In this document: positions 1-64,000 of the stretch, in pieces | Layout of the letters: each line of letters opens with the position of its first letter | Position numbering within the stretch: position 1 is the first letter of the stretch | Source: Thermoclostridium stercorarium subsp. stercorarium DSM 8532 | Lineage (GTDB): Bacteria > Bacillota > Clostridia > DSM-8532 | Assembly (NCBI RefSeq): GCF_000331995.1 | Contig: NC_020134.1 | Span: forward strand, 1,959,465 to 2,023,464 | Reading direction: 5' to 3' | DNA length: 64,000 nucleotides | The notes under the pieces: model-generated | What the model was told of the DNA's origin: nothing | Seen by the model: the letters and a program-made list of their open reading frames with translations, nothing else | Database searches by the model: none | Program-made: the position numbers and the translations under genes

Positions 1-691
1 CACCGCCTGCCTCAGGAGTCCCCGTACCTGGGAATACCGATGTATCAAGTACATCCAAATCAATTGTCAAATAAACCGGTTTTCCTTTTAATGCCTCCAC
101 CACTCCATCCAGACGGCTGAAATCAAAGAAACTGGTGTAAACATGGTCTTTTCCCCAGTAAATTTCCTCCCTGGAACCGCTTCTGATACCGAACTGAAAA
201 ATTCTGCGGTCACCCACCAGTTCCCAGCAACGCCGCATCACCGTCGCATGGGACAAGCTTTCACCCAAATACTCGTCCCTTAAATCCGAATGAGCATCAA
301 AATGAATAATATGAAGGTCTTTGTATTTTTTCACCGCGGCGCGTACGGCACCTAAACTGACCAGATGCTCCCCGCCTATCATAAACGGGATTTTACCGTC
401 GTTTAAAATTCTGTACGCATATTCTTCAATTATTTCAAGTACCTTAACCGTATTACCCAAAGGAAGTTCCAGATCTCCGGCATCAAATACGCGGATATCT
501 TCAAGATCCCTGTCCTGATAAGGGCTGTATGTTTCTATCGAGTAACTTTCACTGCGTACCGCAGAACTTCCAAACCTTGCACCCGGTCTATACGAAACCG
601 TTCCGTCAAAAGGCGCGCCGAATACTACTATTCTGCTTTCTTCATAACTGTTATCACAGCCTATAATTTTGCTTGCATTGTTATCATGCAT
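1..691 (-). CDS. speB: agmatinase SpeB (partial, C-terminus beyond window)
   Basis: Predicted to hydrolyse agmatine to putrescine and urea, a binuclear-manganese ureohydrolase reaction. The translation from ATG at 691 begins MHDNNASKIIGC and shows the ureohydrolase metal motifs GGEHLVSLG, then HFDAHSDL, then TIDLDVLDTSVFPGTGTPE, where the Asp residues bind Mn2+. About 230 codons are visible, and the remaining C-terminal part lies off the left edge. The start overlaps the end of speE by 8 bases, so the two are probably translationally coupled. Together with the upstream decarboxylase and aminopropyltransferase it completes a route from arginine to spermidine. The family call is firm. Agmatinase rather than arginase is inferred from the operon. 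Confidence 0.93.
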   Translation of the reverse strand, partial: MHDNNASKIIGCDNSYEESRIVVFGAPFDGTVSYRPGARFGSSAVRSESYSIETYSPYQDRDLEDIRVFDAGDLELPLGNTVKVLEIIEEYAYRILNDGKIPFMIGGEHLVSLGAVRAAVKKYKDLHIIHFDAHSDLRDEYLGESLSHATVMRRCWELVGDRRIFQFGIRSGSREEIYWGKDHVYTSFFDFSRLDGVVEALKGKPVYLTIDLDVLDTSVFPGTGTPEAGG

Positions 692-1529
692 TCTCCAGCA
701 GCTCCTTTACATAATTTGGCAGTGCAAAACAACCCCTGTGCAGTTCGGTGTTGTAATACCTCGTTTTTAAACCAAGGGAATTCCAGTTTTCTTTAAGGTC
801 AGCAACCGGATGAAACCCTTTTGACGCAAATCCAAAAAGCCAGTGTCCCGACGGATAGGTCGGTATATGGGCCTGATAAACCTCGGCCACAGGGAAAATC
901 GATTTTATTCGTTTATGGGCCCGTTGCATCGACAGAGCGTCATTAGGGTAATAAGGACTTTCATGCTGGTTTACCATAATACCCCATTGTTTTAATGCTT
1001 TGTAGCAATTTCCGTAAAACTCTCTTGTAAACAAGTCCTCTCCCGGTCCGAAGGGATCGGTTGAATCCACTATTATCAAATCATATTCATTATTTTTTCT
1101 TCTCACAAATTTAAGCCCGTCCTCAAAATATATGTTCACACGGGAATCATCAAGCCTGCACGAGGTTTGGGGCAAATATTCCCTGCAGATATCCACAACA
1201 AGCTTGTCTATCTCAACCATATCAATTCGTTTTACAGAATCATATTTTGTAAGCTCTCTGACCACTCCCCCGTCTCCTGCTCCAATAACAAGCACATCCT
1301 GGATTTCAGGGTTTACCGCCATAGGTATATGCGTAATCATTTCATGGTATATAAACTCGTCTTTTTCTGTAAGCATAAGGCAGCCGTCCAAGACCAGAAC
1401 CCTGCCAAATTCATAGGAATCAAACACGTCTATGCGCTGGAATTCACTCTCCAGGCTTATAACCGGCTTGTCAACCTTAATGGAAAAACGGGCGTAATTC
1501 GAGTGATATTCGGTAAACCATAAATCCAT
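684..1529 (-). CDS. speE: spermidine synthase SpeE
   Basis: Aminopropyltransferase that moves the aminopropyl group of decarboxylated SAM to putrescine, in the cytoplasm. The 281-aa length is normal for the bacterial family. Visible signatures are YHEMITH (about 61-67), the glycine-rich nucleotide loop GAGDGG (83-88), the acidic residue pair VEID (about 105-108), and DSTDP (155-159), whose Asp is the usual proton acceptor. The ATG follows a strong GGAGGG ribosome site 6 bases upstream. It lies 2 bases after the decarboxylase stop and overlaps speB, so speA-speE-speB reads as one tight operon. No speD (SAM decarboxylase) is visible in the window. Confidence 0.96.
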   Translation of the reverse strand: MDLWFTEYHSNYARFSIKVDKPVISLESEFQRIDVFDSYEFGRVLVLDGCLMLTEKDEFIYHEMITHIPMAVNPEIQDVLVIGAGDGGVVRELTKYDSVKRIDMVEIDKLVVDICREYLPQTSCRLDDSRVNIYFEDGLKFVRRKNNEYDLIIVDSTDPFGPGEDLFTREFYGNCYKALKQWGIMVNQHESPYYPNDALSMQRAHKRIKSIFPVAEVYQAHIPTYPSGHWLFGFASKGFHPVADLKENWNSLGLKTRYYNTELHRGCFALPNYVKELLENA

Positions 1530-1531
1530 AT

Positions 1532-2974
1532 TTATCCCTCCACAACCAGAATATTCTCCAGTTTCATATCCTGGGTGCCCATCAGCAGACTGCCCTTGTC
1601 CTTCGCATAAAATATATAATCTATTATTTCTTCAGTTATTCTTTCACCGGGAGCCAGGATTGGAATACCGGGAGGGTATGCCATTACGAATTCCCCACTG
1701 ACTTCTCCTTTGCTGCATTTTAACGGCATCATTTTCTTACTGCTGTAAAATGCTTTCTGCGGAGTATAAACCACATGGGGATTTATGTAATTATAGTCGA
1801 GCATGCCGGCAGGCTCCCTTGAATAAAGTCTTTTTATTTCGTACAGGGCTGAAATAAGGCGTTCAATTTCCATGGCCCTGTCGCCTGCGGACACAATGGC
1901 TAAAATATTGCACAGATCTCCAAATTCGACCTGAATTCCGTATTCATCCCGCAAAATATCGTAAACCTCTATTCCGGTAAGACCTGTATCCCTTGTATTA
2001 ACAGAGAGTTTTGTTACATCGAAATCATATATATTGTCATTGTTCACCAGTTCCCTGGAAAACGCATAATATCCCCCAAGGCTGTTAATTTCCTTTCTTG
2101 CGTATTCTGCAAGTTCAACGGTTCTATTGATAATCTCCTTTCCGTTTAAACTGAGGTTCTTCCTTGCCAGGTCCAGAGACGTCAGCAGAAGATACGAAGC
2201 GCTTGTTGTCTGTGTAAGACCTATAATCTGCCTTACATAATTGCTGTTAACATTCTCGCCGCATAACAAAAGTGAACTTTGGGTCAGTGACCCGCCTGTT
2301 TTGTGCATACTCACTGAAGCCATGTCCGCGCCTGCCCGCATTGCGGAAACGGGCATGTTCTCCCCGAAGTAAAAATGGGTACCGTGCGCTTCATCAACAA
2401 GAACAAGCATGTTGTGGTTGTGAGCCAGTTGGACTATTTCCTTTAAATTAGAACAGATTCCATAGTAAGTCGGATTATTTACCAGAATTGCCTTGGCATC
2501 CGGGTTTTCCTCAATTCCCCTTTTTACATCGTCGACTGACATTCCCAGTGCTATGCCAAGCCTTTTATCTATGCCGGGATCTATGTACACCGGCACAGCT
2601 CCGCTCAGGATAAGAGCATTTATAGCACTTATATGTACGTTTCGGGGCATAAGTATCTTTTCCCCTGCTTTGCAGGCTGACATTACCATCGCCTGAACTG
2701 CCGCGGTCGTGCCATTGACAATAAAAAAGCAGCTATGGGCACCGAAAGCTTCCGCTGCCAACAGCTGTGCGTCTTTTATTACCGATACCGGATGATTCAG
2801 GTTATCCAAAGGCTTCATTGAGTTAACGTCTGCTTTAAGGCACTTTTCCCCAAGAAACTCGGTAAGTTCCTTATTGCCCCGTCCGCCTTTGTGTCCTGGC
2901 ACGTCGAAATGTACTATACGCTCCGCTCTGAGCCTTTCCAAAGCTTCATATATGGGGGCGCTTCTTTGGTCCAA
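1532..2974 (-). CDS. speA: Orn/Lys/Arg decarboxylase, probable arginine decarboxylase SpeA
   Basis: PLP-dependent fold-type I decarboxylase of the short Bacillus SpeA/YaaO type. It probably makes agmatine from arginine, feeding the agmatinase downstream. The PLP lysine lies in SMHKTGG, the PLP-ring aspartate in LVDEAHG, and a VPGHKGG motif lies near the N-terminus. The frame is open to an ATG at 2992, but the sequence AGGAGGT lies inside that extension, 6 bases before a TTG at 2974. I therefore prefer the TTG start (480 aa). Substrate choice among Arg, Lys and Orn is inferred from the operon. It is the first gene of the polyamine operon. Confidence 0.9.
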   Translation of the reverse strand: MDQRSAPIYEALERLRAERIVHFDVPGHKGGRGNKELTEFLGEKCLKADVNSMKPLDNLNHPVSVIKDAQLLAAEAFGAHSCFFIVNGTTAAVQAMVMSACKAGEKILMPRNVHISAINALILSGAVPVYIDPGIDKRLGIALGMSVDDVKRGIEENPDAKAILVNNPTYYGICSNLKEIVQLAHNHNMLVLVDEAHGTHFYFGENMPVSAMRAGADMASVSMHKTGGSLTQSSLLLCGENVNSNYVRQIIGLTQTTSASYLLLTSLDLARKNLSLNGKEIINRTVELAEYARKEINSLGGYYAFSRELVNNDNIYDFDVTKLSVNTRDTGLTGIEVYDILRDEYGIQVEFGDLCNILAIVSAGDRAMEIERLISALYEIKRLYSREPAGMLDYNYINPHVVYTPQKAFYSSKKMMPLKCSKGEVSGEFVMAYPPGIPILAPGERITEEIIDYIFYAKDKGSLLMGTQDMKLENILVVEG

Positions 2975-3195
2975 TTCTTTACCTCCTGTCAAGAGTCATA
3001 TAATAGCGGACAAAATAAAATTTTTTGTGCAATTTGTTTGCCTTAATTCTCTTCCGGAGGCATCTGTATACATCTTATTTAAGAAATATAAATTAAGAAA
3101 GATTATTACATACATTTTTTATAAATGCAATATAAAAATGTGATATGTTTTTCACTTTTTGGGTTTTATCATTTGTTTATTCATATGAATTTTTA

Positions 3196-3248
3196 CAAAA
3201 AACTAAAACCCGTGATATACCAGGATTTTCCTGAACATTCACGGGTTT
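3196..3248 (-). terminator. rho-independent terminator after the ywgA-like gene
   Basis: An inverted repeat AAACCCGTGA / TCACGGGTTT encloses a loop of about 23 bases. Read on the minus strand it is followed by TTAGTTTTTTG. It lies 24 bases beyond the stop of the ywgA-like gene, so it probably ends that transcript. Confidence 0.75.
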
Positions 3249-3271
3249 AATACTCTTAGTGTCAACTTGTT

Positions 3272-3802
3272 TTAATTACACAATATGGCAAAAATATTCA
3301 TTTCCTCTAACTGATTATAGGCATTCAGAATTTCTTCCAAACTGAAATACGGCTTTAATTCACGTACACTGTCCGATATTTCATACCTGTTTATTTCCCA
3401 CCTGTTTTGAAGATAATTTTTATACAAATAAATTATTGTTGTTCTGAGCTCAAGATCTCTTGCGGTCATATCACCAAATAATTCTATAATTTCGTTTATC
3501 CGTTCCTCATTTTGTGATATAAAATCCTCAGATTTCTTGATATACTCATCCGTTTTCTTTGATGGTTTAATACAATAACCACCTGTCCCCAAATCAACAG
3601 AATATATTTTCACACCGTCAATAGCCTCAGTGTAATCCAAATCCGCCAAAACATCACTGCAATAAGGGCCATATGTATACAGTGAAAACTCATAGCCCAA
3701 CTGTATATTAAATACTTCCTGAAGTATGTATATATATTTCATTAACGCTGTTTTGCCAAATTGAGTCTTTTTATCAAATCTTTTTGCCAAATAAGAAATC
3801 AT
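3272..3802 (-). CDS. YwgA-like protein
   Basis: A 176-aa soluble protein resembling Bacillus YwgA, a family of unknown function. The frame is open to an ATG at 3817, but the ATG at 3802 has a better ribosome site (AGGGTAGGA) and gives a start MISYLAKRF. The sequence is mostly helical, with aromatic-rich segments (YGPYCSDVLADLDY, about residues 45-58), and ends ...MNIFAILCN with no membrane segment. It directly follows an HD-domain phosphohydrolase gene, the same pairing as ywfO-ywgA in Bacillus subtilis. That pairing is the main support for the name. The partner gene is frameshifted, so the function of this pair may be lost. Confidence 0.65.
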   Translation of the reverse strand: MISYLAKRFDKKTQFGKTALMKYIYILQEVFNIQLGYEFSLYTYGPYCSDVLADLDYTEAIDGVKIYSVDLGTGGYCIKPSKKTDEYIKKSEDFISQNEERINEIIELFGDMTARDLELRTTIIYLYKNYLQNRWEINRYEISDSVRELKPYFSLEEILNAYNQLEEMNIFAILCN

Positions 3803-3838
3803 TCCTACCCTTTCCATAAACTGCTTTTTATATTCATT

Positions 3839-5160
3839 CTATCTCTTCCTTTCTAAATATTCTTCAATTTTTTCTCTGATTATCTTTTCACCACCGTTTT
3901 TTACATAAAGCCTCTTTTGCTTAATCGGTTGCATACTCCTCACAATTGATGATCTCAGGGACAATGGCTCCAGTTTTTCGCATTTTTCGCCGGGATTGCA
4001 AAGTATAAATATATCTTCTTTTCCTGTTTTATACCATGATTTTTCAGATGAATCCTCAAAACTGATATCATTCCTAAAAGTATTATATATAATCTTCAAA
4101 TCTGTCAAGCTCATCTTCATCAGGAACTTCACTTGTCTGAAATACACATTTATCCTGTTTTCTTTCCAGTATTATTTTTCCATGCTCGCCACCAAGCCCT
4201 TCCTTCAGTAAACCATACATTGCCCAATCATCATATTCCAAATATTTTTTTAAATTTTCTTCTCCGTCAGGCGGCGGAAAAAAACCGCTTCTATCTCCAT
4301 GTTTTAAAAGTATTTCCTTTAAAGCATTTTCTATATGATGATCAAACGCCCGCCTGGTTTTGTGAAAGTAGACTTGAGTAAACATATGATACCTTGCAAT
4401 AACCAAGCTTTCTGCAACATGCCACCCACCTTCTTCAACTGCCAGATTAGTACTATAAGTTTCGGGATCTGTTGCTATGCTCATAGTATTTACCAGTCTT
4501 TCCTTATCATATATACCATAACTTATTCCCAAATGTAACGAGTCTCTTAAAAGATAATCCGCTCTGTCCGCATCCAACTGACTTGATATTATATTCTTCC
4601 ACACATGACTTCTTTTGGGTTTAACCGTTTCATCGCCCAAAAGAGCCGTAACATCCTCAACTTTTATATCATAGTTATCGTTATCTTTGTAATTTTCTAT
4701 TATGTCCTTAAAAAAGGTTTTAATAACCGCTATACTATAGTCCTCATGCGAAAATCTCTTATCCTCACCCTTCTTGTACTTAGGATGATCTTCAGGAATA
4801 TAAGGCATCAGTTCTTCATCGGCGTGTGAAAAAGGCGAATGACCGATATCATGGAGTAAAGCAGCAAACCTGATAATCTTTCGATCTCTTTCAAGCCCTG
4901 CTTCATTAAAATTCAATATCTCTTTTAAAAATTGCTTTCGTTTATTTAATATGCTGTCGAAAAAAAAGAGTTGAAAGATGCATAACTCCCAAAGAATGTT
5001 CAAATCTGGTATGATTGGCGCCAGGATATACCATATCAGTGAGGGAAAGCTGCTTAATCCTTCTTAATCGCTGAAATACAGGATGATTAATTATTTCCCG
5101 TTCCCAATCATCATATGTAATAAAACCATATATTATGTCCCTTGTTTCATACAATTTCAT
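3839..5160 (-). pseudogene. HD-superfamily phosphohydrolase, YwfO-like, two frameshifts
   Basis: Three reading frames together spell one HD-domain protein of about 440 residues. The first part (5160 to about 4955) ends in [18 protein letters not shown]. The second (about 4975-4083) carries the HD motif ALLHDIGHSPFSH and SSQLDADRADYLLRDS. The third (about 4090-3839) gives the C-terminal tail ending EEYLERKR. The first break falls in a run of eight T on the minus strand, and the second near 4090 is not in an obvious homopolymer. Relatives are metal-dependent nucleotide phosphohydrolases related to dGTPases. The motifs are intact, so one break could be a sequencing error, but two make inactivation more likely. 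It precedes the ywgA-like gene by about 20-40 bases. Confidence 0.8.
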
Positions 5161-5549
5161 AGTATCTTTGACCCCACTGAAATATTGTACAGAACATTTG
5201 TTCTTTTGTAAAGATACATCATTAAACTAATTTACATTATTTTATCATATTATATATCCTGTTACAAAACCGCATTTTACTGAGCACAATACTTATAATT
5301 ATCTACTTACGTGTTTTACCTTTGTCCTCAAACAAATCAAATAAAAAGGAAACCGCAAATACAATGTTACATATTAATTTTCCCAATAAACCAAAGTAAA
5401 ATATTGGGTGCCTATATTATTAATCAATTTATTGGTTTGATATGGTTGAAGTCTGTGATTCTGTGTATATCCTTTGACAAACAAATCATTATCACCTGAA
5501 GTAAACAGAGCAGGCATGTTTGTTAATTCATCCATGATTCTTGCAATTG
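5161..5549. other. region without a supportable gene
   Basis: AT-rich DNA upstream of the HD gene. The minus-strand reading of about 5400-5570 (containing MDELTNMPALFTSGD) looks protein-like and may continue the neighbouring methyltransferase remnant in another frame. I could not assign it. Confidence 0.4.
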
Positions 5550-5682
5550 TTAATGTGGCCTCTCTTCTACTTTTCTTAAGTAAAATTCTGCAATGTCTTT
5601 TCCAAGTTCAATAGCTGTTACCTCGCACCCTGTTTCCAGAAACGGCACAGTTGCCTGACCGGTATCAATTCCAACTTCCATC
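5550..5682 (-). pseudogene. SAM-dependent methyltransferase remnant
   Basis: A short minus-strand stretch translates to VGIDTGQATVPFLETG and then CEVTAIELGKDIAEF. This resembles motif I and the acidic motif II of class I SAM methyltransferases, where VLExGxGTGQAT..PL is usual. The reading runs into a stop after about 44 codons. Upstream sequence in another frame (ELNENKKR) fits the usual lead-in to motif I. No full-length frame exists, so this is a decayed fragment. Confidence 0.55.
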
Positions 5683-5937
5683 GTTTTTTATTCTCATTTA
5701 GTTCTGAATAATGAATAATATCATTAAATAATTATTTACAGTATCTCGGTCTCCATTTATCATAATTTTTCACATCTTCATTAAATGTGAAACGTCTGTC
5801 CATTTTGCCCCCCGCTACGGTCATTTTGAATTATATCCGCTTTGTTGAATTTCTGTAAATATATCCAAATGTCTTTGTTTTACAACATAAGACCTATAAA
5901 AACACAATTGCTTTCCATCATTTTCTTTGTATCTTTA

Positions 5938-6024
5938 CACTCCTTTCAACCCTTTTACTTGTAAGAAACAAACCCCGCAGCAAATGAAGATTTCTCCTGC
6001 ATCTGCTGCGGGATTTTTGGAACA
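5938..6024 (+). repeat. remnant F of the Tn7-like miniature element
   Basis: This stretch carries the same CCCGCAGCAAATGAAG...CATCTGCTGCGGGAT hairpin and left flank as complete copies B and D. It lacks the end repeats and termini. Orientation is the same as all other copies. The rest of 5690-6150 holds no gene I can support. Confidence 0.6.
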
Positions 6025-6152
6025 TATGCTTTTACAAAACCAGTCAGTTTTACATAAGTAAAATTTCCGGTGTATTTTCAAATACCTTTGTCTAGGATAC
6101 TGAAAGTTAACTATAACTATCAAGATTTAAACTTTCATTCTCCATTCTTTTT

Positions 6153-7214
6153 TTACTGAACTATATCGTCGGAAATTACACTCCAAAACAGATTATCATC
6201 CATCTTAAGTCTTACTTTATGTTTTTTTATGCTGCCGTCTGACAATCTTACAGTTATATCGCACTCAACTGTAGAATTATCAATAACTTTTTCACTTGTT
6301 CTAATATAATCATAAAAAGTATCGTGATATTTTTGACCAAAATATTCATATAATTTTTCTGCCGGATATGTATCAATCCATTCCTGGGTCAGATTATCGC
6401 CAGGATATATTTCGTCCAGCAAAATCTTTAATTCTTCAGCAGAAAAGGCATTAAGGCCATTTTTCCTTTTCTCAAAAACAGATGCCGGGTTGGGTATTTG
6501 TTTTTCTTCATATAATGTGTTACCTAAATCTTCAGGCAACTGAGGAATTCTTCTTTGGTCTTTTTCGAGAAATCTCATAAGGATTGCAGACGCTTCAGCC
6601 CTTGTAGCATTTTTATTAAACCCAATAGTTCCGTCTGCAAATCCTGTTATGATTCCTGAAACGAATATTTTTAACGCTATATCCTGCGAGGCAGTATCAA
6701 GGGTTGAATAATCAGTAATTATGGGTGCATACTCTGTGTAATTTTCAGGAATTTCCAAATTTATTCCTTTTTCATCGGCAACTGTTCCTGTACCTGCTCT
6801 GACAATCATCCTTGCTATTTCGCCACGGGTAATATTTCGGGTATAACTTGAAAATTCTCCGTCCTGAATAATGCCTAATTCCTTAGCCTTATTAATATAC
6901 CCTTCTGCCCAATAACCATTTCTCGAAGATATAACGCTTTCATCAATAGCAGAAACCAATATTTTTACAAATTCATCCACTTTGATATTGGAGTTTGGCC
7001 TGAAAGTTTTGTCAGGATAGCCTGAAATTAATCCTCTTTTTGTTAACTCCATTACATTGTTATAGAACCAATCCGTTGTCTTTACATCCTCAAATGTTAC
7101 TGCGCTTGTTGCAAATACCTTTGTCTGGGTTATATAAACTCCTGTAGTCAAAATCATACTTAACGCCATAACAAATGATAAAATTTTAGATATATTTTTT
7201 TGTTTCTTAATCAC
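6153..7214 (-). CDS. exported SLH-domain (S-layer homology) protein
   Basis: A 353-aa secreted protein likely held on the cell wall by SLH repeats, which bind pyruvylated secondary wall polymer. The N-terminus is a typical signal peptide (KK...ISKILSFVMALSMILTTGV, cleavage expected near VFATSA). Three SLH units follow: about 40-85 (FEDVKTTDWFYNNV, GYPDKTFRPN), about 100-150, and about 165-220 (ITGFADGTIGFNKNATRAE). The last 130 residues form an unrecognised C-terminal domain. The start is GTG at 7214 with GGAGG upstream. It stands alone between decayed DNA, so no partner is indicated. Confidence 0.88.
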   Translation of the reverse strand: MIKKQKNISKILSFVMALSMILTTGVYITQTKVFATSAVTFEDVKTTDWFYNNVMELTKRGLISGYPDKTFRPNSNIKVDEFVKILVSAIDESVISSRNGYWAEGYINKAKELGIIQDGEFSSYTRNITRGEIARMIVRAGTGTVADEKGINLEIPENYTEYAPIITDYSTLDTASQDIALKIFVSGIITGFADGTIGFNKNATRAEASAILMRFLEKDQRRIPQLPEDLGNTLYEEKQIPNPASVFEKRKNGLNAFSAEELKILLDEIYPGDNLTQEWIDTYPAEKLYEYFGQKYHDTFYDYIRTSEKVIDNSTVECDITVRLSDGSIKKHKVRLKMDDNLFWSVISDDIVQ

Positions 7215-7654
7215 AAGTAGTCCTCCTTATAAGCTTATAAAAAGATACAGTGTAATTAAAACTCTTTGAAGGTTACACTCAAGACTTTTATATTTTAAAA
7301 ACCTTCAAAATTATTTATTTTAAATGTTCTGTTCTTAAACAAAAGTTTATTTACATTTTGTTAACTCGTGTTACTGTCTGTCATGTGTCCTCACTTCCTT
7401 CTTTCATAAATCCATATTTACTAATTTTACAGGTTATTATGAAAAATGTTCTGAAGAGGCGAATCTCCAAAACATTCAAAAAATCTTTATAACCAAAAAC
7501 ATTTTGGTAAGGTGTTAGCGCTAACATGCATATATGTATGTTATATCGTATTTTTTTCTCCTGATTTTAATATCTGCCTATGAATATTCTCATAACATAC
7601 TTTAAGTGCCTGAAGTACACCTATCATCAGCCCTATTTACCACTTCTTTTTCAG
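7215..7654. other. intergenic region upstream of the SLH gene
   Basis: About 440 bases without a supportable gene. It should hold the SLH promoter and contains the 14-bp palindrome at 7513-7526 listed separately. Confidence 0.5.
7513..7526. promoter_or_regulatory. perfect palindrome TGTTAGCGCTAACA, possible operator
   Basis: A 14-bp perfect dyad of the GTTAGCGCTAAC type, which resembles operators of LacI/GalR-family repressors. It is about 300 bases upstream of the SLH gene start, and no repressor gene is adjacent. A regulatory role is inference only. Confidence 0.35.
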
Positions 7655-7905
7655 ATGACAAACCCGGTCTTAAAATTCTGTTTTTTAATTCCATTTAATA
7701 ACATTTCTTTCCTAATTCTTGTAGTAATTTCTTAAATAAAGCCGGTTCCAATCAGGATAAGGTGAAAGGAAAAATAGTTAATTACTCCTTCCTAAAAAAC
7801 ATAATCCCGCAGCCATCAGGATTGCTCCTGCATCTCTGCGGGATTTTGGAACGAACTTTATTTTTATGAAATCAACTTTATTATTACGGAGTGAACTTTA
7901 TCTGA
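7655..7905 (+). repeat. remnant E of the Tn7-like miniature element
   Basis: Diverged copy lacking the left terminus. It retains two left-end-type repeats (ATAAAGCCGGTTCC is the clearer), the CCCGCAGCC...CTCTGCGGGAT hairpin and three degraded right-end repeats (GGAACGAACTTTATTTT, ATCAACTTTATTAT, AGTGAACTTTATCT). The terminus is decayed to AATTATCTGA. It has the same orientation as the intact copies. An apparent plus-strand frame at 7866-8168 starts inside it and is not a credible gene. Confidence 0.7.
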
Positions 7906-8005
7906 ATTATCTGAAAGGAACAACTTTATTTACCTTTACTTTATGTTCAATCCAAACAGTTTTTATCGGTTTATACCTAAAAAACACTCTTGACTTTAAC
8001 TTTTA

Positions 8006-8317
8006 CTATTTAATAACCCTAATATTTGTTTCTTTAATAACAATTATATCTTCAGGGTTAAACCCTTTATCCCATATACTGGAGGCTTCTATAAGAATAG
8101 ATTTCTCCTTTTTGGTTACATATCCGGCCAGCATATATTTTTTGCCGTCCTTTATATATGGCGTATAAAATAACATCCTTTTATCCAAACTAAAGTCTTT
8201 TTCCTTTTCATCAACGTGAAACAGGATTTTTTGTTTTATTTCATCAAAGTCCAATCCAAATTCTTCTAAATTCTTGAAAAAACTGTCCGAAAAAGATATG
8301 ACTTTTTTTCTTTCCAT
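8006..8317 (-). CDS. hypothetical protein
   Basis: A 103-aa frame beginning MERKKVISFSDSFF. The ATG at 8317 has a ribosome site (AAAGGATGAAGG); the frame is open ten codons further upstream. It is charged and soluble, with alternating strand-like segments (KYMLAGYVTKKEKSILIEA) and no membrane segment or motif I recognise. It lies between remnant E and the nuclease-like pseudogene at the left edge of the accessory island. It could be a genuine small gene or a fragment. I give no function. Confidence 0.5.
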   Translation of the reverse strand: MERKKVISFSDSFFKNLEEFGLDFDEIKQKILFHVDEKEKDFSLDKRMLFYTPYIKDGKKYMLAGYVTKKEKSILIEASSIWDKGFNPEDIIVIKETNIRVIK

Positions 8318-8642
8318 AACCTTCATCCTTTCAATATGAAAAACCATTTATATCCACAGATCTCTCGCATATGAATACATGGGGGCACCTCCTGCTCTAT
8401 TTTAAGTCCAGGCTTTCGTCAGCACTTCCTATAGGTCAATTATATCCCGGCGGTGACATTACCTTTATTAGAATTGTATTTAAAAATTTGATTATGTAAA
8501 CTTTTAGACTTTAGAATATATTTTTAGCACTAACATAGAAGGAAAAAACTGTTTACACAAAAATATTTACACTGTCTGAAAAAAAGAAAAATACAAGCAG
8601 TTAAATAAACCCACAGTAAAATGTTGCGAGACCTCCTCCTTA
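8318..8642. other. region without a supportable gene
   Basis: About 320 bases of AT-rich DNA between the small hypothetical and the nuclease-like pseudogene. No open frame, RNA or repeat is recognised. Confidence 0.4.
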
Positions 8643-9028
8643 TTATAATCTATATAGCTTGCTTTTATCAAGTTTCTTCATAACACTGTCTGAATTGATC
8701 TCAATATCATTACCAAGTTTTTTCTTTGCTGCCACTTCAAAATCTCCTTTATGATCAACTAACCAATCAAGATAAAATAGCCCCTGATTAATGATATATT
8801 ATCGTTTTCGGTCTTTTTGTATTCAATAATAGTAGGGTTACCTTCAGTATCAATTCCTAAAGTATCAATTCTTCCTCTATGCCTTTCGCCTGTAGGAAAT
8901 TCAGAAGCAATAAAACGTATGCTCAATAGCTCTTCACAGTTTTCTTCAACCAACTTTTGCAGGTCTTTTGGGTGTTAAAATAAAATTGTGTCTGGTGTAT
9001 AATAAAATCACAAAGGAGGCTGGTAATT

Positions 9029-10801
9029 ATGGATAAAAATACCTATTATGAAACAGTCAAAAATATGGCGGTTGAAAAAGTATTAAACCAGTATTGCTCT
9101 GATTCAGATCCATCACGCCCTGCCCTCAAAAAGTTGCTGGTGTATATTTAAAATAAACTCCGCTCCAAACGACTTTCCCTCAAACCCTTATCCCTTCTCG
9201 CCTTAACCCTATTCTCCTAATCTCTTCCAGATAATAAAGTCGGTTCAAAAATTCCATATTTTCATTCCATTTAATAACATTTATTCCTTAATTCTTGTAG
9301 TAATTTTTAAAATAAAGTCGGTTCCAAATAGGGATATGTTGAAAGGAAAATAGGAATAAGTTTCATGGGTTAAGGGTTAAGGTTTTATTTCACCCTTTCA
9401 GTTGCTATATCAATATTATCTTCAATACAGTAGTCAATACTTCTCTCAATCCCTTTAAAATCAATAGTTTTAAGGCTGTAACCAACAAATAATTCTAATC
9501 AAAATTCTAATGAAAAATCTAATAACTTAGTCCTTATACCTTAGCCCTTTCCCCTGTAAAAAAAGCAAACCCCGCAGCAAAACAGGGGTTATCCTGCATT
9601 TACTACGGGATTATGGAATGAACTTTATTTTTATGGAGCGAACTTTATTTTAATGGAGTCAACTTTATTTAAATTATACAGCTGGAGGATTTGCTCGACT
9701 GGTTTATGTTGTCTGAACGCCAAATCTATCTCTTGAAAAACGAGAACGACAAAGGCAACGGCTTTTATGATAGAAAACTTGGTACACCTATGGGTAACCT
9801 GGACATCTCTGTCCCAAGAACTCGCACTGGCGATTTCAGACCCCACATCCTACCTGAACCGTATAAAAGGGTGGATGAATCCTATACAGACCTTCTTATG
9901 TCCCTTGTTGTCAACGGTTATTCAGAATCTTCTCTCTTAAATACCCTCAAAAGCCTCAACCTTCCTTACTCTGATGATGAACTCAACAAAATCAAAGATG
10001 ACCTAAAAAGTGAATTAGACCTTTTCAAACAACGGGAATTACCCGAATCGGTGTTTGCTTTATTAATCGATGCTTATCATTGTGAGATAAAAGACGGCTC
10101 AAAAGTGAAGAAAGCCGCATGCTACATAATCCTTGGCGTTGATATGGAAGGTAAGAAAGACATCTTTGGCCTTTACACCTTCTTCGGCAAAGAAAACAGA
10201 GCCGATTGGAACAAGGTCTTTGAAAGACTTGATAAACCGCGGTCTTAAACGAGTTTTAGTGGTTGTAAGTGATGATTTCCCAGGTATTATCGAGACCGTC
10301 AAAGCTGTATATCCATATGCTGATCATCAGCTCTGTTTTGTACACCTTCAGAGAAATATCCGCAAATACATGACCAAAGCTGATGCCGCAGAATTCAATA
10401 AAGAACTCGATAAAATAAAATTTGCTTCTTCCTTTGATGAAGCTGTTCAAAAGTTTTATGACCTTTGCAGTAAATTTAAGAGTAAATATAGCCGATATAT
10501 GAACATTCTCATGGAGAAAGCAGAACATTATATGGCTTTCATTAAATACCCCGAATCCTTGAGGAAGCATGTTTATACTACCAACAGTGTAGAGAGTATC
10601 AACAGTCTAGTTGAAAAAATTCGGATAAGATCGGGTGGTTACTTTAACTCTGTCGAAGTATTGGAAATTAACATATATTTACAGAGGGAGAACTTAAGGC
10701 GGACAAAATGGAAAAAAGCGGTACCAATGATAAATGCTCACATTTATGAAATACAACAAATTTTCCAGTTACGTTACTTTAATCAGACACAAAATTCTTG
10801 A
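9029..10801 (+). pseudogene. IS256-family transposase, interrupted and frameshifted
   Basis: The ATG at 9029 follows AAAGGAGG. The frame is broken after ALKKLL by miniature element A (9141-9680). It resumes with EDLLDWFMLSERQ and then shifts at about 10224, where copy 2 has GAAGAC and this copy has GAAAGAC. The C-terminus ...YFNQTQNS is in frame here, unlike in copy 2. DDE-type mutator/IS256 features are present: ALLIDAYHCE with the first Asp, VVVSDDFPG with the second, and TTNSVESINS with the Glu. The product is inactive. Confidence 0.9.
9141..9680 (+). mobile_element. miniature Tn7-like element, copy A
   Basis: A 540-bp insert with termini TGTATATTTAAA and TTTAAATTATACA. It is flanked by 5-bp duplications GCTGG (9136-9140, 9681-9685). 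Comparison with the uninterrupted IS256 copy at 30668 proves both boundaries. The left end has three spaced repeats of the form AAATAAAGTCGGTTCCA (9151-9170, 9233-9252, 9311-9330). The right end has three abutting 20-bp copies of the complement (9611-9670). A CCCGCAGC...CTACGGGA hairpin precedes the right repeats. No coding frame is present. TGT...ACA ends, 5-bp duplication and sparse-left/dense-right sites are Tn7-family traits. By eye it matches copy C throughout. Confidence 0.85.
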
Positions 10802-10904
10802 CAACTCTCGGTCTTTTTCTTTTAGAAGCTTTTAAGGCTTAACTTCTTTGCCTTACCATTTGATATTTTAAAAAGTGGCATATCTCCAATTCCTCCTTAA
10901 ATTT

Positions 10905-13583
10905 CTACATCCACGGTTTTATAAGGTGTTCTACTCTTTCCTCATCATTAAGAACAGTACTCACATTTTCCCAATCTACTTTTGCAACATGCTGGCGATA
11001 TTTTATGTCAAATGGATGTTCTTCTTTTTCATCGATATCCTCAATTATATCTTTTATTCTCTCATCCCCCAACAGAGGTGAAACTGGGCCTATTATTTCT
11101 TCGGTATGTTTTATGCGTTTTTTCAGCTTATTATGGACGTGCTCTTCTATCGAACCTCGATAAAACAAGTTATATACATATACCTCCTTATAGAGCTGGC
11201 CCGCACGACGTATACGACCTATTCTCTGTTCCAATCTTATTGGATTCCACGGCAAATCAATATTAATTACCGTCCCAAGGGCTTGCAAATTCAAACCTTC
11301 CCCTGCCGCATCAGTCCCTACCAAAACCTTTAACCTGCCATCAAGTACCAGCCCTTTTATCTCATCACGAGGCATTACATGAAGCTTGCCTTTCTTGTAA
11401 ATTCCCGAACTGTTGCCAATTCCTGCATAAAGCCCAATCCCTACATCTGGAATATCCTCAGAAAGCCTCTGGGCCGTCCACTGAGCAGTATCAAAATACT
11501 CTGAGAATATCACACATCCACGTTCTATCCATTTCATCTTTAATAGAATTTCTTTAATTTTGTTATATTTTAGGTCCTCTTCTCGGTTATTGTCCAGTAT
11601 ATCGATAATTTCGGATAAATATTCTAACTCCTTCGCATTACTAAGGTCGAGAGTTAACAAATCATCATCTTCCATATCCTCTAATTCGTCTTCGGTTAAA
11701 ATTGATTCATCTATGGCTTTCTTTGCAAATATAGCGCGAGCTGTTTTTAAGCCCGCATGTATTGAGCTGCATACCCTTCTCAAAAGCAACGTCTTGTAAA
11801 AACCTTTAGCTCCCCTTTCTTTCAATAAACTTGTGAAATCCAGTGCAAGGTCATATGCCCTTTGTATCCTCCACGGCATACTTAGCCCTCTGTCCTGCCC
11901 CTCTCCAAATTTAATTTCTATTTTCTCCAGGTATGGCTTGCCTGTTTCAGGGTCTATAAGTTTCTCAAGCGTTTCGCGTCGTCTCCTGACCATAAACCTT
12001 ATAAATGGATTGTAATTCTTAAAAAAGTCTTCTCTTGCTATTAAGTCTACTATGTCCCTAACATGCGGGTCTAATTCACTATAATTAAACCTTGCTTTTG
12101 TTTCATCTTTTCTTAAACCTAAAAACTTTCTAAGGTCTCCAAACAAAAAGCTCATATTATCCTCGTCTTCACTAGGTAATGGATCTTTTATCCATTGCCA
12201 CGCGTCACTTCCCAGAGGCATTTCTTTCTGACCGCATATATATGCTATTCCATCTAAATGATGTCGCTTCCATTGACTTATTTCTGAACCAAGTATTCGT
12301 TCACTCCCTTGAGCTAAAATGTACAACAAATCCCACCCTTCAACAGGATGGAGCTGAATGGGTGTTGCTGTTGCCAGTATCATTGTCTTCGTTCTGAGCG
12401 ATAGCTTCACTAGAAAGTTCATCAAATTATTAGACTCTGGTTCTTCTGCAGGTTTATTTAAATTTTTCCTGCGAGCCTTATGTGCTTCGTCAACTAATAC
12501 GCATTCGTATTCAAGCTCCAGCAAAGGTTCAATTGCTCGTGAAGCCCGTTTTATTAACCCATGAGAAATTATCGCTATTTTCCTCGGACATTGAAGAATT
12601 GCTGGTCTGCCATTGCTGGGTTTAACTTCTCGTCCATTTTCAATCACCCACTTATTTCCATCAAATACAGCTGATGGAATTCCAAACATACTCTTTAGCT
12701 CATCCTGCCACTGGAAAAGAAGTGTTTTAGGGACCAGTATAAGTACGGGCTTATCACTGTATAGCGCTGTCAGCTCAGCTATCAAAGCCAGCTGGGCGGT
12801 TTTACCTAAACCCACTTCATCAGCAAGGATATAGCGTGCTCCACCTTTGTTTACATGCTCCTCAAATACCATTTTTATAAAATATTTCTGATGATTCCAA
12901 AGCTCCAAACCATCTTTATACATGGGAGATTCTATGACAACGGAAGCGGGTTCTGGATTTTTCCGCCACTCATCTAATGAAACCACGCGTCTTTGAGCTA
13001 TCCTGCCTATATCTTCTATAATAGCATCACAAAGTTCAAGCGCATATGGATTATTCCAGAAGAAGTCAAACTCCTCTTGTACCCATTTAACACTTTTTTC
13101 TGAATCGTCAGACCACAACATCTCATAGTTTTCTGTCCATGCAGCACGTGTCTCGTTAACACTGCCTATATATGCTATTTTACTGCCATCATGCCTTGTT
13201 ATTACCCCTGCCTTCGCATGAACTAGACCATATACATCATCAGGCATTACCTTTACTTGCATCTTCCCACTTTTCAAAAGGTCATAGAGTTTTTTGAACC
13301 TTTCCTGGCACAAAATTGCCTTTTCTTCTGGCCTTGAATATTTCCATTCTTTTACCAATTTGCGCTTTACCATCTTCGCAACCTCTACATCTTCTTTTTT
13401 CACATTTGAGTTGCATACCACTCTAATTGGCCCATCTACACTTTCTATTGCCTCACCAGCCACTTCAAGAACAGATGAGCAAAAGTAACCTGCAAGTCTA
13501 TCGTAACCCTGGGCATTTTTGAGAGATGGGTTCAAGAACTCGTCTAATAGATTGTTTCGGCGTGAAGAGTAGTGATTCAACAT
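10905..13583 (-). CDS. PLD/SNF2-type DEAD-like helicase of a four-gene defence operon
   Basis: About 890 aa. The N-terminal phospholipase-D-like domain has HAKAGVITRHDGSKIAYIG (about residues 120-140), followed by a superfamily 2 SNF2-type helicase. Helicase motifs are DEVGLGKTAQ (Walker A, about 255), VDEAHKARR (Walker B, about 365), LATATPIQ, VGTDAAGEGLNLQ and QRIGRIRRAGQ (about 790). All key residues are present. The frame is open to TTG 13604; I chose ATG 13583 (MLNHYSSRRNN), although neither start has a good ribosome site. It is the last gene of the operon, 60 bases after the methylase. Family knowledge suggests ATP-driven DNA translocation plus a PLD domain that may bind or cut DNA. The role in phage defence is inferred from its partners. 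Confidence 0.88.
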   Translation of the reverse strand: MLNHYSSRRNNLLDEFLNPSLKNAQGYDRLAGYFCSSVLEVAGEAIESVDGPIRVVCNSNVKKEDVEVAKMVKRKLVKEWKYSRPEEKAILCQERFKKLYDLLKSGKMQVKVMPDDVYGLVHAKAGVITRHDGSKIAYIGSVNETRAAWTENYEMLWSDDSEKSVKWVQEEFDFFWNNPYALELCDAIIEDIGRIAQRRVVSLDEWRKNPEPASVVIESPMYKDGLELWNHQKYFIKMVFEEHVNKGGARYILADEVGLGKTAQLALIAELTALYSDKPVLILVPKTLLFQWQDELKSMFGIPSAVFDGNKWVIENGREVKPSNGRPAILQCPRKIAIISHGLIKRASRAIEPLLELEYECVLVDEAHKARRKNLNKPAEEPESNNLMNFLVKLSLRTKTMILATATPIQLHPVEGWDLLYILAQGSERILGSEISQWKRHHLDGIAYICGQKEMPLGSDAWQWIKDPLPSEDEDNMSFLFGDLRKFLGLRKDETKARFNYSELDPHVRDIVDLIAREDFFKNYNPFIRFMVRRRRETLEKLIDPETGKPYLEKIEIKFGEGQDRGLSMPWRIQRAYDLALDFTSLLKERGAKGFYKTLLLRRVCSSIHAGLKTARAIFAKKAIDESILTEDELEDMEDDDLLTLDLSNAKELEYLSEIIDILDNNREEDLKYNKIKEILLKMKWIERGCVIFSEYFDTAQWTAQRLSEDIPDVGIGLYAGIGNSSGIYKKGKLHVMPRDEIKGLVLDGRLKVLVGTDAAGEGLNLQALGTVINIDLPWNPIRLEQRIGRIRRAGQLYKEVYVYNLFYRGSIEEHVHNKLKKRIKHTEEIIGPVSPLLGDERIKDIIEDIDEKEEHPFDIKYRQHVAKVDWENVSTVLNDEERVEHLIKPWM

Positions 13584-13642
13584 AATCAGGCGGGGACAAC
13601 CCAAAAGCTGAGGTGTCCCCTTTCGCCCCCTTTCCAGCGAGG

Positions 13643-16600
13643 TTACATTCTATCATTTACAACCCTTTCCAACAGGTGGCGTGCTATTCTTGAATCTTCT
13701 ACCCATTGAGGTAATATGCTGAGATTTGAGATATATCTCAATAGTATCTCCACCTTTAGTTTTTTATGCCAGTATTCACTGCCAAGCTTGTTTTTCAGCC
13801 ACTCGTGGCCAATGCTAATCGCTGTAGTCTCATCGCCTATTTCCCTTATTTTTTCCTGCGTCACGTTGATTGCAGCAAGTATATATCTCAGCATCGTATT
13901 ACTAAACCCATGTTGAGTTTCTAAAATTGTCATTCCAAACTCCGTTGCCGTTTTTACTCTTGCCCTATTTACCCTATTTTCTCCCAGCAAATCATCATAA
14001 TCCAGTATGCCCAGCCCTCTGGCAGCATCCTGGTATAACTTTATTTTCCTTTCCCCTTCCTTCTCAAACTCAAGGCCGCGAATGTAATATTTCTCGTAGT
14101 TATTCAAGCTGGCCCACACTTCCCTAATGCTTTCAATATCGTAACCCAATCCCTTAAATCCCTCAGGCAGGATAATGCTGCTTGCATACGAGCGCATATC
14201 TTCCAGGAATTCTGTCATTTTTTCCTCTGATTCGCTAATATCATATGCAGTCAATACCCTCAATGCCGCATAATACCCTGCAAGCTCTAGATCAGCTGAT
14301 GTAAAGATTTTATTGCCTTTAAGCCCATTTTCAACCTCCATCATATAATGGATCTGCTTCTCCACTTCATTTTTTACAATACCACGAAGCTGTCTTAAGA
14401 AAGCTTTTTGCCTCTTATAAGCCGAATCCTTTTTGAGAATTATCGCCACTGTTGACTGAACGTAGTTACCTTCATCAATTCCTACCGATTCTGTTTCGGT
14501 AGCGACAGACCACGCATTCATAATCCTTAAGCCCGCTGAGAGCAGAATTTGAACAAGGCTTGCAAATACCTTTGCGCTTTGATGCGTGAACATTATTATA
14601 ACATAACCGCCTTCAAGTGTATGTTCGGCTATATTCTTGAAGGCTTCCGTCATGGCAAGCTTAAATTGGTCATCCGACCCTTTTATAGCCAATGCCCTTT
14701 TGCTGTCCGTATACCACTCAGGGAAAACTTCTTTTAAAAACTTCTTGTCCCATGCTAAAAAGAACTCCGAAAGCTCGTGGTAGTTAACTGCATCGGCATA
14801 GGGGGGATCAGTAAGCCAGACCATGCAATAGTTTTGTAGTATTCTGGCATCTAAAAGATTAGTATATAAAACTTTGTGTTCAATATTAAATAACCTATTT
14901 AATTTAAAAAACCAAGATTCATCTAGAGCTTTTAATCCTCTTACACCGTAATTAAATAAAGTATTTAAGGCTTGGTTATAAAAAGTTTGAGCTGTATGTC
15001 CTATCCCACCAGATTTTGTAGGATCCCATATACATAACTTAGAATTCCAATTACAGCACCTATTCACCCCCAGCAGTCCCACAATTCTCTCTTCTCTTGT
15101 CTTTGCTTCTTTGTCAATCAGCTCCATCAAAAGCCCGTGTAAAAGGAGCTGGCGGGGGTTGAAAAGCTGATGCCAGTATGCCCAGCCTCTCTCTCTTATT
15201 GGCTGAGATGTATTATAGCCTTCTTCAATCACATCGCTTGGAATATACCCTTTTTGTTGCCACTCGCTGAACCTTTCTCCTAAAAGCTCAATTACCTTCT
15301 TTTCCCTTTCCAAATCCTCCTCATCTGGTGCTTTGTAATACCTTTCTGTCCTTATTCTTCCATTTTCATCTTTGTACTCCTTTTCATACCTTATACAGTA
15401 AAGCCTCTCCTGGAATACGTCATCTTCCCTTGGCACAAATTCATGCTTTTCCCAACGCCTTAAGCCCCAAATGGTATTGCCTTTTTCGTCCTTTTTGTCT
15501 CCCCTTATCTTCGATATAGGCACGCTGTTTTTACAGTGCGGGCATTTGAGTTCACTCCTCATCACGGTACCTTTCTTGGCTATTTCCATCTCTTCATCGC
15601 TTGCATTCATTTTTATCTCTATATCAAAGCTTTTACTCTCAGCGTTTTCTTTTAAAATAGCAACGGTTCTCGTATTCTTTCCAATTATCCACGAGGGAGC
15701 TAGTGGTACCCTCCACCCACAATCAGGGCAAACCGCTTCTGTGCAGTAAAGATAAGCGTTTGCTCTATGCCCTTGCGAGTTGTGCTCTATGCCCCATTCT
15801 GTTATCTGCTTATCAGCAAGTTTAAATATCCTCTCTTGAAATGCTTTCAGCTTTTTTATTTTATCTTCTGGCAGCCCTAAAAGGTTCAGGGCAGACCATG
15901 TCAAGAGCATTGCAACTGGGTTTAGATCAGAAGCATACACATTAAAACCCAATCTTGCTGCTTCAAAGGGTATGTTACCCCCTCCACAAAAAGGATCGCC
16001 AACTGTTGGAACGTGTCCAAAACGCCTCTCTCCCAATTGCTTTACTATTTCCTGATATGAATATGCATTTGTTCCCAAATAATTATTAATATCTTCCCAT
16101 GTCTCTCTCGATAGATTATCAACCTTATCCAAACCTTCGCAGTATTTTAATTTCAAATCATAAGGTAATCGCTTGAAAATTTCCAATTCATACTGGTTAC
16201 ACTTTAATCCAAGATGTACTTTAAAATACTGCTTCTTTTCTTCCTCAGTAGCATATTTAAAAGCTATTTCAGCAGGTAACGTATCAAGGCTGTAGTTCTC
16301 ATCTTTTATTCTCTTTACTACCTCTTTCTTGAAAGTATGGAGCACTGAGCCATTGGTTTTATACTCAATGACCGCACCGCAATCTGCTTTTTCCTCATCA
16401 GTCATATACTCATATACGACAATAGGCTCTAACTTTTTATTTTTTCGCTTTAATAGCTCACGTTCTGATAAACCCAATAATTTCATATAGATTTCTGTAT
16501 CCCTTTTAATGTCATCTGAAGCAGGAAGCAGAATGCCTAATAACAGCGCACGAGCATACACAAGAGGTTTTCTGCCCCACCACTTGCCAAGGCCTGTCAG

Positions 16601-16690
16601 TATTTGCCCCGCTCCTGATTTTCGTTCTTTATACGTCTCATATGACATAAGTTTAGGGAAAAAAACCTTTTCTATTATGCTTTCGCTCAC
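13643..16690 (-). CDS. DUF1156-type DNA methyltransferase
   Basis: A 1015-aa predicted adenine/cytosine-N DNA methylase. The N-terminal DUF1156 region includes LTGLGKWWGRKP (about 31-42). The SAM-binding motif DPFCGGGNIPFEAA is at about 232-245, and the catalytic motif DPPYADAVNYHEL at about 626. Two CxxC pairs between them (CPDCGW and CPHCKN) suggest a zinc ribbon. The GTG start overlaps the DUF3780 stop as GTGA, so translation is probably coupled. In this operon type the methylase is thought to mark host DNA or modify targets for the defence machinery. The target site is unknown. All catalytic motifs are intact and no frameshift is seen over 3 kb. Confidence 0.92.
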   Translation of the reverse strand: MSESIIEKVFFPKLMSYETYKERKSGAGQILTGLGKWWGRKPLVYARALLLGILLPASDDIKRDTEIYMKLLGLSERELLKRKNKKLEPIVVYEYMTDEEKADCGAVIEYKTNGSVLHTFKKEVVKRIKDENYSLDTLPAEIAFKYATEEEKKQYFKVHLGLKCNQYELEIFKRLPYDLKLKYCEGLDKVDNLSRETWEDINNYLGTNAYSYQEIVKQLGERRFGHVPTVGDPFCGGGNIPFEAARLGFNVYASDLNPVAMLLTWSALNLLGLPEDKIKKLKAFQERIFKLADKQITEWGIEHNSQGHRANAYLYCTEAVCPDCGWRVPLAPSWIIGKNTRTVAILKENAESKSFDIEIKMNASDEEMEIAKKGTVMRSELKCPHCKNSVPISKIRGDKKDEKGNTIWGLRRWEKHEFVPREDDVFQERLYCIRYEKEYKDENGRIRTERYYKAPDEEDLEREKKVIELLGERFSEWQQKGYIPSDVIEEGYNTSQPIRERGWAYWHQLFNPRQLLLHGLLMELIDKEAKTREERIVGLLGVNRCCNWNSKLCIWDPTKSGGIGHTAQTFYNQALNTLFNYGVRGLKALDESWFFKLNRLFNIEHKVLYTNLLDARILQNYCMVWLTDPPYADAVNYHELSEFFLAWDKKFLKEVFPEWYTDSKRALAIKGSDDQFKLAMTEAFKNIAEHTLEGGYVIIMFTHQSAKVFASLVQILLSAGLRIMNAWSVATETESVGIDEGNYVQSTVAIILKKDSAYKRQKAFLRQLRGIVKNEVEKQIHYMMEVENGLKGNKIFTSADLELAGYYAALRVLTAYDISESEEKMTEFLEDMRSYASSIILPEGFKGLGYDIESIREVWASLNNYEKYYIRGLEFEKEGERKIKLYQDAARGLGILDYDDLLGENRVNRARVKTATEFGMTILETQHGFSNTMLRYILAAINVTQEKIREIGDETTAISIGHEWLKNKLGSEYWHKKLKVEILLRYISNLSILPQWVEDSRIARHLLERVVNDRM

Positions 16691-17277
16691 AAATTACTGC
16701 CTCCTTCGTAGTCCCAAATACTCAACTGCCTTGTTTTTTCTTCATCAACTGGGTTTTCTAACAGACCATATTTTATTCCCTTTCGCCAACCCATGTTTTT
16801 TTCGTTGGCACTACCCGTTGCCGCATTGGCAAGTCCATACAAAAACCATCTTTCCTCTGGCCTGAGCCCCTGCCAATTGATTATTGCTTTCGGCAGAATG
16901 TCAACATCCTCAACATCTTCCACTGCCCACAACAGAAGTACTAACTCTTTCCCCATAAGCCTGTTAACAGGATTGTTCCCTGTTTTCCATTTATAAATCT
17001 TATATCCTTCTTTTCTAAGTCTGGAGTTAAATTCCTGGGAGAGGTATGAGGATAATCTTTCCCAGATATTGTAAGCAACTACCACTTTTAATTTGTTCTC
17101 TGTCGTCCTGCTTTCATCTATACCTTTTAAATCCTCTTCTCCACGCCATACAAAACGCTCGTATACTTTTACCTTTTCTTTTTTACTCTTAGGGATAATC
17201 ACCATAAAATGGTGGTGAGTCTCTTCTGGATTAAAACCATAACCATATGTTAGCGTCTTGATTTGTGTTTTGCCCAT
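16687..17277 (-). CDS. DUF3780-type defence-associated protein
   Basis: A 196-aa protein starting MGKTQIKTLTYGYGF. I chose ATG 17277 because AAGGAG lies a suitable distance upstream; a TTG at 17286 is also open. The N-terminal GYGFNPEETHHHFMVIIPK and the C-terminal RPEERWFLYGLANAATG followed by GWRKGIKYGLLENP match my recollection of DUF3780, a small family found between DUF499 and DUF1156 genes in defence islands. There is no catalytic motif, membrane segment or signal peptide, so an adaptor or structural role is plausible but unproven. It starts 22 bases after the DUF499 stop and overlaps the methylase by 4 bases. Confidence 0.75.
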   Translation of the reverse strand: MGKTQIKTLTYGYGFNPEETHHHFMVIIPKSKKEKVKVYERFVWRGEEDLKGIDESRTTENKLKVVVAYNIWERLSSYLSQEFNSRLRKEGYKIYKWKTGNNPVNRLMGKELVLLLWAVEDVEDVDILPKAIINWQGLRPEERWFLYGLANAATGSANEKNMGWRKGIKYGLLENPVDEEKTRQLSIWDYEGGSNL

Positions 17278-17299
17278 ATATCTCAAGCTCCTTATACTT

Positions 17300-20200
17300 T
17301 TACGGTTGTTCTACTTCTCCACTGCAATCTTCTATCTTCTTGTTCTGTAACTTCAACCATTCCAAAAAGTCCTTCCCTGTTTCAAAACGCATGGTTTCAA
17401 ATCTACCGCTAACCTGCGCTTGACTGTCTCTAATAATCTCCGTTGACAGGTTCTCAACCAAATTCTGGAGTAAATCAATATCTATTCCTTCTCCTTCAGA
17501 AAGTATCACTGTCATTTCACGTTTAGAATCCTGGTTGCCTCTTATGTCAAGGTAAATCTTCACGGGTTTAGCATTGCTGGACTTCAACTTTTGTATCTCA
17601 TAATAATAAGCCACTTTATCGCTGAAACGCACAAAGTTATTGCTGCGTGGCTGATATTTAACAGGTTTTGCTGGGTTAATAACAAGCCCCATTTTGGTGT
17701 TAATTTCAAGTACATTCGAATACCCCTTATCGTTTTGAGCAACTATTAGAAGAAGTTGAACTTGTGCAGGATCAACAATTATCTCATCTCCTTCTAATAA
17801 AACTCTTGTATCGCTAGTAACAGGCGAAGAGCCGTCTGTTGTGTAATAGATATCTGCTTCTGGCAAGCTTTTCACTTTTATATGCTTTAGTCCTTGCATA
17901 TCTGTAGCCTCTTCAGCCTTTCTTAGTTTTATAGGGCAAGTAAATACATATGGATCACCATCAATATTTGCGCCAGAGGAATCCATTGCAACAAATGTAA
18001 ACTTATCGTTCCTGCCAGGCTTCAATCTGAATTCGTCCCAATTATCCACATTTTTGGCGGTAACTAAATCTATTGTGGTGCCTGGATTATAATAGACTGT
18101 ATCTGCATTCTTAACATTTAACTTCAAAACAATCTCATCATTTTCAAAATCATATTCAACATCGCTGTCTACCGTTACAGCTGCTTTATGCTGCGGTTTG
18201 AGTATTATTTCATAGCCATCTTCGAGCCATTTCCCAGTTCTTATTTTCCAATCTTTATACCTATCCAGTAAATCTGGTACATGCCATACCCATTTTGGCC
18301 TGTCAGCTGCACGTTGCCTTATCTCATCCCATGTGATAGAGGTCCGCTGGGATGTAGCAATATCTAACAAAGAAGCTTGGACGTCTTCGTCAAGCTCGGC
18401 CATTTCTTTTGGATCGTTGATATCAATTTCAATATACTTTCCCTCGTTTTTAAGCGACTGTTTAATTACTTCTTCCCCGTCACGGTTGTTACCAAGCAGT
18501 TGGTCTACCACAGATTTAGCAGAAAAAACACTATTCCTACTTTGCCTTGTCTTCACTGGCTCCGCCTCAGATTTCTTAGTTATAGTACTGTAATCTATCT
18601 CTATTTGATGTAGGTAATCCTTTGTAATATCGTTATTTGGGTAATATAATTTCTGGAAGGTCGATTTGATTCGTTCCAAAACCCTCAAGGCACTGTTACC
18701 CAATTCACTTTCAGCTCGCTTATACTCTGGATCTATTGAACTAACCCCTATCCCGTTTAATGCATTCATAACTTCGTCCCACGCCAAATAGTCCTTCATG
18801 CTTTCTATCAGTTCTTTGTAGTATCTGTTTGAACCTGTTAAAAACAACAACCTGTTTTTGTTATGTTCAAGTTCCGTCCACCACTCAACAAGTAAAGGAT
18901 TTAGCTCACCAGCGGCATTTACAGGCTTAGAGATTACCAATGTAATTTCTTCTCGTTTAGGCAGCAAGCTGCTCAAATCCTTAGGCAGCGCCACTATGTT
19001 TTGATATACAGCCTGGTAGCAATCCTTATCACGTGGTTCAAAGTATGTCATTAGCGTTCTTTGTAGTGTATCTTCTGCCGTACTATCAGTAATCGTTTCT
19101 CTATATCTTACCATTTGCGCTATGACATTCTCATTGTAACCGAAATACTTTTTACCTCGCTGATTCTCTTTTGAATATGATGTACGACGCCAATACTCTT
19201 CAAACACGCTTTTGGCCTTGTTTACATCATCATTCGGTTCGAGAGTATAGGCATATATTTCTTCCTCAGTTAAACCTATTGCTTCTGTATCAGTTGAGGG
19301 CAACGATGCAAATAAAATGGCCTTGGCAAACTTACTCGCAAGACTAGTATTATGCTTTTTATCTATCTGTTGAGCCGCAGACCCACCGCTTAAAGAATGC
19401 ACATCCCTATTTATAGCATTGTCCAAATCAGGATTTATTGACACTAGCAAATCTCTCATATCGTTGCCGTTTTCCTGACTTAAATCGTAGTCGCTTACAG
19501 TTATAAAATACTTATGGGGTAATTTGTCTCGATTGAGATACAGGTACCGAACATATCGTCTGAATAATCTTAGCAATCCCCGTGTCTGTTGAAACTTTAA
19601 GTTGTTTCTGAAGTTAGCTATCAATTCAACAATCCCTGGATGAAAAGGATAGCATTCTTTAAACCTTAACTTGATCTTGTCTGCTGCATCGGCTATTAGC
19701 CCTGATTTTTCAAGGCTGGATAAAAAATCAAAATAAGCATCAGCAATAGCATTAACATTAGGATCCGCCTGGGGTATTGCAGGATACTGTTCAAAAAGTT
19801 TCTTCCGAAGGATTTCGTAAATTTCTGGACTGCTAATATCAATGGGTTTTAATATTTCTGCAGTTCGTTCTGCCTCATCCTTGAGTGAAAGCGCCGTTTT
19901 ATTAATAACATATTCGCTTCCCCTCTCATATTTCGCTTCAAGGTCGGATATCACCACCACTACTCTTGACAGGTCAGGATAATTTAAAGCATTAAACAAA
20001 TTAGCCAAACCACTACTTACAAAAACTGCCTTAGTAGAGTCACCTTTAGGTATTGTCTCTGCAGTTTCAAAATAAAATGGCAGCTCGTCCAAAAGCAACA
20101 GGAGAGGACCTCCTCCCAAAAGTTCACGCCAATCACTATCACTTGGTGGTTCTAATCCTTCTCTCACACTCGGTACGAGTAAATTGAGTCTGTTTAACCT

Positions 20201-20602
20201 GCGTGCAATTTCTATCCATGGCAGTTCTGTAGTATTTCGCCCTGTAAAACCTACAATCTCTATTTTACCCTCATATAAATATGGAAAGTCAGCCCCTAAT
20301 ATTTGCTTTCTCATGCTTGGATACTGTGCTAACAGACCAAGCGCAATCATGTTGTGAGTCTTGCCGCCACCCATTGACTGCTTTAATACAATCAGACCTG
20401 AACCATCACTTTGCCCGATAAACCTGGCAAAAGCTTTCCTAAAAAGTAAAGTCATATTTTTAGTAACATAGGTTTTCGAAAAAAAATCATTCGGGTCTAT
20501 TTTCTTGTCTAAAAACAGATTTAATTCCTGAGCATCCTCTATGCTTCCACCTTTCAATGTTTCCTCTCGGGGCTTACAAAGCTCAAAAATTGTCTTTAGC
20601 AT
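17300..20602 (-). CDS. DUF499-type AAA-like ATPase of the defence operon
   Basis: A 1100-aa P-loop ATPase and first gene of the operon, with GGAGGT upstream of ATG 20602. Walker A is QSMGGGKTHN (75-84), and Walker B is LLLLLDELPFYFE with the DE pair at about 172-173. The N-terminal half is the DUF499 ATPase core. The C-terminal third is rich in beta-like segments (about 800-1000, for example VKSLPEADIYYTTDGSSP), suggesting an Ig-like or carbohydrate-domain-like fold. Known gene neighbourhoods couple DUF499 to DUF1156, DUF3780 and a helicase as a predicted anti-phage set (called Hma, for helicase-methylase-ATPase, in defence-system catalogues). The intact motifs suggest the system is functional. 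Mechanism is unknown. Confidence 0.88.
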   Translation of the reverse strand: MLKTIFELCKPREETLKGGSIEDAQELNLFLDKKIDPNDFFSKTYVTKNMTLLFRKAFARFIGQSDGSGLIVLKQSMGGGKTHNMIALGLLAQYPSMRKQILGADFPYLYEGKIEIVGFTGRNTTELPWIEIARRLNRLNLLVPSVREGLEPPSDSDWRELLGGGPLLLLLDELPFYFETAETIPKGDSTKAVFVSSGLANLFNALNYPDLSRVVVVISDLEAKYERGSEYVINKTALSLKDEAERTAEILKPIDISSPEIYEILRKKLFEQYPAIPQADPNVNAIADAYFDFLSSLEKSGLIADAADKIKLRFKECYPFHPGIVELIANFRNNLKFQQTRGLLRLFRRYVRYLYLNRDKLPHKYFITVSDYDLSQENGNDMRDLLVSINPDLDNAINRDVHSLSGGSAAQQIDKKHNTSLASKFAKAILFASLPSTDTEAIGLTEEEIYAYTLEPNDDVNKAKSVFEEYWRRTSYSKENQRGKKYFGYNENVIAQMVRYRETITDSTAEDTLQRTLMTYFEPRDKDCYQAVYQNIVALPKDLSSLLPKREEITLVISKPVNAAGELNPLLVEWWTELEHNKNRLLFLTGSNRYYKELIESMKDYLAWDEVMNALNGIGVSSIDPEYKRAESELGNSALRVLERIKSTFQKLYYPNNDITKDYLHQIEIDYSTITKKSEAEPVKTRQSRNSVFSAKSVVDQLLGNNRDGEEVIKQSLKNEGKYIEIDINDPKEMAELDEDVQASLLDIATSQRTSITWDEIRQRAADRPKWVWHVPDLLDRYKDWKIRTGKWLEDGYEIILKPQHKAAVTVDSDVEYDFENDEIVLKLNVKNADTVYYNPGTTIDLVTAKNVDNWDEFRLKPGRNDKFTFVAMDSSGANIDGDPYVFTCPIKLRKAEEATDMQGLKHIKVKSLPEADIYYTTDGSSPVTSDTRVLLEGDEIIVDPAQVQLLLIVAQNDKGYSNVLEINTKMGLVINPAKPVKYQPRSNNFVRFSDKVAYYYEIQKLKSSNAKPVKIYLDIRGNQDSKREMTVILSEGEGIDIDLLQNLVENLSTEIIRDSQAQVSGRFETMRFETGKDFLEWLKLQNKKIEDCSGEVEQP

Positions 20603-20953
20603 TTAAATACTTTACCTCCCTCTAAATTTGTCTTTATATTTTAACTTCGCCTAGTCTAACTTTTAAACTGCATACATATACAAAATTCCCTTTAAACTCA
20701 ATAATTCTTTTTATGTTTATATCCTGCAACACACCACCATTGCTTTGCGCTATTTATACTACATCCAGTCATATCAACTTTTGTATATCTAACGCTTGAA
20801 AACAAATTAAATTCTCTTGCTGAACCTTGTTTCCCTTTTTAAGCATGGCAAAATACGTATAAACTATATTCCTTAACGACCGACTAATGGTCACATTATG
20901 CTTTACTACTAAATCATAGATATAAGATAGTTCGGCATTTGGCACATTAATAT

Positions 20954-22834
20954 GGTTCTTTCCAGAGTTAGTTGATTTAATATAAAAGTATGGTATAATG
21001 AAAAAGTATTAAACAAAAGAAAAGAGGTAATTTTATGGATGAGTTTATTAAGCAGTTAGATCAAAATCTAGACTACATTTGTCATGAAATAATTAATGGC
21101 AGATGCTATATAACAGTAGCTTCCAACCGTAAAGAAGTAATATGTCCATTCTGCGGTTGGCCATCATCCAAAACACATTCCACATATAGCAGAACCTTTC
21201 AGGATCTTCCAATACAAGGTAATAAGGTATTTATTATTATGCGTAATAGAAAGATGTTTTGTAATAATCCTGACTGTAATCATACTACTTTTGCAGAAAG
21301 ATTTGATTTCATTTCCGATAAGGCGAAGAAAACACAACGCCTTGAGGATGAAATTGTACGCCTGTCATTAAATTGCAGTTCTGTTGCGGCGTCTAAAACT
21401 CTGAGGGAGAATGTTGCGGATGTTGGTAAAAGTACTATCTGCAACCTCTTAAAAAAAAGAAATACCTGTTGTTGATAAGGAGAATGTAATAGCTGTCTGC
21501 ATTGATGATTTCGCCATTAGGAAACGTGAAAGCTATGGAACAATTATGGTGGATATCTCCAAACGTCAAATAATTGATATGATTAACTCAAGAGATTATG
21601 AAACTGTCTGCAAGTGGCTAAAAACATACCCAAATCTTCATGTGGTATCGAGAGACGGGTCTGTCACCTATAATAATGCAATTGCAGATGCACATCCGGG
21701 GGCTTTACAAATAAGTGATCGTTTTCACTTACTGAAGAATCTGACCTCATATGGGAAGGAGTATCTAAAAAAGAAGCTAAAGCCACAAATCTTAATACAA
21801 GCGGTTAGTCAGGAAACTTCCAATGAAGGAACAGGAACAATTAAACAGGCAGATGAAAATAGAAAACTTACATTAAAAGAGAAATATGAGCGGATAGAAC
21901 AACTTCTAGCAGCAGGAAAGTGCAAAACAGCAATCTGCCAAAGCATAAATATGGATATACGGGCTTATGATAGGCTGATGTCAATGACGCCCGAAGAAAG
22001 AGAATCTTCATTTCAAACAAAGATGATGACCGTGCACGAAGAGAAAGTGAAACAAAAAATGGAACGTGTGAATGAAGTGCGTGAGTTAAAGAAAATAGGT
22101 TGTAGCAATCATGAGATATCCAGACGTACTGGACTTAATAGATCAACAATTCGGAGATATCTTGATGAAAACTTTAATCCAGTCCATGCTTCCTATGGCA
22201 AAAAGAAAAACGGGAAACTAACACCATACATAAAAGAAATTGATGAATGTCTTGAGAAAGGGATTATGGGTTCTGAGATTGAAAAAAAGATACGTGGGAT
22301 GGGATATGATGGTTCATCATCAACTGTGCGGCAGTACATAACAGATTGGAAAAGGTGTAGAAAATTATATTACGATAGAAGTAGAGAAGGTGGAAGAAAA
22401 ACGGAAACAATTGAAAGAAAAAATATTTTTAAGCTATTATACCACCCAATAGAGAATGTGAAGTCAATCAGCCGGGAACAATTTGAAAGGATATGCAATG
22501 AATATCCTTGTTTTGAAAAGATACATAGTATAATATGGGAATTTAAAGGACTTCTCACTGGTAAAAATGTTGACGCACTCGATAAATGGATGGAGAAAGC
22601 AAAAAAGCTAGGTATACCGGAAATAGACAGTTTTATATGTGGACTTGAACGGGATTTGGATGCCGTGAGGAATGCGATAAAATATGAATATAGCAATGGG
22701 CTTGTAGAAGGGAGTATTAATAAACTGAAGGTAATAAAACGAGTTATGTATGGGCGATGCAGTTTTGAAACATTAAGAACCAAAACTCTCCGGCTTGAAA
22801 AAATGCGATTGCTCAACTAACTCTGGAAAGAACC
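20954..22834 (+). mobile_element. ISL3-family insertion sequence
   Basis: Perfect 22-bp terminal inverted repeats start GGTTCTTTCCAGAGTTAGTT. They are flanked by an 8-bp duplication ATTAATAT (20946-20953, 22835-22842). Length is 1881 bp. Perfect ends and duplication point to a fairly recent insertion. Confidence 0.95.
21035..22820 (+). pseudogene. ISL3-family transposase with one frameshift
   Basis: The N-terminal frame (21035-21475) has the zinc-binding CPFCGW...CNNPDC motif. The second frame (from about 21460 to 22820) carries the DDE domain: AVCIDDFAIRKRESYGTIMVD, VSRDGSVTYNNAI, ISDRFHLLKN and NGLVEGSINKLK. The switch lies in a run of eight A at 21451-21458. Seven A would give a continuous LKKEIPVVDKENVIAV reading. 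It could be a recent loss of function, a sequencing error, or slippage that lets some full-length product form. Full length would be about 595 aa, longer than the usual 400-550, because a helix-turn-helix region (about 21890-22340) lies inside the DDE domain. Confidence 0.88.
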
Positions 22835-22849
22835 ATTAATATTAACCAT

Positions 22850-23132
22850 CTTACCCGTACGTGACTCAAAAATATAATATTCAAACAGTTTTTATGGATG
22901 AAAATGGTATAAAATATACATAACCACCTTTGCACGAACAGAAGCGAGCTGATTTTGTCGGGCGTACTCTGTACGTAATGCATGCATTCTTGGCGAAATA
23001 ACAGTCCAAATCTTTTTTTTCTTTCTTTACTCTATCTACGCTCCCTGTGAATTCATTCAGTATAATATAGTAAATTGTGGGACAAAATTTATCAAGCTTT
23101 TTAATTATTTTTTATTCTGAGTTTTGTTCACC
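22850..23132. other. region without a supportable gene
   Basis: Sequence between the split regulator-like gene and miniature element B. It probably held the original promoter of the regulator/defence operon on the minus strand. I see no gene, RNA or repeat in it. Confidence 0.4.
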
Positions 23133-23600
23133 TGTATATTTAAAATAAACTCCGCTCCAAACGATTTTACATCAAACCCTTATTCCTTCTCGCCTTAACC
23201 CTATTCTCCCGATCTCTTCCATATAATAAAGTTCAGTTCTAAAATTCCATATTTGATTCCATTTAATAATAACATTTATTCCTTAATTCTTGTAGTAATT
23301 TTTGAAATAAAGTCGGTTCCAAATTGGTATAAGGTGAAAGGAAAAAGGTATAAGGTTGCATCTTCTCATGTGTTTCTTCTATTCTTTTTTCACTTCCGGC
23401 ATCAATATATAATACTCTTAATCCCTTTAAAAGCAATACTTTCAATCTTATACCTTATACCTTAACCCTTTTAACCTATTAAAAAGTAATCCCGCAGCAA
23501 ATGAAGATTTCTCCTGCATCTGCTACGGGATTTTGGAACGAACTTTATTTTTATAGAGCGAACTTTATTTTCATGGAGTGAACTTTATTTGAATTATACA
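23133..23600 (+). mobile_element. miniature Tn7-like element, copy B
   Basis: A 468-bp member of the family, with TGTATATTTAAA at the left and GAATTATACA at the right. It carries the same left spaced repeats, the CCCGCAGCAAATG...CTACGGGAT hairpin and three packed right repeats. It is about 72 bp shorter internally than copies A and C, so it is a variant rather than a duplicate. Its left flank (TCACC) does not match the ACAAC duplication seen at the glmS side. Confidence 0.8.
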
Positions 23601-23602
23601 AC

Positions 23603-24142
23603 TGTATATTTAAAATAAACTCCGCTCCAAACGACTTTCCCTCAAACCCTTATCCCTTCTCGCCTTAACCCTATTCTCCTAATCTCTTCCAGATAATAAA
23701 GTCGGTTCAAAAATTCCATATTTTCATTCCATTTAATAACATTTATTCCTTAATTCTTGTAGTAATTTTTAAAATAAAGTCGGTTCCAAATAGGGATATG
23801 TTGAAAGGAAAATAGGAATAAGTTTCATGGGTTAAGGGTTAAGGTTTTATTTCACCCTTTCAGTTGCTATATCAATATTATCTTCAATACAGTAGTCAAT
23901 ACTTCTCTCAATCCCTTTAAAATCAATAGTTTTAAGGCTGTAACCAACAAATAATTCTAATCAAAATTCTAATGAAAAATCTAATAACTTAGTCCTTATA
24001 CCTTAGCCCTTTCCCCTGTAAAAAAAGCAAACCCCGCAGCAAAACAGGGGTTATCCTGCATTTACTACGGGATTATGGAATGAACTTTATTTTTATGGAG
24101 CGAACTTTATTTTAATGGAGTCAACTTTATTTAAATTATACA
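23603..24142 (+). mobile_element. miniature Tn7-like element, copy C
   Basis: A 540-bp copy that by eye matches copy A throughout. The five bases before it (23598-23602) are ACAAC, made of the last three bases of copy B plus AC. Its right end originally touched copy D through another AC spacer. An IS256 element now sits at that junction. Confidence 0.85.
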
Positions 24143-24148
24143 ACTGTA

Positions 24149-25543
24149 GTTATAGTCTCAAGTAGTGGTGTAAATTTCGTGGAGGCTAATTGACAAAAGT
24201 AACCACGATATGATTTCTACTTTATTAGGGAAACAAAACAAAACAAATAAAGTAGAGGAGGTCATACCGTGGCTACTAATAATAGAATGGCACTTTTAGA
24301 ACAACTTAGCAAGTATGTTGTTGAAAAAGATAAAGATTTTTTAAAAGAAGCATTAACATTACTCATTAATGCCCTAATGGATGCGGAAGTTACATCAATA
24401 ATAGGTGCTGAAAAGTATGAAAGGAATAATAATAGAAACAACTATCGCAATGGATATCGTCTAAGAGAATGGGATACTCGAGTAGGAACATTACAGTTAA
24501 GCATTCCCAAGTTACGTCACGGAAGTTATTTTCCAAGTCTTTTAGAACCGAGGAAAATGTCAGAGAAAGCATTATTGAATGTAGTTCAGGAAGCCTATGT
24601 TCATGGAGTAAGTACCAGGAAGGTGGATGAACTTGTAGAAGCTCTTGGAATGAAAGGGATTGATAAAAGCGAAGTATCAAGAATCAGTAAGCAACTGGAT
24701 GAATTTGTAGAAGAATTTAAAAACCGTAGACTGGAAGGAGAATATCCTTACCTTTGGCTTGATGCCACTTTCCCCAAGGTTCGGGAAGGAGGCAGGGTAT
24801 GCAGTATGGCACTAGTTATAGCAGTAGGAGTTAATCAACAAGGTGAACGGGAAATATTAGGTTTTGATGTAGGGATGAGTGAAGACGGGGCTTTTTGGGA
24901 GGAGTTTTTAAGAAGGCTGGTAGCAAGGGGTCTAAAAGGTGTAAGGCTTGTAATCAGTGATGCACATGAAGGGCTGAAGGCTGCAATAAAGAAGATTTTA
25001 ACGGGAAGTGCATGGCAAAGATGCCGTGTACATTTTATGAGAAACGTATTAAGCCAGGTACCAAAGCATTATCAGGGAATGGTATCATCGATAATACGGA
25101 CAATATTTGCCCAGAATGATCAGGAATCTGCGAGGGAACAGTTAAGGCATGTAGTAGATGAGCTTAAAAATCGTTTTCCAAAAGCAATGAAAATTCTTGA
25201 AGAAGCAGAAGAAGAAATCCTGGCATATATGGCTTTTCCCCGTGAGCATTGGGCACAGATACACTCCACCAATCCTCTTGAGAGACTTAACCGGGAAATT
25301 CGCCGTCGAACGGATGTTGTTTGCATATTTCCAAATCGTGAGGCGGTAATCCGATTGGTAGGAGCAATGCTCATGGAACAAAATGATGAATGGAAAGTAG
25401 GGCGGCGCTATTTCAGTCTGGAATCAATGTCAAAGATTACATCGATAAATGAATTTACATTGACACCAGTAGCTTTATTACATAAATGAGGTGAAAAAAT
25501 GATAAAGTAGAAATCATTTTACACCACTTGACAAGACACTATC
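24149..25543 (+). mobile_element. IS256-family element, copy 3 (distinct type, intact)
   Basis: A 1395-bp element with imperfect terminal repeats, GTTATAGTCTCAAGTAGTGG at the left and GATAGTGTCTTGTCAAGTGG (complement) at the right, both running into TGTAAA. An 8-bp duplication CAACTGTA lies at 24141-24148 and 25544-25551. The duplication is built from the last two bases of copy C, the AC spacer and the first four bases of copy D. The insertion therefore split a pre-existing C-D junction. Confidence 0.93.
24269..25489 (+). CDS. IS256-family transposase (intact)
   Basis: A 406-aa mutator-type DDE transposase with an intact frame and AGAGGAGG before the start. GTG or ATG alternatives are close by; the frame reads MATNNRMALLEQLSKY. 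Catalytic residues fit WLDATFPKV (first Asp), VISDAHEGLKAA (second Asp) and HSTNPLERLNREIRRR (Glu). The C-terminal RRxD segment is typical of the family. It differs clearly from the transposases of copies 1 and 2, so two IS256 lineages occupy the region. It is the only transposase here without a frameshift and could still be active. Confidence 0.95.
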   Translation: MATNNRMALLEQLSKYVVEKDKDFLKEALTLLINALMDAEVTSIIGAEKYERNNNRNNYRNGYRLREWDTRVGTLQLSIPKLRHGSYFPSLLEPRKMSEKALLNVVQEAYVHGVSTRKVDELVEALGMKGIDKSEVSRISKQLDEFVEEFKNRRLEGEYPYLWLDATFPKVREGGRVCSMALVIAVGVNQQGEREILGFDVGMSEDGAFWEEFLRRLVARGLKGVRLVISDAHEGLKAAIKKILTGSAWQRCRVHFMRNVLSQVPKHYQGMVSSIIRTIFAQNDQESAREQLRHVVDELKNRFPKAMKILEEAEEEILAYMAFPREHWAQIHSTNPLERLNREIRRRTDVVCIFPNREAVIRLVGAMLMEQNDEWKVGRRYFSLESMSKITSINEFTLTPVALLHK

Positions 25544-25547
25544 CAAC

Positions 25548-26051
25548 TGTATATTTAAAATAAACTCCGCTCCAAACGACTTTCCCTCAAACCCTTATGC
25601 CTTCTAGTCTTAACCCTATTCTCCTAATCTCTTCCAGATAATAAAGTCCGCTCTAAAATTCAATATTTTCATCCCATTTATTAACACTTTTACCTTATTT
25701 CTTGTAACATTTTTTAAAATAAAGTCGGTTCTAAATAGGGGTAAGGTGCAAGATGAACAGGGTAAAGTTTCAAGGGTTAAGGGATAAGAGTTCATTTCAC
25801 TTTTCCATTGCTTTATCAATATTATCTTCAATATAGTCTTCAATCCCTTTAAAATCAATACTTCTAACCTTATCTAATACTTCTTAACCATAATAACCTT
25901 ATTCCTTACACCTTAACCCTTTCACCTGTTAAAATGCAAACCCCGCAGCAAATGAAGATTTCTCCTGCATCTGCTACGGGATTTTGGAACGAACTTTATT
26001 TTTATAGAGCGAACTTTATTTTAATGGAGTCAACTTTATTTGAATTATACA
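25548..26051 (+). mobile_element. miniature Tn7-like element, copy D, next to glmS
   Basis: A 504-bp variant from TGTATATTT to GAATTATACA. The right flank ACAAC (26052-26056) equals the original left flank ACAAC, reconstructed by removing the IS256, which gives a proper 5-bp duplication. The dense right end, with repeats GGAACGAACTTTATTTT, AGAGCGAACTTTATTTT and GGAGTCAACTTTATTT, points at glmS and ends 26 bp from its stop codon. Tn7 places its right end the same way. Confidence 0.85.
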
Positions 26052-26110
26052 ACAACAACAACACATTTAAAGTTTATTTATTCAACAGTTACACTCTTGG
26101 CGAGATTGCG
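26052..26110. other. attTn7-like attachment region at the 3' end of glmS
   Basis: It covers the 26-bp spacer (ACAACAACAACACATTTAAAG...) between copy D and the glmS stop, plus the last glmS codons (NLAKSVTVE), which in Tn7 are the TnsD recognition region. The AAC triplets are consistent with three successive insertions, each adding three net bases to the spacer. Function as an attachment site is inferred from position and orientation. Confidence 0.7.
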
Positions 26111-27889
26111 CGGTTTGTCAATATCCAGTCCCTTGTTGGCTGCGACATAATAGCTGAACAGCTGCAGGATAATAACCGACAGAGACGGAGAGAACAGTTC
26201 ATTAATCACAGGGATATTTACAATTTCAAGTTTTTCGCCGGGTAACGCCTTTATGCAGTTACCTATAAACAACACTTTTGCACCTCTGCTGATAACCTGC
26301 TCCACATTGCTGTAAATCTTTTCATACAATCTTTCACAGCAGGAAATGGCTACAACCAGGGTATTGTCCTCAATCAGCGAAATTGTTCCGTGCTTTAGCT
26401 CGCCACCCGCATAAGCTTCTGAATGAATATATGAAATTTCCTTAAGCTTAAGGGATCCTTCGAGAGCAATCGCATAATCTATATTTCTGCCTATGAAGAA
26501 AATGCTTTTATATCCGACGCAGGTTGTGGCATATTTCTGTATTGTATCGACATTCTTCAGCATTTCAGAAACTTTATCCGGCAGAGAGGCAATTTCACTA
26601 AAAAGCTTTCTTTCTTCTTCATCTGATAATTTGCCTAATTTTCTGGCGAAAGTCACAGCCAGCAGATAAAGCATTACCAACTGAGCAGAAAAAGCTTTTG
26701 TAGTAGCTACAGCTATTTCCGGGCCGGCCATTGTGTATAATGTATAATCGGTTTCCTTAGCAATGGTGCTGCCCATAACATTTACAATGGACAATGTAAC
26801 GGCTCCCCTTCGCTTTGCCTCTCTCATGGCTGCAATGGTATCTGCAGTTTCTCCCGACTGACTTATCAGGATGACCAGGGTATTATTATCGATTATCGGA
26901 TCCTTATAGCGGAACTCACTGGCAAGTTCCACTTCCACCGGTACGCGGCATAGCTTTTCAAATACGTACTTTGCAACCACGCCCGCATTATATGCCGAAC
27001 CGCAGCCTGTAATTACAAACTTGCTGAACCTGGTGACATCAAGACTTTCAATAACCTTTCCGTTATCTCCGTTTGCCAGAACCGACTGAATTGTATCCCT
27101 TATAGCCCTCGGCTGTTCCATTATTTCCTTCAGCATGAAATGCTCGTATCCGCCTTTTTCGGCGCTGTCAACACTCCAGGTTATAATCTCCGGTTCTTTG
27201 TATATCGGCTCTCTGTCCATGTTATAGAATTCCACACCCGATTTGGTCAATACGGCAATTTCCTTGTCATTGAGATAATAAACTCTGTTTGTGTGTTTAA
27301 GAATGGCCGGTACGTCAGACGCAATAAAATTTCCGTGTTCTGCAACGCCTATTATAAGCGGATTGTCCTTCTTTATTGCAATTAACTTATTCGGTTCGTC
27401 AAGGCACATAATTCCCAAAGCATATGAACCTTCCAGTGCATTTGCCGTTTTTATAACCGTCTCAACTATATCACCGTTATAATAATATTCGGCGAGCTGA
27501 GCAATAACCTCACTGTCGGTCTGGGAAACAAATTTTATTCCCTTCTGCTCAAGCCTTTCTTTTATCTGCTTGTAATTTTCAATTATGCCGTTATGTACAA
27601 TGGCAATTTTGTTTTTACTTCCCACATGGGGATGCGAATTGATATCCGACGGTTCTCCATGAGTAGCCCACCGGGTATGACCGATTCCTATATATCCTTT
27701 AATCGGACGTTGTTTGATTAATTCTTCCAGAGCCGTCAAACGTCCTTTCTGTTTAGCAACTTCAAAACCCTTCTCGTTCATAATTGCTATACCAGCCGAG
27801 TCATATCCCCGGTATTCCAACCTCTTCAAACCGTCCAAAATAATCGGTACCGCATTTTCTTTTCCTATATATCCAATAATTCCACACAT
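26078..27889 (-). CDS. glmS: glutamine--fructose-6-phosphate aminotransferase GlmS
   Basis: Makes glucosamine-6-phosphate from fructose-6-phosphate and glutamine, the entry step to peptidoglycan and other amino sugars. Its 603 aa are full length. The N-terminal glutaminase starts MCGIIGY with the catalytic Cys as residue 2, and the GHTRWATHG motif follows. Two SIS sugar-isomerase domains follow (GCGSAYNAG; SQSGETADT; FIGRNIDYAIALEGSLKLKE). The C-terminus NLAKSVTVE is the very conserved end used by Tn7-type elements for targeting. The ribosome site is AAGGGGG. The gene is intact, so the insertions behind it did not harm the coding sequence, as expected for attTn7. Confidence 0.98.
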   Translation of the reverse strand: MCGIIGYIGKENAVPIILDGLKRLEYRGYDSAGIAIMNEKGFEVAKQKGRLTALEELIKQRPIKGYIGIGHTRWATHGEPSDINSHPHVGSKNKIAIVHNGIIENYKQIKERLEQKGIKFVSQTDSEVIAQLAEYYYNGDIVETVIKTANALEGSYALGIMCLDEPNKLIAIKKDNPLIIGVAEHGNFIASDVPAILKHTNRVYYLNDKEIAVLTKSGVEFYNMDREPIYKEPEIITWSVDSAEKGGYEHFMLKEIMEQPRAIRDTIQSVLANGDNGKVIESLDVTRFSKFVITGCGSAYNAGVVAKYVFEKLCRVPVEVELASEFRYKDPIIDNNTLVILISQSGETADTIAAMREAKRRGAVTLSIVNVMGSTIAKETDYTLYTMAGPEIAVATTKAFSAQLVMLYLLAVTFARKLGKLSDEEERKLFSEIASLPDKVSEMLKNVDTIQKYATTCVGYKSIFFIGRNIDYAIALEGSLKLKEISYIHSEAYAGGELKHGTISLIEDNTLVVAISCCERLYEKIYSNVEQVISRGAKVLFIGNCIKALPGEKLEIVNIPVINELFSPSLSVIILQLFSYYVAANKGLDIDKPRNLAKSVTVE

Positions 27890-28073
27890 AGGTTTTTACC
27901 CCCTTATAAGATATAACTGCCCATGAGTTTTTATGATGTTTCCCCAGTTTATAACAACTTGGCCCGAAAAACCTTGATATAATCCACGACTCAGTACGTT
28001 TAACCTAAAAATCACATTTCCATCATAAAACACGGCAGTATTCCTTTGTTTTCATATATTCGCATCAAATCCA

Positions 28074-28176
28074 AATAAAAAAGACGTTCATTTCACATAA
28101 TTTCGGGCAGCCATAACAACCATATGACACGGCATACTCCTGATATCACATTATCTAATGAACGCCTTTGTTCAAA
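28074..28176 (-). promoter_or_regulatory. structured leader of glmS with terminator-like stem
   Basis: Just after the predicted start of transcription, the minus strand can form a long stem, AAAGGCGTTCATT with AATGAACGTCTTT. It encloses about 70 bases with further pairing and is followed by a U-rich tail (TTTTTTAT). I do not find the glmS ribozyme core. A partly similar segment (GGAATACTGCCGTGT against GGAGTATGCCGTGT) recurs downstream in the leader. It looks like an attenuator of unrecognised class. Confidence 0.45.
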
Positions 28177-28183
28177 TAGTATT

Positions 28184-28212
28184 ATTATATGTTTCTTACA
28201 ATTAATTGTCAA
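28184..28212 (-). promoter_or_regulatory. sigma-A type promoter of glmS
   Basis: On the minus strand TTGACA (28212-28207) is followed after exactly 17 bases by TATAAT (28189-28184). Both boxes match the consensus perfectly. This implies a 5' leader of about 285 bases. Confidence 0.8.
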
Positions 28213-28298
28213 TTACTATTTCATGTTATCATTTGATATTTATATTAGTTTATTTGTGTTTATATTAACTTACACCAATAATAAACAATAATTATAGC

Positions 28299-28565
28299 TT
28301 ATTGGGCACGGTAATCCATCCCTATGTATCTGTTACCGCCCCGCAGCTCCTCAATCATTTGATTTATCCACTTTCCATCGTCTCAGGCCTTTTTGCTTTT
28401 AATCCACCCCAGATAGTCATTTTGCTGGTATGGCGGTCTTCTTCCGTAGGCTTCCATCAGATTTTCGTATACAAGCCGTTCCTCCACATCCGGAGGCATT
28501 GGATTTATCCTCCGTTTCAGTCGGGAGGTATCCATTTGTTCACTTAAACTCCTTTTCCAACCCAT
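28299..28565 (-). pseudogene. YdeI/OmpD-associated family remnant
   Basis: The C-terminal third of a YdeI-like protein (family with a bacteriocin-protection annotation in some genomes). PMPPDVEERL and RPPYQQNDYLGWI are characteristic. An in-frame TGA follows KSKKA, after which the reading continues WINQMIEELRGGNRYIGM to a final stop at 28299. The N-terminal two thirds are absent. It lies between glmS and the MATE gene, and no function remains. Confidence 0.65.
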
Positions 28566-28813
28566 AATCTGCTTCGCGCAAAGCTCAACAAACTGGTGAC
28601 CCGTGCATCATAATTGAACAACACGTCCTAAAGAAAATAAAAGCCTCTTAGATATATAATACTATATTTTTCCTGTTTTTTCAATTTTAAATCTAATTTT
28701 TAAAATCAATATTATAGCGATCATCACATCATTGTAAAGTTTATTGAAACATAGGATTGGTACTATCGAAATTTGCAGGTATATAAAACAAACATGGAAA
28801 TGAAAACATGAAT

Positions 28814-28866
28814 AAAGCTTTGGAAAGGCTATAAGCCGCAGACTTATATGCCAATCCAAAGCTTTT
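28814..28866 (-). terminator. terminator after the MATE gene (bidirectional)
   Basis: The long stem AAAGCTTTGGAaaGGC / GCCaaTCCAAAGCTTT has a 19-base loop. T-rich tails lie on both sides, TTTATT on the minus strand and TTTTT on the plus strand. It is 15 bases beyond the MATE stop. Confidence 0.8.
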
Positions 28867-28880
28867 TCAACCAAGGCCGG

Positions 28881-30254
28881 TTAAGGTTCGACACTTACTG
28901 GCCCGACAACTTTATTCTCCTTCCATTTCCCCGAGATATAGAAAATGAAAAGGATAATTCCCGACGCGAAAGTGGCGACCGGCGCCGCAAGCCCAAGCCC
29001 CCACAGTCCTTTTTGCATTACCACCCCAAAAATTATCCCTATCGGGATACGGAAACCGATTGATGAAAGAATACCGCAGACCGACGATATAACCGTATGC
29101 CCTGAACCAGTAATAAGCCCGTTCAGACAAAATGTAAGCGGTACAAGCAGGTAATCAAAGGAAAATGTTCTGATATACTCAACCCCTGCAGCAATTGTTT
29201 CTGGGTTACTGTCAAACAGCGAAAGAATTTTCTCCGGAAACATCTGTGTTAAGGCAAATACTACAAATGTAATTGAAAACGAAAGCGCCAAGCCTGTGTG
29301 GAATGTTTTTCTGGCGCGTTCGGTTTCCCCGGCTCCCATATTCTGCGCTACCATCGCAGATACCGAAGAGCTTACGGCTATGGCAGGCAATATTGCGAAT
29401 CCGTTATATTTTCCAACAATTCCGACAGCGGCGGACGCACTTACTCCCATGCTGTTTGCAATAGTGGTAAGCACGAGGAAAGAAAAGTTCACAATTACAT
29501 TCTGTATTGAAATCGGTATACCTATCTTAATAATCATGTTAAAACGCTCTTTATAAAATTTAAAGGAACTAAGCTTGAAGTCAAATTCAAAATCACTTCT
29601 TTTAAGGTAAATAATGCATAAAATCATGCTTAATGCCTGAGAAATAACCGTCGCGATAGCCGCTCCCTTTGCTGCCATTCTATAAACTCCCACTAACAAA
29701 AGATCAAGAAAAACATTCGTTACACATGCTATGGTTACAAAATACAACGGCCTTTTACTGTCGCCGAGGCCTCGCAAAATTGCCGCAAATGCATTATAGC
29801 CAAAGATAAATATCGTCCCCAGAAGAGTAACGTCCAGATAATTCCTTGCCTCCTGATATGATTCGGCAGGTGTCTGCAGAAGGCGCAGAATTCCGTCCGA
29901 CAAAATTAACATAATAATCGTTAAGCCAATACCGGCAACAAGGAGGAAGGTAAGAAGGGTACTTATGGTTTCCCTCATTCCCTTTCTGTCGCGGGAGCCA
30001 AGGTATTGACCAATAATTACGGTTCCACCGGTTGTAAGCCCTATAATAATGTTTGTCATTATAAATGTGACCTGACCGCCAATATTAACTCCTGAGATGC
30101 CGGCGGTTCCTGAGTAGATACCTACTATAAGCATATCGGCAACATTATAGAGGCTTTGTATCATATTAGAAAGCAAAAACGGCAGTGCAAAAAGTATAAG
30201 CTGTTTGACGACATTCCCTTCAGTCAGGTTTTTCTCAATTGATGCCTTCTTCAT
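28881..30254 (-). CDS. MATE-family multidrug/metabolite exporter
   Basis: A 457-aa membrane protein with about 12 hydrophobic segments in two similar halves, typical of MATE Na+ or H+ coupled exporters. The first half begins VVKQLILFALPFLLSNMIQSLYNVADMLIVG with the family's usual P...N..D pattern. The second half begins FNMIIKIGIPISIQNVIVNFSF. ATG 30254 (MKKASIEKNL) has GGGGAGAT upstream; the frame is open 11 codons further. It stands alone and is followed by a strong terminator. The substrate cannot be predicted. Confidence 0.92.
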   Translation of the reverse strand: MKKASIEKNLTEGNVVKQLILFALPFLLSNMIQSLYNVADMLIVGIYSGTAGISGVNIGGQVTFIMTNIIIGLTTGGTVIIGQYLGSRDRKGMRETISTLLTFLLVAGIGLTIIMLILSDGILRLLQTPAESYQEARNYLDVTLLGTIFIFGYNAFAAILRGLGDSKRPLYFVTIACVTNVFLDLLLVGVYRMAAKGAAIATVISQALSMILCIIYLKRSDFEFDFKLSSFKFYKERFNMIIKIGIPISIQNVIVNFSFLVLTTIANSMGVSASAAVGIVGKYNGFAILPAIAVSSSVSAMVAQNMGAGETERARKTFHTGLALSFSITFVVFALTQMFPEKILSLFDSNPETIAAGVEYIRTFSFDYLLVPLTFCLNGLITGSGHTVISSVCGILSSIGFRIPIGIIFGVVMQKGLWGLGLAAPVATFASGIILFIFYISGKWKENKVVGPVSVEP

Positions 30255-30396
30255 AGTTCTGTCCCCTATCTCCCCTTCTACAGTCAAAATTTATGGCAGA
30301 ATAACAAAAAATAATGCAATCAGTTCAGACTGCATTTTAAAAAAGGTTAGCTTATCTATTATAACATAAAATATCCGGAGTACAATTTATATTTTT

Positions 30397-30414
30397 TTCA
30401 AACTAACATAATAT
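30397..30414 (+). repeat. 18-bp direct repeat, left copy, flanking the IS30 remnant
   Basis: TTCAAACTAACATAATAT occurs here and again at 32135-32152 in the same orientation, exactly outside the IS30 ends. It is probably a long target-site duplication. Confidence 0.6.
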
Positions 30415-30667
30415 AAATTGCAATATTAAATGCCGTGAAAAATTTGGTAAATCCATTGCTTACTGGAATAAATTCTATACATCATACCGCCATTTCTATG
30501 GCTGACCTATAACCAAACATTCTTCTTGGATATTCATTAATCCATCTCTCTATACTTTTTATTTTTGCTTTACTTACTTTTGATATATCTGTTCCTTTTG
30601 GTATAAATCTTCTTATCAGTTTATTAATATTTTCGTTCGTTCCTCTTTCCCAAGAACTATAAGGATG

Positions 30668-31962
30668 GGGTGTTAAAATAAAATTGTGTCTGGTGTATAA
30701 TAAAATCACAAAGGAGGCTGGTAATTATGGATAAAAATACCTATTATGAAACAGTCAAAAATATGGCGGTTGAAAAAGTATTAAACCAGTATTGCTCTGA
30801 TTCAGATCCATCACGCCCTGCCCTCAAAAAGTTGCTGGAGGATTTGCTCGACTGGTTTATGTTGTCTGAACGCCAAATCTATCTCTTGAAAAACGAGAAC
30901 GACAAAGGCAACGGCTTTTATGATAGAAAACTTGGTACACCTATGGGTAACCTGGACATCTCTGTCCCAAGAACTCGCACTGGCGATTTCAGACCCCACA
31001 TCCTACCTGAACCGTATAAAAGGGTGGATGAATCCTATACAGACCTTCTTATGTCCCTTATTGTCAACGGTTATTCAGAATCTTCTCTCTTAAATACCCT
31101 CAAAAGCCTCAACCTTCCTTACTCTGATGATGAACTCAACAAAATCAAAGATGACCTAAAAAGTGAATTAGACCTTTTCAAACAACGGGAATTACCCGAA
31201 TCGGTGTTTGCTTTATTAATCGATGCTTATCATTGTGAGATAAAAGACGGCTCAAAAGTGAAGAAAGCCGCATGCTACATAATCCTTGGCGTTGATATGG
31301 AAGGTAAGAAAGACATCTTTGGCCTTTACACCTTCTTCGGCAAAGAAAACAGAGCCGATTGGAACAAGGTCTTTGAAGACTTGATAAACCGCGGTCTTAA
31401 ACGAGTTTTAGTGGTTGTAAGTGATGATTTCCCAGGTATTATCGAGACCGTCAAAGCTGTATATCCATATGCTGATCATCAGCTCTGTTTTGTACACCTT
31501 CAGAGAAATATCCGCAAATACATGACCAAAGCTGATGCCGCAGAATTCAATAAAGAACTCGATAAAATAAAATTTGCTTCTTCCTTTGATGAAGCTGTTC
31601 AAAAGTTTTATGACCTTTGCAGTAAATTTAAGAGTAAATATAGCCGATATATGAACATTCTCATGGAGAAAGCAGAACATTATATGGCTTTCATTAAATA
31701 CCCCGAATCCTTGAGGAAGCATGTTTATACTACCAACAGTGTAGAGAGTATCAACAGTCTAGTTGAAAAAATTCGGATAAGATCGGGTGGTTACTTTAAC
31801 TCTGTCGAAGTATTGGAAATTAACATATATTTACAGAGGGAGAACTTAAGGCGGACAAAATGGAAAAAAAGCGGTACCAATGATAAATGCTCACATTTAT
31901 GAAATACAACAAATTTTCCAGTTACGTTACTTTAATCAGACACAAAATTCTTGACAACTCTC
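30668..31962 (+). mobile_element. IS256-family element, copy 2
   Basis: A 1295-bp element with the same ends as copy 1 (GGGTGTTAAAATAAAA... to ...TTGACAACTCTC). The flanking 8-mers do not match, so one flank was rearranged after insertion. It is free of the miniature element and serves as the empty-site reference for copy A. Confidence 0.92.
30727..31902 (+). pseudogene. IS256-family transposase with C-terminal frameshift
   Basis: The 391-aa frame starts MDKNTYYETVKNMAVE after AAAGGAGG, with the DDE core intact (IDAYHCE, SDDFPG, TNSVESINS). Near the end a run of seven A, where copy 1 has six, changes the last codons to KKSGTNDKCSHL. Copy 1 instead has about 28 residues ending FNQTQNS. The lost tail contains the usual IQQIFQLRY ending. 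Activity is doubtful but cannot be excluded. Confidence 0.88.
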
Positions 31963-32134
31963 CTATGGCGTATCTTTCTCTTTCATTTAGGTGTTTGTTT
32001 TTTCTTGTTTCTGTGTTATTATTCATATAACTCATGGTACTCCTTTGCTAATGTTTTTCTTTGGTTATTAAACATTTTACAATGGATTACCATGAGTTTT
32101 CTATATATTACGGCATTTTATTTTACAACTTCCC

Positions 32135-32152
32135 TTCAAACTAACATAATAT
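32135..32152 (+). repeat. 18-bp direct repeat, right copy
   Basis: Second copy of TTCAAACTAACATAATAT, directly beyond the right end of the IS30 remnant. Confidence 0.6.
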
Positions 32153-32219
32153 CCGTATTACAGAAATTTATGGGGTTATTACAATGAAAATTTCATTTCA
32201 TCCGGCTTAAAAAAAACTT

Positions 32220-33131
32220 TCATGAATTATAAAATTTAATTACTTTATTGTATTCCTTCATAATATACTGCAGTATGTCCACATGTTCGAAATCGCTGTG
32301 ATACAGAATATTAATCTCACGTATCATACTGAGGTTTTCAATGGGGAGTACCGAAATTTTTCCCTTTTTCATTTCGTCCAGGCATGCACTCTTGGCAAGA
32401 ATGGATACACCGATATCCCTCCGCACAAGATCCTTAATTGTGGCAATATTATCAACTTCCAGTATAACATTAAAATCATCAAGGGACATATTCCTGCTTT
32501 CCAAATGGGCCATAAACAGGTTCCTTGTGCCTGATTTCGGACTGCGCAGAATTAACGGCTGCTTTTTTAGCTCATTTATTGTTACAATACTTTTTTTGGC
32601 TAACGGGTTATTGTTGGAAACTACCAGCATTAAGGAATCTGTATCAAGCAAAATTGAATTAATACTGGGATCCTGTACTTTTCCTTCTACAACAGCTAAA
32701 TCTATTTCATAATTCTTAAGCATACTATAAAGATTATTTATGGAATCAGAAACTATTCTTATAGTCGTACCGCGATTCTGAGAACTGTACCTTCCCAGCA
32801 CTTCTGCCACGGCATTACTTTCTGCGGTATGAGTAATCCCTACGGTAAGACGTCTGACATGGCGCCGTTCATCCTGAATATTCTGTTTCATTCTTTCATA
32901 TAGAGCAATTATCCTTCGTGCATACTGAATGACAATATTACCTTCATTTGTCGGTTTTATTTCATTTCCCACACGGTTAAAAATTTTTATATTCAGTTCC
33001 TTTTCCAACTGCTTTATATGCTGAGTTACCGCCGGCTGTGTTAATGACAGGTATTCTGCTGCCCGTGTATAACTCTTATATTCAACTACCGCCAATAATG
33101 TATAGAGCTTAACGTCAATCACTCTATTCAT
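32220..33131 (-). CDS. LysR-family transcriptional regulator
   Basis: A 303-aa regulator. The N-terminal winged helix-turn-helix (about 1-65) has SYTRAAEYLSLTQPAVTQHIKQLE, a textbook LysR recognition helix. The C-terminal effector domain (about 90-295) has the LTVGITHTAESNAV opening. It is divergent from the cation/proton antiporter gene, with 139 bases between the starts. By the usual LysR pattern it probably controls that gene and itself, so an ion- or pH-linked co-inducer is plausible but unproven. The AT-rich divergent region contains several A/T dyads that could serve as the binding site. Confidence 0.95.
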   Translation of the reverse strand: MNRVIDVKLYTLLAVVEYKSYTRAAEYLSLTQPAVTQHIKQLEKELNIKIFNRVGNEIKPTNEGNIVIQYARRIIALYERMKQNIQDERRHVRRLTVGITHTAESNAVAEVLGRYSSQNRGTTIRIVSDSINNLYSMLKNYEIDLAVVEGKVQDPSINSILLDTDSLMLVVSNNNPLAKKSIVTINELKKQPLILRSPKSGTRNLFMAHLESRNMSLDDFNVILEVDNIATIKDLVRRDIGVSILAKSACLDEMKKGKISVLPIENLSMIREINILYHSDFEHVDILQYIMKEYNKVIKFYNS

Positions 33132-33270
33132 CCCCGATTATAAAGTTTATTTATCATATTCAAATAAAATATAAATTTACTTTATAAAATTTTTGATTAT
33201 AATCATAGCATATATCCGGAATAGAAGCAAGATTAAGGACAAATTTGATTGATTGGAGGAATTTCGGTAA

Positions 33271-34542
33271 ATGTCTAATCTTTTGTATAACTTTAATTAC
33301 ACAACTGTTACTCTTTTATCTTTAGCATTAATTTTAGCAGCAGGCTTTTTGCTAACGCGCATTACAAAAATAGCAAAACTGCCAAATGTAACCGGTTATA
33401 TAATTGCCGGCATTCTGATAGGTCCATATGTTCTGAACTTCATTCCGCATGAAATGGTTGAAAACATGAGTTTTATCAGCGATATAGCCTTAGCTTTTAT
33501 AGCCTTCGGTATTGGTCAATTTTTTACGAAGGAAGCATTTAAAGAAACAGGTTTTGGCGTTTTTGTGATTATTATAACGGAATCCTTAGTGCCGGGAATT
33601 ATGGTAACTCTTTTCACACATTTTGTATTTTGTTTGAATTGGAGTTTTTGTATGATTTTAGGTGCTATTGCCACAGCAACTGCACCTGCCAGCACAATGG
33701 TTACGATTCGGCAATACCATGCTCGTGGGAATTTCGTTAATACATTACTTCAGGTGGTTGCCTTTGACGACGCTGTATGCCTTATATCCTTCAGCCTGGC
33801 GTCTGCATTTGTTAGTTCAAGCATTGGGGAAAATGTCTCAGTTTCCCAAATTATTATACCGGTTGTTTACAATATTGGTGCTCTCGCAATGGGTTTTATC
33901 GGTGGAATTATATTAAGCAAGCTAATCACACCCAACCGAAGCCAGGACAATCGACTGATACTAACCATATCACTTCTGCTCGGAATTGCAGGCCTGTGCG
34001 CTGCCGCGGATATTTCACCTTTACTTTCATGTATGGTGCTTGGTACAACATATATTAATATAACCAAAGACAGGGAATTGTTCAAACAGGTTGAAAATTT
34101 TACGCCTCCTGTTTTGTCGGTATTTTTTGTAGTATCAGGAATGAGATTGGATATAAGTTCTTTCCGTTCATTAGGGATAATTGGAGTATTCTATTTTGTA
34201 ACACGAATTGTCGGAAAATATATCGGCGCCTATATTGGTTGCTTAATAGCAAAAAGCACAAAGGAAGTAAGAGATTATCTGGGATTGGCTTTAATTCCTC
34301 AAGCGGGCGTTGCAATTGGGCTTGCTTTCCTTGGGGAAAGAATTTTACCCGGCGGCATGGGAAATATGTTGCTTACAATAATATTATCATCTTCAGTATT
34401 GTATGAATTAATTGGACCGGCTTGCGCTAAAATCGCGCTGATACGTTCGGGTTCAATAAAAAATCAAAAAGAAAAAACTGAATTAACCTCCGGGGAAATA
34501 AAAACTGAACACAAAAACTTATATTGCAACGGCAAAGTGTAA
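33271..34542 (+). CDS. cation:proton antiporter (CPA2, Na+/H+ exchanger type)
   Basis: A 423-aa integral membrane protein with about 12 hydrophobic segments, expected to exchange Na+ or K+ for H+. Typical features are NVTGYIIAGILIGPYVL near the N-terminus, then GAIATATAPASTMVTIRQ and VVAFDDAVCLISFSLA, where the DD pair resembles the ion-binding site of the family. There is no C-terminal TrkA-N domain; the short hydrophilic tail ends HKNLYCNGKV. The ATG has GGAGGAATTT upstream. The divergent LysR gene suggests regulation. Confidence 0.92.
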   Translation: MSNLLYNFNYTTVTLLSLALILAAGFLLTRITKIAKLPNVTGYIIAGILIGPYVLNFIPHEMVENMSFISDIALAFIAFGIGQFFTKEAFKETGFGVFVIIITESLVPGIMVTLFTHFVFCLNWSFCMILGAIATATAPASTMVTIRQYHARGNFVNTLLQVVAFDDAVCLISFSLASAFVSSSIGENVSVSQIIIPVVYNIGALAMGFIGGIILSKLITPNRSQDNRLILTISLLLGIAGLCAAADISPLLSCMVLGTTYINITKDRELFKQVENFTPPVLSVFFVVSGMRLDISSFRSLGIIGVFYFVTRIVGKYIGAYIGCLIAKSTKEVRDYLGLALIPQAGVAIGLAFLGERILPGGMGNMLLTIILSSSVLYELIGPACAKIALIRSGSIKNQKEKTELTSGEIKTEHKNLYCNGKV

Positions 34543-34893
34543 ATCTTCTGCAAAATGCCCGTTTTGTTGCCTGCTTTAACGTTACTGTCCTGCGCTGAGG
34601 TTTTCGGCTTTCACTCAAAATAACAGAATAGCTTTTTAGCTGATTTGAATATTTAAAACCAATTCTGGGCTTAAGGATAAAATACGACAATATGTTACTT
34701 GTATCGACAAAAATAATATGATAGTATATATATCTTAGCTAATTCTTCCATACACCAGCAAATTCAATTATTAAAATCCATGATTAAAGCCTGGGTTTCT
34801 TAAAAACGTCCGGGCGTAAATGTGTGGAGAAATAGCTTTTTGCTGTATTTTTTGGACAAGCTCATAAATTTTCAGAAAAAGCGAGGAGTTGAT
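34543..34893. other. intergenic region upstream of the chemoreceptor
   Basis: About 350 bases without a supportable gene or RNA. It should contain the chemoreceptor promoter, but I cannot single out boxes with confidence. Confidence 0.4.
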
Positions 34894-36906
34894 ATGGTTA
34901 AAAGTCTGAAGACAAAAATTGCGCTTTTTTATCTTCCGTTATTTACCGCTGCCTGCCTTGGAATCAGCTACTTAATTTACCGTGTGTCGGCCTTAACAAT
35001 TGAATCAGAAGCCAAAAATTCCATTGCAAACATAGCCTACCAGGGTGCAAAAACAGTAAAAAGCCGCATTGACGACGAATTAAATACCCTTGAAACCCTG
35101 GCTTCATTACCCCTGATATATGACACCGATATACCTGTTGAAGAAAAATTGGCATTACTCAGCAAAGAAGTTGAACACAGAGGCCATATCAGAATGGGTA
35201 TTGTCAACACAGCAGGTAAAATGATTGCTACAGACGGTACAATTACCGACATCAGTGACAGAGTACATTTCATAAAACCAATGTCGGGAGAAAGAGTTGT
35301 ATCCGATCCGATAATCAGTAAAAATAACGGATCAATAATTCTGGCTTTCGGTGTACCAATAAAAGAAAACGGCAAGATTGTCGGAGTACTTGTAGCAGTA
35401 AGAAGCGGCGAGACACTCAGTAATGTCGTTGATGATATTACCTTTGGGCAGTCAGGCAGGGCATTTATGATTAATGATAAAGGTACGGTAATAGCTCATA
35501 ATAACAAAGACCTGGTTTTAAACATGTATAACGCTGTTGAGGAATCAAAAAGCGACCCGTCTCTTGCATCTTTGGTGCAATTAGTGGAACGAATGCTTGC
35601 AGGTGAGCGCGGGAGCATGAGTTATACCTATGAGGGGGAAAAAAATATAGCGGGTTTTGCCCCTGTAGAAGGAACAAACTGGTATCTGGCGGTAGTTGCC
35701 CCAGAGAATGAAGTACTGGCAGGATTATCCAGAATACAGTCTTATACGCCTTTTGTATTGGTAATTTATCTCCTGGTAGGCATTGTACTGACATATGTTA
35801 TAGCATCGGGCATAACAAAACCCATTGTTCGTGCTTCGAAACTTCTTAGCATAACAGCATCGGGTGATTTCACGCAGCAAATACCCGATAAGGATTTAAA
35901 CAGGAAAGACGAAATAGGTCTTTTGAACAAATCTATTGATAAAATGCAGAATTCCATAAGAGAGCTCGTAAACGGAGTCATCAACGAAGCTGTAAATGTT
36001 TCCGAAACCGTTGCGGCTACAACAAGGAACATGGAAGAACTGAACTCTGATATAGAAGAAGTGTCCGCAACAACCGAAGAACTGTTTGCAGGTATGGAGG
36101 AAACGGCAGCATCCACCCAGGAAATTAACGCAACAACTTCCGAAATTGAATCAGCCATTGATTCACTGGCATCAAAAGCTCAGGACGGAGCCATAACCGC
36201 CGGAGAAATCAGCAAGAGAGCAAATAAAATTAAGGCGAATACCATAGAATCGCATAAAACTGCAACGGAAATTTATACAAATACCAACAACAGGCTGAAA
36301 AACGCAATTGAACAGTCAAAGGCCGTGGAACAAATCAGTGTTCTGACCGACGCAATTCTGGAAATAACATCCCGTACAAATCTTTTGGCGCTGAACGCAT
36401 CCATAGAAGCGGCAAGGGCCGGTGAGGCAGGTAAAGGTTTTGCCGTTGTTGCCGATGAAATCAGAACACTGGCAGAAAATTCAAAAAAGGCGGTTAACGA
36501 AATCCAAAAAGTCACCCAGAACGTGATTTTATCGGTTGAAAATCTTATACAAAGCTCACAGGAAGTTCTGGACTTTATAGACAAAACGGTTATCAGCGAC
36601 TACGAAGAAATGTTAAAAATAAGCGAACAGTACGACAACGACGCTGAGCTTGTAAACAATATTGTGACCGAAATCAGCGCTACTGCGGAACAATTGGCGG
36701 CATCCATTCAGAACATGTCCAAAGCGGTGGAAAAGATAACCATGGCGACCAATGATGGCGCAACCGGAACATCTAATATTGCCCAAAAGACATCGAAGAT
36801 TGTCGAAAAAGCCAACGAAGTAATAAACAATTGTTTGAGTTCCAAAAACAGCGCTCAAAAATTAACAGAACTTGTTTCTCAGTTCAAGGTATACTGCACA
36901 AGGTAG
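34894..36906 (+). CDS. methyl-accepting chemotaxis protein with dCache sensor
   Basis: A 670-aa transmembrane chemoreceptor. ATG 34894 ([15 protein letters not shown]) has GAGGAG upstream and replaces an earlier in-frame ATG that would add 24 residues. Membrane helix 1 lies at about 10-28. A double-Cache extracellular sensor follows (about 35-270; [38 protein letters not shown]). Membrane helix 2 lies at about 285-305 and HAMP after it. The signalling hairpin tip is [20 protein letters not shown]. It ends [10 protein letters not shown] and lacks a CheR-tethering pentapeptide. The ligand is unknown; dCache domains often bind amino acids or other small molecules. Confidence 0.95.
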
Positions 36907-36924
36907 TTGAGAACTTTTAAAAAG

Positions 36925-36957
36925 CTGCGCCGGAAAATACCGGCGCAGTTCTTTTTG
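36925..36957 (+). terminator. rho-independent terminator after the chemoreceptor
   Basis: Perfect 9-bp GC-rich stem CTGCGCCGG / CCGGCGCAG with a 6-base loop and a TTCTTTTT tail, 19 bases beyond the stop. Confidence 0.93.
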
Positions 36958-37003
36958 CTTCCGTGTCATGTTGGTCAGGAAGAACAAAAAAACAGAAATG
37001 TTC

Positions 37004-38571
37004 TCATACCTCGGCGTACTCAATCCTGTTACGTCCGGAAATCTTGGCTTTATACATCAATTTATCCGCAATGGCCACAATCTCGGCAGGCGTCCTTTCA
37101 GGCGAATACCTGACTGTAGCCACACCGAAGCTTGCAGTAACATATTCGGAAACAGAAGATTTTTTATGTTCTATTTTCAACTCATGAATATATTGTTTAA
37201 TTCTCTCGGCTATTTTAACCGCGTAATTAATGTCGGTATCAGGTAAAATACACGCAAATTCTTCCCCTCCATACCTGGCAGCCAAATCAGCTGAACACCT
37301 TATACAGTATTTCAGTACTCCTCCGATTTTACGCAGACATTCATCTCCCATGACATGACCGTAGTAATCGTTATATTCTTTAAAAAAGTCAATATCAATC
37401 ATTATAATGGACAAAACGCCGTTTGATTGTTTCAGATTCGAATATTCCTGTTCCAGCGTAGCATCAAAACACCTTCTGTTGGCTATTCCGGTAAGGCTGT
37501 CCTTATTGCTAAGTTCGGCTAATTCGCGATTTTTTTCTTCCAACTGCATCTCCGCTTTTTTCTTTCATTGATGTTGGTTAGCACCGAAAAGGAACCCTCA
37601 AAATTTCCGTAATCATCGAAAATTGCTTTCGCGGAAATTAAAAACCAGTTTTTTTCTCCGTCTTTTTTCATAAGGCAGCACTCATAAACCGAATCTTCGC
37701 CCTTTTTACTTAGAGATACCTGATAATTATATACATCCGTGTGGCTTTCGGGAATAAAAGAAACATATGTTCTTCCAATCATTTCTTCAACGGTATACCC
37801 AAGCATTGAAGCCATGTTCTTATTTGCAAAAGTAATATTGTAATTTTCGTCAAAAATTAGAATACCTTCTATGGCTGTTTCCACAATATTTTGAAATCTT
37901 ATTTCACTCTTTTTCAAATTCTTCTGCATTTCCTGAACCAGCATATCGCTTTTTTCTTTCGCAAGCATCAGCATAATAAATCCGCTTATCAAAAATATAC
38001 AGAAACTTGCTATGGGAATTATATTAAAAACAGCGCTTTTTCTAAGACTCAAAGCATTTTCCGGAAAAAACAGACATACAACCGAACTTGTAAGAAATAC
38101 CGCTCCGGTTGAAAAATAACTTATACCCAAGATCAGACGCAATGAAAATTTTCCATAAGATTTACCAAGCAGAAACAGTCCCGGCAGAAAATATAAAATA
38201 CTCTGGAGGAGAAAAATATACCCGTTCCGGAACGGGTATTCCATAAATATTGAAACCAAAGAGGCTAATATAATGGCAACCGCTGTTGAAATATGGGAGC
38301 CGGGGTTTACCGAATGCCCCATCAAGATTCGAACAGCCCATATTTCATATGCACAGCCGGCGAGTATTAAAATATCTGCCAGTATTGTCAGGAGAGCAAC
38401 AGAATCTGCCTCGTAATAAAGCAGTAAAGAACCGACAGCCTGCAAAATTTTTGCTGCAATCCAGTACGGTATTTCCTCAGGCCTGTTATTATTAAACTTG
38501 AATATTGACAACAGCAGTCCGAAAAGAAAAGATCCGACTGCCAGCATCAGCATTACGGTTCCTAAATCCAT
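37004..38571 (-). pseudogene. membrane PAS-GGDEF diguanylate cyclase with a frameshift
   Basis: Two frames form one protein. The first part (from ATG 38571, with AGGAG upstream) has about seven hydrophobic segments and a PAS domain (about 240-345; FQNIVETAIEGILIFDEN). The second gives the cyclase domain: NKDSLTGIANRR, IDIDFFKEYND and the active-site loop ARYGGEEFACIL, here GGEEF. The switch is in a run of six A (minus strand) near 37563. Seven A would read ERKKAEMQLEEKNREL continuously. If that is a sequencing error, the enzyme would make cyclic di-GMP from GTP under PAS control. No inhibitory RxxD site is obvious. Confidence 0.88.
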
Positions 38572-38709
38572 TTTAACTCCTGAATGATAAAATTTAGTAG
38601 ACATAAAATTCCCGTTAATATAAATATATCATATTTTATGGATGCCAAAACAAAAAAACTCTTGAAACACAGTAAAAACAGAGTTATATTTTATATGGAG
38701 ATAATGTTC

Positions 38710-38782
38710 GGGCAATTAACTCAGCTGGGAGAGTGCTACCATCACAAGGTAGAAGTCGAGGGTTCGAGTCCCCCATTGCCCA
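38710..38782 (+). tRNA. tRNA-Val (anticodon CAC)
   Basis: A 73-base cloverleaf. The acceptor GGGCAAT pairs with ATTGCCC; the D stem is ACTC/GAGT; the anticodon stem is CTACC/GGTAG with loop ATCACAA, so the anticodon is CAC at 38743-38745. The T loop is TTCGAGT. One A-C mismatch lies in the T stem. CCA is not encoded. Confidence 0.93.
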
Positions 38783-38797
38783 TTGGTGATTCAACGT

Positions 38798-38832
38798 AAA
38801 ACCCTTGGATTCCAAGGGTTTTAATTTTTTAT
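38798..38832 (+). terminator. terminator after tRNA-Val
   Basis: Stem AAAACCCTTGG / CCAAGGGTTTT with a tiny loop, followed by AATTTTTTA, 15 bases beyond the tRNA. Confidence 0.85.
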
Positions 38833-38890
38833 TTGTATAATTGCCCTCAGCTTAAATTTTCCTTATATTGCAACAAATCTATTACAGGCC

Positions 38891-39758
38891 CTATGAATTG
38901 TTTTTGTTTTTATACGGCACCCTCGCCGACGGTACAAGTTTCGAAGCCGGATTCACATGGGCCGGCTGATCATCGAAAAAAATGTGTGCACCAAAAGCTT
39001 TAAGGACTTTACTTTTTTCCAATCCTCCGAGAAAGAATGCTTCATCAATACGTACATCCCATTCCCTCAGCGTCCGTATGACTCTTTCATGGGCAGGCGC
39101 ATTCCGTGCTGTGACCAAAGCCGTTCTAATCGGTACTTTATCGGCCGGAAATTCATTTTGAAGAAAAGATAAGGTTTTCAGCAACTTTGCAAAAGGTCCC
39201 TCAGGCAACGGCTTATGCGCATTAATTTTCTCGTGCTTTAAAAAGGCTTCCAACCCCTGTTCCTGATATATTCTTTCCGATTCGTCAGAAAACAAAACCG
39301 CATCCCCGTCAAAGGCAATTCTTATCTGTTCAATTTCTTTATACGGGTCAATGGAAAATCCCGGATGAGTACAAATAATACCGGCGGCAATTCCCGCATT
39401 GATTGCTTCCTGAACATCGCTTTCGTTTGCCGAAAGAAACAAATCGGTATTAAAGGGTAATGTCAAGGCCATAATGTTCAATTGAGTTAAATATCCTGAG
39501 ACTTGTATCTGCACTGTTTCTGGACATGATAATAACTTCAATCTTTCTTCCGGAAGACACAAGGGAATTAATTCTCAAAAGGGCCTTTACCAGTTGGAAA
39601 CCTGCCCCCGGCTTTAATATTTCATTCTCATGTTCAATCTGATATCTGCAGTATTCCTGTAAACCTTTTTCCTCATAAATTTTGTTTTCTTTCTCAAGAT
39701 CGAACAGCGCCCTTGAAGAAATTCCAACAACCAGATAATCTTTCAAATCAGGCTGCAT
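38891..39758 (-). pseudogene. cytosolic 5'-nucleotidase (NT5C1-like), frameshifted
   Basis: Two overlapping frames give one 5'-nucleotidase-family protein. The N-terminal frame (39758-39450) reads VVGISSRALFDLEKENKIYEE and ends SIEHYGLDITL. The second (from about 39470 to 38891) continues PFNTDLFLSANESDVQEA, RIAFDGDAVLFSDE and HIFFDDQPAHV. In relatives, about ten residues lie between GLDIT and DLFLSAN, so a small deletion plus a frame change probably occurred here. The family dephosphorylates nucleoside monophosphates. It stands alone between the tRNA and the HARE-HTH gene. Probably inactive. Confidence 0.75.
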
Positions 39759-39787
39759 CAGATTTTATACCCCCAATATTCCACAGT

Positions 39788-40741
39788 TCAAACCAGACCC
39801 TTTTCTTTTATATACTTCTCATACTCATCCGCATTTAAGATTCTGTCGTATTTACTTTTGACCTTTCCAATCTTAATATCTTCAATAACATTATCGATGA
39901 AATCACTGAAATCCGGATTTTCTTCTGCAAGCCGGTCAATTGTTTCCCAATCCAGAGTGTTATTGGTTCTCGCCGAGAACAAAATTTCACTCTCTTCAAT
40001 ATTTTTCGCATCTAACCTTATTACGCCGATTCCAAACGCACTGTTAAGCCTACGAATTTCATCTATCAAAGAAGGCTCGTCTTCAATCTTCAAAGCTACC
40101 AGATAACCCTCATTTGCCCATGATGAATTAGACACCGCCTGAAAATATGACTGCCGTAAATTTGATAAGTTCAGTTCAATTTTTATCTCAAATGAAAATA
40201 ATTTATACGAATTCTCCTTGAAAGTATCCAACAGTTTCAGCACATTATTCTGATATTTGTCAAACGGGAAATAAACCCCTACCATATCAGGGTGTAACCA
40301 TTTGTTGTAGCCCTTTGCAGCTTTTTTCGAATTTTCGTGCAGGATTGTTCTTGTATAGCAATTAAAATGCGGATTTGAATATACAAAAGCTGTAAGGAGA
40401 ACATGTAAATCCTTTTCACAATATTCCGGTTTTGCGTTAACCTTACTCTCCAAGTATACTTTCTTTTCTTCATTTTTTTGATAATCTTCAGAATTGCCAT
40501 ACAGCTCTTTTAAATAAAACATTGCAGGCCTTTTGCTTACCTGGACGAATTTGGTATTCGGATTCTCCTTCAAATCAACATAAATCCTCGCTCCCAAGGT
40601 CTGCCACGGAGTTTTTCCTGACGTGCCGAGTTTTTGCGCTAAGCCCAAATTTATGCCGTGTTCCCAAATCTCATATATGGTAAGAGGTTTTCTGACTGTC
40701 ATTAATACATCCACAGCGAGATCATAAAAAGTATATGACAT
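39788..40741 (-). CDS. HARE-HTH domain protein, HrgA/COG2958-like
   Basis: A 317-aa soluble protein. The N-terminal 75 residues are a HARE-type winged helix (VLMTVRKPLTIYEIWEHG; TPWQTLGARIYVDLKENP), a module found with restriction enzymes and chromatin regulators. The remaining part contains a segment LFSFEIKIELNLSNLRQSYFQ and then SSWANEGYLVALKIED. It resembles COG2958 proteins and the HrgA protein linked to restriction loci in Helicobacter. An E-K core with downstream acidic residues could be nuclease-like, but I cannot confirm a catalytic set. No methylase gene is adjacent. The ribosome site is GAGGTGG. Confidence 0.65.
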   Translation of the reverse strand: MSYTFYDLAVDVLMTVRKPLTIYEIWEHGINLGLAQKLGTSGKTPWQTLGARIYVDLKENPNTKFVQVSKRPAMFYLKELYGNSEDYQKNEEKKVYLESKVNAKPEYCEKDLHVLLTAFVYSNPHFNCYTRTILHENSKKAAKGYNKWLHPDMVGVYFPFDKYQNNVLKLLDTFKENSYKLFSFEIKIELNLSNLRQSYFQAVSNSSWANEGYLVALKIEDEPSLIDEIRRLNSAFGIGVIRLDAKNIEESEILFSARTNNTLDWETIDRLAEENPDFSDFIDNVIEDIKIGKVKSKYDRILNADEYEKYIKEKGLV

Positions 40742-41116
40742 TTTTCCACCTCATTTATTCTTAATTAATCATCAATAATACCATAGGCCGCGAAACATAG
40801 CGGTGATTAGTTCTGAGGTATTGACCGGTATGCTCTACCATTCGGATATATTTTACCATTAAAGTGATAAAACTAATAGTTAAGATAACTGATAAGTATA
40901 TAAATAAATCAACTCCGTCACTTGACCTTTTGGGGTTGTTAATTCTCAATAAATATAAAATCGCTTGCTTTTTTCAATATGAACAGTTGCAAACAGGGCT
41001 TTTCGGATAAATACCACACCCCGAAAGCCCTGTACTTATTTCTTAAAAAACTTACCGCCTACAAGTATTCCTATTTTTAATAACATTTTACGATAGCTTT
41101 ATCCGAATAATTAATC
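40742..41116. other. intergenic region with a long hairpin
   Basis: No gene. At 40993-41033 lies ACAGGGCTTTTCGG / CCGAAAGCCCTGT, a 13-bp stem with one bulge around a loop of about 14 bases, without a clear U tail on either strand. It may be a weak terminator between the two minus-strand genes. Confidence 0.5.
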
Positions 41117-41509
41117 TCAGAATTTAATTATTCTTGGCTGTTCAGTAAACGAATAGAATACAGCAGTAGCTTCATCAAAATAAAGAACCTCTGTGTTGTC
41201 ATCCTCCGGAGAATACATGGACTGAAGTTCAGGGTAGTTGTCAAGTAAATGCTTTTTGGCCTCCACTCTGTCATCCCTAACAAGCTTTCCCGTCAGTCTC
41301 AGCCATTTTCCGTCAGCATATGCACAGATTTCAACCTTCGGATTTGCCTGAATCTGTTTTGACACCGCCTTTGATTTTCCTGTCTGGATATAAAGTTTAC
41401 CTTCAAAGATATCAACAGTGCCAAAAGGCCTTACTCTCGGCTGGTCTCCCTCTACCGTAGCCAAATAATACGTTCCGCATTTTTTTAAAAATTCATATAC
41501 TTCTTCCAT
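41117..41509 (-). CDS. pyridoxamine 5'-phosphate oxidase-family protein
   Basis: A 130-aa split-barrel flavoprotein of the short PNPOx-like group, likely binding FMN or a related flavin. The start MEEVYEFLKKCGTYYLATVEG and the run QPRVRPFGTVDIFEGKLYIQTGKSKAVSKQI are typical, and the C-terminal PRIIKF also fits. The ribosome site is AGGAGG. It is monocistronic. The substrate is unknown; relatives are general flavin reductases rather than true PdxH. Confidence 0.9.
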   Translation of the reverse strand: MEEVYEFLKKCGTYYLATVEGDQPRVRPFGTVDIFEGKLYIQTGKSKAVSKQIQANPKVEICAYADGKWLRLTGKLVRDDRVEAKKHLLDNYPELQSMYSPEDDNTEVLYFDEATAVFYSFTEQPRIIKF

Positions 41510-41873
41510 TTGTCCAAACCTCCTGAATTAATTAAATATTTTCAGACATCTAATTAGACATAACTTCGCCACTCATTTAACAATTATAAATAAACCGCTT
41601 TGGCAATTCAACTTTGTATGCATATATAAAGGAAAATTTATTGCTGTTTAGAAATTATTTCATATTATAACACATTTTATATTGCAGGCAAATAATACAA
41701 ATTTTTATGCATTTGGCTGTAAAAATTTTGTATGGTGTTTTTGTTACATTCATGTTAAAATTAATTTATTACTATATCGCTTTATCATACTAAAGTAATA
41801 AAAAGTTTTGCTGATTTTTTATTGCACGGTTTTTGATTAAGTCGCACAGTTTCAATGAAAGGAAGCAGTTTTA
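41510..41873. other. intergenic region between divergent genes
   Basis: About 360 AT-rich bases between the PNPOx-like gene and hisH, presumably with both promoters. I see no T-box, RNA gene or repeat. Confidence 0.4.
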
Positions 41874-42479
41874 ATGATCGCAATCGTGGATTACGGGGTT
41901 GGAAACCTTTTTTCCTTAATTTCAAGCCTTCATTATCTTGGGCTTGAGTGCATTGTAACAAACAAAAAAGAAGATTTGATTGCCGCCGACCGGATAATTT
42001 TGCCTGGAGTAGGCGCCTTTGGTGACGCAATTGCAAAGCTGGATGAAACAGGACTGGTGAACACAATCAAAAAACTGGCGGGAATTAAGCCTCTGCTTGG
42101 TATCTGCCTTGGCATGCAGCTTTTATTTGAAAAAAGTTTTGAATTCGGCGAGCATGAAGGCTTAGGGCTTATTCCTGGAAAGATCGTACCGCTTAAAGCC
42201 GACACAGATTCTTGCCTGAAAATACCACATATGGGTTGGAACAGGCTTGAAATTGTAAAAGATGATCCTATATTCAAATATTTCAGCAATGGTGAATGGG
42301 TATATTATGTTCACAGCTATTACGCTAAATACTGCCGGGAAAACATACTCGGAATTTCGGAATACGGCGTCATGGTTCCGGGGCTTGTACGAGCCGGCTT
42401 GGTATATGGAGCCCAGTTTCATCCCGAAAAAAGCGGGGATGCAGGTCTTCGCCTGCTTAAAGCCTTTGCCGAGGTTTAA
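41874..42479 (+). CDS. hisH: imidazole glycerol phosphate synthase subunit HisH
   Basis: Glutamine amidotransferase half of IGP synthase, supplying ammonia to HisF in histidine biosynthesis. At 201 aa it is full length. The nucleophile Cys lies in LLGICLGMQLLFE, the oxyanion/loop sequence GVGAFGDA is present, and the catalytic His-Glu pair lies in AQFHPEKSG. The ribosome site is AAAGGAAG. hisF follows 109 bases later. No other his genes are present in the window, so this is an isolated hisH-hisF pair; in some bacteria such extra pairs serve other amidotransfer reactions. Confidence 0.95.
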   Translation: MIAIVDYGVGNLFSLISSLHYLGLECIVTNKKEDLIAADRIILPGVGAFGDAIAKLDETGLVNTIKKLAGIKPLLGICLGMQLLFEKSFEFGEHEGLGLIPGKIVPLKADTDSCLKIPHMGWNRLEIVKDDPIFKYFSNGEWVYYVHSYYAKYCRENILGISEYGVMVPGLVRAGLVYGAQFHPEKSGDAGLRLLKAFAEV

Positions 42480-42588
42480 AATTCTTTAGGTCTGCAAATG
42501 ATTTGTCTTTTTAGCGTGCTTTTAAGTTTTTTGTAAACATCCCCACGAATTGCAACCGTAATTTTGATATTTATTTGGAGGTCAGTTT

Positions 42589-43344
42589 ATGATTAGTAAA
42601 AGAATAATTCCCTGCCTTGATGTACGAAACGGAAGGGTGGTTAAGGGCGTAAACTTTGAAAATATCCGCGACATGGCCGATCCTGTGGAACTGGCACGAT
42701 ATTATAATAAATCGGGAGCCGATGAGCTTGTTTTTTACGACATTACGGCAAGCTATGAAGGAAGGAAAATATTTACCGACATTCTGCGTGCGGTGGCTTC
42801 GGAGATTTTCATTCCCCTAACCGTCGGAGGAGGGATAAATACACTTGAGGATTTCGACATGGTTCTTAAATGCGGAGCCGACAAGGTAAGCGTTAATACC
42901 GGCGCAATCAGGAATCCCTCATTAATCAGTGAGGCTGCAAAGCGTTATGGAAGCCAGTGCGTGGTGCTCAGTATGGATGTTAAACGCGTTAACGGAAAGT
43001 TTCACGTTTTTGCCAATGGCGGAAGAACCGACACCGGTATCGACGCTGTTGAATGGGCAAAACACGGCGAGGATCTCGGCGCCGGCGAGATAGTCCTGAA
43101 TTCCATGGATACCGACGGTGTACGCGGGGGCTTTGATCTCCCGATGCTTTGTGCAATTGGGGGAGCAGTAAAAATTCCCATTATCGCCAGCGGAGGTGCG
43201 GGAAAAACGGAGGATTTTTATGAGCTTTTCAAATACGACAGAATTGACGCCGGACTTGCTGCAAGCGTATTCCATACCAAAAAAATAGATATTCGTGAGC
43301 TTAAGCTTTATCTTAAGAACCGCGGAGTGAATGTCCGTATATAG
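42589..43344 (+). CDS. hisF: imidazole glycerol phosphate synthase subunit HisF
   Basis: Cyclase half of IGP synthase: it uses ammonia channelled from HisH to convert PRFAR to IGP and AICAR. The 251-aa (beta-alpha)8 barrel has catalytic Asp11 in IPCLDVRNGRVVKG and Asp near 130 in VLSMDVKRVNGK. Phosphate-binding loops include VGGGIN and ASGGAGK. The ribosome site TTTGGAGG is strong. Some stretches (VYVNPSL-type loops, EWAKHGEDLGAGEIVLNSMDTDG) match the canonical enzyme, so I see no sign of a changed function. It is probably co-transcribed with hisH. Confidence 0.95.
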   Translation: MISKRIIPCLDVRNGRVVKGVNFENIRDMADPVELARYYNKSGADELVFYDITASYEGRKIFTDILRAVASEIFIPLTVGGGINTLEDFDMVLKCGADKVSVNTGAIRNPSLISEAAKRYGSQCVVLSMDVKRVNGKFHVFANGGRTDTGIDAVEWAKHGEDLGAGEIVLNSMDTDGVRGGFDLPMLCAIGGAVKIPIIASGGAGKTEDFYELFKYDRIDAGLAASVFHTKKIDIRELKLYLKNRGVNVRI

Positions 43345-43488
43345 CCTCAACTTTTTGCCATACTGAATTCTCCCCATTATATGGGAATAACCAATTCAAT
43401 GCACTCAAAAGACGGTGAAACGGGCTTTGTGACGATAATGGGCACTTACGGAAAAAACTCATGGTGTGGAACAAAGAAGTGAAGAACT

Positions 43489-44148
43489 ATGAATGTGACA
43501 ATTGGCGATAAAATTGTATACCGCGTTGTCAATAAATCCGCCGGAAGGATGTTTCAGAAGGTGTTGTCCGGAAAATTGCCTGAAAGCACGGTTTCAAGCC
43601 TGACAAACGAAATTTGGGAAGAATACAAAAAACGCCTGCCATACCTGGAAGAAAGGGAAACACCCGGCGCATCACTGGTGGTCAGGCTGTCTTTACTTAC
43701 ACTGATACTTTATGAAAAGCTGACAGCGGAAAACATTGAAAAACAGGAAGCCATAAAATTAACCTCTGAAATAACGTGGAAAGTATACAACAAGCTGAGC
43801 GGCATTTTCTGGGCATTTACGAAATTTAAAGCGAAAAATCCGATCAAAAGACTTGAAAAAGTCATGAATTTCTGTATTAACCGTTTTCCATACAACAGCC
43901 CCGGTTATGAGATGGAAATAATAAAAGCGGATGATAACGAATTTTTCTTTAATGTACATAAATGCCCGTCTGCAGAGTTTTTCCGCGAACATCAGTTAAG
44001 TGAACTGTGTTCATGCACGTGGTGCGACCTTGACTACTCCCTTGCCGTGAAATGGAACATTGAACTTGAACGGGAAAAAAGCCTTGCAGGGGGAGACAGT
44101 ATGTGTACATTCAGATTCAGAGCCAAAAAAGAAAGAAACAGTTCATAG
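43489..44148 (+). CDS. L-2-amino-thiazoline-4-carboxylic acid hydrolase-family protein
   Basis: A 219-aa soluble protein. The C-terminal half matches the ATC-hydrolase-like family: FNVHKCPSAEFFREHQLSEL, CSCTWCDLDYSLA, and a final GGDSMCTFRFR, where Cys and Asp residues are conserved. Real ATC hydrolase opens a thiazoline ring in cysteine production, but most family members in Clostridia have unknown substrates. The N-terminal half is helical with no motif. It stands alone downstream of hisF by about 145 bases. Only the family name is supported. Confidence 0.7.
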   Translation: MNVTIGDKIVYRVVNKSAGRMFQKVLSGKLPESTVSSLTNEIWEEYKKRLPYLEERETPGASLVVRLSLLTLILYEKLTAENIEKQEAIKLTSEITWKVYNKLSGIFWAFTKFKAKNPIKRLEKVMNFCINRFPYNSPGYEMEIIKADDNEFFFNVHKCPSAEFFREHQLSELCSCTWCDLDYSLAVKWNIELEREKSLAGGDSMCTFRFRAKKERNSS

Positions 44149-44239
44149 TAAGTATTTTATCCGCCTTGTAGGCCTTATTATCATATGCAAATATTTTCCA
44201 GTTAAGGCAGTATCAAAATTTTTTGAAAACCCAAAATAC

Positions 44240-44572
44240 TTATATCCCCAAAATAGTAAACATACCTTCTTGTTTCAGAGTTTCTTCAACCCATTCAACC
44301 GCCTCGGCAAGAACCATCTCCGCCCCTGTATCCATTTTCGACGCATAATCAAGAACAGTTTCCCATTGGGAGCGGTTTACTTCGAACACTCCATGAGGGT
44401 CAAATCCCGGAATGGCTGCAGCAAAAGCTTTATATAAATCGAAATCTGCATAAATATCGAAGTCCAGCAGTAAAGAATCCGATTTCCAGAAGGTTTTATT
44501 GTCCCATTTTCCTTTATAAAATTCAAGATAACTTGTTCCTTTTCGTTCATTAACAGTACAGAAATACTTCAT
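44240..44572 (-). CDS. hypothetical protein
   Basis: A 110-aa acidic protein beginning MKYFCTVNERKGTSYLEFY; the frame is open two codons further upstream. Trp and Asp residues are frequent (KWDNKTFWKSDSLLLDFDIYADFDL). It ends GMFTILGI. There is no signal peptide, membrane segment or recognised motif. Coding character looks real. It is convergent with the preceding gene. Function unknown. Confidence 0.6.
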   Translation of the reverse strand: MKYFCTVNERKGTSYLEFYKGKWDNKTFWKSDSLLLDFDIYADFDLYKAFAAAIPGFDPHGVFEVNRSQWETVLDYASKMDTGAEMVLAEAVEWVEETLKQEGMFTILGI

Positions 44573-44835
44573 AAGCACACCACGCCACTATTCGCCTTGC
44601 CCGCTTCATTTATAGACAAGACCTGATTTTTCATGCAAATAATACACCACGGCTCCGCATAACTGCTTAATAATTTTACATTCACTGAAGAATTTCAGCA
44701 ATAAATAACTGACAAAAATACTTTATGTATAAACTGTATTTTCTGATATCTGATATGCTATAATGGAAATGTTATTAACTGTTATAATGCTTAAAACACT
44801 TTTATTGAATATATACCTGTTCCGGAGAGCGTTCC

Positions 44836-45762
44836 ATGAAACTCTGGCCCGATCAGAAACCGTATTATTCCGCAAATCAATATTTCAGGGAAATCTTCGG
44901 CGAAAAAACCTATAAGATCTCGCTGGATATCGGCTGCACCTGTCCTACAAGGGATGGCACGAAGGGTACTGGTGGCTGTACCTTTTGTTCTTCAAGGGGT
45001 TCGGGTGACTTTGCAATAGCGGGGCCTTTGAGTATCCCTGAAAAAATTAATGAAGCAATCCGGATGGTGGCCTCTAAAACCGTTTCCGACAAATATATCG
45101 CATATTTGCAGTCCTTTTCAAACACTTATGGTCCGGTGGAGCAACTTGTGCCTGTTTATGAAGAAATTCTTGCAGATGGAAGAATTGTAGGGCTTTCAAT
45201 AGGTACAAGGCCTGATTGCCTTGAGGACGAAATGATAAAAGAGCTGTCCCGTCTGTCTGAATCCAAGCCGATATGGGTTGAACTTGGCCTTCAGACAATC
45301 CATCAGAAAACCGCAGACCTCTTTCACAGGGGATACGAACTGCCGGTTTTTGAAAATGCCGTTGCGCGCTTAAATAAGGCGGGCATTCAGGTAATAGTCC
45401 ATCTGATAGTGGGGCTGATGGGGGAAACTTACGACGATTTTATGGCCACGGTTGAATATACCGCAAATCAGCCGGTAAGCGGCGTCAAACTGTCAATGCT
45501 CCATATACTTAAAGACAGTCTTCTTTATAAGGAATACCAGGAAAAGCCCTTTCCCCTGCTCGATGAAGAAACCTATGTTAAATGGGTGGCGGAAGCTATA
45601 ACCCGGCTGCCGCAGGAAATGGTCGTTCACAGGGTAACAGGCGACGGCAACCGTGAAAACCTTGCCGCGCCAAAATGGACCATCAACAAACGTCATGTTC
45701 TGAACAGGCTGCACAGTTACATGATAAAACACGGAATGTATCAGGGACAGAATTACAAATAG
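44836..45762 (+). CDS. TIGR01212-type radical SAM protein (YhcC-like)
   Basis: A 308-aa radical SAM enzyme. The cluster-binding cysteines are spaced as in this family, with CTCPTRDGTKGTGGCTFC around residues 34-51 rather than the simple CxxxCxxC. Further family segments are LQSFSNTYGP, GLSIGTRPDCL, WVELGLQTIHQKTADLFHRG and HLIVGLMGET. The C-terminus handles substrate (VVHRVTGDG). Substrate and reaction are not established for the family to my knowledge. The start follows CCGGAGAG. It is convergent with the thiamine operon. Confidence 0.93.
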   Translation: MKLWPDQKPYYSANQYFREIFGEKTYKISLDIGCTCPTRDGTKGTGGCTFCSSRGSGDFAIAGPLSIPEKINEAIRMVASKTVSDKYIAYLQSFSNTYGPVEQLVPVYEEILADGRIVGLSIGTRPDCLEDEMIKELSRLSESKPIWVELGLQTIHQKTADLFHRGYELPVFENAVARLNKAGIQVIVHLIVGLMGETYDDFMATVEYTANQPVSGVKLSMLHILKDSLLYKEYQEKPFPLLDEETYVKWVAEAITRLPQEMVVHRVTGDGNRENLAAPKWTINKRHVLNRLHSYMIKHGMYQGQNYK

Positions 45763-45815
45763 TAAATACTTGATATGTATGTGTGGAATTGTACCATTTC
45801 AAAAATTCTCAGCAT

Positions 45816-45877
45816 AAAAAAACAACTGCCGGAGCGTCTCCCTTCAGTGAGTTTTGCCGAAGCTCCGGCAATCAGTT
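45816..45877 (-). terminator. terminator of the thiamine operon
   Basis: Minus-strand stem TTGCCGGAGC / GCTCCGGCA encloses a loop of about 35 bases with a smaller helix, followed by GTTGTTTTTTTATG. It is about 60 bases beyond the last thiD stop. Confidence 0.8.
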
Positions 45878-45936
45878 ACATATGCACACTATTTTCAACA
45901 ATGCCCTGAATTCATGCGTCAACCCATGGCTCAGAG

Positions 45937-46731
45937 TTATATATTATTTTTACAAATATTCCACATATGGTCTATAGGCCCGTTGCCTTTGCCCAGCTTA
46001 AGCATTGATTTCAGCGCGCCTGTTACGTAGTCCTTTGCAGACTGTATTGCCGTTTCCAGATCCATCCCTTTGGCAAGGCCGCAGGCTATGGCGCTGGACA
46101 AAGTACATCCCGTTCCGTGGGTGTTCTTATTGTTAATCCTCTCTCCCCTGAACCATTTGTACCTGTTATCACAGTACAACAAATCATCGGCGTCGTTTAC
46201 GCTGTGCCCACCCTTGCAGAGAACAGCACAGCCGAACTGTTTACCGATAATTTCGGCGGCTTTAATCATATCTTCCCTATTTTCAATAGATATCCCGGAC
46301 AAAATGGACGCTTCGGGAATGTTCGGCGTTATTACCACTGCCATGGGGAACAATTTGCTTCTCAGGGCTTCAATCGCATTGTCCTGAAGAAGTTTAGAAC
46401 CGCTGGTGGAAACCATCACCGGATCGACGACAATATTTCTTGCATTGTAATATTTCAGCTTTTCAGCTATGATTTCAATTAACGGCGCAGACGAAACCAT
46501 GCCGATTTTTACGGCGTCCGGGTATATATCAGTGAATATGCTGTCCAACTGCATTCCCAAAAATTCCGGCGTTACTTCCATAATACCCGATACTCCGGTT
46601 GTATTCTGTGCCGTAAGCGCGGTGATCGCACTCATCGCATAAATGCCGTTTGCCGTCATTGTTTTAATATCCGCCTGAATTCCTGCTCCTCCGCTGGGAT
46701 CGCTTCCTGCAACAGTCAGAACCGTTTTCAT
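45937..46731 (-). CDS. thiD: hydroxymethylpyrimidine (phosphate) kinase ThiD, copy 2
   Basis: Phosphorylates HMP and HMP-phosphate to HMP-pyrophosphate for thiamine synthesis. It is a 264-aa ribokinase-fold protein with TVAGSDPSGGAGIQADIKT at the start, VVDPVMVSTSGSKLL in the middle and KNTHGTGCTLSSAIA (catalytic Asp/Gly loop region) near the end. It is a near-identical neighbour of the next copy; long runs of DNA, including the 3' end, are the same. The ribosome site is AAGGAGATGG. As the last gene of the thi operon it is probably a recent tandem duplicate. Confidence 0.95.
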   Translation of the reverse strand: MKTVLTVAGSDPSGGAGIQADIKTMTANGIYAMSAITALTAQNTTGVSGIMEVTPEFLGMQLDSIFTDIYPDAVKIGMVSSAPLIEIIAEKLKYYNARNIVVDPVMVSTSGSKLLQDNAIEALRSKLFPMAVVITPNIPEASILSGISIENREDMIKAAEIIGKQFGCAVLCKGGHSVNDADDLLYCDNRYKWFRGERINNKNTHGTGCTLSSAIACGLAKGMDLETAIQSAKDYVTGALKSMLKLGKGNGPIDHMWNICKNNI

Positions 46732-46890
46732 GTCTCCATCTCCTTATATGTATAATTTGAATAAGCCTCTAAATAACAGAAAATGCTTATTTCAGAGTTA
46801 TTGTTTTAAATATCTGACATTACCCTTCTCCAGCCAGTTTTTTCCACACAGTCCGATACGGCAATTCCTGACTTCAAACCCGGTGATTTT

Positions 46891-47676
46891 CTATTTACAT
46901 ATATTCCACATATGGTCTATAGGCCCGTTGCCTTTGCCCAACTTTAGCATTGATTTCAGCGCGCCTGTTACGTAGTCCTTTGCAGACTGTATTGCCGTTT
47001 CCAGATCCATCCCTTTGGCAAGGCCGCAGGCTATGGCGCTGGACAAAGTGCATCCTGTTCCGTGGGTGTTCTTATTGTTAATCCTCTCTCCCCTGAACCA
47101 TTTGTACCTGTTATCACAGTACAACAAATCATCGGCGTGGTTCCCACTGTATCCACCCTTGCAGAGGACCGCTAAACCGAACCGTTTGCTGATAATTTCG
47201 GCGGCTATAATCATATCTTCCTTATTTTCAATAGATATCCCGGACAAAATGGACGCTTCGGGAATGTTCGGCGTTATTACCACCGCCAGCGGAAACAATT
47301 TGTTCATCAAAGGCTCTATTGCGTCATCCTTAAGAACTTTAGATCCGCTGGTACAAACCATTACCGGATCGACGACAATATTTCTTGCATTGTAATATTT
47401 CAGCTTTTCAGCTATGACTTCGATCAACGGCGCAGACGAAACCATGCCGATTTTTACGGCGTCCGGGTATATATCGGTGAATATGCTGTCCAACTGCATT
47501 CCCAAAAATTCCGGCGTTACTTCCATAATACCCGATACTCCGGTCGTATTACCGGCAGTAAGTGCGGTAATTGCGCTCATTGCATAAACGCCGTTTGCTG
47601 TCATTGTTTTAATATCCGCCTGAATTCCTGCCCCTCCGCTGGGATCGCTTCCCGCAATGGTCAAAACAGTTTTCAT
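46891..47676 (-). CDS. thiD: hydroxymethylpyrimidine (phosphate) kinase ThiD, copy 1
   Basis: Same enzyme and motifs as copy 2 (TIAGSDPSGGAGIQAD; DPVMVCTSGSKVL; NTHGTGCTLSSAIA). I chose ATG 47676 because AAGGAGGGG lies just upstream; the open frame to 47820 overlaps the HAD gene in another frame and is not credible. The copies differ mainly in the region 47150-47350 (for example IIAAEIISKRFGLAVL here against MIKAAEIIGKQFGCAVL). The first copy may keep the ancestral role, while the second is free to diverge. Confidence 0.95.
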   Translation of the reverse strand: MKTVLTIAGSDPSGGAGIQADIKTMTANGVYAMSAITALTAGNTTGVSGIMEVTPEFLGMQLDSIFTDIYPDAVKIGMVSSAPLIEVIAEKLKYYNARNIVVDPVMVCTSGSKVLKDDAIEPLMNKLFPLAVVITPNIPEASILSGISIENKEDMIIAAEIISKRFGLAVLCKGGYSGNHADDLLYCDNRYKWFRGERINNKNTHGTGCTLSSAIACGLAKGMDLETAIQSAKDYVTGALKSMLKLGKGNGPIDHMWNICK

Positions 47677-47749
47677 ATGCTTCCCCTCCTTATGTATTTC
47701 AAAAAATATTTCAAAACAGCTGACAATATGCCTTTCCGGTTTATTGCCC

Positions 47750-48418
47750 TTAAAGCTCCGATGCCAATGCTTTTTCCAGAAAGACGTTAACATCGTCCAG
47801 TTTTTCAAAACATATGTCACAGGTATTTTTTATTTCATCCCATTTGTCGCTGTTGTAATAATCATATACCCCTACTGTTCTGAAGCCGGCGTCTTTTGCC
47901 GTTTTAATCGCATACAGGGCGTCTTCGAAAACCCATGTTTCGCAGGGACGTGTTCCCATATAATCAGCAGCCGCAAGAAAAATATCGGGTTTTGTCTTGC
48001 CTGAACCTGTCTCGGTGGATGTAAAAATTTTCTCAAAATATCTGATTACATTAAGCCTTACCAGTGCTTTTTCAAAAACCTCTCTGTCACAGGATGTCGC
48101 TGCCACAATTTTTATTTTCCTCTCCTTGAGACCTTCCAGAAACTTCTCCACTCCTTCTTTAAGCCTGACTTCATAGGCGTAAAAATCCTCAATGGTTTTA
48201 TTGATGCCTTTTACAATTTCGTCCTCATTCATATCCAGATGGTATTTTTCTTTTAAAAATTTAGCTCCTTCATGCATGCTCATGCTTTCCATGGCTTTTG
48301 AAAGACCGGGGTTGGGCTGCAACCCCAGCTTCCGCAGATACATTTCCCCGGCTTTGTTCCAAATTGGCATCGAGTCCAGTATTACCCCGTCTATGTCAAA
48401 AATAACCCCTTTAATCAT
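47750..48418 (-). CDS. HAD-superfamily phosphatase in the thiamine operon
   Basis: A 222-aa HAD subfamily IA hydrolase, beta-phosphoglucomutase-like. Motif I is FDIDGVILDS, with the nucleophile and acid/base Asp pair. Motif II lies in VAATSC, the motif III Lys near GSGKTKPDIFL, and motif IV in WVFEDALYAIKTAKDAG. ATG 48418 (MIKGVIFDID) has AGGTGGGA upstream; the open frame above it is not needed. Its place between thiE and thiD suggests a phosphatase acting on a thiamine phosphate or a pathway intermediate. Such HAD genes replace missing thiamine phosphatases in other bacteria, but that is inference here. Confidence 0.88.
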   Translation of the reverse strand: MIKGVIFDIDGVILDSMPIWNKAGEMYLRKLGLQPNPGLSKAMESMSMHEGAKFLKEKYHLDMNEDEIVKGINKTIEDFYAYEVRLKEGVEKFLEGLKERKIKIVAATSCDREVFEKALVRLNVIRYFEKIFTSTETGSGKTKPDIFLAAADYMGTRPCETWVFEDALYAIKTAKDAGFRTVGVYDYYNSDKWDEIKNTCDICFEKLDDVNVFLEKALASEL

Positions 48419-48440
48419 ATTCCCACCTGTTTTCGGTTTA

Positions 48441-49157
48441 TTAATTTTTCCTTCCGGCTTCGGTATGGAGTTTCCACGCATTTACAAGTTCCAGGGCAGC
48501 CTGTTTGGGATCATCGGCTCCGGCCACTGCGGATACAACGAAGAAACCGGCGGCTCCGGTCCGCGCAAGCTGAGGTATATCAGCAACCTTCACGCCTCCA
48601 CCCACTACTACAGGAATTTTGCTGAGCCTTACTATCTCTGCAATTTCCTCAAAACTTCTGGTTTTTATTTTTCCGTCTGTATCGAGCCCGCAATCAGGCT
48701 TAGTCATTGTTTCATGCACCGGTCCGACTCCAAAATAATCAATTCCCGAAACATCTGCTGTTTTTATATACTCAATCATTTCATGGGTTCTTGCCGACAG
48801 CCCGACAACCGAGTCCTCTCCCAGATATTCCCTGCATACGTCCACAGGTATATCCGACTGCCCCACGTGCACACCGTCGACTTTTATTCCCTGCTTTCTT
48901 GCAGCCAGAACAACGTCCAGCCGGTCGTCCACAAGCAGGGCCACATTATCGGATTTTCCCAACAGGGCTATTACTTCCGCGGCCTCACGTGTTAATTCAA
49001 TAAGTTCCCTGGCAGATGCAACCTTGGATCTGATTTGTATACATGTGAACCCGGCTTCAACTGCGTCTTTAATAATTTTTTTCACAGGTCTTCCGTTCGT
49101 ATTTTCCGGACCTATCACCAGGTATGCGGATATATCCAAATTTTTTCTTATACTCAC
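48441..49157 (-). CDS. thiE: thiamine-phosphate synthase ThiE
   Basis: Joins HMP-pyrophosphate and thiazole phosphate to thiamine monophosphate. It is a TIM barrel of about 238 aa. Visible motifs are IQIRSK for substrate binding, LLVDDRLDVVLAA, GVHVGQSDIP, VGLSARTHEMI, DYFGVGPVHETMTKPD and VVVGGGVK. I chose GTG 49157 because GGGAGG lies 8 bases before it; an in-frame GTG at 49166 overlaps that site. The canonical GPxxxTxTKx loop reads GPVHETMTKPD. It sits between thiM and the HAD gene in the operon. Confidence 0.95.
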   Translation of the reverse strand: MSIRKNLDISAYLVIGPENTNGRPVKKIIKDAVEAGFTCIQIRSKVASARELIELTREAAEVIALLGKSDNVALLVDDRLDVVLAARKQGIKVDGVHVGQSDIPVDVCREYLGEDSVVGLSARTHEMIEYIKTADVSGIDYFGVGPVHETMTKPDCGLDTDGKIKTRSFEEIAEIVRLSKIPVVVGGGVKVADIPQLARTGAAGFFVVSAVAGADDPKQAALELVNAWKLHTEAGRKN

Positions 49158-49183
49158 TGATTTCACCTCCCAGATCGTTACAA

Positions 49184-50020
49184 TTAAATCTCTTCAATAT
49201 CAAACCTATTGTCGGCAATATCTTCCGGACTTGCCTTGTAAAGTTCGTCAAGAAAACGGACCTGAAAACTTCCGGGGCCAAGGACCTTATTTTCAGCACG
49301 GGTTGCAGCCAGATTGAACACCGCGGTTCCCGTCAGCGCGGCGATAAAAGGTGATGCAGCCGTTGCATAAACCGCGATAACTCCACCTAAAGCACAGCCT
49401 GCGCCGGTAATTTTTTGCATAAAGTGCGATCCACCGTAAGAGTAAACTATAACCGAACCGTCGGTTATTAAATCGGTTTCGCCGGATACGGCAACGGCCC
49501 CGCCGGTCCATCTGGCTAACGCAACGGCCGCTGCTTTTGCCGAGTCTACTGAATCTGTTGAATCAACGCCACGAACATTGGAAGCTTTAGTGCCGCCTTC
49601 CAGTTCCCATAATCCCGCCAATGCCATAATTTCAGAAGCATTGCCCCTTATTACGGAGGGTTTATACTCTTTAAACCGCTGTAACATCCGGTTTCTGAGT
49701 GAACCAATTCCCACCGCCACAGGATCAAGCACCCATGGTTTACGTAATTCATACAGCACTCTTGCCACATGAGGCAAAGTCTGCTCATGAACCGGCAAAA
49801 GAGTTCCCACGTTCACATATGTAGCTCCGCCCGCTTTTGCCAAAGCTTCAGCTTCCTCGGGCAGATAAACCATTGCTGCCGAGCCCCCGACGGCAAGTTG
49901 TGCATTTGCAACAAAATTAATTGTTACCATATTGGTAATCGAGCCTGCCATGGGATTTGTCCGTTTCACCGTTTCAACCGTCCGGATGATTTGCTCCCGG
50001 ATCTCCTGTTTTGTGATCAT
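49184..50020 (-). CDS. thiM: hydroxyethylthiazole kinase ThiM
   Basis: Phosphorylates the thiazole alcohol, a salvage step. It is a 278-aa ribokinase-like trimeric enzyme with NMVTINFVANAQLAVGGSAAMVY at the start, WVLDPVAVGIG, RGNASEIMALAG, and the catalytic GAGCALGGVIA loop near residue 205 (GAGC with the conserved Cys). The ribosome site is AAGGAGAG. It is the first gene of the operon, preceded by a TPP riboswitch and a terminator. With ThiE and ThiD but no visible ThiC, ThiG or ThiH, this operon supports salvage rather than de novo synthesis. Confidence 0.96.
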   Translation of the reverse strand: MITKQEIREQIIRTVETVKRTNPMAGSITNMVTINFVANAQLAVGGSAAMVYLPEEAEALAKAGGATYVNVGTLLPVHEQTLPHVARVLYELRKPWVLDPVAVGIGSLRNRMLQRFKEYKPSVIRGNASEIMALAGLWELEGGTKASNVRGVDSTDSVDSAKAAAVALARWTGGAVAVSGETDLITDGSVIVYSYGGSHFMQKITGAGCALGGVIAVYATAASPFIAALTGTAVFNLAATRAENKVLGPGSFQVRFLDELYKASPEDIADNRFDIEEI

Positions 50021-50184
50021 GCTTGACTCTCCTTTCGTCTTATATTTTAATTTTACTTAAATGGGAAATTCATCAAATAATGAGGGGAACTGTTGGGTAA
50101 TATACATTATCCGCCGGCCGAAACAAACGAGTTGATTCCTGGACATGTAATTTTAAGAGAATTTGTCTCCTGTATTTCGGTTTT

Positions 50185-50220
50185 CATAAAAAAACACTCC
50201 CCCCTGGTGGAGAGAGCTGT
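50185..50220 (-). terminator. riboswitch-controlled terminator
   Basis: Minus-strand CTCTCTCC / GGGGGAG stem followed by TGTTTTTTTATG, about 30 bases after the TPP aptamer. It is probably formed when TPP is bound. Confidence 0.8.
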
Positions 50221-50247
50221 TATTTATCATTTAATATTAATCTGATA

Positions 50248-50338
50248 AAAACTGCTTCCCTACACCAGTGTTAACTGACAGGTTCAAAGGGTCAGGTCTT
50301 ACCTTTCTCAACTCGTTTAACGAGTTCCCCCGCAGTTT
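50248..50338 (-). promoter_or_regulatory. TPP riboswitch
   Basis: The minus strand carries the THI-box landmarks: CTGCGGGGGAAC at the 5' side, then GAGTTGAGAAA (CUGAGA-type), ACCCTTTGAACCTG, and the closing TGTAGGGAAGCAG, which pairs with the start. It precedes thiM and a terminator, giving transcriptional repression of the salvage operon by thiamine pyrophosphate. Confidence 0.95.
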
Positions 50339-50345
50339 TTATTAT

Positions 50346-50374
50346 AAAGTACCATTTATGGTCCTTAATGTCAA
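50346..50374 (-). promoter_or_regulatory. probable promoter of the thiamine operon
   Basis: Minus-strand TTGACA (50374-50369) and TACTTT (50351-50346) are 17 bases apart, directly upstream of the TPP aptamer. Confidence 0.55.
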
Positions 50375-50530
50375 GAGACCCGTAAAATTTTATTTGAAAA
50401 TTACTTATATATAAACAAATTGCATCTCTTCTTAAATAACTTTGCACACAAAAAAATAAAGAATAAACACATCTGTTTTACATAAAGCATATATTATTCA
50501 TGTAGGAAATTTAAAGGAAATGAGGTAATT

Positions 50531-51103
50531 ATGCGCAGGATATACCATTACCCGCACTATACTGGCTTTAAAAAAACAAATCCAAATGTTATCTATCGTC
50601 GATACAGTTTAAATAAACCAACGGAATTCCATATGCAGGACAGGGACAGCCATATTCATAATTTTTCTCATCACGATAACCCTGTAACAGAATTAAAGGA
50701 TTACGGCCCCGAGCCATTTGTTATAAATATTGAAAGGGCCACAAAACAAAATAATACATTCCGCACTGCATTATGGACGGGTAAATATATGCAGCTTACA
50801 CTGATGAGTATTGGTGTGGGTGAAGATATCGGTCTGGAAATACACCCTAACGTCGACCAGTTTATACGCATCGAAGAAGGCACCGGACTCGTAAAAATGG
50901 GCGACAGCAAGCATAACCTGAATTACCAAAAGGATGTATCCGACGGTTATATAATTATAATACCTGCCGGTAAGTGGCATAATATAATAAATACCGGAAA
51001 CAGGCCGTTAAAACTTTATTCCATATACGCACCCCCTCAACATCCTCGCGGAACGGTTCATGAAACAAAAGAAATTGCAGAGGCCGCTGAAAAAAACAAT
51101 TGA
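50531..51103 (+). CDS. cupin-domain protein
   Basis: A 190-aa protein with a single cupin barrel (about 85-170). The metal-binding motif reads EIHPNVDQFIRIEEGTGLVKMG (G..xHxxx..ExxxVLEG type), and motif 2 is IIIPAGKWHNIINTGNRPLKL. The N-terminus is rich in His and Tyr (RRIYHYPHYTGF). Relatives are small cupins, some tied to sugar or nitrile metabolism, but the substrate cannot be named. The ribosome site is AAAGGAAATGAGG. It is monocistronic with its own terminator. Confidence 0.9.
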   Translation: MRRIYHYPHYTGFKKTNPNVIYRRYSLNKPTEFHMQDRDSHIHNFSHHDNPVTELKDYGPEPFVINIERATKQNNTFRTALWTGKYMQLTLMSIGVGEDIGLEIHPNVDQFIRIEEGTGLVKMGDSKHNLNYQKDVSDGYIIIIPAGKWHNIINTGNRPLKLYSIYAPPQHPRGTVHETKEIAEAAEKNN

Positions 51104-51133
51104 GTATGTGTTTTGACATTTTCTTATAATCAG

Positions 51134-51177
51134 TTTTCTATGGGAACTGAACTTCGCCATAGAAAGCTTTTTTATTT
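51134..51177 (+). terminator. terminator after the cupin gene
   Basis: Stem TTTCTATGG / CCATAGAAA with a 13-base loop and a GCTTTTTTATTT tail. Confidence 0.85.
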
Positions 51178-51288
51178 AAATGCTATATTGCATAATATTA
51201 CGGCTTTTAAGCTGATAATGCCTGTATTGAAGGCATAAGATAAAATATGTTAAAATGACGCAGAAAAAAGCTTCGAAAGGTGAAACAA

Positions 51289-52518
51289 GTGAAACAGATA
51301 CGACCATATCCCAAAGTAATAATATCTAAGAAAGCCGAACGCAGTGTCAGAGACGGGCATCCATGGATATACGGGGAAGAAATCCGTGAAACAGAAGGCG
51401 AACCCCAAAACGGCGGACTGGTGGATGTGTTTGCCGGAAATGCTTTTCTTGGCACGGGTTTTTACAATAATAACAGCAAAATTACCGTCAGGCTCATTTC
51501 ACGTAATGCCAATGATGTGTTTGACGACCGTTTCTGGCGGCGCCGCGTTGAGTATGCAATACGTTACCGCAAAACCGTAATGCCCGGAGGGGACTTTTCC
51601 TGCTGCCGCCTGATCCACGGCGAGGCTGACCAGATGCCGGGGCTGACAGTGGACCGCTACGGCAGCATCCTGTCAGTACAAATCACATGCCTTGGCATGG
51701 AACTTGTAAAGGATACTGTTTACCGTGCCCTTTGGGATGTGCTTAAAGAAATGGGAGAAGACATTGCCGGTATTTTTGAGCGTAATGATATTGCTCTGCG
51801 TACAAAGGAAGGTCTGCAGGAATATAAAGGCTGGTACAGGTTTGATGGCATCCCCTTGCCTGAATCTGCGGTTATCGAAATATGCGAAAACGGTATTAAA
51901 TATCTGGTGGACGTCGAAAACGGGCAAAAGACAGGATTTTTCCTGGATCAGAAATATAACCGAGCTGCCGTGGCACGGATAGCAAAGGGCAAACGTGTAC
52001 TGGACTGTTTTACCCATACCGGTTCTTTCGGCCTTAACGCAGCATTGGGAGGAGCTGAGCACGTAACGTGCGTGGACATTTCACAGCAGGCCATTGACAT
52101 GGCGCGGGAAAATGCGATACGCAACGGTCTGGACGGGAAAATGGATTTTATCTGCGAAGACGTTTTTGACCTTCTGACAAGACTGGCTGAACGGAAATGC
52201 AAGGACTTTGACTTTATTATTCTTGACCCGCCGGCTTTTACGAAATCCCGGAATACCGTACAGGCCGCCGCCCGCGGGTATAAGGAAATTAACCTGAAAG
52301 CCATGAAACTGCTCCCCCGTGGCGGATATCTTGCTACGTGCAGTTGCAGCCACTTCATGACCGATGATTTATTCCGCGAAGTGCTGGCAAGCGCCGCAAA
52401 GGATGCGTCAGTATCACTGAGACAGATTGAAGCCCGCCAGCAGGCGCCTGATCATCCTATTTTGTGGAATGTGCCTGAAACAGGTTATCTTAAGTTTTAT
52501 ATTTTTCAGGTTGTTTGA
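51289..52518 (+). CDS. class I SAM-dependent rRNA methyltransferase, RlmI-like
   Basis: About 409 aa. The N-terminal PUA domain (about 1-75; AERSVRDGHPWIYGEEI) is followed by a central EEHxxx domain and a C-terminal Rossmann methylase. Methylase motifs are VLDCFTHTGSFGLNAALGGA (motif I), CVDISQQAIDMARENA and the catalytic FIILDPPAFTKS (IV). CSCSHFMTDDLF holds the conserved Cys pair of cytosine-C5 methylases. The family includes 23S rRNA m5C1962 methylase RlmI. Two in-frame GTG starts exist, at 51280 and 51289; AAAGG fits the second better. It ends at a strong terminator shared with the convergent flavoprotein. Confidence 0.9.
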   Translation: MKQIRPYPKVIISKKAERSVRDGHPWIYGEEIRETEGEPQNGGLVDVFAGNAFLGTGFYNNNSKITVRLISRNANDVFDDRFWRRRVEYAIRYRKTVMPGGDFSCCRLIHGEADQMPGLTVDRYGSILSVQITCLGMELVKDTVYRALWDVLKEMGEDIAGIFERNDIALRTKEGLQEYKGWYRFDGIPLPESAVIEICENGIKYLVDVENGQKTGFFLDQKYNRAAVARIAKGKRVLDCFTHTGSFGLNAALGGAEHVTCVDISQQAIDMARENAIRNGLDGKMDFICEDVFDLLTRLAERKCKDFDFIILDPPAFTKSRNTVQAAARGYKEINLKAMKLLPRGGYLATCSCSHFMTDDLFREVLASAAKDASVSLRQIEARQQAPDHPILWNVPETGYLKFYIFQVV

Positions 52519-52554
52519 TTGTAATTCGTCAACAAAGGAATTTTGTTTTAAATC

Positions 52555-52592
52555 AGACACGGGGACCAATAACAGTCCCCGTGTTTCGTTTT
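52555..52592. terminator. bidirectional terminator
   Basis: Stem ACACGGGGAC / GTCCCCGTGT with an 8-base loop. A TTCGTTTTTT tail lies on the plus strand and a TTTAAA stretch on the other side. It serves the RlmI-like gene and the convergent flavodiiron gene. Confidence 0.88.
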
Positions 52593-53816
52593 TTATTCCA
52601 CTACTTTTTCCTTCATTTTCTTTAAAAGTTCCAAAATTCCTGTTTCTATCCTTTTCAGGTCTTCCTCCCGTGGTGCGCCCTCAAACTCCACGGATTCAAT
52701 AAAATCCCACTTCATATTATTTCTTTCCATTATTTCCTTAAGCTCTTTTTCCGCGCCGCCGGACCAGCCGTATGATCCGAATCTGAATGCCGTCTTGCCG
52801 GTAATGCGCTTCCTGCCAATCTCATTCAAAGCCGCGGCAACAGGCGGGAAAAGCTTGTATTCATAAGTGGGAGCGGCGATAATGACCCCTGCCGATTCAA
52901 AAACGGCGGCAATCATTGCACTTTCGCTTTCCTGCGGCATCTCCAGCTTATTATATTTTACTTTTTCTCTCTGAAGCACCCTTTCAGCAAAATCCACGGC
53001 CTTTTTCGTCATCCCGTACATGGAACCCCACAGAATGGTAACTTCATTTTTTCCTGCTCCTTCGGCATATTGGGAGAATCTGTAATAGTCATTCATGATT
53101 TTCTGGGGATTTTTCCTGTAAACAGGGCCATGACCGGGGGCTATTATCCTTATATCCAATGTTTTAGCCTTCTCAATCGCTTTTTTCAGACTTGGCGTAA
53201 AAGTCGCCATTACGTTTGAGTAATATCTTATCCCTTCAAATTCAAAAAAATCCATTTCTTCCGGAGTAAGCTCATCATCAAAGCAATGCTCATTCATCCT
53301 GCCGAAAGCTCCGAACATATCACAGGAAAAAAGGGTTTTCGTATCTCTTTCATAAGTATACATAGTATCGGGCCAGTGAACGTTAGGTACCGGATGAAAG
53401 CTCAATACTTTGCCTCTGCCAAGGTCCAGCGTATCTCCTTCCTTCACAATTCTTACCCTGTCTTCGTCATAAAAGGTTTTTACCATTCTTGCAGCCTTTT
53501 CGGTACATATTACGGTAAAATCATCCTTTATTTTTCTGAAATTTGAAATCCAGCCCGAATGATCGGGTTCCATATGATTAACAATCAGATAATCAATACT
53601 TTTCGGGTCGACCCCTATTTCCTCCATGTTCTTGTAAAGGGTTTCAGGAACTCCGTCCCAGCCGATGACACCGTCAATTATCGCGGTTTTTTCGCCCTGA
53701 ACTATATACGAGTTAAGAGTAACCCCGTTGGCAATTTCCCAAATACCTTCAAAAAGTATGTCATCCACATTCATTGTAAGCATGTGTATTCCGTCTGCAA
53801 TTTTCAGCTTTTTCAT
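52593..53816 (-). CDS. FprA-family A-type flavoprotein (flavodiiron protein)
   Basis: Reduces O2 or NO in anaerobes, taking electrons from rubredoxin. The 407-aa length matches the two-domain class. The beta-lactamase-like domain carries the diiron ligands: NHMEPDHSGW (H-x-E-x-D-H), PNVHWPDTM, FSCDMFGAFG and APGHGPVYR. The flavodoxin domain starts near 255 (VTILWGSMYGMTKKAV) and binds FMN. No rubredoxin domain is fused. GGAGGAAAATAT precedes the ATG. It is monocistronic, consistent with an oxidative-stress enzyme in a strict anaerobe. Confidence 0.96.
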   Translation of the reverse strand: MKKLKIADGIHMLTMNVDDILFEGIWEIANGVTLNSYIVQGEKTAIIDGVIGWDGVPETLYKNMEEIGVDPKSIDYLIVNHMEPDHSGWISNFRKIKDDFTVICTEKAARMVKTFYDEDRVRIVKEGDTLDLGRGKVLSFHPVPNVHWPDTMYTYERDTKTLFSCDMFGAFGRMNEHCFDDELTPEEMDFFEFEGIRYYSNVMATFTPSLKKAIEKAKTLDIRIIAPGHGPVYRKNPQKIMNDYYRFSQYAEGAGKNEVTILWGSMYGMTKKAVDFAERVLQREKVKYNKLEMPQESESAMIAAVFESAGVIIAAPTYEYKLFPPVAAALNEIGRKRITGKTAFRFGSYGWSGGAEKELKEIMERNNMKWDFIESVEFEGAPREEDLKRIETGILELLKKMKEKVVE

Positions 53817-54005
53817 ATATTTTCCTCCCTGGTTTATAGTTTGTTAAAACGCCATAGCCGATTAAACAATAAAACCGGAAATGCGCATCCTATATTTCAA
53901 CCCTGCCCGGCAAAATAATTTTTTATTGTAGTTGTTTTTTTAAATTATAACATTATCTGCGGGATTAAAAAATAGAATGCCAAAATATTTTATTTATCGC
54001 AGACT

Positions 54006-54044
54006 GCAAAAAACCGGAGGAATTGGTATACATTTCTCCGGTCT
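54006..54044 (-). terminator. terminator after the second chemoreceptor
   Basis: Minus-strand stem ACCGGAG / CTCCGGT with a loop of about 17 bases and a TTTTTTGC tail, about 15 bases past the stop. Confidence 0.85.
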
Positions 54045-54058
54045 TAATATAATTCCGA

Positions 54059-55921
54059 TTAATATTTCCCAAACTGACCGTCGCCTACAAGCATTGCCTT
54101 CTGGTTCTGCTCTCCTTCCGGTTTAGCTTCATATTCATGTTCCCGGTTTTCATACATTTGCTCAATCATTTTTACAATTTCGGGGCTGAGCCTATCATAT
54201 GAATTACCGCCGCCTGTAGTTTTCCTGAGTTTAAATCTCGACACCATCTGTTTGAGCATTTCAGCCTGGCTGGACAATTCTTCGCTTGCGGCTGCGCTTT
54301 CCTCGGACGTTGCGGAATTCTCCTGAACCACCTGTGATACCTGCATAATACCCTGATTTATCTGAGCAATGGCTGTAGCCTGTTCATTTGAAGACCTTTG
54401 TATTTCACTTACAAGATTGGATACTGATTCAACTCCGTCCACAATCTTCTCCAAAGCGTCGGCGGTTTCTTTTGCAATCCTCGCTCCTGTTTCGGCTTTT
54501 CTGATGGAATCCTCAATTAATGCAGTTGTTTCACGGGCAGCGTTTGCAGAGCGCCCCGCAAGAGTTCTGACTTCTTCGGCAACCACGGCAAAACCTTTGC
54601 CGTGCTGGCCGGCCCTTGCTGCTTCAACCGCCGCATTCAGCGCCAGTATATTGGTCTGGAACGCGATATCATCTATTACCTTGATGATCTTGTTTATATT
54701 GCCTGAAGCCTGGTTAATCTCATCCATCGCCTTAAGCATTTCCTGCATATGCTCATTGCCGGTAACGGCGTAAGTTTTTGCCTTTTCGGTCAATTCATTG
54801 GCTTTATCGGCATTCTCCGCATTAATCTTTGTTTTCGAGGATATTTCTTCTATTGAAGCCGAAAGCTGCTCAATGGAGGTTGCCTGTTCGGTAGCTCCCT
54901 GGGAAAGTGACATGCTGGAATCGGATATCTGTTTTGCCCCTGACGAGACCTGTTCAGCTGCTGCAGAAATATTCATTATCAGTTCATTAATATTACGCAC
55001 CATTTGAGACAGCTTTTGGCCAAGCAAATCTTTTTTTGACCGTATTGGTACATCAACCGTAAGATCCCCGTCTGCTATTCTCTCGATTATTGTTGCCTGT
55101 TCCCTTGTACTTTCAACCAGAGTTCTGAAAGCATTTATAAGTTTTCCTGTTTCATCTTTGGAACTGATATCAAAGATTATGTCCATATCCCCTTCTGCAA
55201 GCTTGCCTGCAGCAACAACAACCTTGGTTATGGGCCCGGATATACCACGGGATATTATGATGCTCATAAAAACCGCAAATATAACACTGACAACCAGTAT
55301 AATTATCATTGCTCCAACTGAACTTTGGGCTTTCTGCTCATTTTCAGCAATCTGGTCCGCCGCATATTTAACATTGTAATCAATTAGTTCCTGAATGGCA
55401 CTGTCGGCATTGCTTGCCAAAGTATGAGCTTCCCCGCCGCTGGAAAATAACGCAACAAACTCATCCGAGGTAATTGAACCTTCATTAAGTTTCTCCATTA
55501 CCTGTTTTCTCATCGTATCGAACTGGTTTATTGCAGTCTGAACATTGCCAAGCAGTTTTAATTCTGTTTCAATTTCACTGGCATCATAGCTATTTAAAAT
55601 GTCATAATAGTAATTAATGTTTTCATTTACTGTATTTACATGCTGAGCAATTCTGTTAACATAATATTCCCTTTCTTCCTCCGAGTCGGCGGATAAAACA
55701 AAACCAAAGATATTAACTCTAATTTGTTGGAAATGCGAACTTATTCTTTCAACATATTCCAATGCGTTGGCAACACTTTTAAAATCAAGGGAATAGGAAT
55801 CCTGAACATTATTAAGATTTACAATTCCTGTAATTCCAATGATGCAGGCCAAGGCTACAATAATGAAAAATCCTATAATGATTCTGAGACCTATCCTTAA
55901 ATTCCCAAACCATTTAAACAT
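54059..55921 (-). CDS. methyl-accepting chemotaxis protein (4-helix-bundle sensor)
   Basis: A 620-aa chemoreceptor. Membrane helix 1 lies at about 12-32 ([17 protein letters not shown]). A helical periplasmic sensor of the 4HB type follows (about 35-190), then membrane helix 2 at about 203-225, HAMP (about 225-280; [14 protein letters not shown]) and a long signalling coiled coil. The tip reads [36 protein letters not shown]. The tail after [12 protein letters not shown] is hydrophilic, and no CheR pentapeptide is evident. It is directly downstream of cheW, from which it is separated by about 55 bases. Ligand unknown. Confidence 0.96.
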
Positions 55922-55976
55922 AAAAAAATCCCCCCAGCATTTACATCACATTAATTGTTTCTTTTTAAATTGCCCG

Positions 55977-56471
55977 TCAAATTATTTTTTTCATTTCTAA
56001 AATTTCTTCTTTGCTTAACAGTTTTTCGCAATCAATTAACAATTTAATGTCGTTTCCCGCTTTTCCAATTTTTTTAATACATTTGTTTTTAACCTCTTTG
56101 TTCAGTTGCGGCGGATCGGCCTGATTTTCCTCCGGTATGGCAATTACTTCTGAAACCGCATCAACAATCAGTCCGACAGAGGCACCGTTAATGTCAATCA
56201 CTATAATACAGGTTCTGTCATTATACTCTTTCGGCTCTTTTTTAAAACGCAATCTTACATCCATCACAGGAATGATTTTACCTCTAAGGTTTATTACCCC
56301 TTTTAAATACTCAGGAAGTTCCGGTATTTCGGTAATTTTTTGAAAACCTACAATTTCAGTGACATACTCCACTTCCAGGCCGTATGTTTCCTGACCGAGT
56401 GAAAAAGTAAGATATCTGTTTTTCAGCGTATCCTCCTCGGTCTCAGCTACCTGACCAATTATGTCTACCAT
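55977..56471 (-). CDS. cheW: chemotaxis coupling protein CheW
   Basis: A 164-aa SH3-like scaffold that links chemoreceptors to the CheA kinase. Conserved segments are YLTFSLGQETYGLEVEYVTEIVG, PELPEYLKGVINLRGKIIPVMDVR and IVIDINGASVGLIVDAVSEVI. The motif ELPEYLKGVINLRG is the family signature. It is followed by the MCP gene, so the two form a small sensory operon. cheA and other che genes are not in this window. AGAAAGAAGATG precedes the ATG. Confidence 0.95.
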   Translation of the reverse strand: MVDIIGQVAETEEDTLKNRYLTFSLGQETYGLEVEYVTEIVGFQKITEIPELPEYLKGVINLRGKIIPVMDVRLRFKKEPKEYNDRTCIIVIDINGASVGLIVDAVSEVIAIPEENQADPPQLNKEVKNKCIKKIGKAGNDIKLLIDCEKLLSKEEILEMKKII

Positions 56472-56716
56472 AATATCATCTTCTTTCTGTTAACGTAAAA
56501 ACTGATAAATTTTACCATACTATACCCCTCCCATTCTATTTTGGTGTAAAATGGAAATTACGAAAAGATAATATTGAACTGAGCAGTCCCAAGCAACTTT
56601 CGTTGACGGTGAATGTAAATTAAAGAAATGCAAAACGCATTTACTTTACAAACATCATTATCGGCTAAATGGTTTACATAATTTACCCCATACGCCTAAA
56701 AAATTTCAGTACCTTA

Positions 56717-56760
56717 TAAAAAAAGGCTTTTCCGGCATACAAACCGGGAAAGCCTTTTTT
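56717..56760. terminator. bidirectional terminator
   Basis: Stem AAAAAAAGGCTTTtCCGG / CCGGGAAAGCCTTTTTT around ATACAAA. It has A and T runs on both sides. Confidence 0.9.
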
Positions 56761-56777
56761 GCCGTTATTCCATAAAC

Positions 56778-56882
56778 TTATTTTACCGGAGTGTTATTGA
56801 CATATAGGGTATAACCGTTGGTTATAACATTGTCAAGGCTGCCCAAAAAAAGATCCTGACCCGACCATTTGCCGGAATCAGG
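56778..56882 (-). pseudogene. orphan C-terminal protein fragment
   Basis: The minus-strand reading SGKWSGQDLFLGSLDNVI..., ending YVNNTPVK, stops cleanly at 56778 and is closed 33 codons upstream by TAA. It looks like the tail of a larger secreted or copper-amine-oxidase-like surface protein whose remainder is gone. I cannot name the family. Confidence 0.35.
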
Positions 56883-56928
56883 TTACATCATCTGACAGGG
56901 GTTCTGAATTCAAATTCCATAAGGATTG

Positions 56929-57285
56929 TCATACCGTTTCAAATGCAGCTTCCCACTCCTTTTCGCTAAAGCCTACAAGAACAAAATTTTCACTTACAAG
57001 AATCGGACGTTTAACGAGCATACCGTCGGACGCCAGAAGATTATACAGTTCTTCCTCGCTCATGGCCGTCAGTTTGTCTTTCAGGTTCAGCTCCTTGTAA
57101 AGTTGCCCGCTGGTATTGAAAAATTTTTTAAGCGACAGCCCGCTTTTCTTGTGCCATTCTTTCAGTTCCTCCACAGTGGGACTGTTTTCCTTTATGTTTC
57201 TTTCCTTAAAAACCACACCTTTTTCCTCCAGCCACTTTTTTGCCTTCCGGCAGGTCGTGCATTTGGGATAACATACCAAAGTCAT
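56929..57285 (-). CDS. ArsC/Spx-family thioredoxin-fold protein
   Basis: A 118-aa protein with the CxxC motif in YPKCTTCRKAKKWLEEKG. The helical insert (SPTVEELKEWHKKSGLSLKKFFNTSG) and LLASDGMLVKRPILV with the conserved RP are typical of the YffB/ArsC-like group. It may act as a glutaredoxin-like reductase or Spx-like regulator. The true arsenate reductase Arg pattern is only partly visible, so arsenate reduction is uncertain. ATG 57285 has AGAGGGA upstream; the longer open frame to 57447 is not credible. It is divergent from the riboswitch-ATPase unit. Confidence 0.85.
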   Translation of the reverse strand: MTLVCYPKCTTCRKAKKWLEEKGVVFKERNIKENSPTVEELKEWHKKSGLSLKKFFNTSGQLYKELNLKDKLTAMSEEELYNLLASDGMLVKRPILVSENFVLVGFSEKEWEAAFETV

Positions 57286-57351
57286 AACATTCCCTCTTTC
57301 CGCTGTACTTTTACATTTTATAATTACCATAACAGAGAAGTACGAAAACAA

Positions 57352-57380
57352 TTGACACAGCATCAGGGGTATGTTAATAT
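57352..57380 (+). promoter_or_regulatory. sigma-A promoter of the riboswitch-ATPase transcript
   Basis: TTGACA (57352-57357) and TAATAT (57375-57380) with exactly 17 bases between, about 10 bases before the riboswitch. Confidence 0.85.
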
Positions 57381-57390
57381 TTTCTATGCA

Positions 57391-57537
57391 TAAGGGAGTA
57401 GTTCGCGCCGTTGGCGCACTCCAGGTCAACATCATGGCGGAAATCAATCCGTCTGGCTTGGAGTTTACCGCCTCTCTAAAGCGGGAAATGAACGAGACTT
57501 ATGCGCGGAAATAACGCGCATGGTCTCGTTTTTTTTT
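57391..57537 (+). promoter_or_regulatory. yybP-ykoY manganese riboswitch with expression-platform terminator
   Basis: Landmarks are AAGGGAGTAGTT, the paired CGCC/GGCG hairpin, CCAGGTCAACATCATGGC, GGCTTGGAG and TACCGCC. The expression platform is AACGAGACTTATGCGCG...CGCGCATGGTCTCGTT with a run of eight T. Mn2+ binding is known to favour read-through in this class. It lies 45 bases before the ATPase start. Confidence 0.93.
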
Positions 57538-57581
57538 ACCTTGTGCGGTGGATACTAATTTTAAGGAAAGGGGAGTCTGCT

Positions 57582-60233
57582 TTGAAACATTATTTTATGG
57601 AAAAGGACGAGGTACTTAGGGCGACCGGAAGCACAGCGAACGGACTTACTTCCTCCGAGGCAGAACAAAGACTGGTCAAACATGGCCCGAATAAACTTGA
57701 GGAAAGTAAAAAAACCACTCTTTCAGAGCGAATTCTCGCTCAGATTTCCGATCCAATGGTTCTCGTACTGATGGCCGCTGCGGTTATTTCGGCAATCACC
57801 GCCAAACTTTCCGGAGAATCATTGTCCGATGTATTTATCATTCTTTTTGTCGTGGTACTCAATACTGCACTCGGCGTAATTCAGGAAAGTAAAGCAGAAG
57901 CGGCAATCGACGCACTTAAGAAAATGGCGGCTGCCACCTCAAAAGTGATGCGTGACGGTCGTATTGTCCATATTAAAAGTGAAGAACTTGTGGTCGGTGA
58001 CGTTGTACTGCTTGAAGCTGGAGACGCCGTGCCCGCCGACGGACGTCTTATAAGCTGCGTAAGTCTTAAGGTTGAAGAAGCGGCGCTTACCGGAGAATCG
58101 GTACCCGTAGAGAAAACCGACGCCGTTCTTGAAGACAGCGGCACCGATATTCCGCTCGGCGACAGGGTAAACATGGTTTATATGGGCAGTTCGGTCGTTT
58201 ACGGGCGTGGCAAAATGGTTGTTACGGCAACAGGCATGAACACTGAGATGGGTAAAATAGCCAATGCAATTACAACAGCCCAGGAGGGTGAAACCCCTCT
58301 GCAGAAAAAAATGGCTCAGCTCAGCCGCATACTTACGGTGCTTGTACTCGGCATTTGCGTTATAATGTTCGGAATTAGCCTGCTGCGCCATTTCATCTCT
58401 CCTGCAACACCGGGTACCGGCCTTGCGGACACATTGCTGAGTTCATTCATGCTTGCCGTCAGCCTTGCAGTTGCTGCAGTTCCCGAAGGCCTTGTTGCTG
58501 TTATCACCATTGTGCTTTCGATTGGTGTAACCAAGATGGCAAAGCGCAATGCAATAATCCGGAAACTAACCGCCGTTGAAACCCTCGGCTGCACGCAGAT
58601 AATCTGTACCGACAAGACCGGAACGCTGACGCAGAACAAGATGACCGTTGTGGAATGTTCGGCTTTCGATGAAAAACTTCTTGCCTCTTCGCTGGCTCTG
58701 TGTTCGGATGCAGAACTGAACGAACAGGGTCATGCCGAAGGTGATCCGACACAGGCCGCTGTCGTAAATTTTGCAAAAAAAATCGGTCTGCCCAAAAACG
58801 AACTGACAGCCAGATACCCCCGCGTTGCCGAGATACCGTTCGATTCGGAACGCAAGCTGATGACCACACTGCACAAAAAACCCGGGGGCGGATTTATTCA
58901 ACATACCACCGGTGCTCCCGATGTCGTAATTTCGAAATGCACAAAATATTATGAAAACGGATGTGTCTTTCCGTTGACCGAGGAAAAACGCCAATTCTTT
59001 ATATCCGAAAATAAACGCATGGCGGCCAAAGCACTGCGTGTTCTCGCCGCCGCGTACCGTGAATGGGAAACACAGCCCCCGCTTCTGTCTTCTGAGGATG
59101 AAAGCGACCTGACCTTTATCGGACTGGCGGGAATGATGGACCCCGTCCGCGACGAAGTTCCCGCTGCCATTGAGCAATGCCGGACAGCCGGAATACGCCC
59201 GGTCATGATCACCGGGGACCATATTGACACAGCAACGGCCATTGCGATGCAGCTGGGCATTATAAACGATCCTTCCCAGGCAATCACAGGAGCCATGCTT
59301 GATGAAATAAGCGATGAGGACTTCGTCAATAATGTCGAGCATTACGGGGTTTACGCCCGGGTCAAGCCCGAACACAAATCAAGAATAGTCAACGCATGGC
59401 GAAGCAGGGGATATGTCACTGCCATGACCGGCGACGGCGTGAATGACGCCCCTTCAATAAAAAACGCTGACATCGGCATTGGAATGGGGATTACCGGCAC
59501 TGACGTGACAAAAAACGTTGCGGACATGATACTCGCCGACGACAATTTCGCCACAATTGTTGCCGCAGTGGAAGAAGGCCGACGGATATACGACAATATC
59601 CGCAAAGCTATACAGTTCCTGCTTTCTTCAAACCTTTCGGAGGTCATAAGCATTTTTATTGCTACAATATTTGGCTTTACAATTCTGAAGCCTGCCCATA
59701 TACTTTTCATTAATCTTATTACCGATTCGCTCCCAGCCATCGCCCTTGGCATGGAAAAAGGAGAAGCCGACATCATGAAACGCAAACCGCGTGACCCAAA
59801 GGAAGGCATTTTCTCGGGCGGGATGGGATTCAGTATTTTCTATCAGGGGGTTATGGTCGCAGTACTTACCCTTGCCGCTTATTTTATCGGTGAACGGATT
59901 GAAAACGGCGCATGGAGAATTGCGAACAGTAATGACGGCATGACGATGGCATTTCTGACAATGTCAATGGCTGAAATCTTTCATTCGTATAACATGCGGT
60001 CGCAATATGGCTCTATTTTCGGTATAAAAAAACATAACTTCTACCTCTTTGGATCAATGCTCCTTTCTTTCATTCTGACCGCAGCCGTTATATATATTCC
60101 GTTTCTGCGTAATGCTTTTGGTTTCACCCATATAAGCCCAGCAGAGTATGTAACCGCCCTTACTCTTGCCATTCTGGTAATTCCCGTTGTTGAACTTGTA
60201 AAGCTGCTTCAGCGGAGAAACAGGAAAGCATAA
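57582..60233 (+). CDS. P-type cation ATPase (Ca2+-ATPase type, possible Mn2+ exporter)
   Basis: An 883-aa P-type IIA-like pump. The N-terminal cation-ATPase domain is followed by the actuator motif LTGESVPVEK, and the phosphorylation site is CTDKTGTLTQNKMT. The hinge is AMTGDGVNDAPSIKNADIGIG. About ten membrane segments include AVPEGLVAV in the M4 ion site, the PEGL signature. I chose TTG 57582 because AAAGGGGAG lies 6 bases upstream; the frame is open to 57501 through the riboswitch terminator, which cannot be coding. The sequence class suggests Ca2+ transport. The manganese riboswitch suggests that Mn2+ is a physiological substrate, as known for some bacterial homologues. Confidence 0.93.
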   Translation: MKHYFMEKDEVLRATGSTANGLTSSEAEQRLVKHGPNKLEESKKTTLSERILAQISDPMVLVLMAAAVISAITAKLSGESLSDVFIILFVVVLNTALGVIQESKAEAAIDALKKMAAATSKVMRDGRIVHIKSEELVVGDVVLLEAGDAVPADGRLISCVSLKVEEAALTGESVPVEKTDAVLEDSGTDIPLGDRVNMVYMGSSVVYGRGKMVVTATGMNTEMGKIANAITTAQEGETPLQKKMAQLSRILTVLVLGICVIMFGISLLRHFISPATPGTGLADTLLSSFMLAVSLAVAAVPEGLVAVITIVLSIGVTKMAKRNAIIRKLTAVETLGCTQIICTDKTGTLTQNKMTVVECSAFDEKLLASSLALCSDAELNEQGHAEGDPTQAAVVNFAKKIGLPKNELTARYPRVAEIPFDSERKLMTTLHKKPGGGFIQHTTGAPDVVISKCTKYYENGCVFPLTEEKRQFFISENKRMAAKALRVLAAAYREWETQPPLLSSEDESDLTFIGLAGMMDPVRDEVPAAIEQCRTAGIRPVMITGDHIDTATAIAMQLGIINDPSQAITGAMLDEISDEDFVNNVEHYGVYARVKPEHKSRIVNAWRSRGYVTAMTGDGVNDAPSIKNADIGIGMGITGTDVTKNVADMILADDNFATIVAAVEEGRRIYDNIRKAIQFLLSSNLSEVISIFIATIFGFTILKPAHILFINLITDSLPAIALGMEKGEADIMKRKPRDPKEGIFSGGMGFSIFYQGVMVAVLTLAAYFIGERIENGAWRIANSNDGMTMAFLTMSMAEIFHSYNMRSQYGSIFGIKKHNFYLFGSMLLSFILTAAVIYIPFLRNAFGFTHISPAEYVTALTLAILVIPVVELVKLLQRRNRKA

Positions 60234-60239
60234 GCATTT

Positions 60240-60277
60240 GAAAAAACCGGTGTGCCGTTTCGGCACAACCGGTTTAT
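60240..60277 (+). terminator. terminator after the P-type ATPase
   Basis: Stem AAACCGGTGTGCCG / CGGCACAACCGGTTT with a TTT loop, then TATGGTTTG. The stem is strong and the tail only moderate. Confidence 0.75.
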
Positions 60278-60377
60278 GGTTTGTTTGCCTTATGGTATAC
60301 TTATATGAGAGTCGAAATCATAACCTGAAACAGGCAGTATTGCGTAAAACTTATTATTTCGGAAGGAAGTGGTTGAA

Positions 60378-61256
60378 TTGAGTTACGGTCTGGATGCTCA
60401 CACAATAAAATCTCTTAAAAAAGCTCAAAAAAATGAAATTACGGAACATTATATTTATTTGAAATTATCATCTTTCAAAAAAAACAGACAGAACAGCCAA
60501 ATTCTTCAGCAAATCGCCCAGGATGAACTCTACCATCACAATGCGCTGAAAAAATTTACCGGAACGGACATAAAACCCAACATTTTTAAAATATACTTCT
60601 ACACCTTTATTTCAGTTATATTCGGCATTACTTTCGGTATAAAGCTGATGGAGCGCGGGGAAAGAAATTCTGAAAAACTGTATGGGGAACTTGGGCAAAA
60701 AATTGAGGAATTCAAAAAAATCGCAAATGAAGAAGACAGGCACGAAAAAGAACTGGTTGGAATAATTGAAGAAGAAAGATTGCAATTTGTTGGTTCCATG
60801 GTTCTCGGACTAAATGACGCGCTGGTGGAACTCACGGGTACCCTGGCCGGCCTTACCTTCGCATTGAAAAATACACGCCTTATAGCGCTTTCCGGTCTTA
60901 TAACAGGCATAGCCGCATCGCTGTCCATGTCAGCATCAGAATACCTTTCTGCCAGAACTGAACAGGACAGCAGCCGTGCGCTTAAATCATCCATATACAC
61001 CGGCGTAACGTATATCATCACCGTCGTATTCCTGGTACTTCCATACCTTTTATTTTCCAACTATGTGCTGAGTCTTGCGGTTACAATTATAGTGGCGATA
61101 ATTATAATACTTGTTTTTAATTTCTATATATCGGTTGCGAAAGATCTTTCCTTCGGACAGAGATTTTTTGAAATGGCTGGTATCAGCCTTGGAGTGGCAG
61201 TCATCTCTTTTATAATAGGATATCTGGTCAGACTGTTTCTCGGTGTTGATATATAA
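60378..61256 (+). CDS. ferritin-like / VIT1-CCC1 fusion transporter
   Basis: A 292-aa membrane protein. The N-terminal ferritin-like helices (about 1-150) have EITEHYIYLKLSSF, DELYHHNALKKF and ANEEDRHEKELVGIIEEE, with carboxylate and His ligands as in erythrin-vacuolar iron transporter proteins. The C-terminal VIT1/CCC1 domain (about 150-292) has four or five helices (GLNDALVELTGTLAGLTFAL; SMSASEYLSARTEQD). It probably exports or sequesters Fe2+ or Mn2+. I prefer TTG 60378 because GGAAGGA is correctly spaced; GTG 60369 lies too close. Its place after a Mn-riboswitch-controlled pump fits metal homeostasis, though it is separated by a terminator. Confidence 0.9.
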   Translation: MSYGLDAHTIKSLKKAQKNEITEHYIYLKLSSFKKNRQNSQILQQIAQDELYHHNALKKFTGTDIKPNIFKIYFYTFISVIFGITFGIKLMERGERNSEKLYGELGQKIEEFKKIANEEDRHEKELVGIIEEERLQFVGSMVLGLNDALVELTGTLAGLTFALKNTRLIALSGLITGIAASLSMSASEYLSARTEQDSSRALKSSIYTGVTYIITVVFLVLPYLLFSNYVLSLAVTIIVAIIIILVFNFYISVAKDLSFGQRFFEMAGISLGVAVISFIIGYLVRLFLGVDI

Positions 61257-61406
61257 ATCCGAAAGTCTTTCAAATGCAGTTTCAAACCGTTTTAAGAATT
61301 TAACTAATTACATAAGAAAGGTCTTAACGCATTTAATCAGCGACTTTTAAAACTTTTCTGTCACAAACTTACGCCTGGCGCGGAAACATCTTTCAGAAAA
61401 TATTAG

Positions 61407-61464
61407 GCATCGGTGAAAATTTGTCCGGTTTTCAGACAAAATTTCACCGATGCTTAATTTTTAG
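61407..61464 (+). terminator. terminator after the VIT1-like gene
   Basis: Long stem GCATCGGTGAAA..TTTGTC / GACAAAATTTCACCGATGC with a loop of about 9 bases, followed by TTAATTTTTAG. It lies 150 bases past the stop. The rest of 61257-61661 has no supported gene. Confidence 0.8.
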
Positions 61465-61661
61465 TCAAATTTGCCGTCTGTGTCTGTTTTTTAGACACCG
61501 ACCTTTTTTTGTCTGTTGATGTCTGTTCAGGTTCGGCATATAATGCGTTAGCAACGTCAACCGGTAAGCTGAGAGTAAAATACACCCATTGTCCGGCAGT
61601 GCTGTTATTTCTGGCATTATCTGTACCCTGTGGAAGGCTGCTTTGAGGAGGCTGAGAACAA

Positions 61662-63755
61662 ATGAAATTTGCAAAGTTTGTAGTGAAATGTCGAATACCT
61701 ATTCTGATATTGGCGCTTGTTCTTATGATTCCGTCAATATTGGGGTATCTCAGGACAAGAGTAAACTACGACATGCTTGACTACCTGCCCGAGGACATGG
61801 ACACAGTTATCGGTCAGAAAGAACTGATGAACGATTTCAATAAAGGCGCTTTTTCGTTCATCATTGTTGAAAATATGCCGTACAAAGACGTGGCCGCACT
61901 TAAGGAAAAGATCTCCAAAGTGGAACATGTGGCCACGGTTATCTGGTACGATTCGGTCATGGACTTGTCGGTGCCGGCAGAAATGCTTCCCGATGAGTTT
62001 TATCAGGCATTTAATGCGGGAAATGCCACAATGATGGCGGTATTTTTTGACTCGCCTACATCAGCCGACGTTACAATGGACGCAATAAGGGAAATCCGTG
62101 CAATATGCGGTAAGCAATGCTTTGTATCGGGTATGTCGGCACTGGTAACCGATCTTAAAGATTTGTGCGAACAACAGGAACCGATCTATGTTACAATAGC
62201 CGTAATCCTTGCTTGTGTGGCAATGACCCTGTGTCTTGACAGCTGGCTCATACCCTTTGTTTTTCTTTTTTCCATCGGTATGATGATTATGCTCAATTTT
62301 GGAAGCAATTTCTTCCTCGGAGAAATTTCATATGTTACAAAAGCCCTTGCCGCTGTTCTACAGCTGGCTGTTACAATGGACTACTCAATTTTTCTCTGGC
62401 ACAGCTACAACGAACAGTGCATGTACTATACCGATAAGAAAGAGGCAATGGCGGTCGCAATAAAAGAAACACTGTCAAGCGTTATAGGCAGCTCAACCAC
62501 AACAATAGCAGGTTTCATCGCCCTTTGTTTCATGTCATTTACTATGGGCCGGGATCTCGGCATTGTAATGGCTAAAGGAGTACTTCTTGGCGTTATCGGA
62601 AGCGTGACGGTACTGCCCTCACTTATCCTTATACTGGACAAACCGCTGCAGAAAACAAAGCACCGCCCTCTTATTCCAAACCCGGAGAAAATGGAAAACG
62701 GCATATTAAAGATATTCCCTGTGTTTCTCATAATTTTTGTGCTTCTTATCCCTCCGGCATATTACGGTTACCGGAAAACCAACAGCGAGGTATATTACGA
62801 CATGGGCGAATGCCTGCCTAAGAATATTGATTTTGTCATTGCAAACACAAAACTCCGTGAAACATTTGGAATCGGTTCGACACACATGGTCCTTGTCAGC
62901 AGTTCGCTGCCGTCGAAAGATATCCGGGCTATGATAAATGAAATGAAACAGGTGGACGGCGTTAAATATGTCTTTGGCCTTGAATCGGTAATGGGTTCAC
63001 GGATACCTGAGGAAATTTTGCCTGAATCCATTAACTCGGCCATGAAAAGTGACAAATGGAAATTCATGCTTATAAATTCCGAATACAGGGTTGCAAGCGA
63101 CAGCGTAAACGAGCAGATTGACAAGCTGAACGCTATACTGAAAAAGTATGACAGGAACGGCATGCTCATCGGTGAAGCTCCGTGCGTAAAAGACATGATT
63201 GAAGTAACAGACTATGACTTCAAAGTTGTTAATATTTTTTCAATCGTGTCAATATTCGTTATCATCGCATTGGTCACGAAAAGCATATCTCTCCCGTTCA
63301 TACTTATTGTAGTAATCGAGCTCGCAATATTCATTAATCTCGGGCTGCCGCATTATTTCGGGCAAAGCCTGCCGTTTATCGCCCCCATCTGTATCAGTAC
63401 CATTCAGCTGGGTGCGACTGTGGACTATGCAATACTTATGACAACAAGGTATATTTCCGAGCGTACCGGCGGCAAAGACAGGAAACCGGCCGTACTGACT
63501 GCACTCAGAACGTCGGTTCAGTCGGTAATTGTGTCGGGTATGGGATTGTTTGCTGCGACAATCGGTGTTGCGGTATATTCAGACATTGACATTGTAAGCT
63601 CCATGTGCAGACTGCTGGCGCGCGGCGCCATTATAAGCATGCTGATGGTAATTTTCATTCTGCCTGCGCTTTTACTCCTTTGCGATAAATTAATCTGTAA
63701 AACAACATTCGGCATGACAAAAATCTGCGATAGATCGGGGGTTGTCGTCCAATGA
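61662..63755 (+). CDS. MMPL/RND-family transporter
   Basis: A 697-aa protein of two repeated halves, each with a membrane helix, an extracytoplasmic domain (about 30-170 and 365-510) and a cluster of five or six helices. The helix segments include LAAVLQLAVTMDYSIFLWHSYNEQ and STIQLGATVDYAILMTTRYISERTG, where the Asp in MDYSI/VDYAI is the proton-relay residue of MMPL proteins. GAGGAGG precedes the ATG. In Gram-positives such proteins export lipids or peptides. The overlapping downstream gene for an exported protein suggests a two-gene unit. Substrate unknown. Confidence 0.93.
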   Translation: MKFAKFVVKCRIPILILALVLMIPSILGYLRTRVNYDMLDYLPEDMDTVIGQKELMNDFNKGAFSFIIVENMPYKDVAALKEKISKVEHVATVIWYDSVMDLSVPAEMLPDEFYQAFNAGNATMMAVFFDSPTSADVTMDAIREIRAICGKQCFVSGMSALVTDLKDLCEQQEPIYVTIAVILACVAMTLCLDSWLIPFVFLFSIGMMIMLNFGSNFFLGEISYVTKALAAVLQLAVTMDYSIFLWHSYNEQCMYYTDKKEAMAVAIKETLSSVIGSSTTTIAGFIALCFMSFTMGRDLGIVMAKGVLLGVIGSVTVLPSLILILDKPLQKTKHRPLIPNPEKMENGILKIFPVFLIIFVLLIPPAYYGYRKTNSEVYYDMGECLPKNIDFVIANTKLRETFGIGSTHMVLVSSSLPSKDIRAMINEMKQVDGVKYVFGLESVMGSRIPEEILPESINSAMKSDKWKFMLINSEYRVASDSVNEQIDKLNAILKKYDRNGMLIGEAPCVKDMIEVTDYDFKVVNIFSIVSIFVIIALVTKSISLPFILIVVIELAIFINLGLPHYFGQSLPFIAPICISTIQLGATVDYAILMTTRYISERTGGKDRKPAVLTALRTSVQSVIVSGMGLFAATIGVAVYSDIDIVSSMCRLLARGAIISMLMVIFILPALLLLCDKLICKTTFGMTKICDRSGVVVQ

Positions 63756-64000
63756 AAGGTAAAGCGTTGAAAATCATATCTTTGTTTCTGTGCACAATTC
63801 TCATTGCAGTCGGAGCGGTTTATTCCGTAGCTTTGAATGACAACGGCAAAACTTCGGAAAACAAGCCGGCGGATATAACTGAAAAAGTACCGGCATCAAC
63901 TGTCCCGGAAAGTGTTTTCAAGGATGAAACGGTATACGTCATAGCCGACGCGAACGGTACGGTACAGAAAATTATCGTCAGTGACTGGCTGAAAAACACG
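63752..64000 (+). CDS. exported protein of unknown function (partial)
   Basis: The start ATG overlaps the MMPL stop as ATGA. The visible 83 codons start MKGKALKIISLFLCTILIAVGA, a signal peptide or membrane anchor, followed by a Lys/Pro/Thr-rich linker and ETVYVIADANGTVQKIIVSDWL. The gene runs off the right edge. It is probably an extracytoplasmic partner of the MMPL transporter. I do not recognise a domain in the visible part. Confidence 0.75.
   Translation, partial: MKGKALKIISLFLCTILIAVGAVYSVALNDNGKTSENKPADITEKVPASTVPESVFKDETVYVIADANGTVQKIIVSDWLKNT

What the first reader, a model, noticed from the sequence alone, without database searches (positions are those of the whole stretch)
10905..20602. 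Intact four-gene DUF499-DUF3780-DUF1156-helicase defence operon
All catalytic motifs are present: Walker A/B in DUF499, DPFCGGG and DPPY in the methylase, DEAH and a PLD motif in the helicase. The genes are tightly packed with a GTGA overlap. The same set is catalogued as a predicted anti-phage system (Hma). It is intact amid heavy decay and IS insertion on both sides, which suggests selection. Its mechanism and the role of DUF3780 are not established as far as I know.
Basis: partly seen in the sequence, partly recalled or inferred. Interest (0 to 1): 0.65.

Follow-up and report, generated by a model that had tools for sequence, protein, structure and literature searches.

The report
BREX-related defence operon with clamp-like tail
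This is an intact four-gene bacterial defence operon of an already described type; comparing relatives suggests that its one unexplained protein may hook the system onto the DNA-replication clamp, and that phages have repeatedly picked up that protein without the hook.

Summary
In detail: four intact, same-strand genes at 10905-20602 (DUF499 ATPase, DUF3780, DUF1156 adenine methylase, PLD-Snf2 helicase) with the expected motifs, under purifying selection, between broken insertion sequences. The name does not: the three genes shared with Hma fit another PADLOC gene set far better, and the locus meets the sequence features tested of the "Type-2 BREX-related (BR)" system described in 2026 (PMC12839542; the RRM-like end of DUF499 is inconclusive). 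A new member of a known kind. A ribosome-binding site and about 30 codons of a broken fifth gene follow the helicase.

New here is a lead on DUF3780, whose role is open. In operons its variable C-terminal tail often carries a sliding-clamp-binding-like motif (QxxLF 19 of 60 distinct tails, xxxLF 36 of 60; shuffles 0.45 and 6.1). The window's QLSIW is only a loose match. DUF3780 also occurs without the operon in phages and prophages, in about six separate groups on the tree; 0 of 9 such tails carry the motif and 8 of 9 are cut short. I propose that DUF3780 tethers the methylase/restriction complex to DnaN, and that phage copies are decoys or borrowed parts. Neither is shown; both are easy to test.

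The parts
17300..20602 (-). DUF499 AAA+ ATPase (BrxC-like role), 1100 aa; Walker A motif from residue 76, Walker B from 167
   Evidence: PF04465 6e-17; PADLOC DUF499 419 bits; NF042962 524 bits, under its cut-off
17690..18193 (-). two tandem FnIII-like domains of DUF499 (residues about 804-971)
   Evidence: AlphaFold2 model pLDDT 87.4, pTM 0.52; Foldseek best E 2.5e-5 to FnIII chains; VIA-align: second domain Z 10.6, rmsd 1.9, 75 aligned; both together up to Z 7.6
17384..17662 (-). [quoted passage not shown] residues about 981-1073)
   Evidence: secondary structure of the model; no fold match listed for this part
16687..17286 (-). DUF3780, 199 aa; TTG start listed, ATG 9 bases inside
   Evidence: (PF12635 4e-43)
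16714..16728 (-). QLSIW, loosely clamp-binding-like pentapeptide in the C-terminal tail of DUF3780 (residues 187-191)
13643..16690 (-). DUF1156 N6-adenine DNA methylase, 1015 aa; DPFCGGGN from residue 233, DPPY from 629
   Evidence: 810.9 bits; NF042963 1150 bits, over cut-off
10905..13604 (-). PLD (HKD)-Snf2 helicase, 899 aa; HAK from residue 144, GSVN from 162, GLGKT from 280, DEAH from 387
   Evidence: PF13091, PF00176, PF00271; 776.6 bits; NF042964 1151.9 bits, over cut-off
10790..10881 (-). remnant of a fifth gene: ribosome-binding site before it, ATG at 10881, 19 codons to a stop, about ten more codons in another frame, then the insertion sequence
   Evidence: read from the sequence
9691..10801 (+). 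broken Mutator/IS256-type transposase (two overlapping ORFs) downstream of the operon
21035..22820 (+). split ISL3-type transposase (two ORFs) upstream of the operon

Best explanation
A restriction-modification-like defence operon, Type-2 BR. The DUF1156 methylase marks host DNA; the DUF499 ATPase assembles the complex and senses foreign DNA; the HKD-Snf2 helicase translocates and cuts unmarked DNA. DUF3780 is proposed to be the adaptor that docks this complex on the replication sliding clamp DnaN through a C-terminal clamp-binding-like motif (window: QLSIW), so that newly made, hemimethylated host DNA is marked at the fork and unmarked replicating invader DNA is met there. Shown: gene set, motifs, domain make-up, purifying selection, enrichment of the motif in tails. 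Inferred from families and PMC12839542: the RM-like roles. Inferred here: the clamp tether.
For: Set and domains. Order DUF499-DUF3780-methylase-helicase in 10 of the 12 loci (one DUF3780 and one methylase among them are split; L024 is cut by its contig, L033 has only a helicase-like piece), and in plasmid, viral and E. coli loci. Selection: dN/dS 0.095-0.158. Tail: of 60 distinct operon tails, QxxLF 19 (2000 shuffles: mean 0.45, max 4), xxxLF 36 (6.1, 15), any of three clamp-like patterns 48 (8.4, 19); ends of 241 other long ORFs: 2, 24, 27. By groups the motif is in 15 of 15, 9 of 9, 8 of 8, 7 of 7 and 2 of 2 for five of eleven. With a strict pattern the ends of the other operon proteins give 0 of 33, 0 of 31 and 0 of 34. 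In the same genome two DinB-type polymerases carry QLSMF and QISMF, MutS QLDLL, and PolC ends in QVCFL; DnaN is present. Published consensus QL[S/D]LF, more generally QxxLF, with xxxLF in some polymerases (PMC12309361, passages); transposases use such C-terminal motifs (PMC4549789, passages).
Against: No binding test could be run. The window's QLSIW fits only the loose pattern Q..[LIFM][FLW], not QxxLF or xxxLF, and the four next relatives (L012, L014, L015, L017) have QLDFE, which fits none. Twelve of 60 distinct tails fit no pattern; six of eleven groups have it in part or not at all: 4 of 6, 2 of 6, 2 of 5, 1 of 3, 1 of 2, 0 of 1. The E. coli protein (366 aa) has an extra C-terminal stretch and does not end in such a motif. 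The loose patterns were chosen after reading the tails, and Fisher p-values treat related sequences as independent. The strict pattern also occurs somewhere inside 3 of 33 DUF499 and 6 of 31 methylases.
Confidence: 0.5

Rival explanations
1. DUF3780 is a reader of methyl marks that replaces the TUDOR domain missing from Type-2 helicases (the published proposal).
For: PMC12839542 section 30: DUF3780 is fused in a subset to ASCH/PUA and RAMA domains. The E. coli protein has an extra C-terminal stretch that looks RAMA-like to my eye (not tested by a search).
Against: The DUF3780 model (pLDDT 87.6) matched no solved structure convincingly (Foldseek best E 0.39, VIA best Z 3.0), so no reader fold supports it. 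It does not explain the recurrent tail motif. It can be true together with the clamp tether.
Confidence: 0.3
2. The tail motif is a docking peptide for another operon protein (methylase or DUF499), not for DnaN.
For: Tail and motif occur with the operon and are missing from lone DUF3780s; the motif is short and loose or absent in several groups.
Against: The resemblance is to the published clamp consensus in particular, in the Q, L and F positions, and a hexapeptide-type form (QLSLSL, QLALSL) appears in one group; the host's own clamp users have similar letters.
Confidence: 0.25
3. Lone phage DUF3780s are passengers or phage replication/recombination proteins with no bearing on the operon.
For: The Proteus phage Pm34 copy is a raw 1126-bp piece, 92% identical and gap-free to the E. 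coli operon, cut off inside both genes. Several others lie among Holliday-junction resolvases, a Sak4-like annealing protein or a terminase, which would fit a replication role.
Against: About six separate groups nested among operon sequences and dN/dS 0.148 between L059 and L061 speak against mere passengers.
Confidence: 0.45
4. The operon in this genome is a relic without activity.
For: Insertion sequences on both sides, a broken fifth gene, promoter-like sites no more frequent than in shuffles (29 found, 29.3 expected), and no DUF3780 in any of 40 relatives.
Against: Four full-length frames with all motifs, dN/dS about 0.1 to L022.
Confidence: 0.1

Closest known systems
Type-2 BREX-related (BR) system (PMC12839542, 2026)
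   Same: Same four genes; DUF499 with two FnIII-like domains before a possibly RRM-like end; HKD at the N-terminus of the Snf2 helicase; DUF1156 methylase; standalone DUF3780.
   Different: Nothing found that excludes membership. Clamp-like tail and phage-borne copies are not in the passages I saw: 'clamp', 'DnaN' and 'C-terminal tail' occur 0 times in its main text, DUF3780 7 times; its supplements were not read.
Hma (PADLOC, PMC8565338) / Type-1 BR
   Same: Homologous helicase, methylase and DUF499-type ATPase (weaker model hits).
   Different: Three genes, no DUF3780; a different nuclease on the helicase in Type-1 (PMC12839542 section 29); HmaA/B/C models score far below the other set.
'Restriction-like' (RL) system of Gao et al. 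2020 / DefenseFinder Gao_RL
   Same: Recalled as the same four-gene set and as tested in E. coli; NCBIfam names all four families 'antiphage'.
   Different: From memory only: the paper is not held. One search listed 13 papers with the string 'Gao RL', most of them unrelated; none was read.
Type 3 BREX (BrxC, BrxXI, BrxHII)
   Same: Stated in PMC12839542 section 28 to be mirrored by the DUF499/methylase/helicase core; BrxHI/BrxHII models hit the helicase at 1.9e-33.
   Different: Four genes; none of the 10 neighbouring ORFs scanned with Pfam is a BREX gene (not all neighbours were scanned).
PbeABCD
   Same: PbeA is also an HKD-helicase; model hit 9.2e-40.
   Different: PbeC is an ABC ATPase (PMC10853773, passages); the weak DUF3780 hit to it (4.8e-4) was not followed up.

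Membership tests
Type-2 BR system | DUF499 ATPase with Walker motifs | tested here: met
Type-2 BR system | two FnIII-like domains before the DUF499 C-terminus (53% of Type-2 taxa) | tested here: met
   (Fn3_assoc 21.0 bits, under its cut-off of 23); rests on a predicted model
Type-2 BR system | RRM-like C-terminal domain of DUF499 | tested here: inconclusive
   [quoted passage not shown] the rows of the fold comparison cover residues 25-192 only
Type-2 BR system | HKD nuclease at the N-terminus of a Snf2 helicase | tested here: met
   PF13091 at 54-183, PF00176 at 238-433; HxK and GSxN conserved
Type-2 BR system | DUF1156 N6-adenine methylase | tested here: met
   PF06634 and MethyltransfD12; DPPY 10 of 10 rows. 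Methylation itself not tested
Type-2 BR system | standalone DUF3780 within the core locus | tested here: met
   PF12635 4e-43
Type-2 BR system | anti-phage activity | not testable with these tools
   needs phage challenge
Hma (PADLOC) | proteins fit HmaA, HmaB, HmaC better than any other set | tested here: not met
   125/101/127 bits against 777/811/419 for the other set
Hma / Type-1 BR | C-terminal PD-(D/E)XK nuclease on the helicase (79% of Type-1 taxa) | tested here: inconclusive
   no such Pfam hit at E up to 0.1 in the 899-aa protein; HMMER filters may miss it
Bacterial clamp-binding proteins | QxxLF consensus | tested here: not met
   window has QLSIW; 19 of 60 distinct operon tails meet QxxLF
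Bacterial clamp-binding proteins | binds DnaN | not testable with these tools
   no complex prediction or binding assay available

The most novel reading that the evidence does not exclude
DUF3780 is a replication-clamp adaptor: it ties a BREX-related restriction-modification machine to DnaN so that self-marking and restriction happen at the replication fork, much as a PCNA-binding motif serves a maintenance methylase in eukaryotes (recalled). Phages have captured the DUF3780 core about six times without the clamp motif, as a decoy that occupies the complex but cannot dock it.
Probability: 0.25. Interest if true: 0.85.

Novelty: new member of a known kind. Interest (0 to 1): 0.52.

Why it matters
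The locus itself adds one divergent member to a described system. The comparison gives a concrete handle on DUF3780, the part for which no fold relative is known: a short motif with a named partner that one peptide assay and one point-mutant strain can test, and natural motif-less versions in phages that can be tried as anti-defence proteins. If right, it would link an RM-like defence to the replisome.

Tried and rejected
Solved relatives of DUF3780: none convincing by single sequence (best E 0.084, ribonucleotide reductase), none by profile (0 at E up to 0.1); Foldseek/PDB, VIA-align and viral models gave nothing convincing, which does not show that the fold is new. PHROGs gave no family for the window's or the Pm34 protein. 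DUF499 and the methylase have no PDB relative by sequence at the limits used.

Archaeal test (a PCNA-type motif would be expected there): I first took L037 (QMTLDQFL) for possibly archaeal, but its genes look bacterial to me. The plasmid searches listed 20 records each and none was archaeal; an archaeal plasmid record that I asked for is not held, and I made no genome search centred on archaea. Left open.

PbeC hit of DUF3780 (4.8e-4): PbeC is an ABC ATPase going by PMC10853773; not pursued.

Promoters: as many as in shuffles; terminator-like sites 11 against 7.2 +/- 3.2. Similar DNA among plasmids (megablast): none.

Rows dropped or moved: L018 was first counted among operon tails and moved to 'lone' after I read its contig L106. 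L021 (weak fragment, below the family cut-off) and the first piece of L027's frameshifted DUF3780 were left out; L082, a further lone DUF3780 without GWR and without the motif, was left out of the 9. E. coli and the re-fetched duplicates L065-L081 were not in the tail counts. All 64 operon-labelled loci have a hit to at least one other operon gene. The operon-against-lone Fisher test is weak, because 8 of 9 lone tails are 14 residues or shorter; on independent pairs the sign test gives median p 0.0625 for the motif and 0.031 for tail length. The groups follow the tree loosely; 'Alpha' is not one clade there. The 241 background ORFs are mechanical long ORFs, not annotated genes.

Not in print, as far as searched: 'DUF3780' occurs in one held paper; 'sliding clamp' with 'anti-phage defense' and 'clamp-binding motif' in none; of the two papers listed and the 8 of 66 listed I saw only the listing, save PMC12839542. 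Papers: PMC12839542 sections 28-30 and passages; PMC8565338, PMC10853773, PMC4549789, PMC12309361, PMC8713573 passages; others listing only or recalled.
Full report
Observation. The four ORFs exist where stated, all on the minus strand: DUF499 (1100 aa), DUF3780 (199 aa), methylase (1015 aa) and helicase (899 aa). Pfam, PADLOC and NCBIfam name all four. The helicase and methylase pass NCBIfam's equivalog cut-offs; DUF3780 (143.5 of 200) and DUF499 (524 of 1200) do not, so those two are divergent. The catalytic motifs are present and invariant or nearly so in the 10-11 rows aligned. The genome is one 2.97-Mb contig; it has one DUF499 and one DUF3780 match, both here. 0 of 40 relatives have DUF3780, and 19 of the other 397 genomes drawn from the phylum do, 18 of them over the family's cut-off: the patchy pattern of a mobile defence locus.

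Selection and flanks. The nearest relative, L022 (a Clostridiales metagenome genome, helicase 80% identical), keeps the same order. dN/dS is 0.101 (helicase), 0.158 (methylase), 0.095 (DUF3780) and 0.107 (DUF499), by Nei-Gojobori in a script. Both flanks hold transposases, broken nearest the operon. A full-length IS256-type element lies further upstream. A stretch of about 125 bases at its end (window 25419-25543) recurs, in whole or part, in 9 places of this genome, this one included and one of only 32 bases (12 of 70 candidates scored), identically in two genomes of other genera of the family, and at the end of the L022 contig. After the helicase there is a ribosome-binding site and the start of a fifth gene (19 codons, a stop, about ten more codons in another frame, then the insertion sequence). 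In L022 that place holds a 656-aa protein whose best PADLOC hits are Old, AriA and GajA, and a 642-aa protein with HEC-06 and Orf5 hits, DUF262-type by eye; in E. coli UMNK88 a gene annotated 'restriction endonuclease'. So the core is intact, but this island has probably lost an accessory gene.

What it is. PMC12839542 (sections 28-30) defines Type-2 BR by these parts. From memory, this set is also the 'restriction-like' system of Gao et al. 2020; I could not read that paper.

How it may work. The paper proposes an RM-like cycle: methylase marks self, ATPase assembles and senses, HKD-helicase cuts. I accept this as the best-supported frame; no activity was tested here. The open part is DUF3780. 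Its model is confident (pLDDT 87.6, pTM 0.84) and matches nothing solved convincingly, as the paper also reports.

The tail. Past the conserved GWR-x-A core, operon DUF3780s have a variable tail, 16-83 residues long in this set. Reading these tails I saw QLNLF, QLELF, QMELF, QIDLF, QISLF, QMTLF in Bacillota and kin, TLGLF/SLGLF/SLDLF in gammaproteobacterial types and QLSLSL/QLALEI in a soil group: letters like those of bacterial clamp-binding motifs. The published consensus is QL[S/D]LF, more generally QxxLF, with only xxxLF kept in some polymerases (PMC12309361, passages). Counted on 60 distinct tails: QxxLF 19, xxxLF 36, any of (xxxLF, Q..[LIFM][FLW], Q[LMI].L.[LIF]) 48; shuffled tails give means of 0.45, 6.1 and 8.4; the last 35 residues of 241 other long ORFs give 2, 24 and 27. 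With a strict pattern the ends of the other three operon proteins (850 aa or longer) give 0 of 33, 0 of 31 and 0 of 34. By group, on all 64 tails (51 with a pattern): 15 of 15, 9 of 9, 8 of 8, 7 of 7, 2 of 2, but 4 of 6, 2 of 6 (the window's own group: QLSIW, QISFW, and four with QLDFE), 2 of 5, 1 of 3, 1 of 2 and 0 of 1. The window's own tail fits only the loosest five-letter pattern. In the window's genome the two DinB-type polymerases carry QLSMF and QISMF, MutS QLDLL, PolC ends in QVCFL, and DnaN is at G000:C1:1707-2792. The motif lies in the low-confidence end of the DUF3780 model (residues 187-191; block means of pLDDT 73 and 42), as expected of a short linear motif. The loose patterns were drawn up after seeing the data, and related sequences are not independent; the published QxxLF count is the safest number.

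DUF3780 without the operon. Proteus phage Pm34 has a DUF3780 (Pfam 235 bits) beside a fragment of the DUF499 end (PADLOC DUF499 213 bits, positions 852-1021 of 1022). No helicase relative was found in the 50,697 phage records at 1e-20, and no DUF499 or DUF1156 Pfam hit in the Pm34 record (the DUF499 Pfam model does not see the fragment). The Pm34 piece is a gap-free 1126 bp, 92% identical to the E. coli operon, so it may be a recent passenger. Of 29 IMG/VR loci with DUF3780, 22 carry other operon genes and 7 do not. Of these 7, six have phage-type genes near by that PHROGs recognises: terminase and portal (L056), RusA and terminase (L058), resolvase (L059), Sak4-like (L060), RusA (L061), primase/helicase (L063); L064 was not tested. 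A prophage-like contig of a genome of the window's phylum (L018/L106, with a phage-type tail protein and methylase) has one too. DUF1156 was absent from that genome (95% complete) and from the eight other records searched (0 of 9), though most virus records are fragments. A tenth, L082, was seen later.

These lone copies are not one family branch: on a 73-row tree the label needs 7 changes, at least 6 forced by well-supported branches, and one clade is rejected (p-AU 9e-62). I read this as about six captures out of operons; the tree does not give the direction, and some long branches (L058 above all) make single placements unsure. None of 9 has a clamp-like tail; 8 of 9 stop within 14 residues of the core, L063 has a long tail without motif. 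L059 and L061 evolve under constraint (dN/dS 0.148). So phages have taken the core repeatedly, and at least one lineage seems to keep it by selection. Whether as decoy, as an aid to their own methylation, or for recombination is not known; the neighbourhoods (resolvases, annealing protein, terminase) leave the last open.

Verdict. A confirmed, well-kept member of a known system under a wrong name; ordinary in itself. The tail motif and the phage-borne cores are, as far as the searches go, not described, and they turn the open question of what DUF3780 does into two short experiments.

Noticed in passing
window 10790-10881: Ribosome-binding site and start of a fifth, broken gene after the helicase, cut by a stop/frameshift and an insertion sequence.
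   Followed up: partly
L022:11163-15165: In the nearest relative the operon is followed by an Old/Gabija-like protein and a HEC-06/Orf5-like (DUF262-type by eye) protein: a defence island.
   Followed up: partly
L034:7352-8477 (Proteus phage Pm34): Phage carries a 1126-bp piece, 92% identical to an E. coli BR operon: end of DUF499 plus DUF3780 core.
   Followed up: yes
L106:1969-2996 (G206, contig 139): Prophage-like contig with a lone DUF3780 next to a small phage-type DNA methylase; a nearby protein (588-1733) has QMDLF near its end, itself clamp-like.
   Followed up: partly
L032:6820-15907 (Thermobrachium celere): Methylase split in two frames, and a second split methylase copy downstream of the helicase.
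   Followed up: no
L085 and L094 (Deinococcus plasmids): DUF3780 is followed by a Phd-type antitoxin and VapC toxin gene where the methylase usually stands.
   Followed up: no
L083:1-558 (Desulfosarcina plasmid): A separate gene annotated 'FN3 associated domain-containing protein' lies before DUF3780, where the end of DUF499 is expected, as in phage Pm34.
   Followed up: no
L110:5300-6400 (E. coli UMNK88): DUF3780 of 366 aa with an extra C-terminal stretch, RAMA-like by eye, and no clamp-like end. A methylase DNA query matches 49 of 5426 E. coli genomes, 17 of them over at least 80% of the query.
   Followed up: partly
window 24269-25543 and elsewhere in G000: IS256-type element whose end recurs in 9 places of the genome (one of 32 bases only) and is identical in two other genera of the family: probably recently active.
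   Followed up: partly
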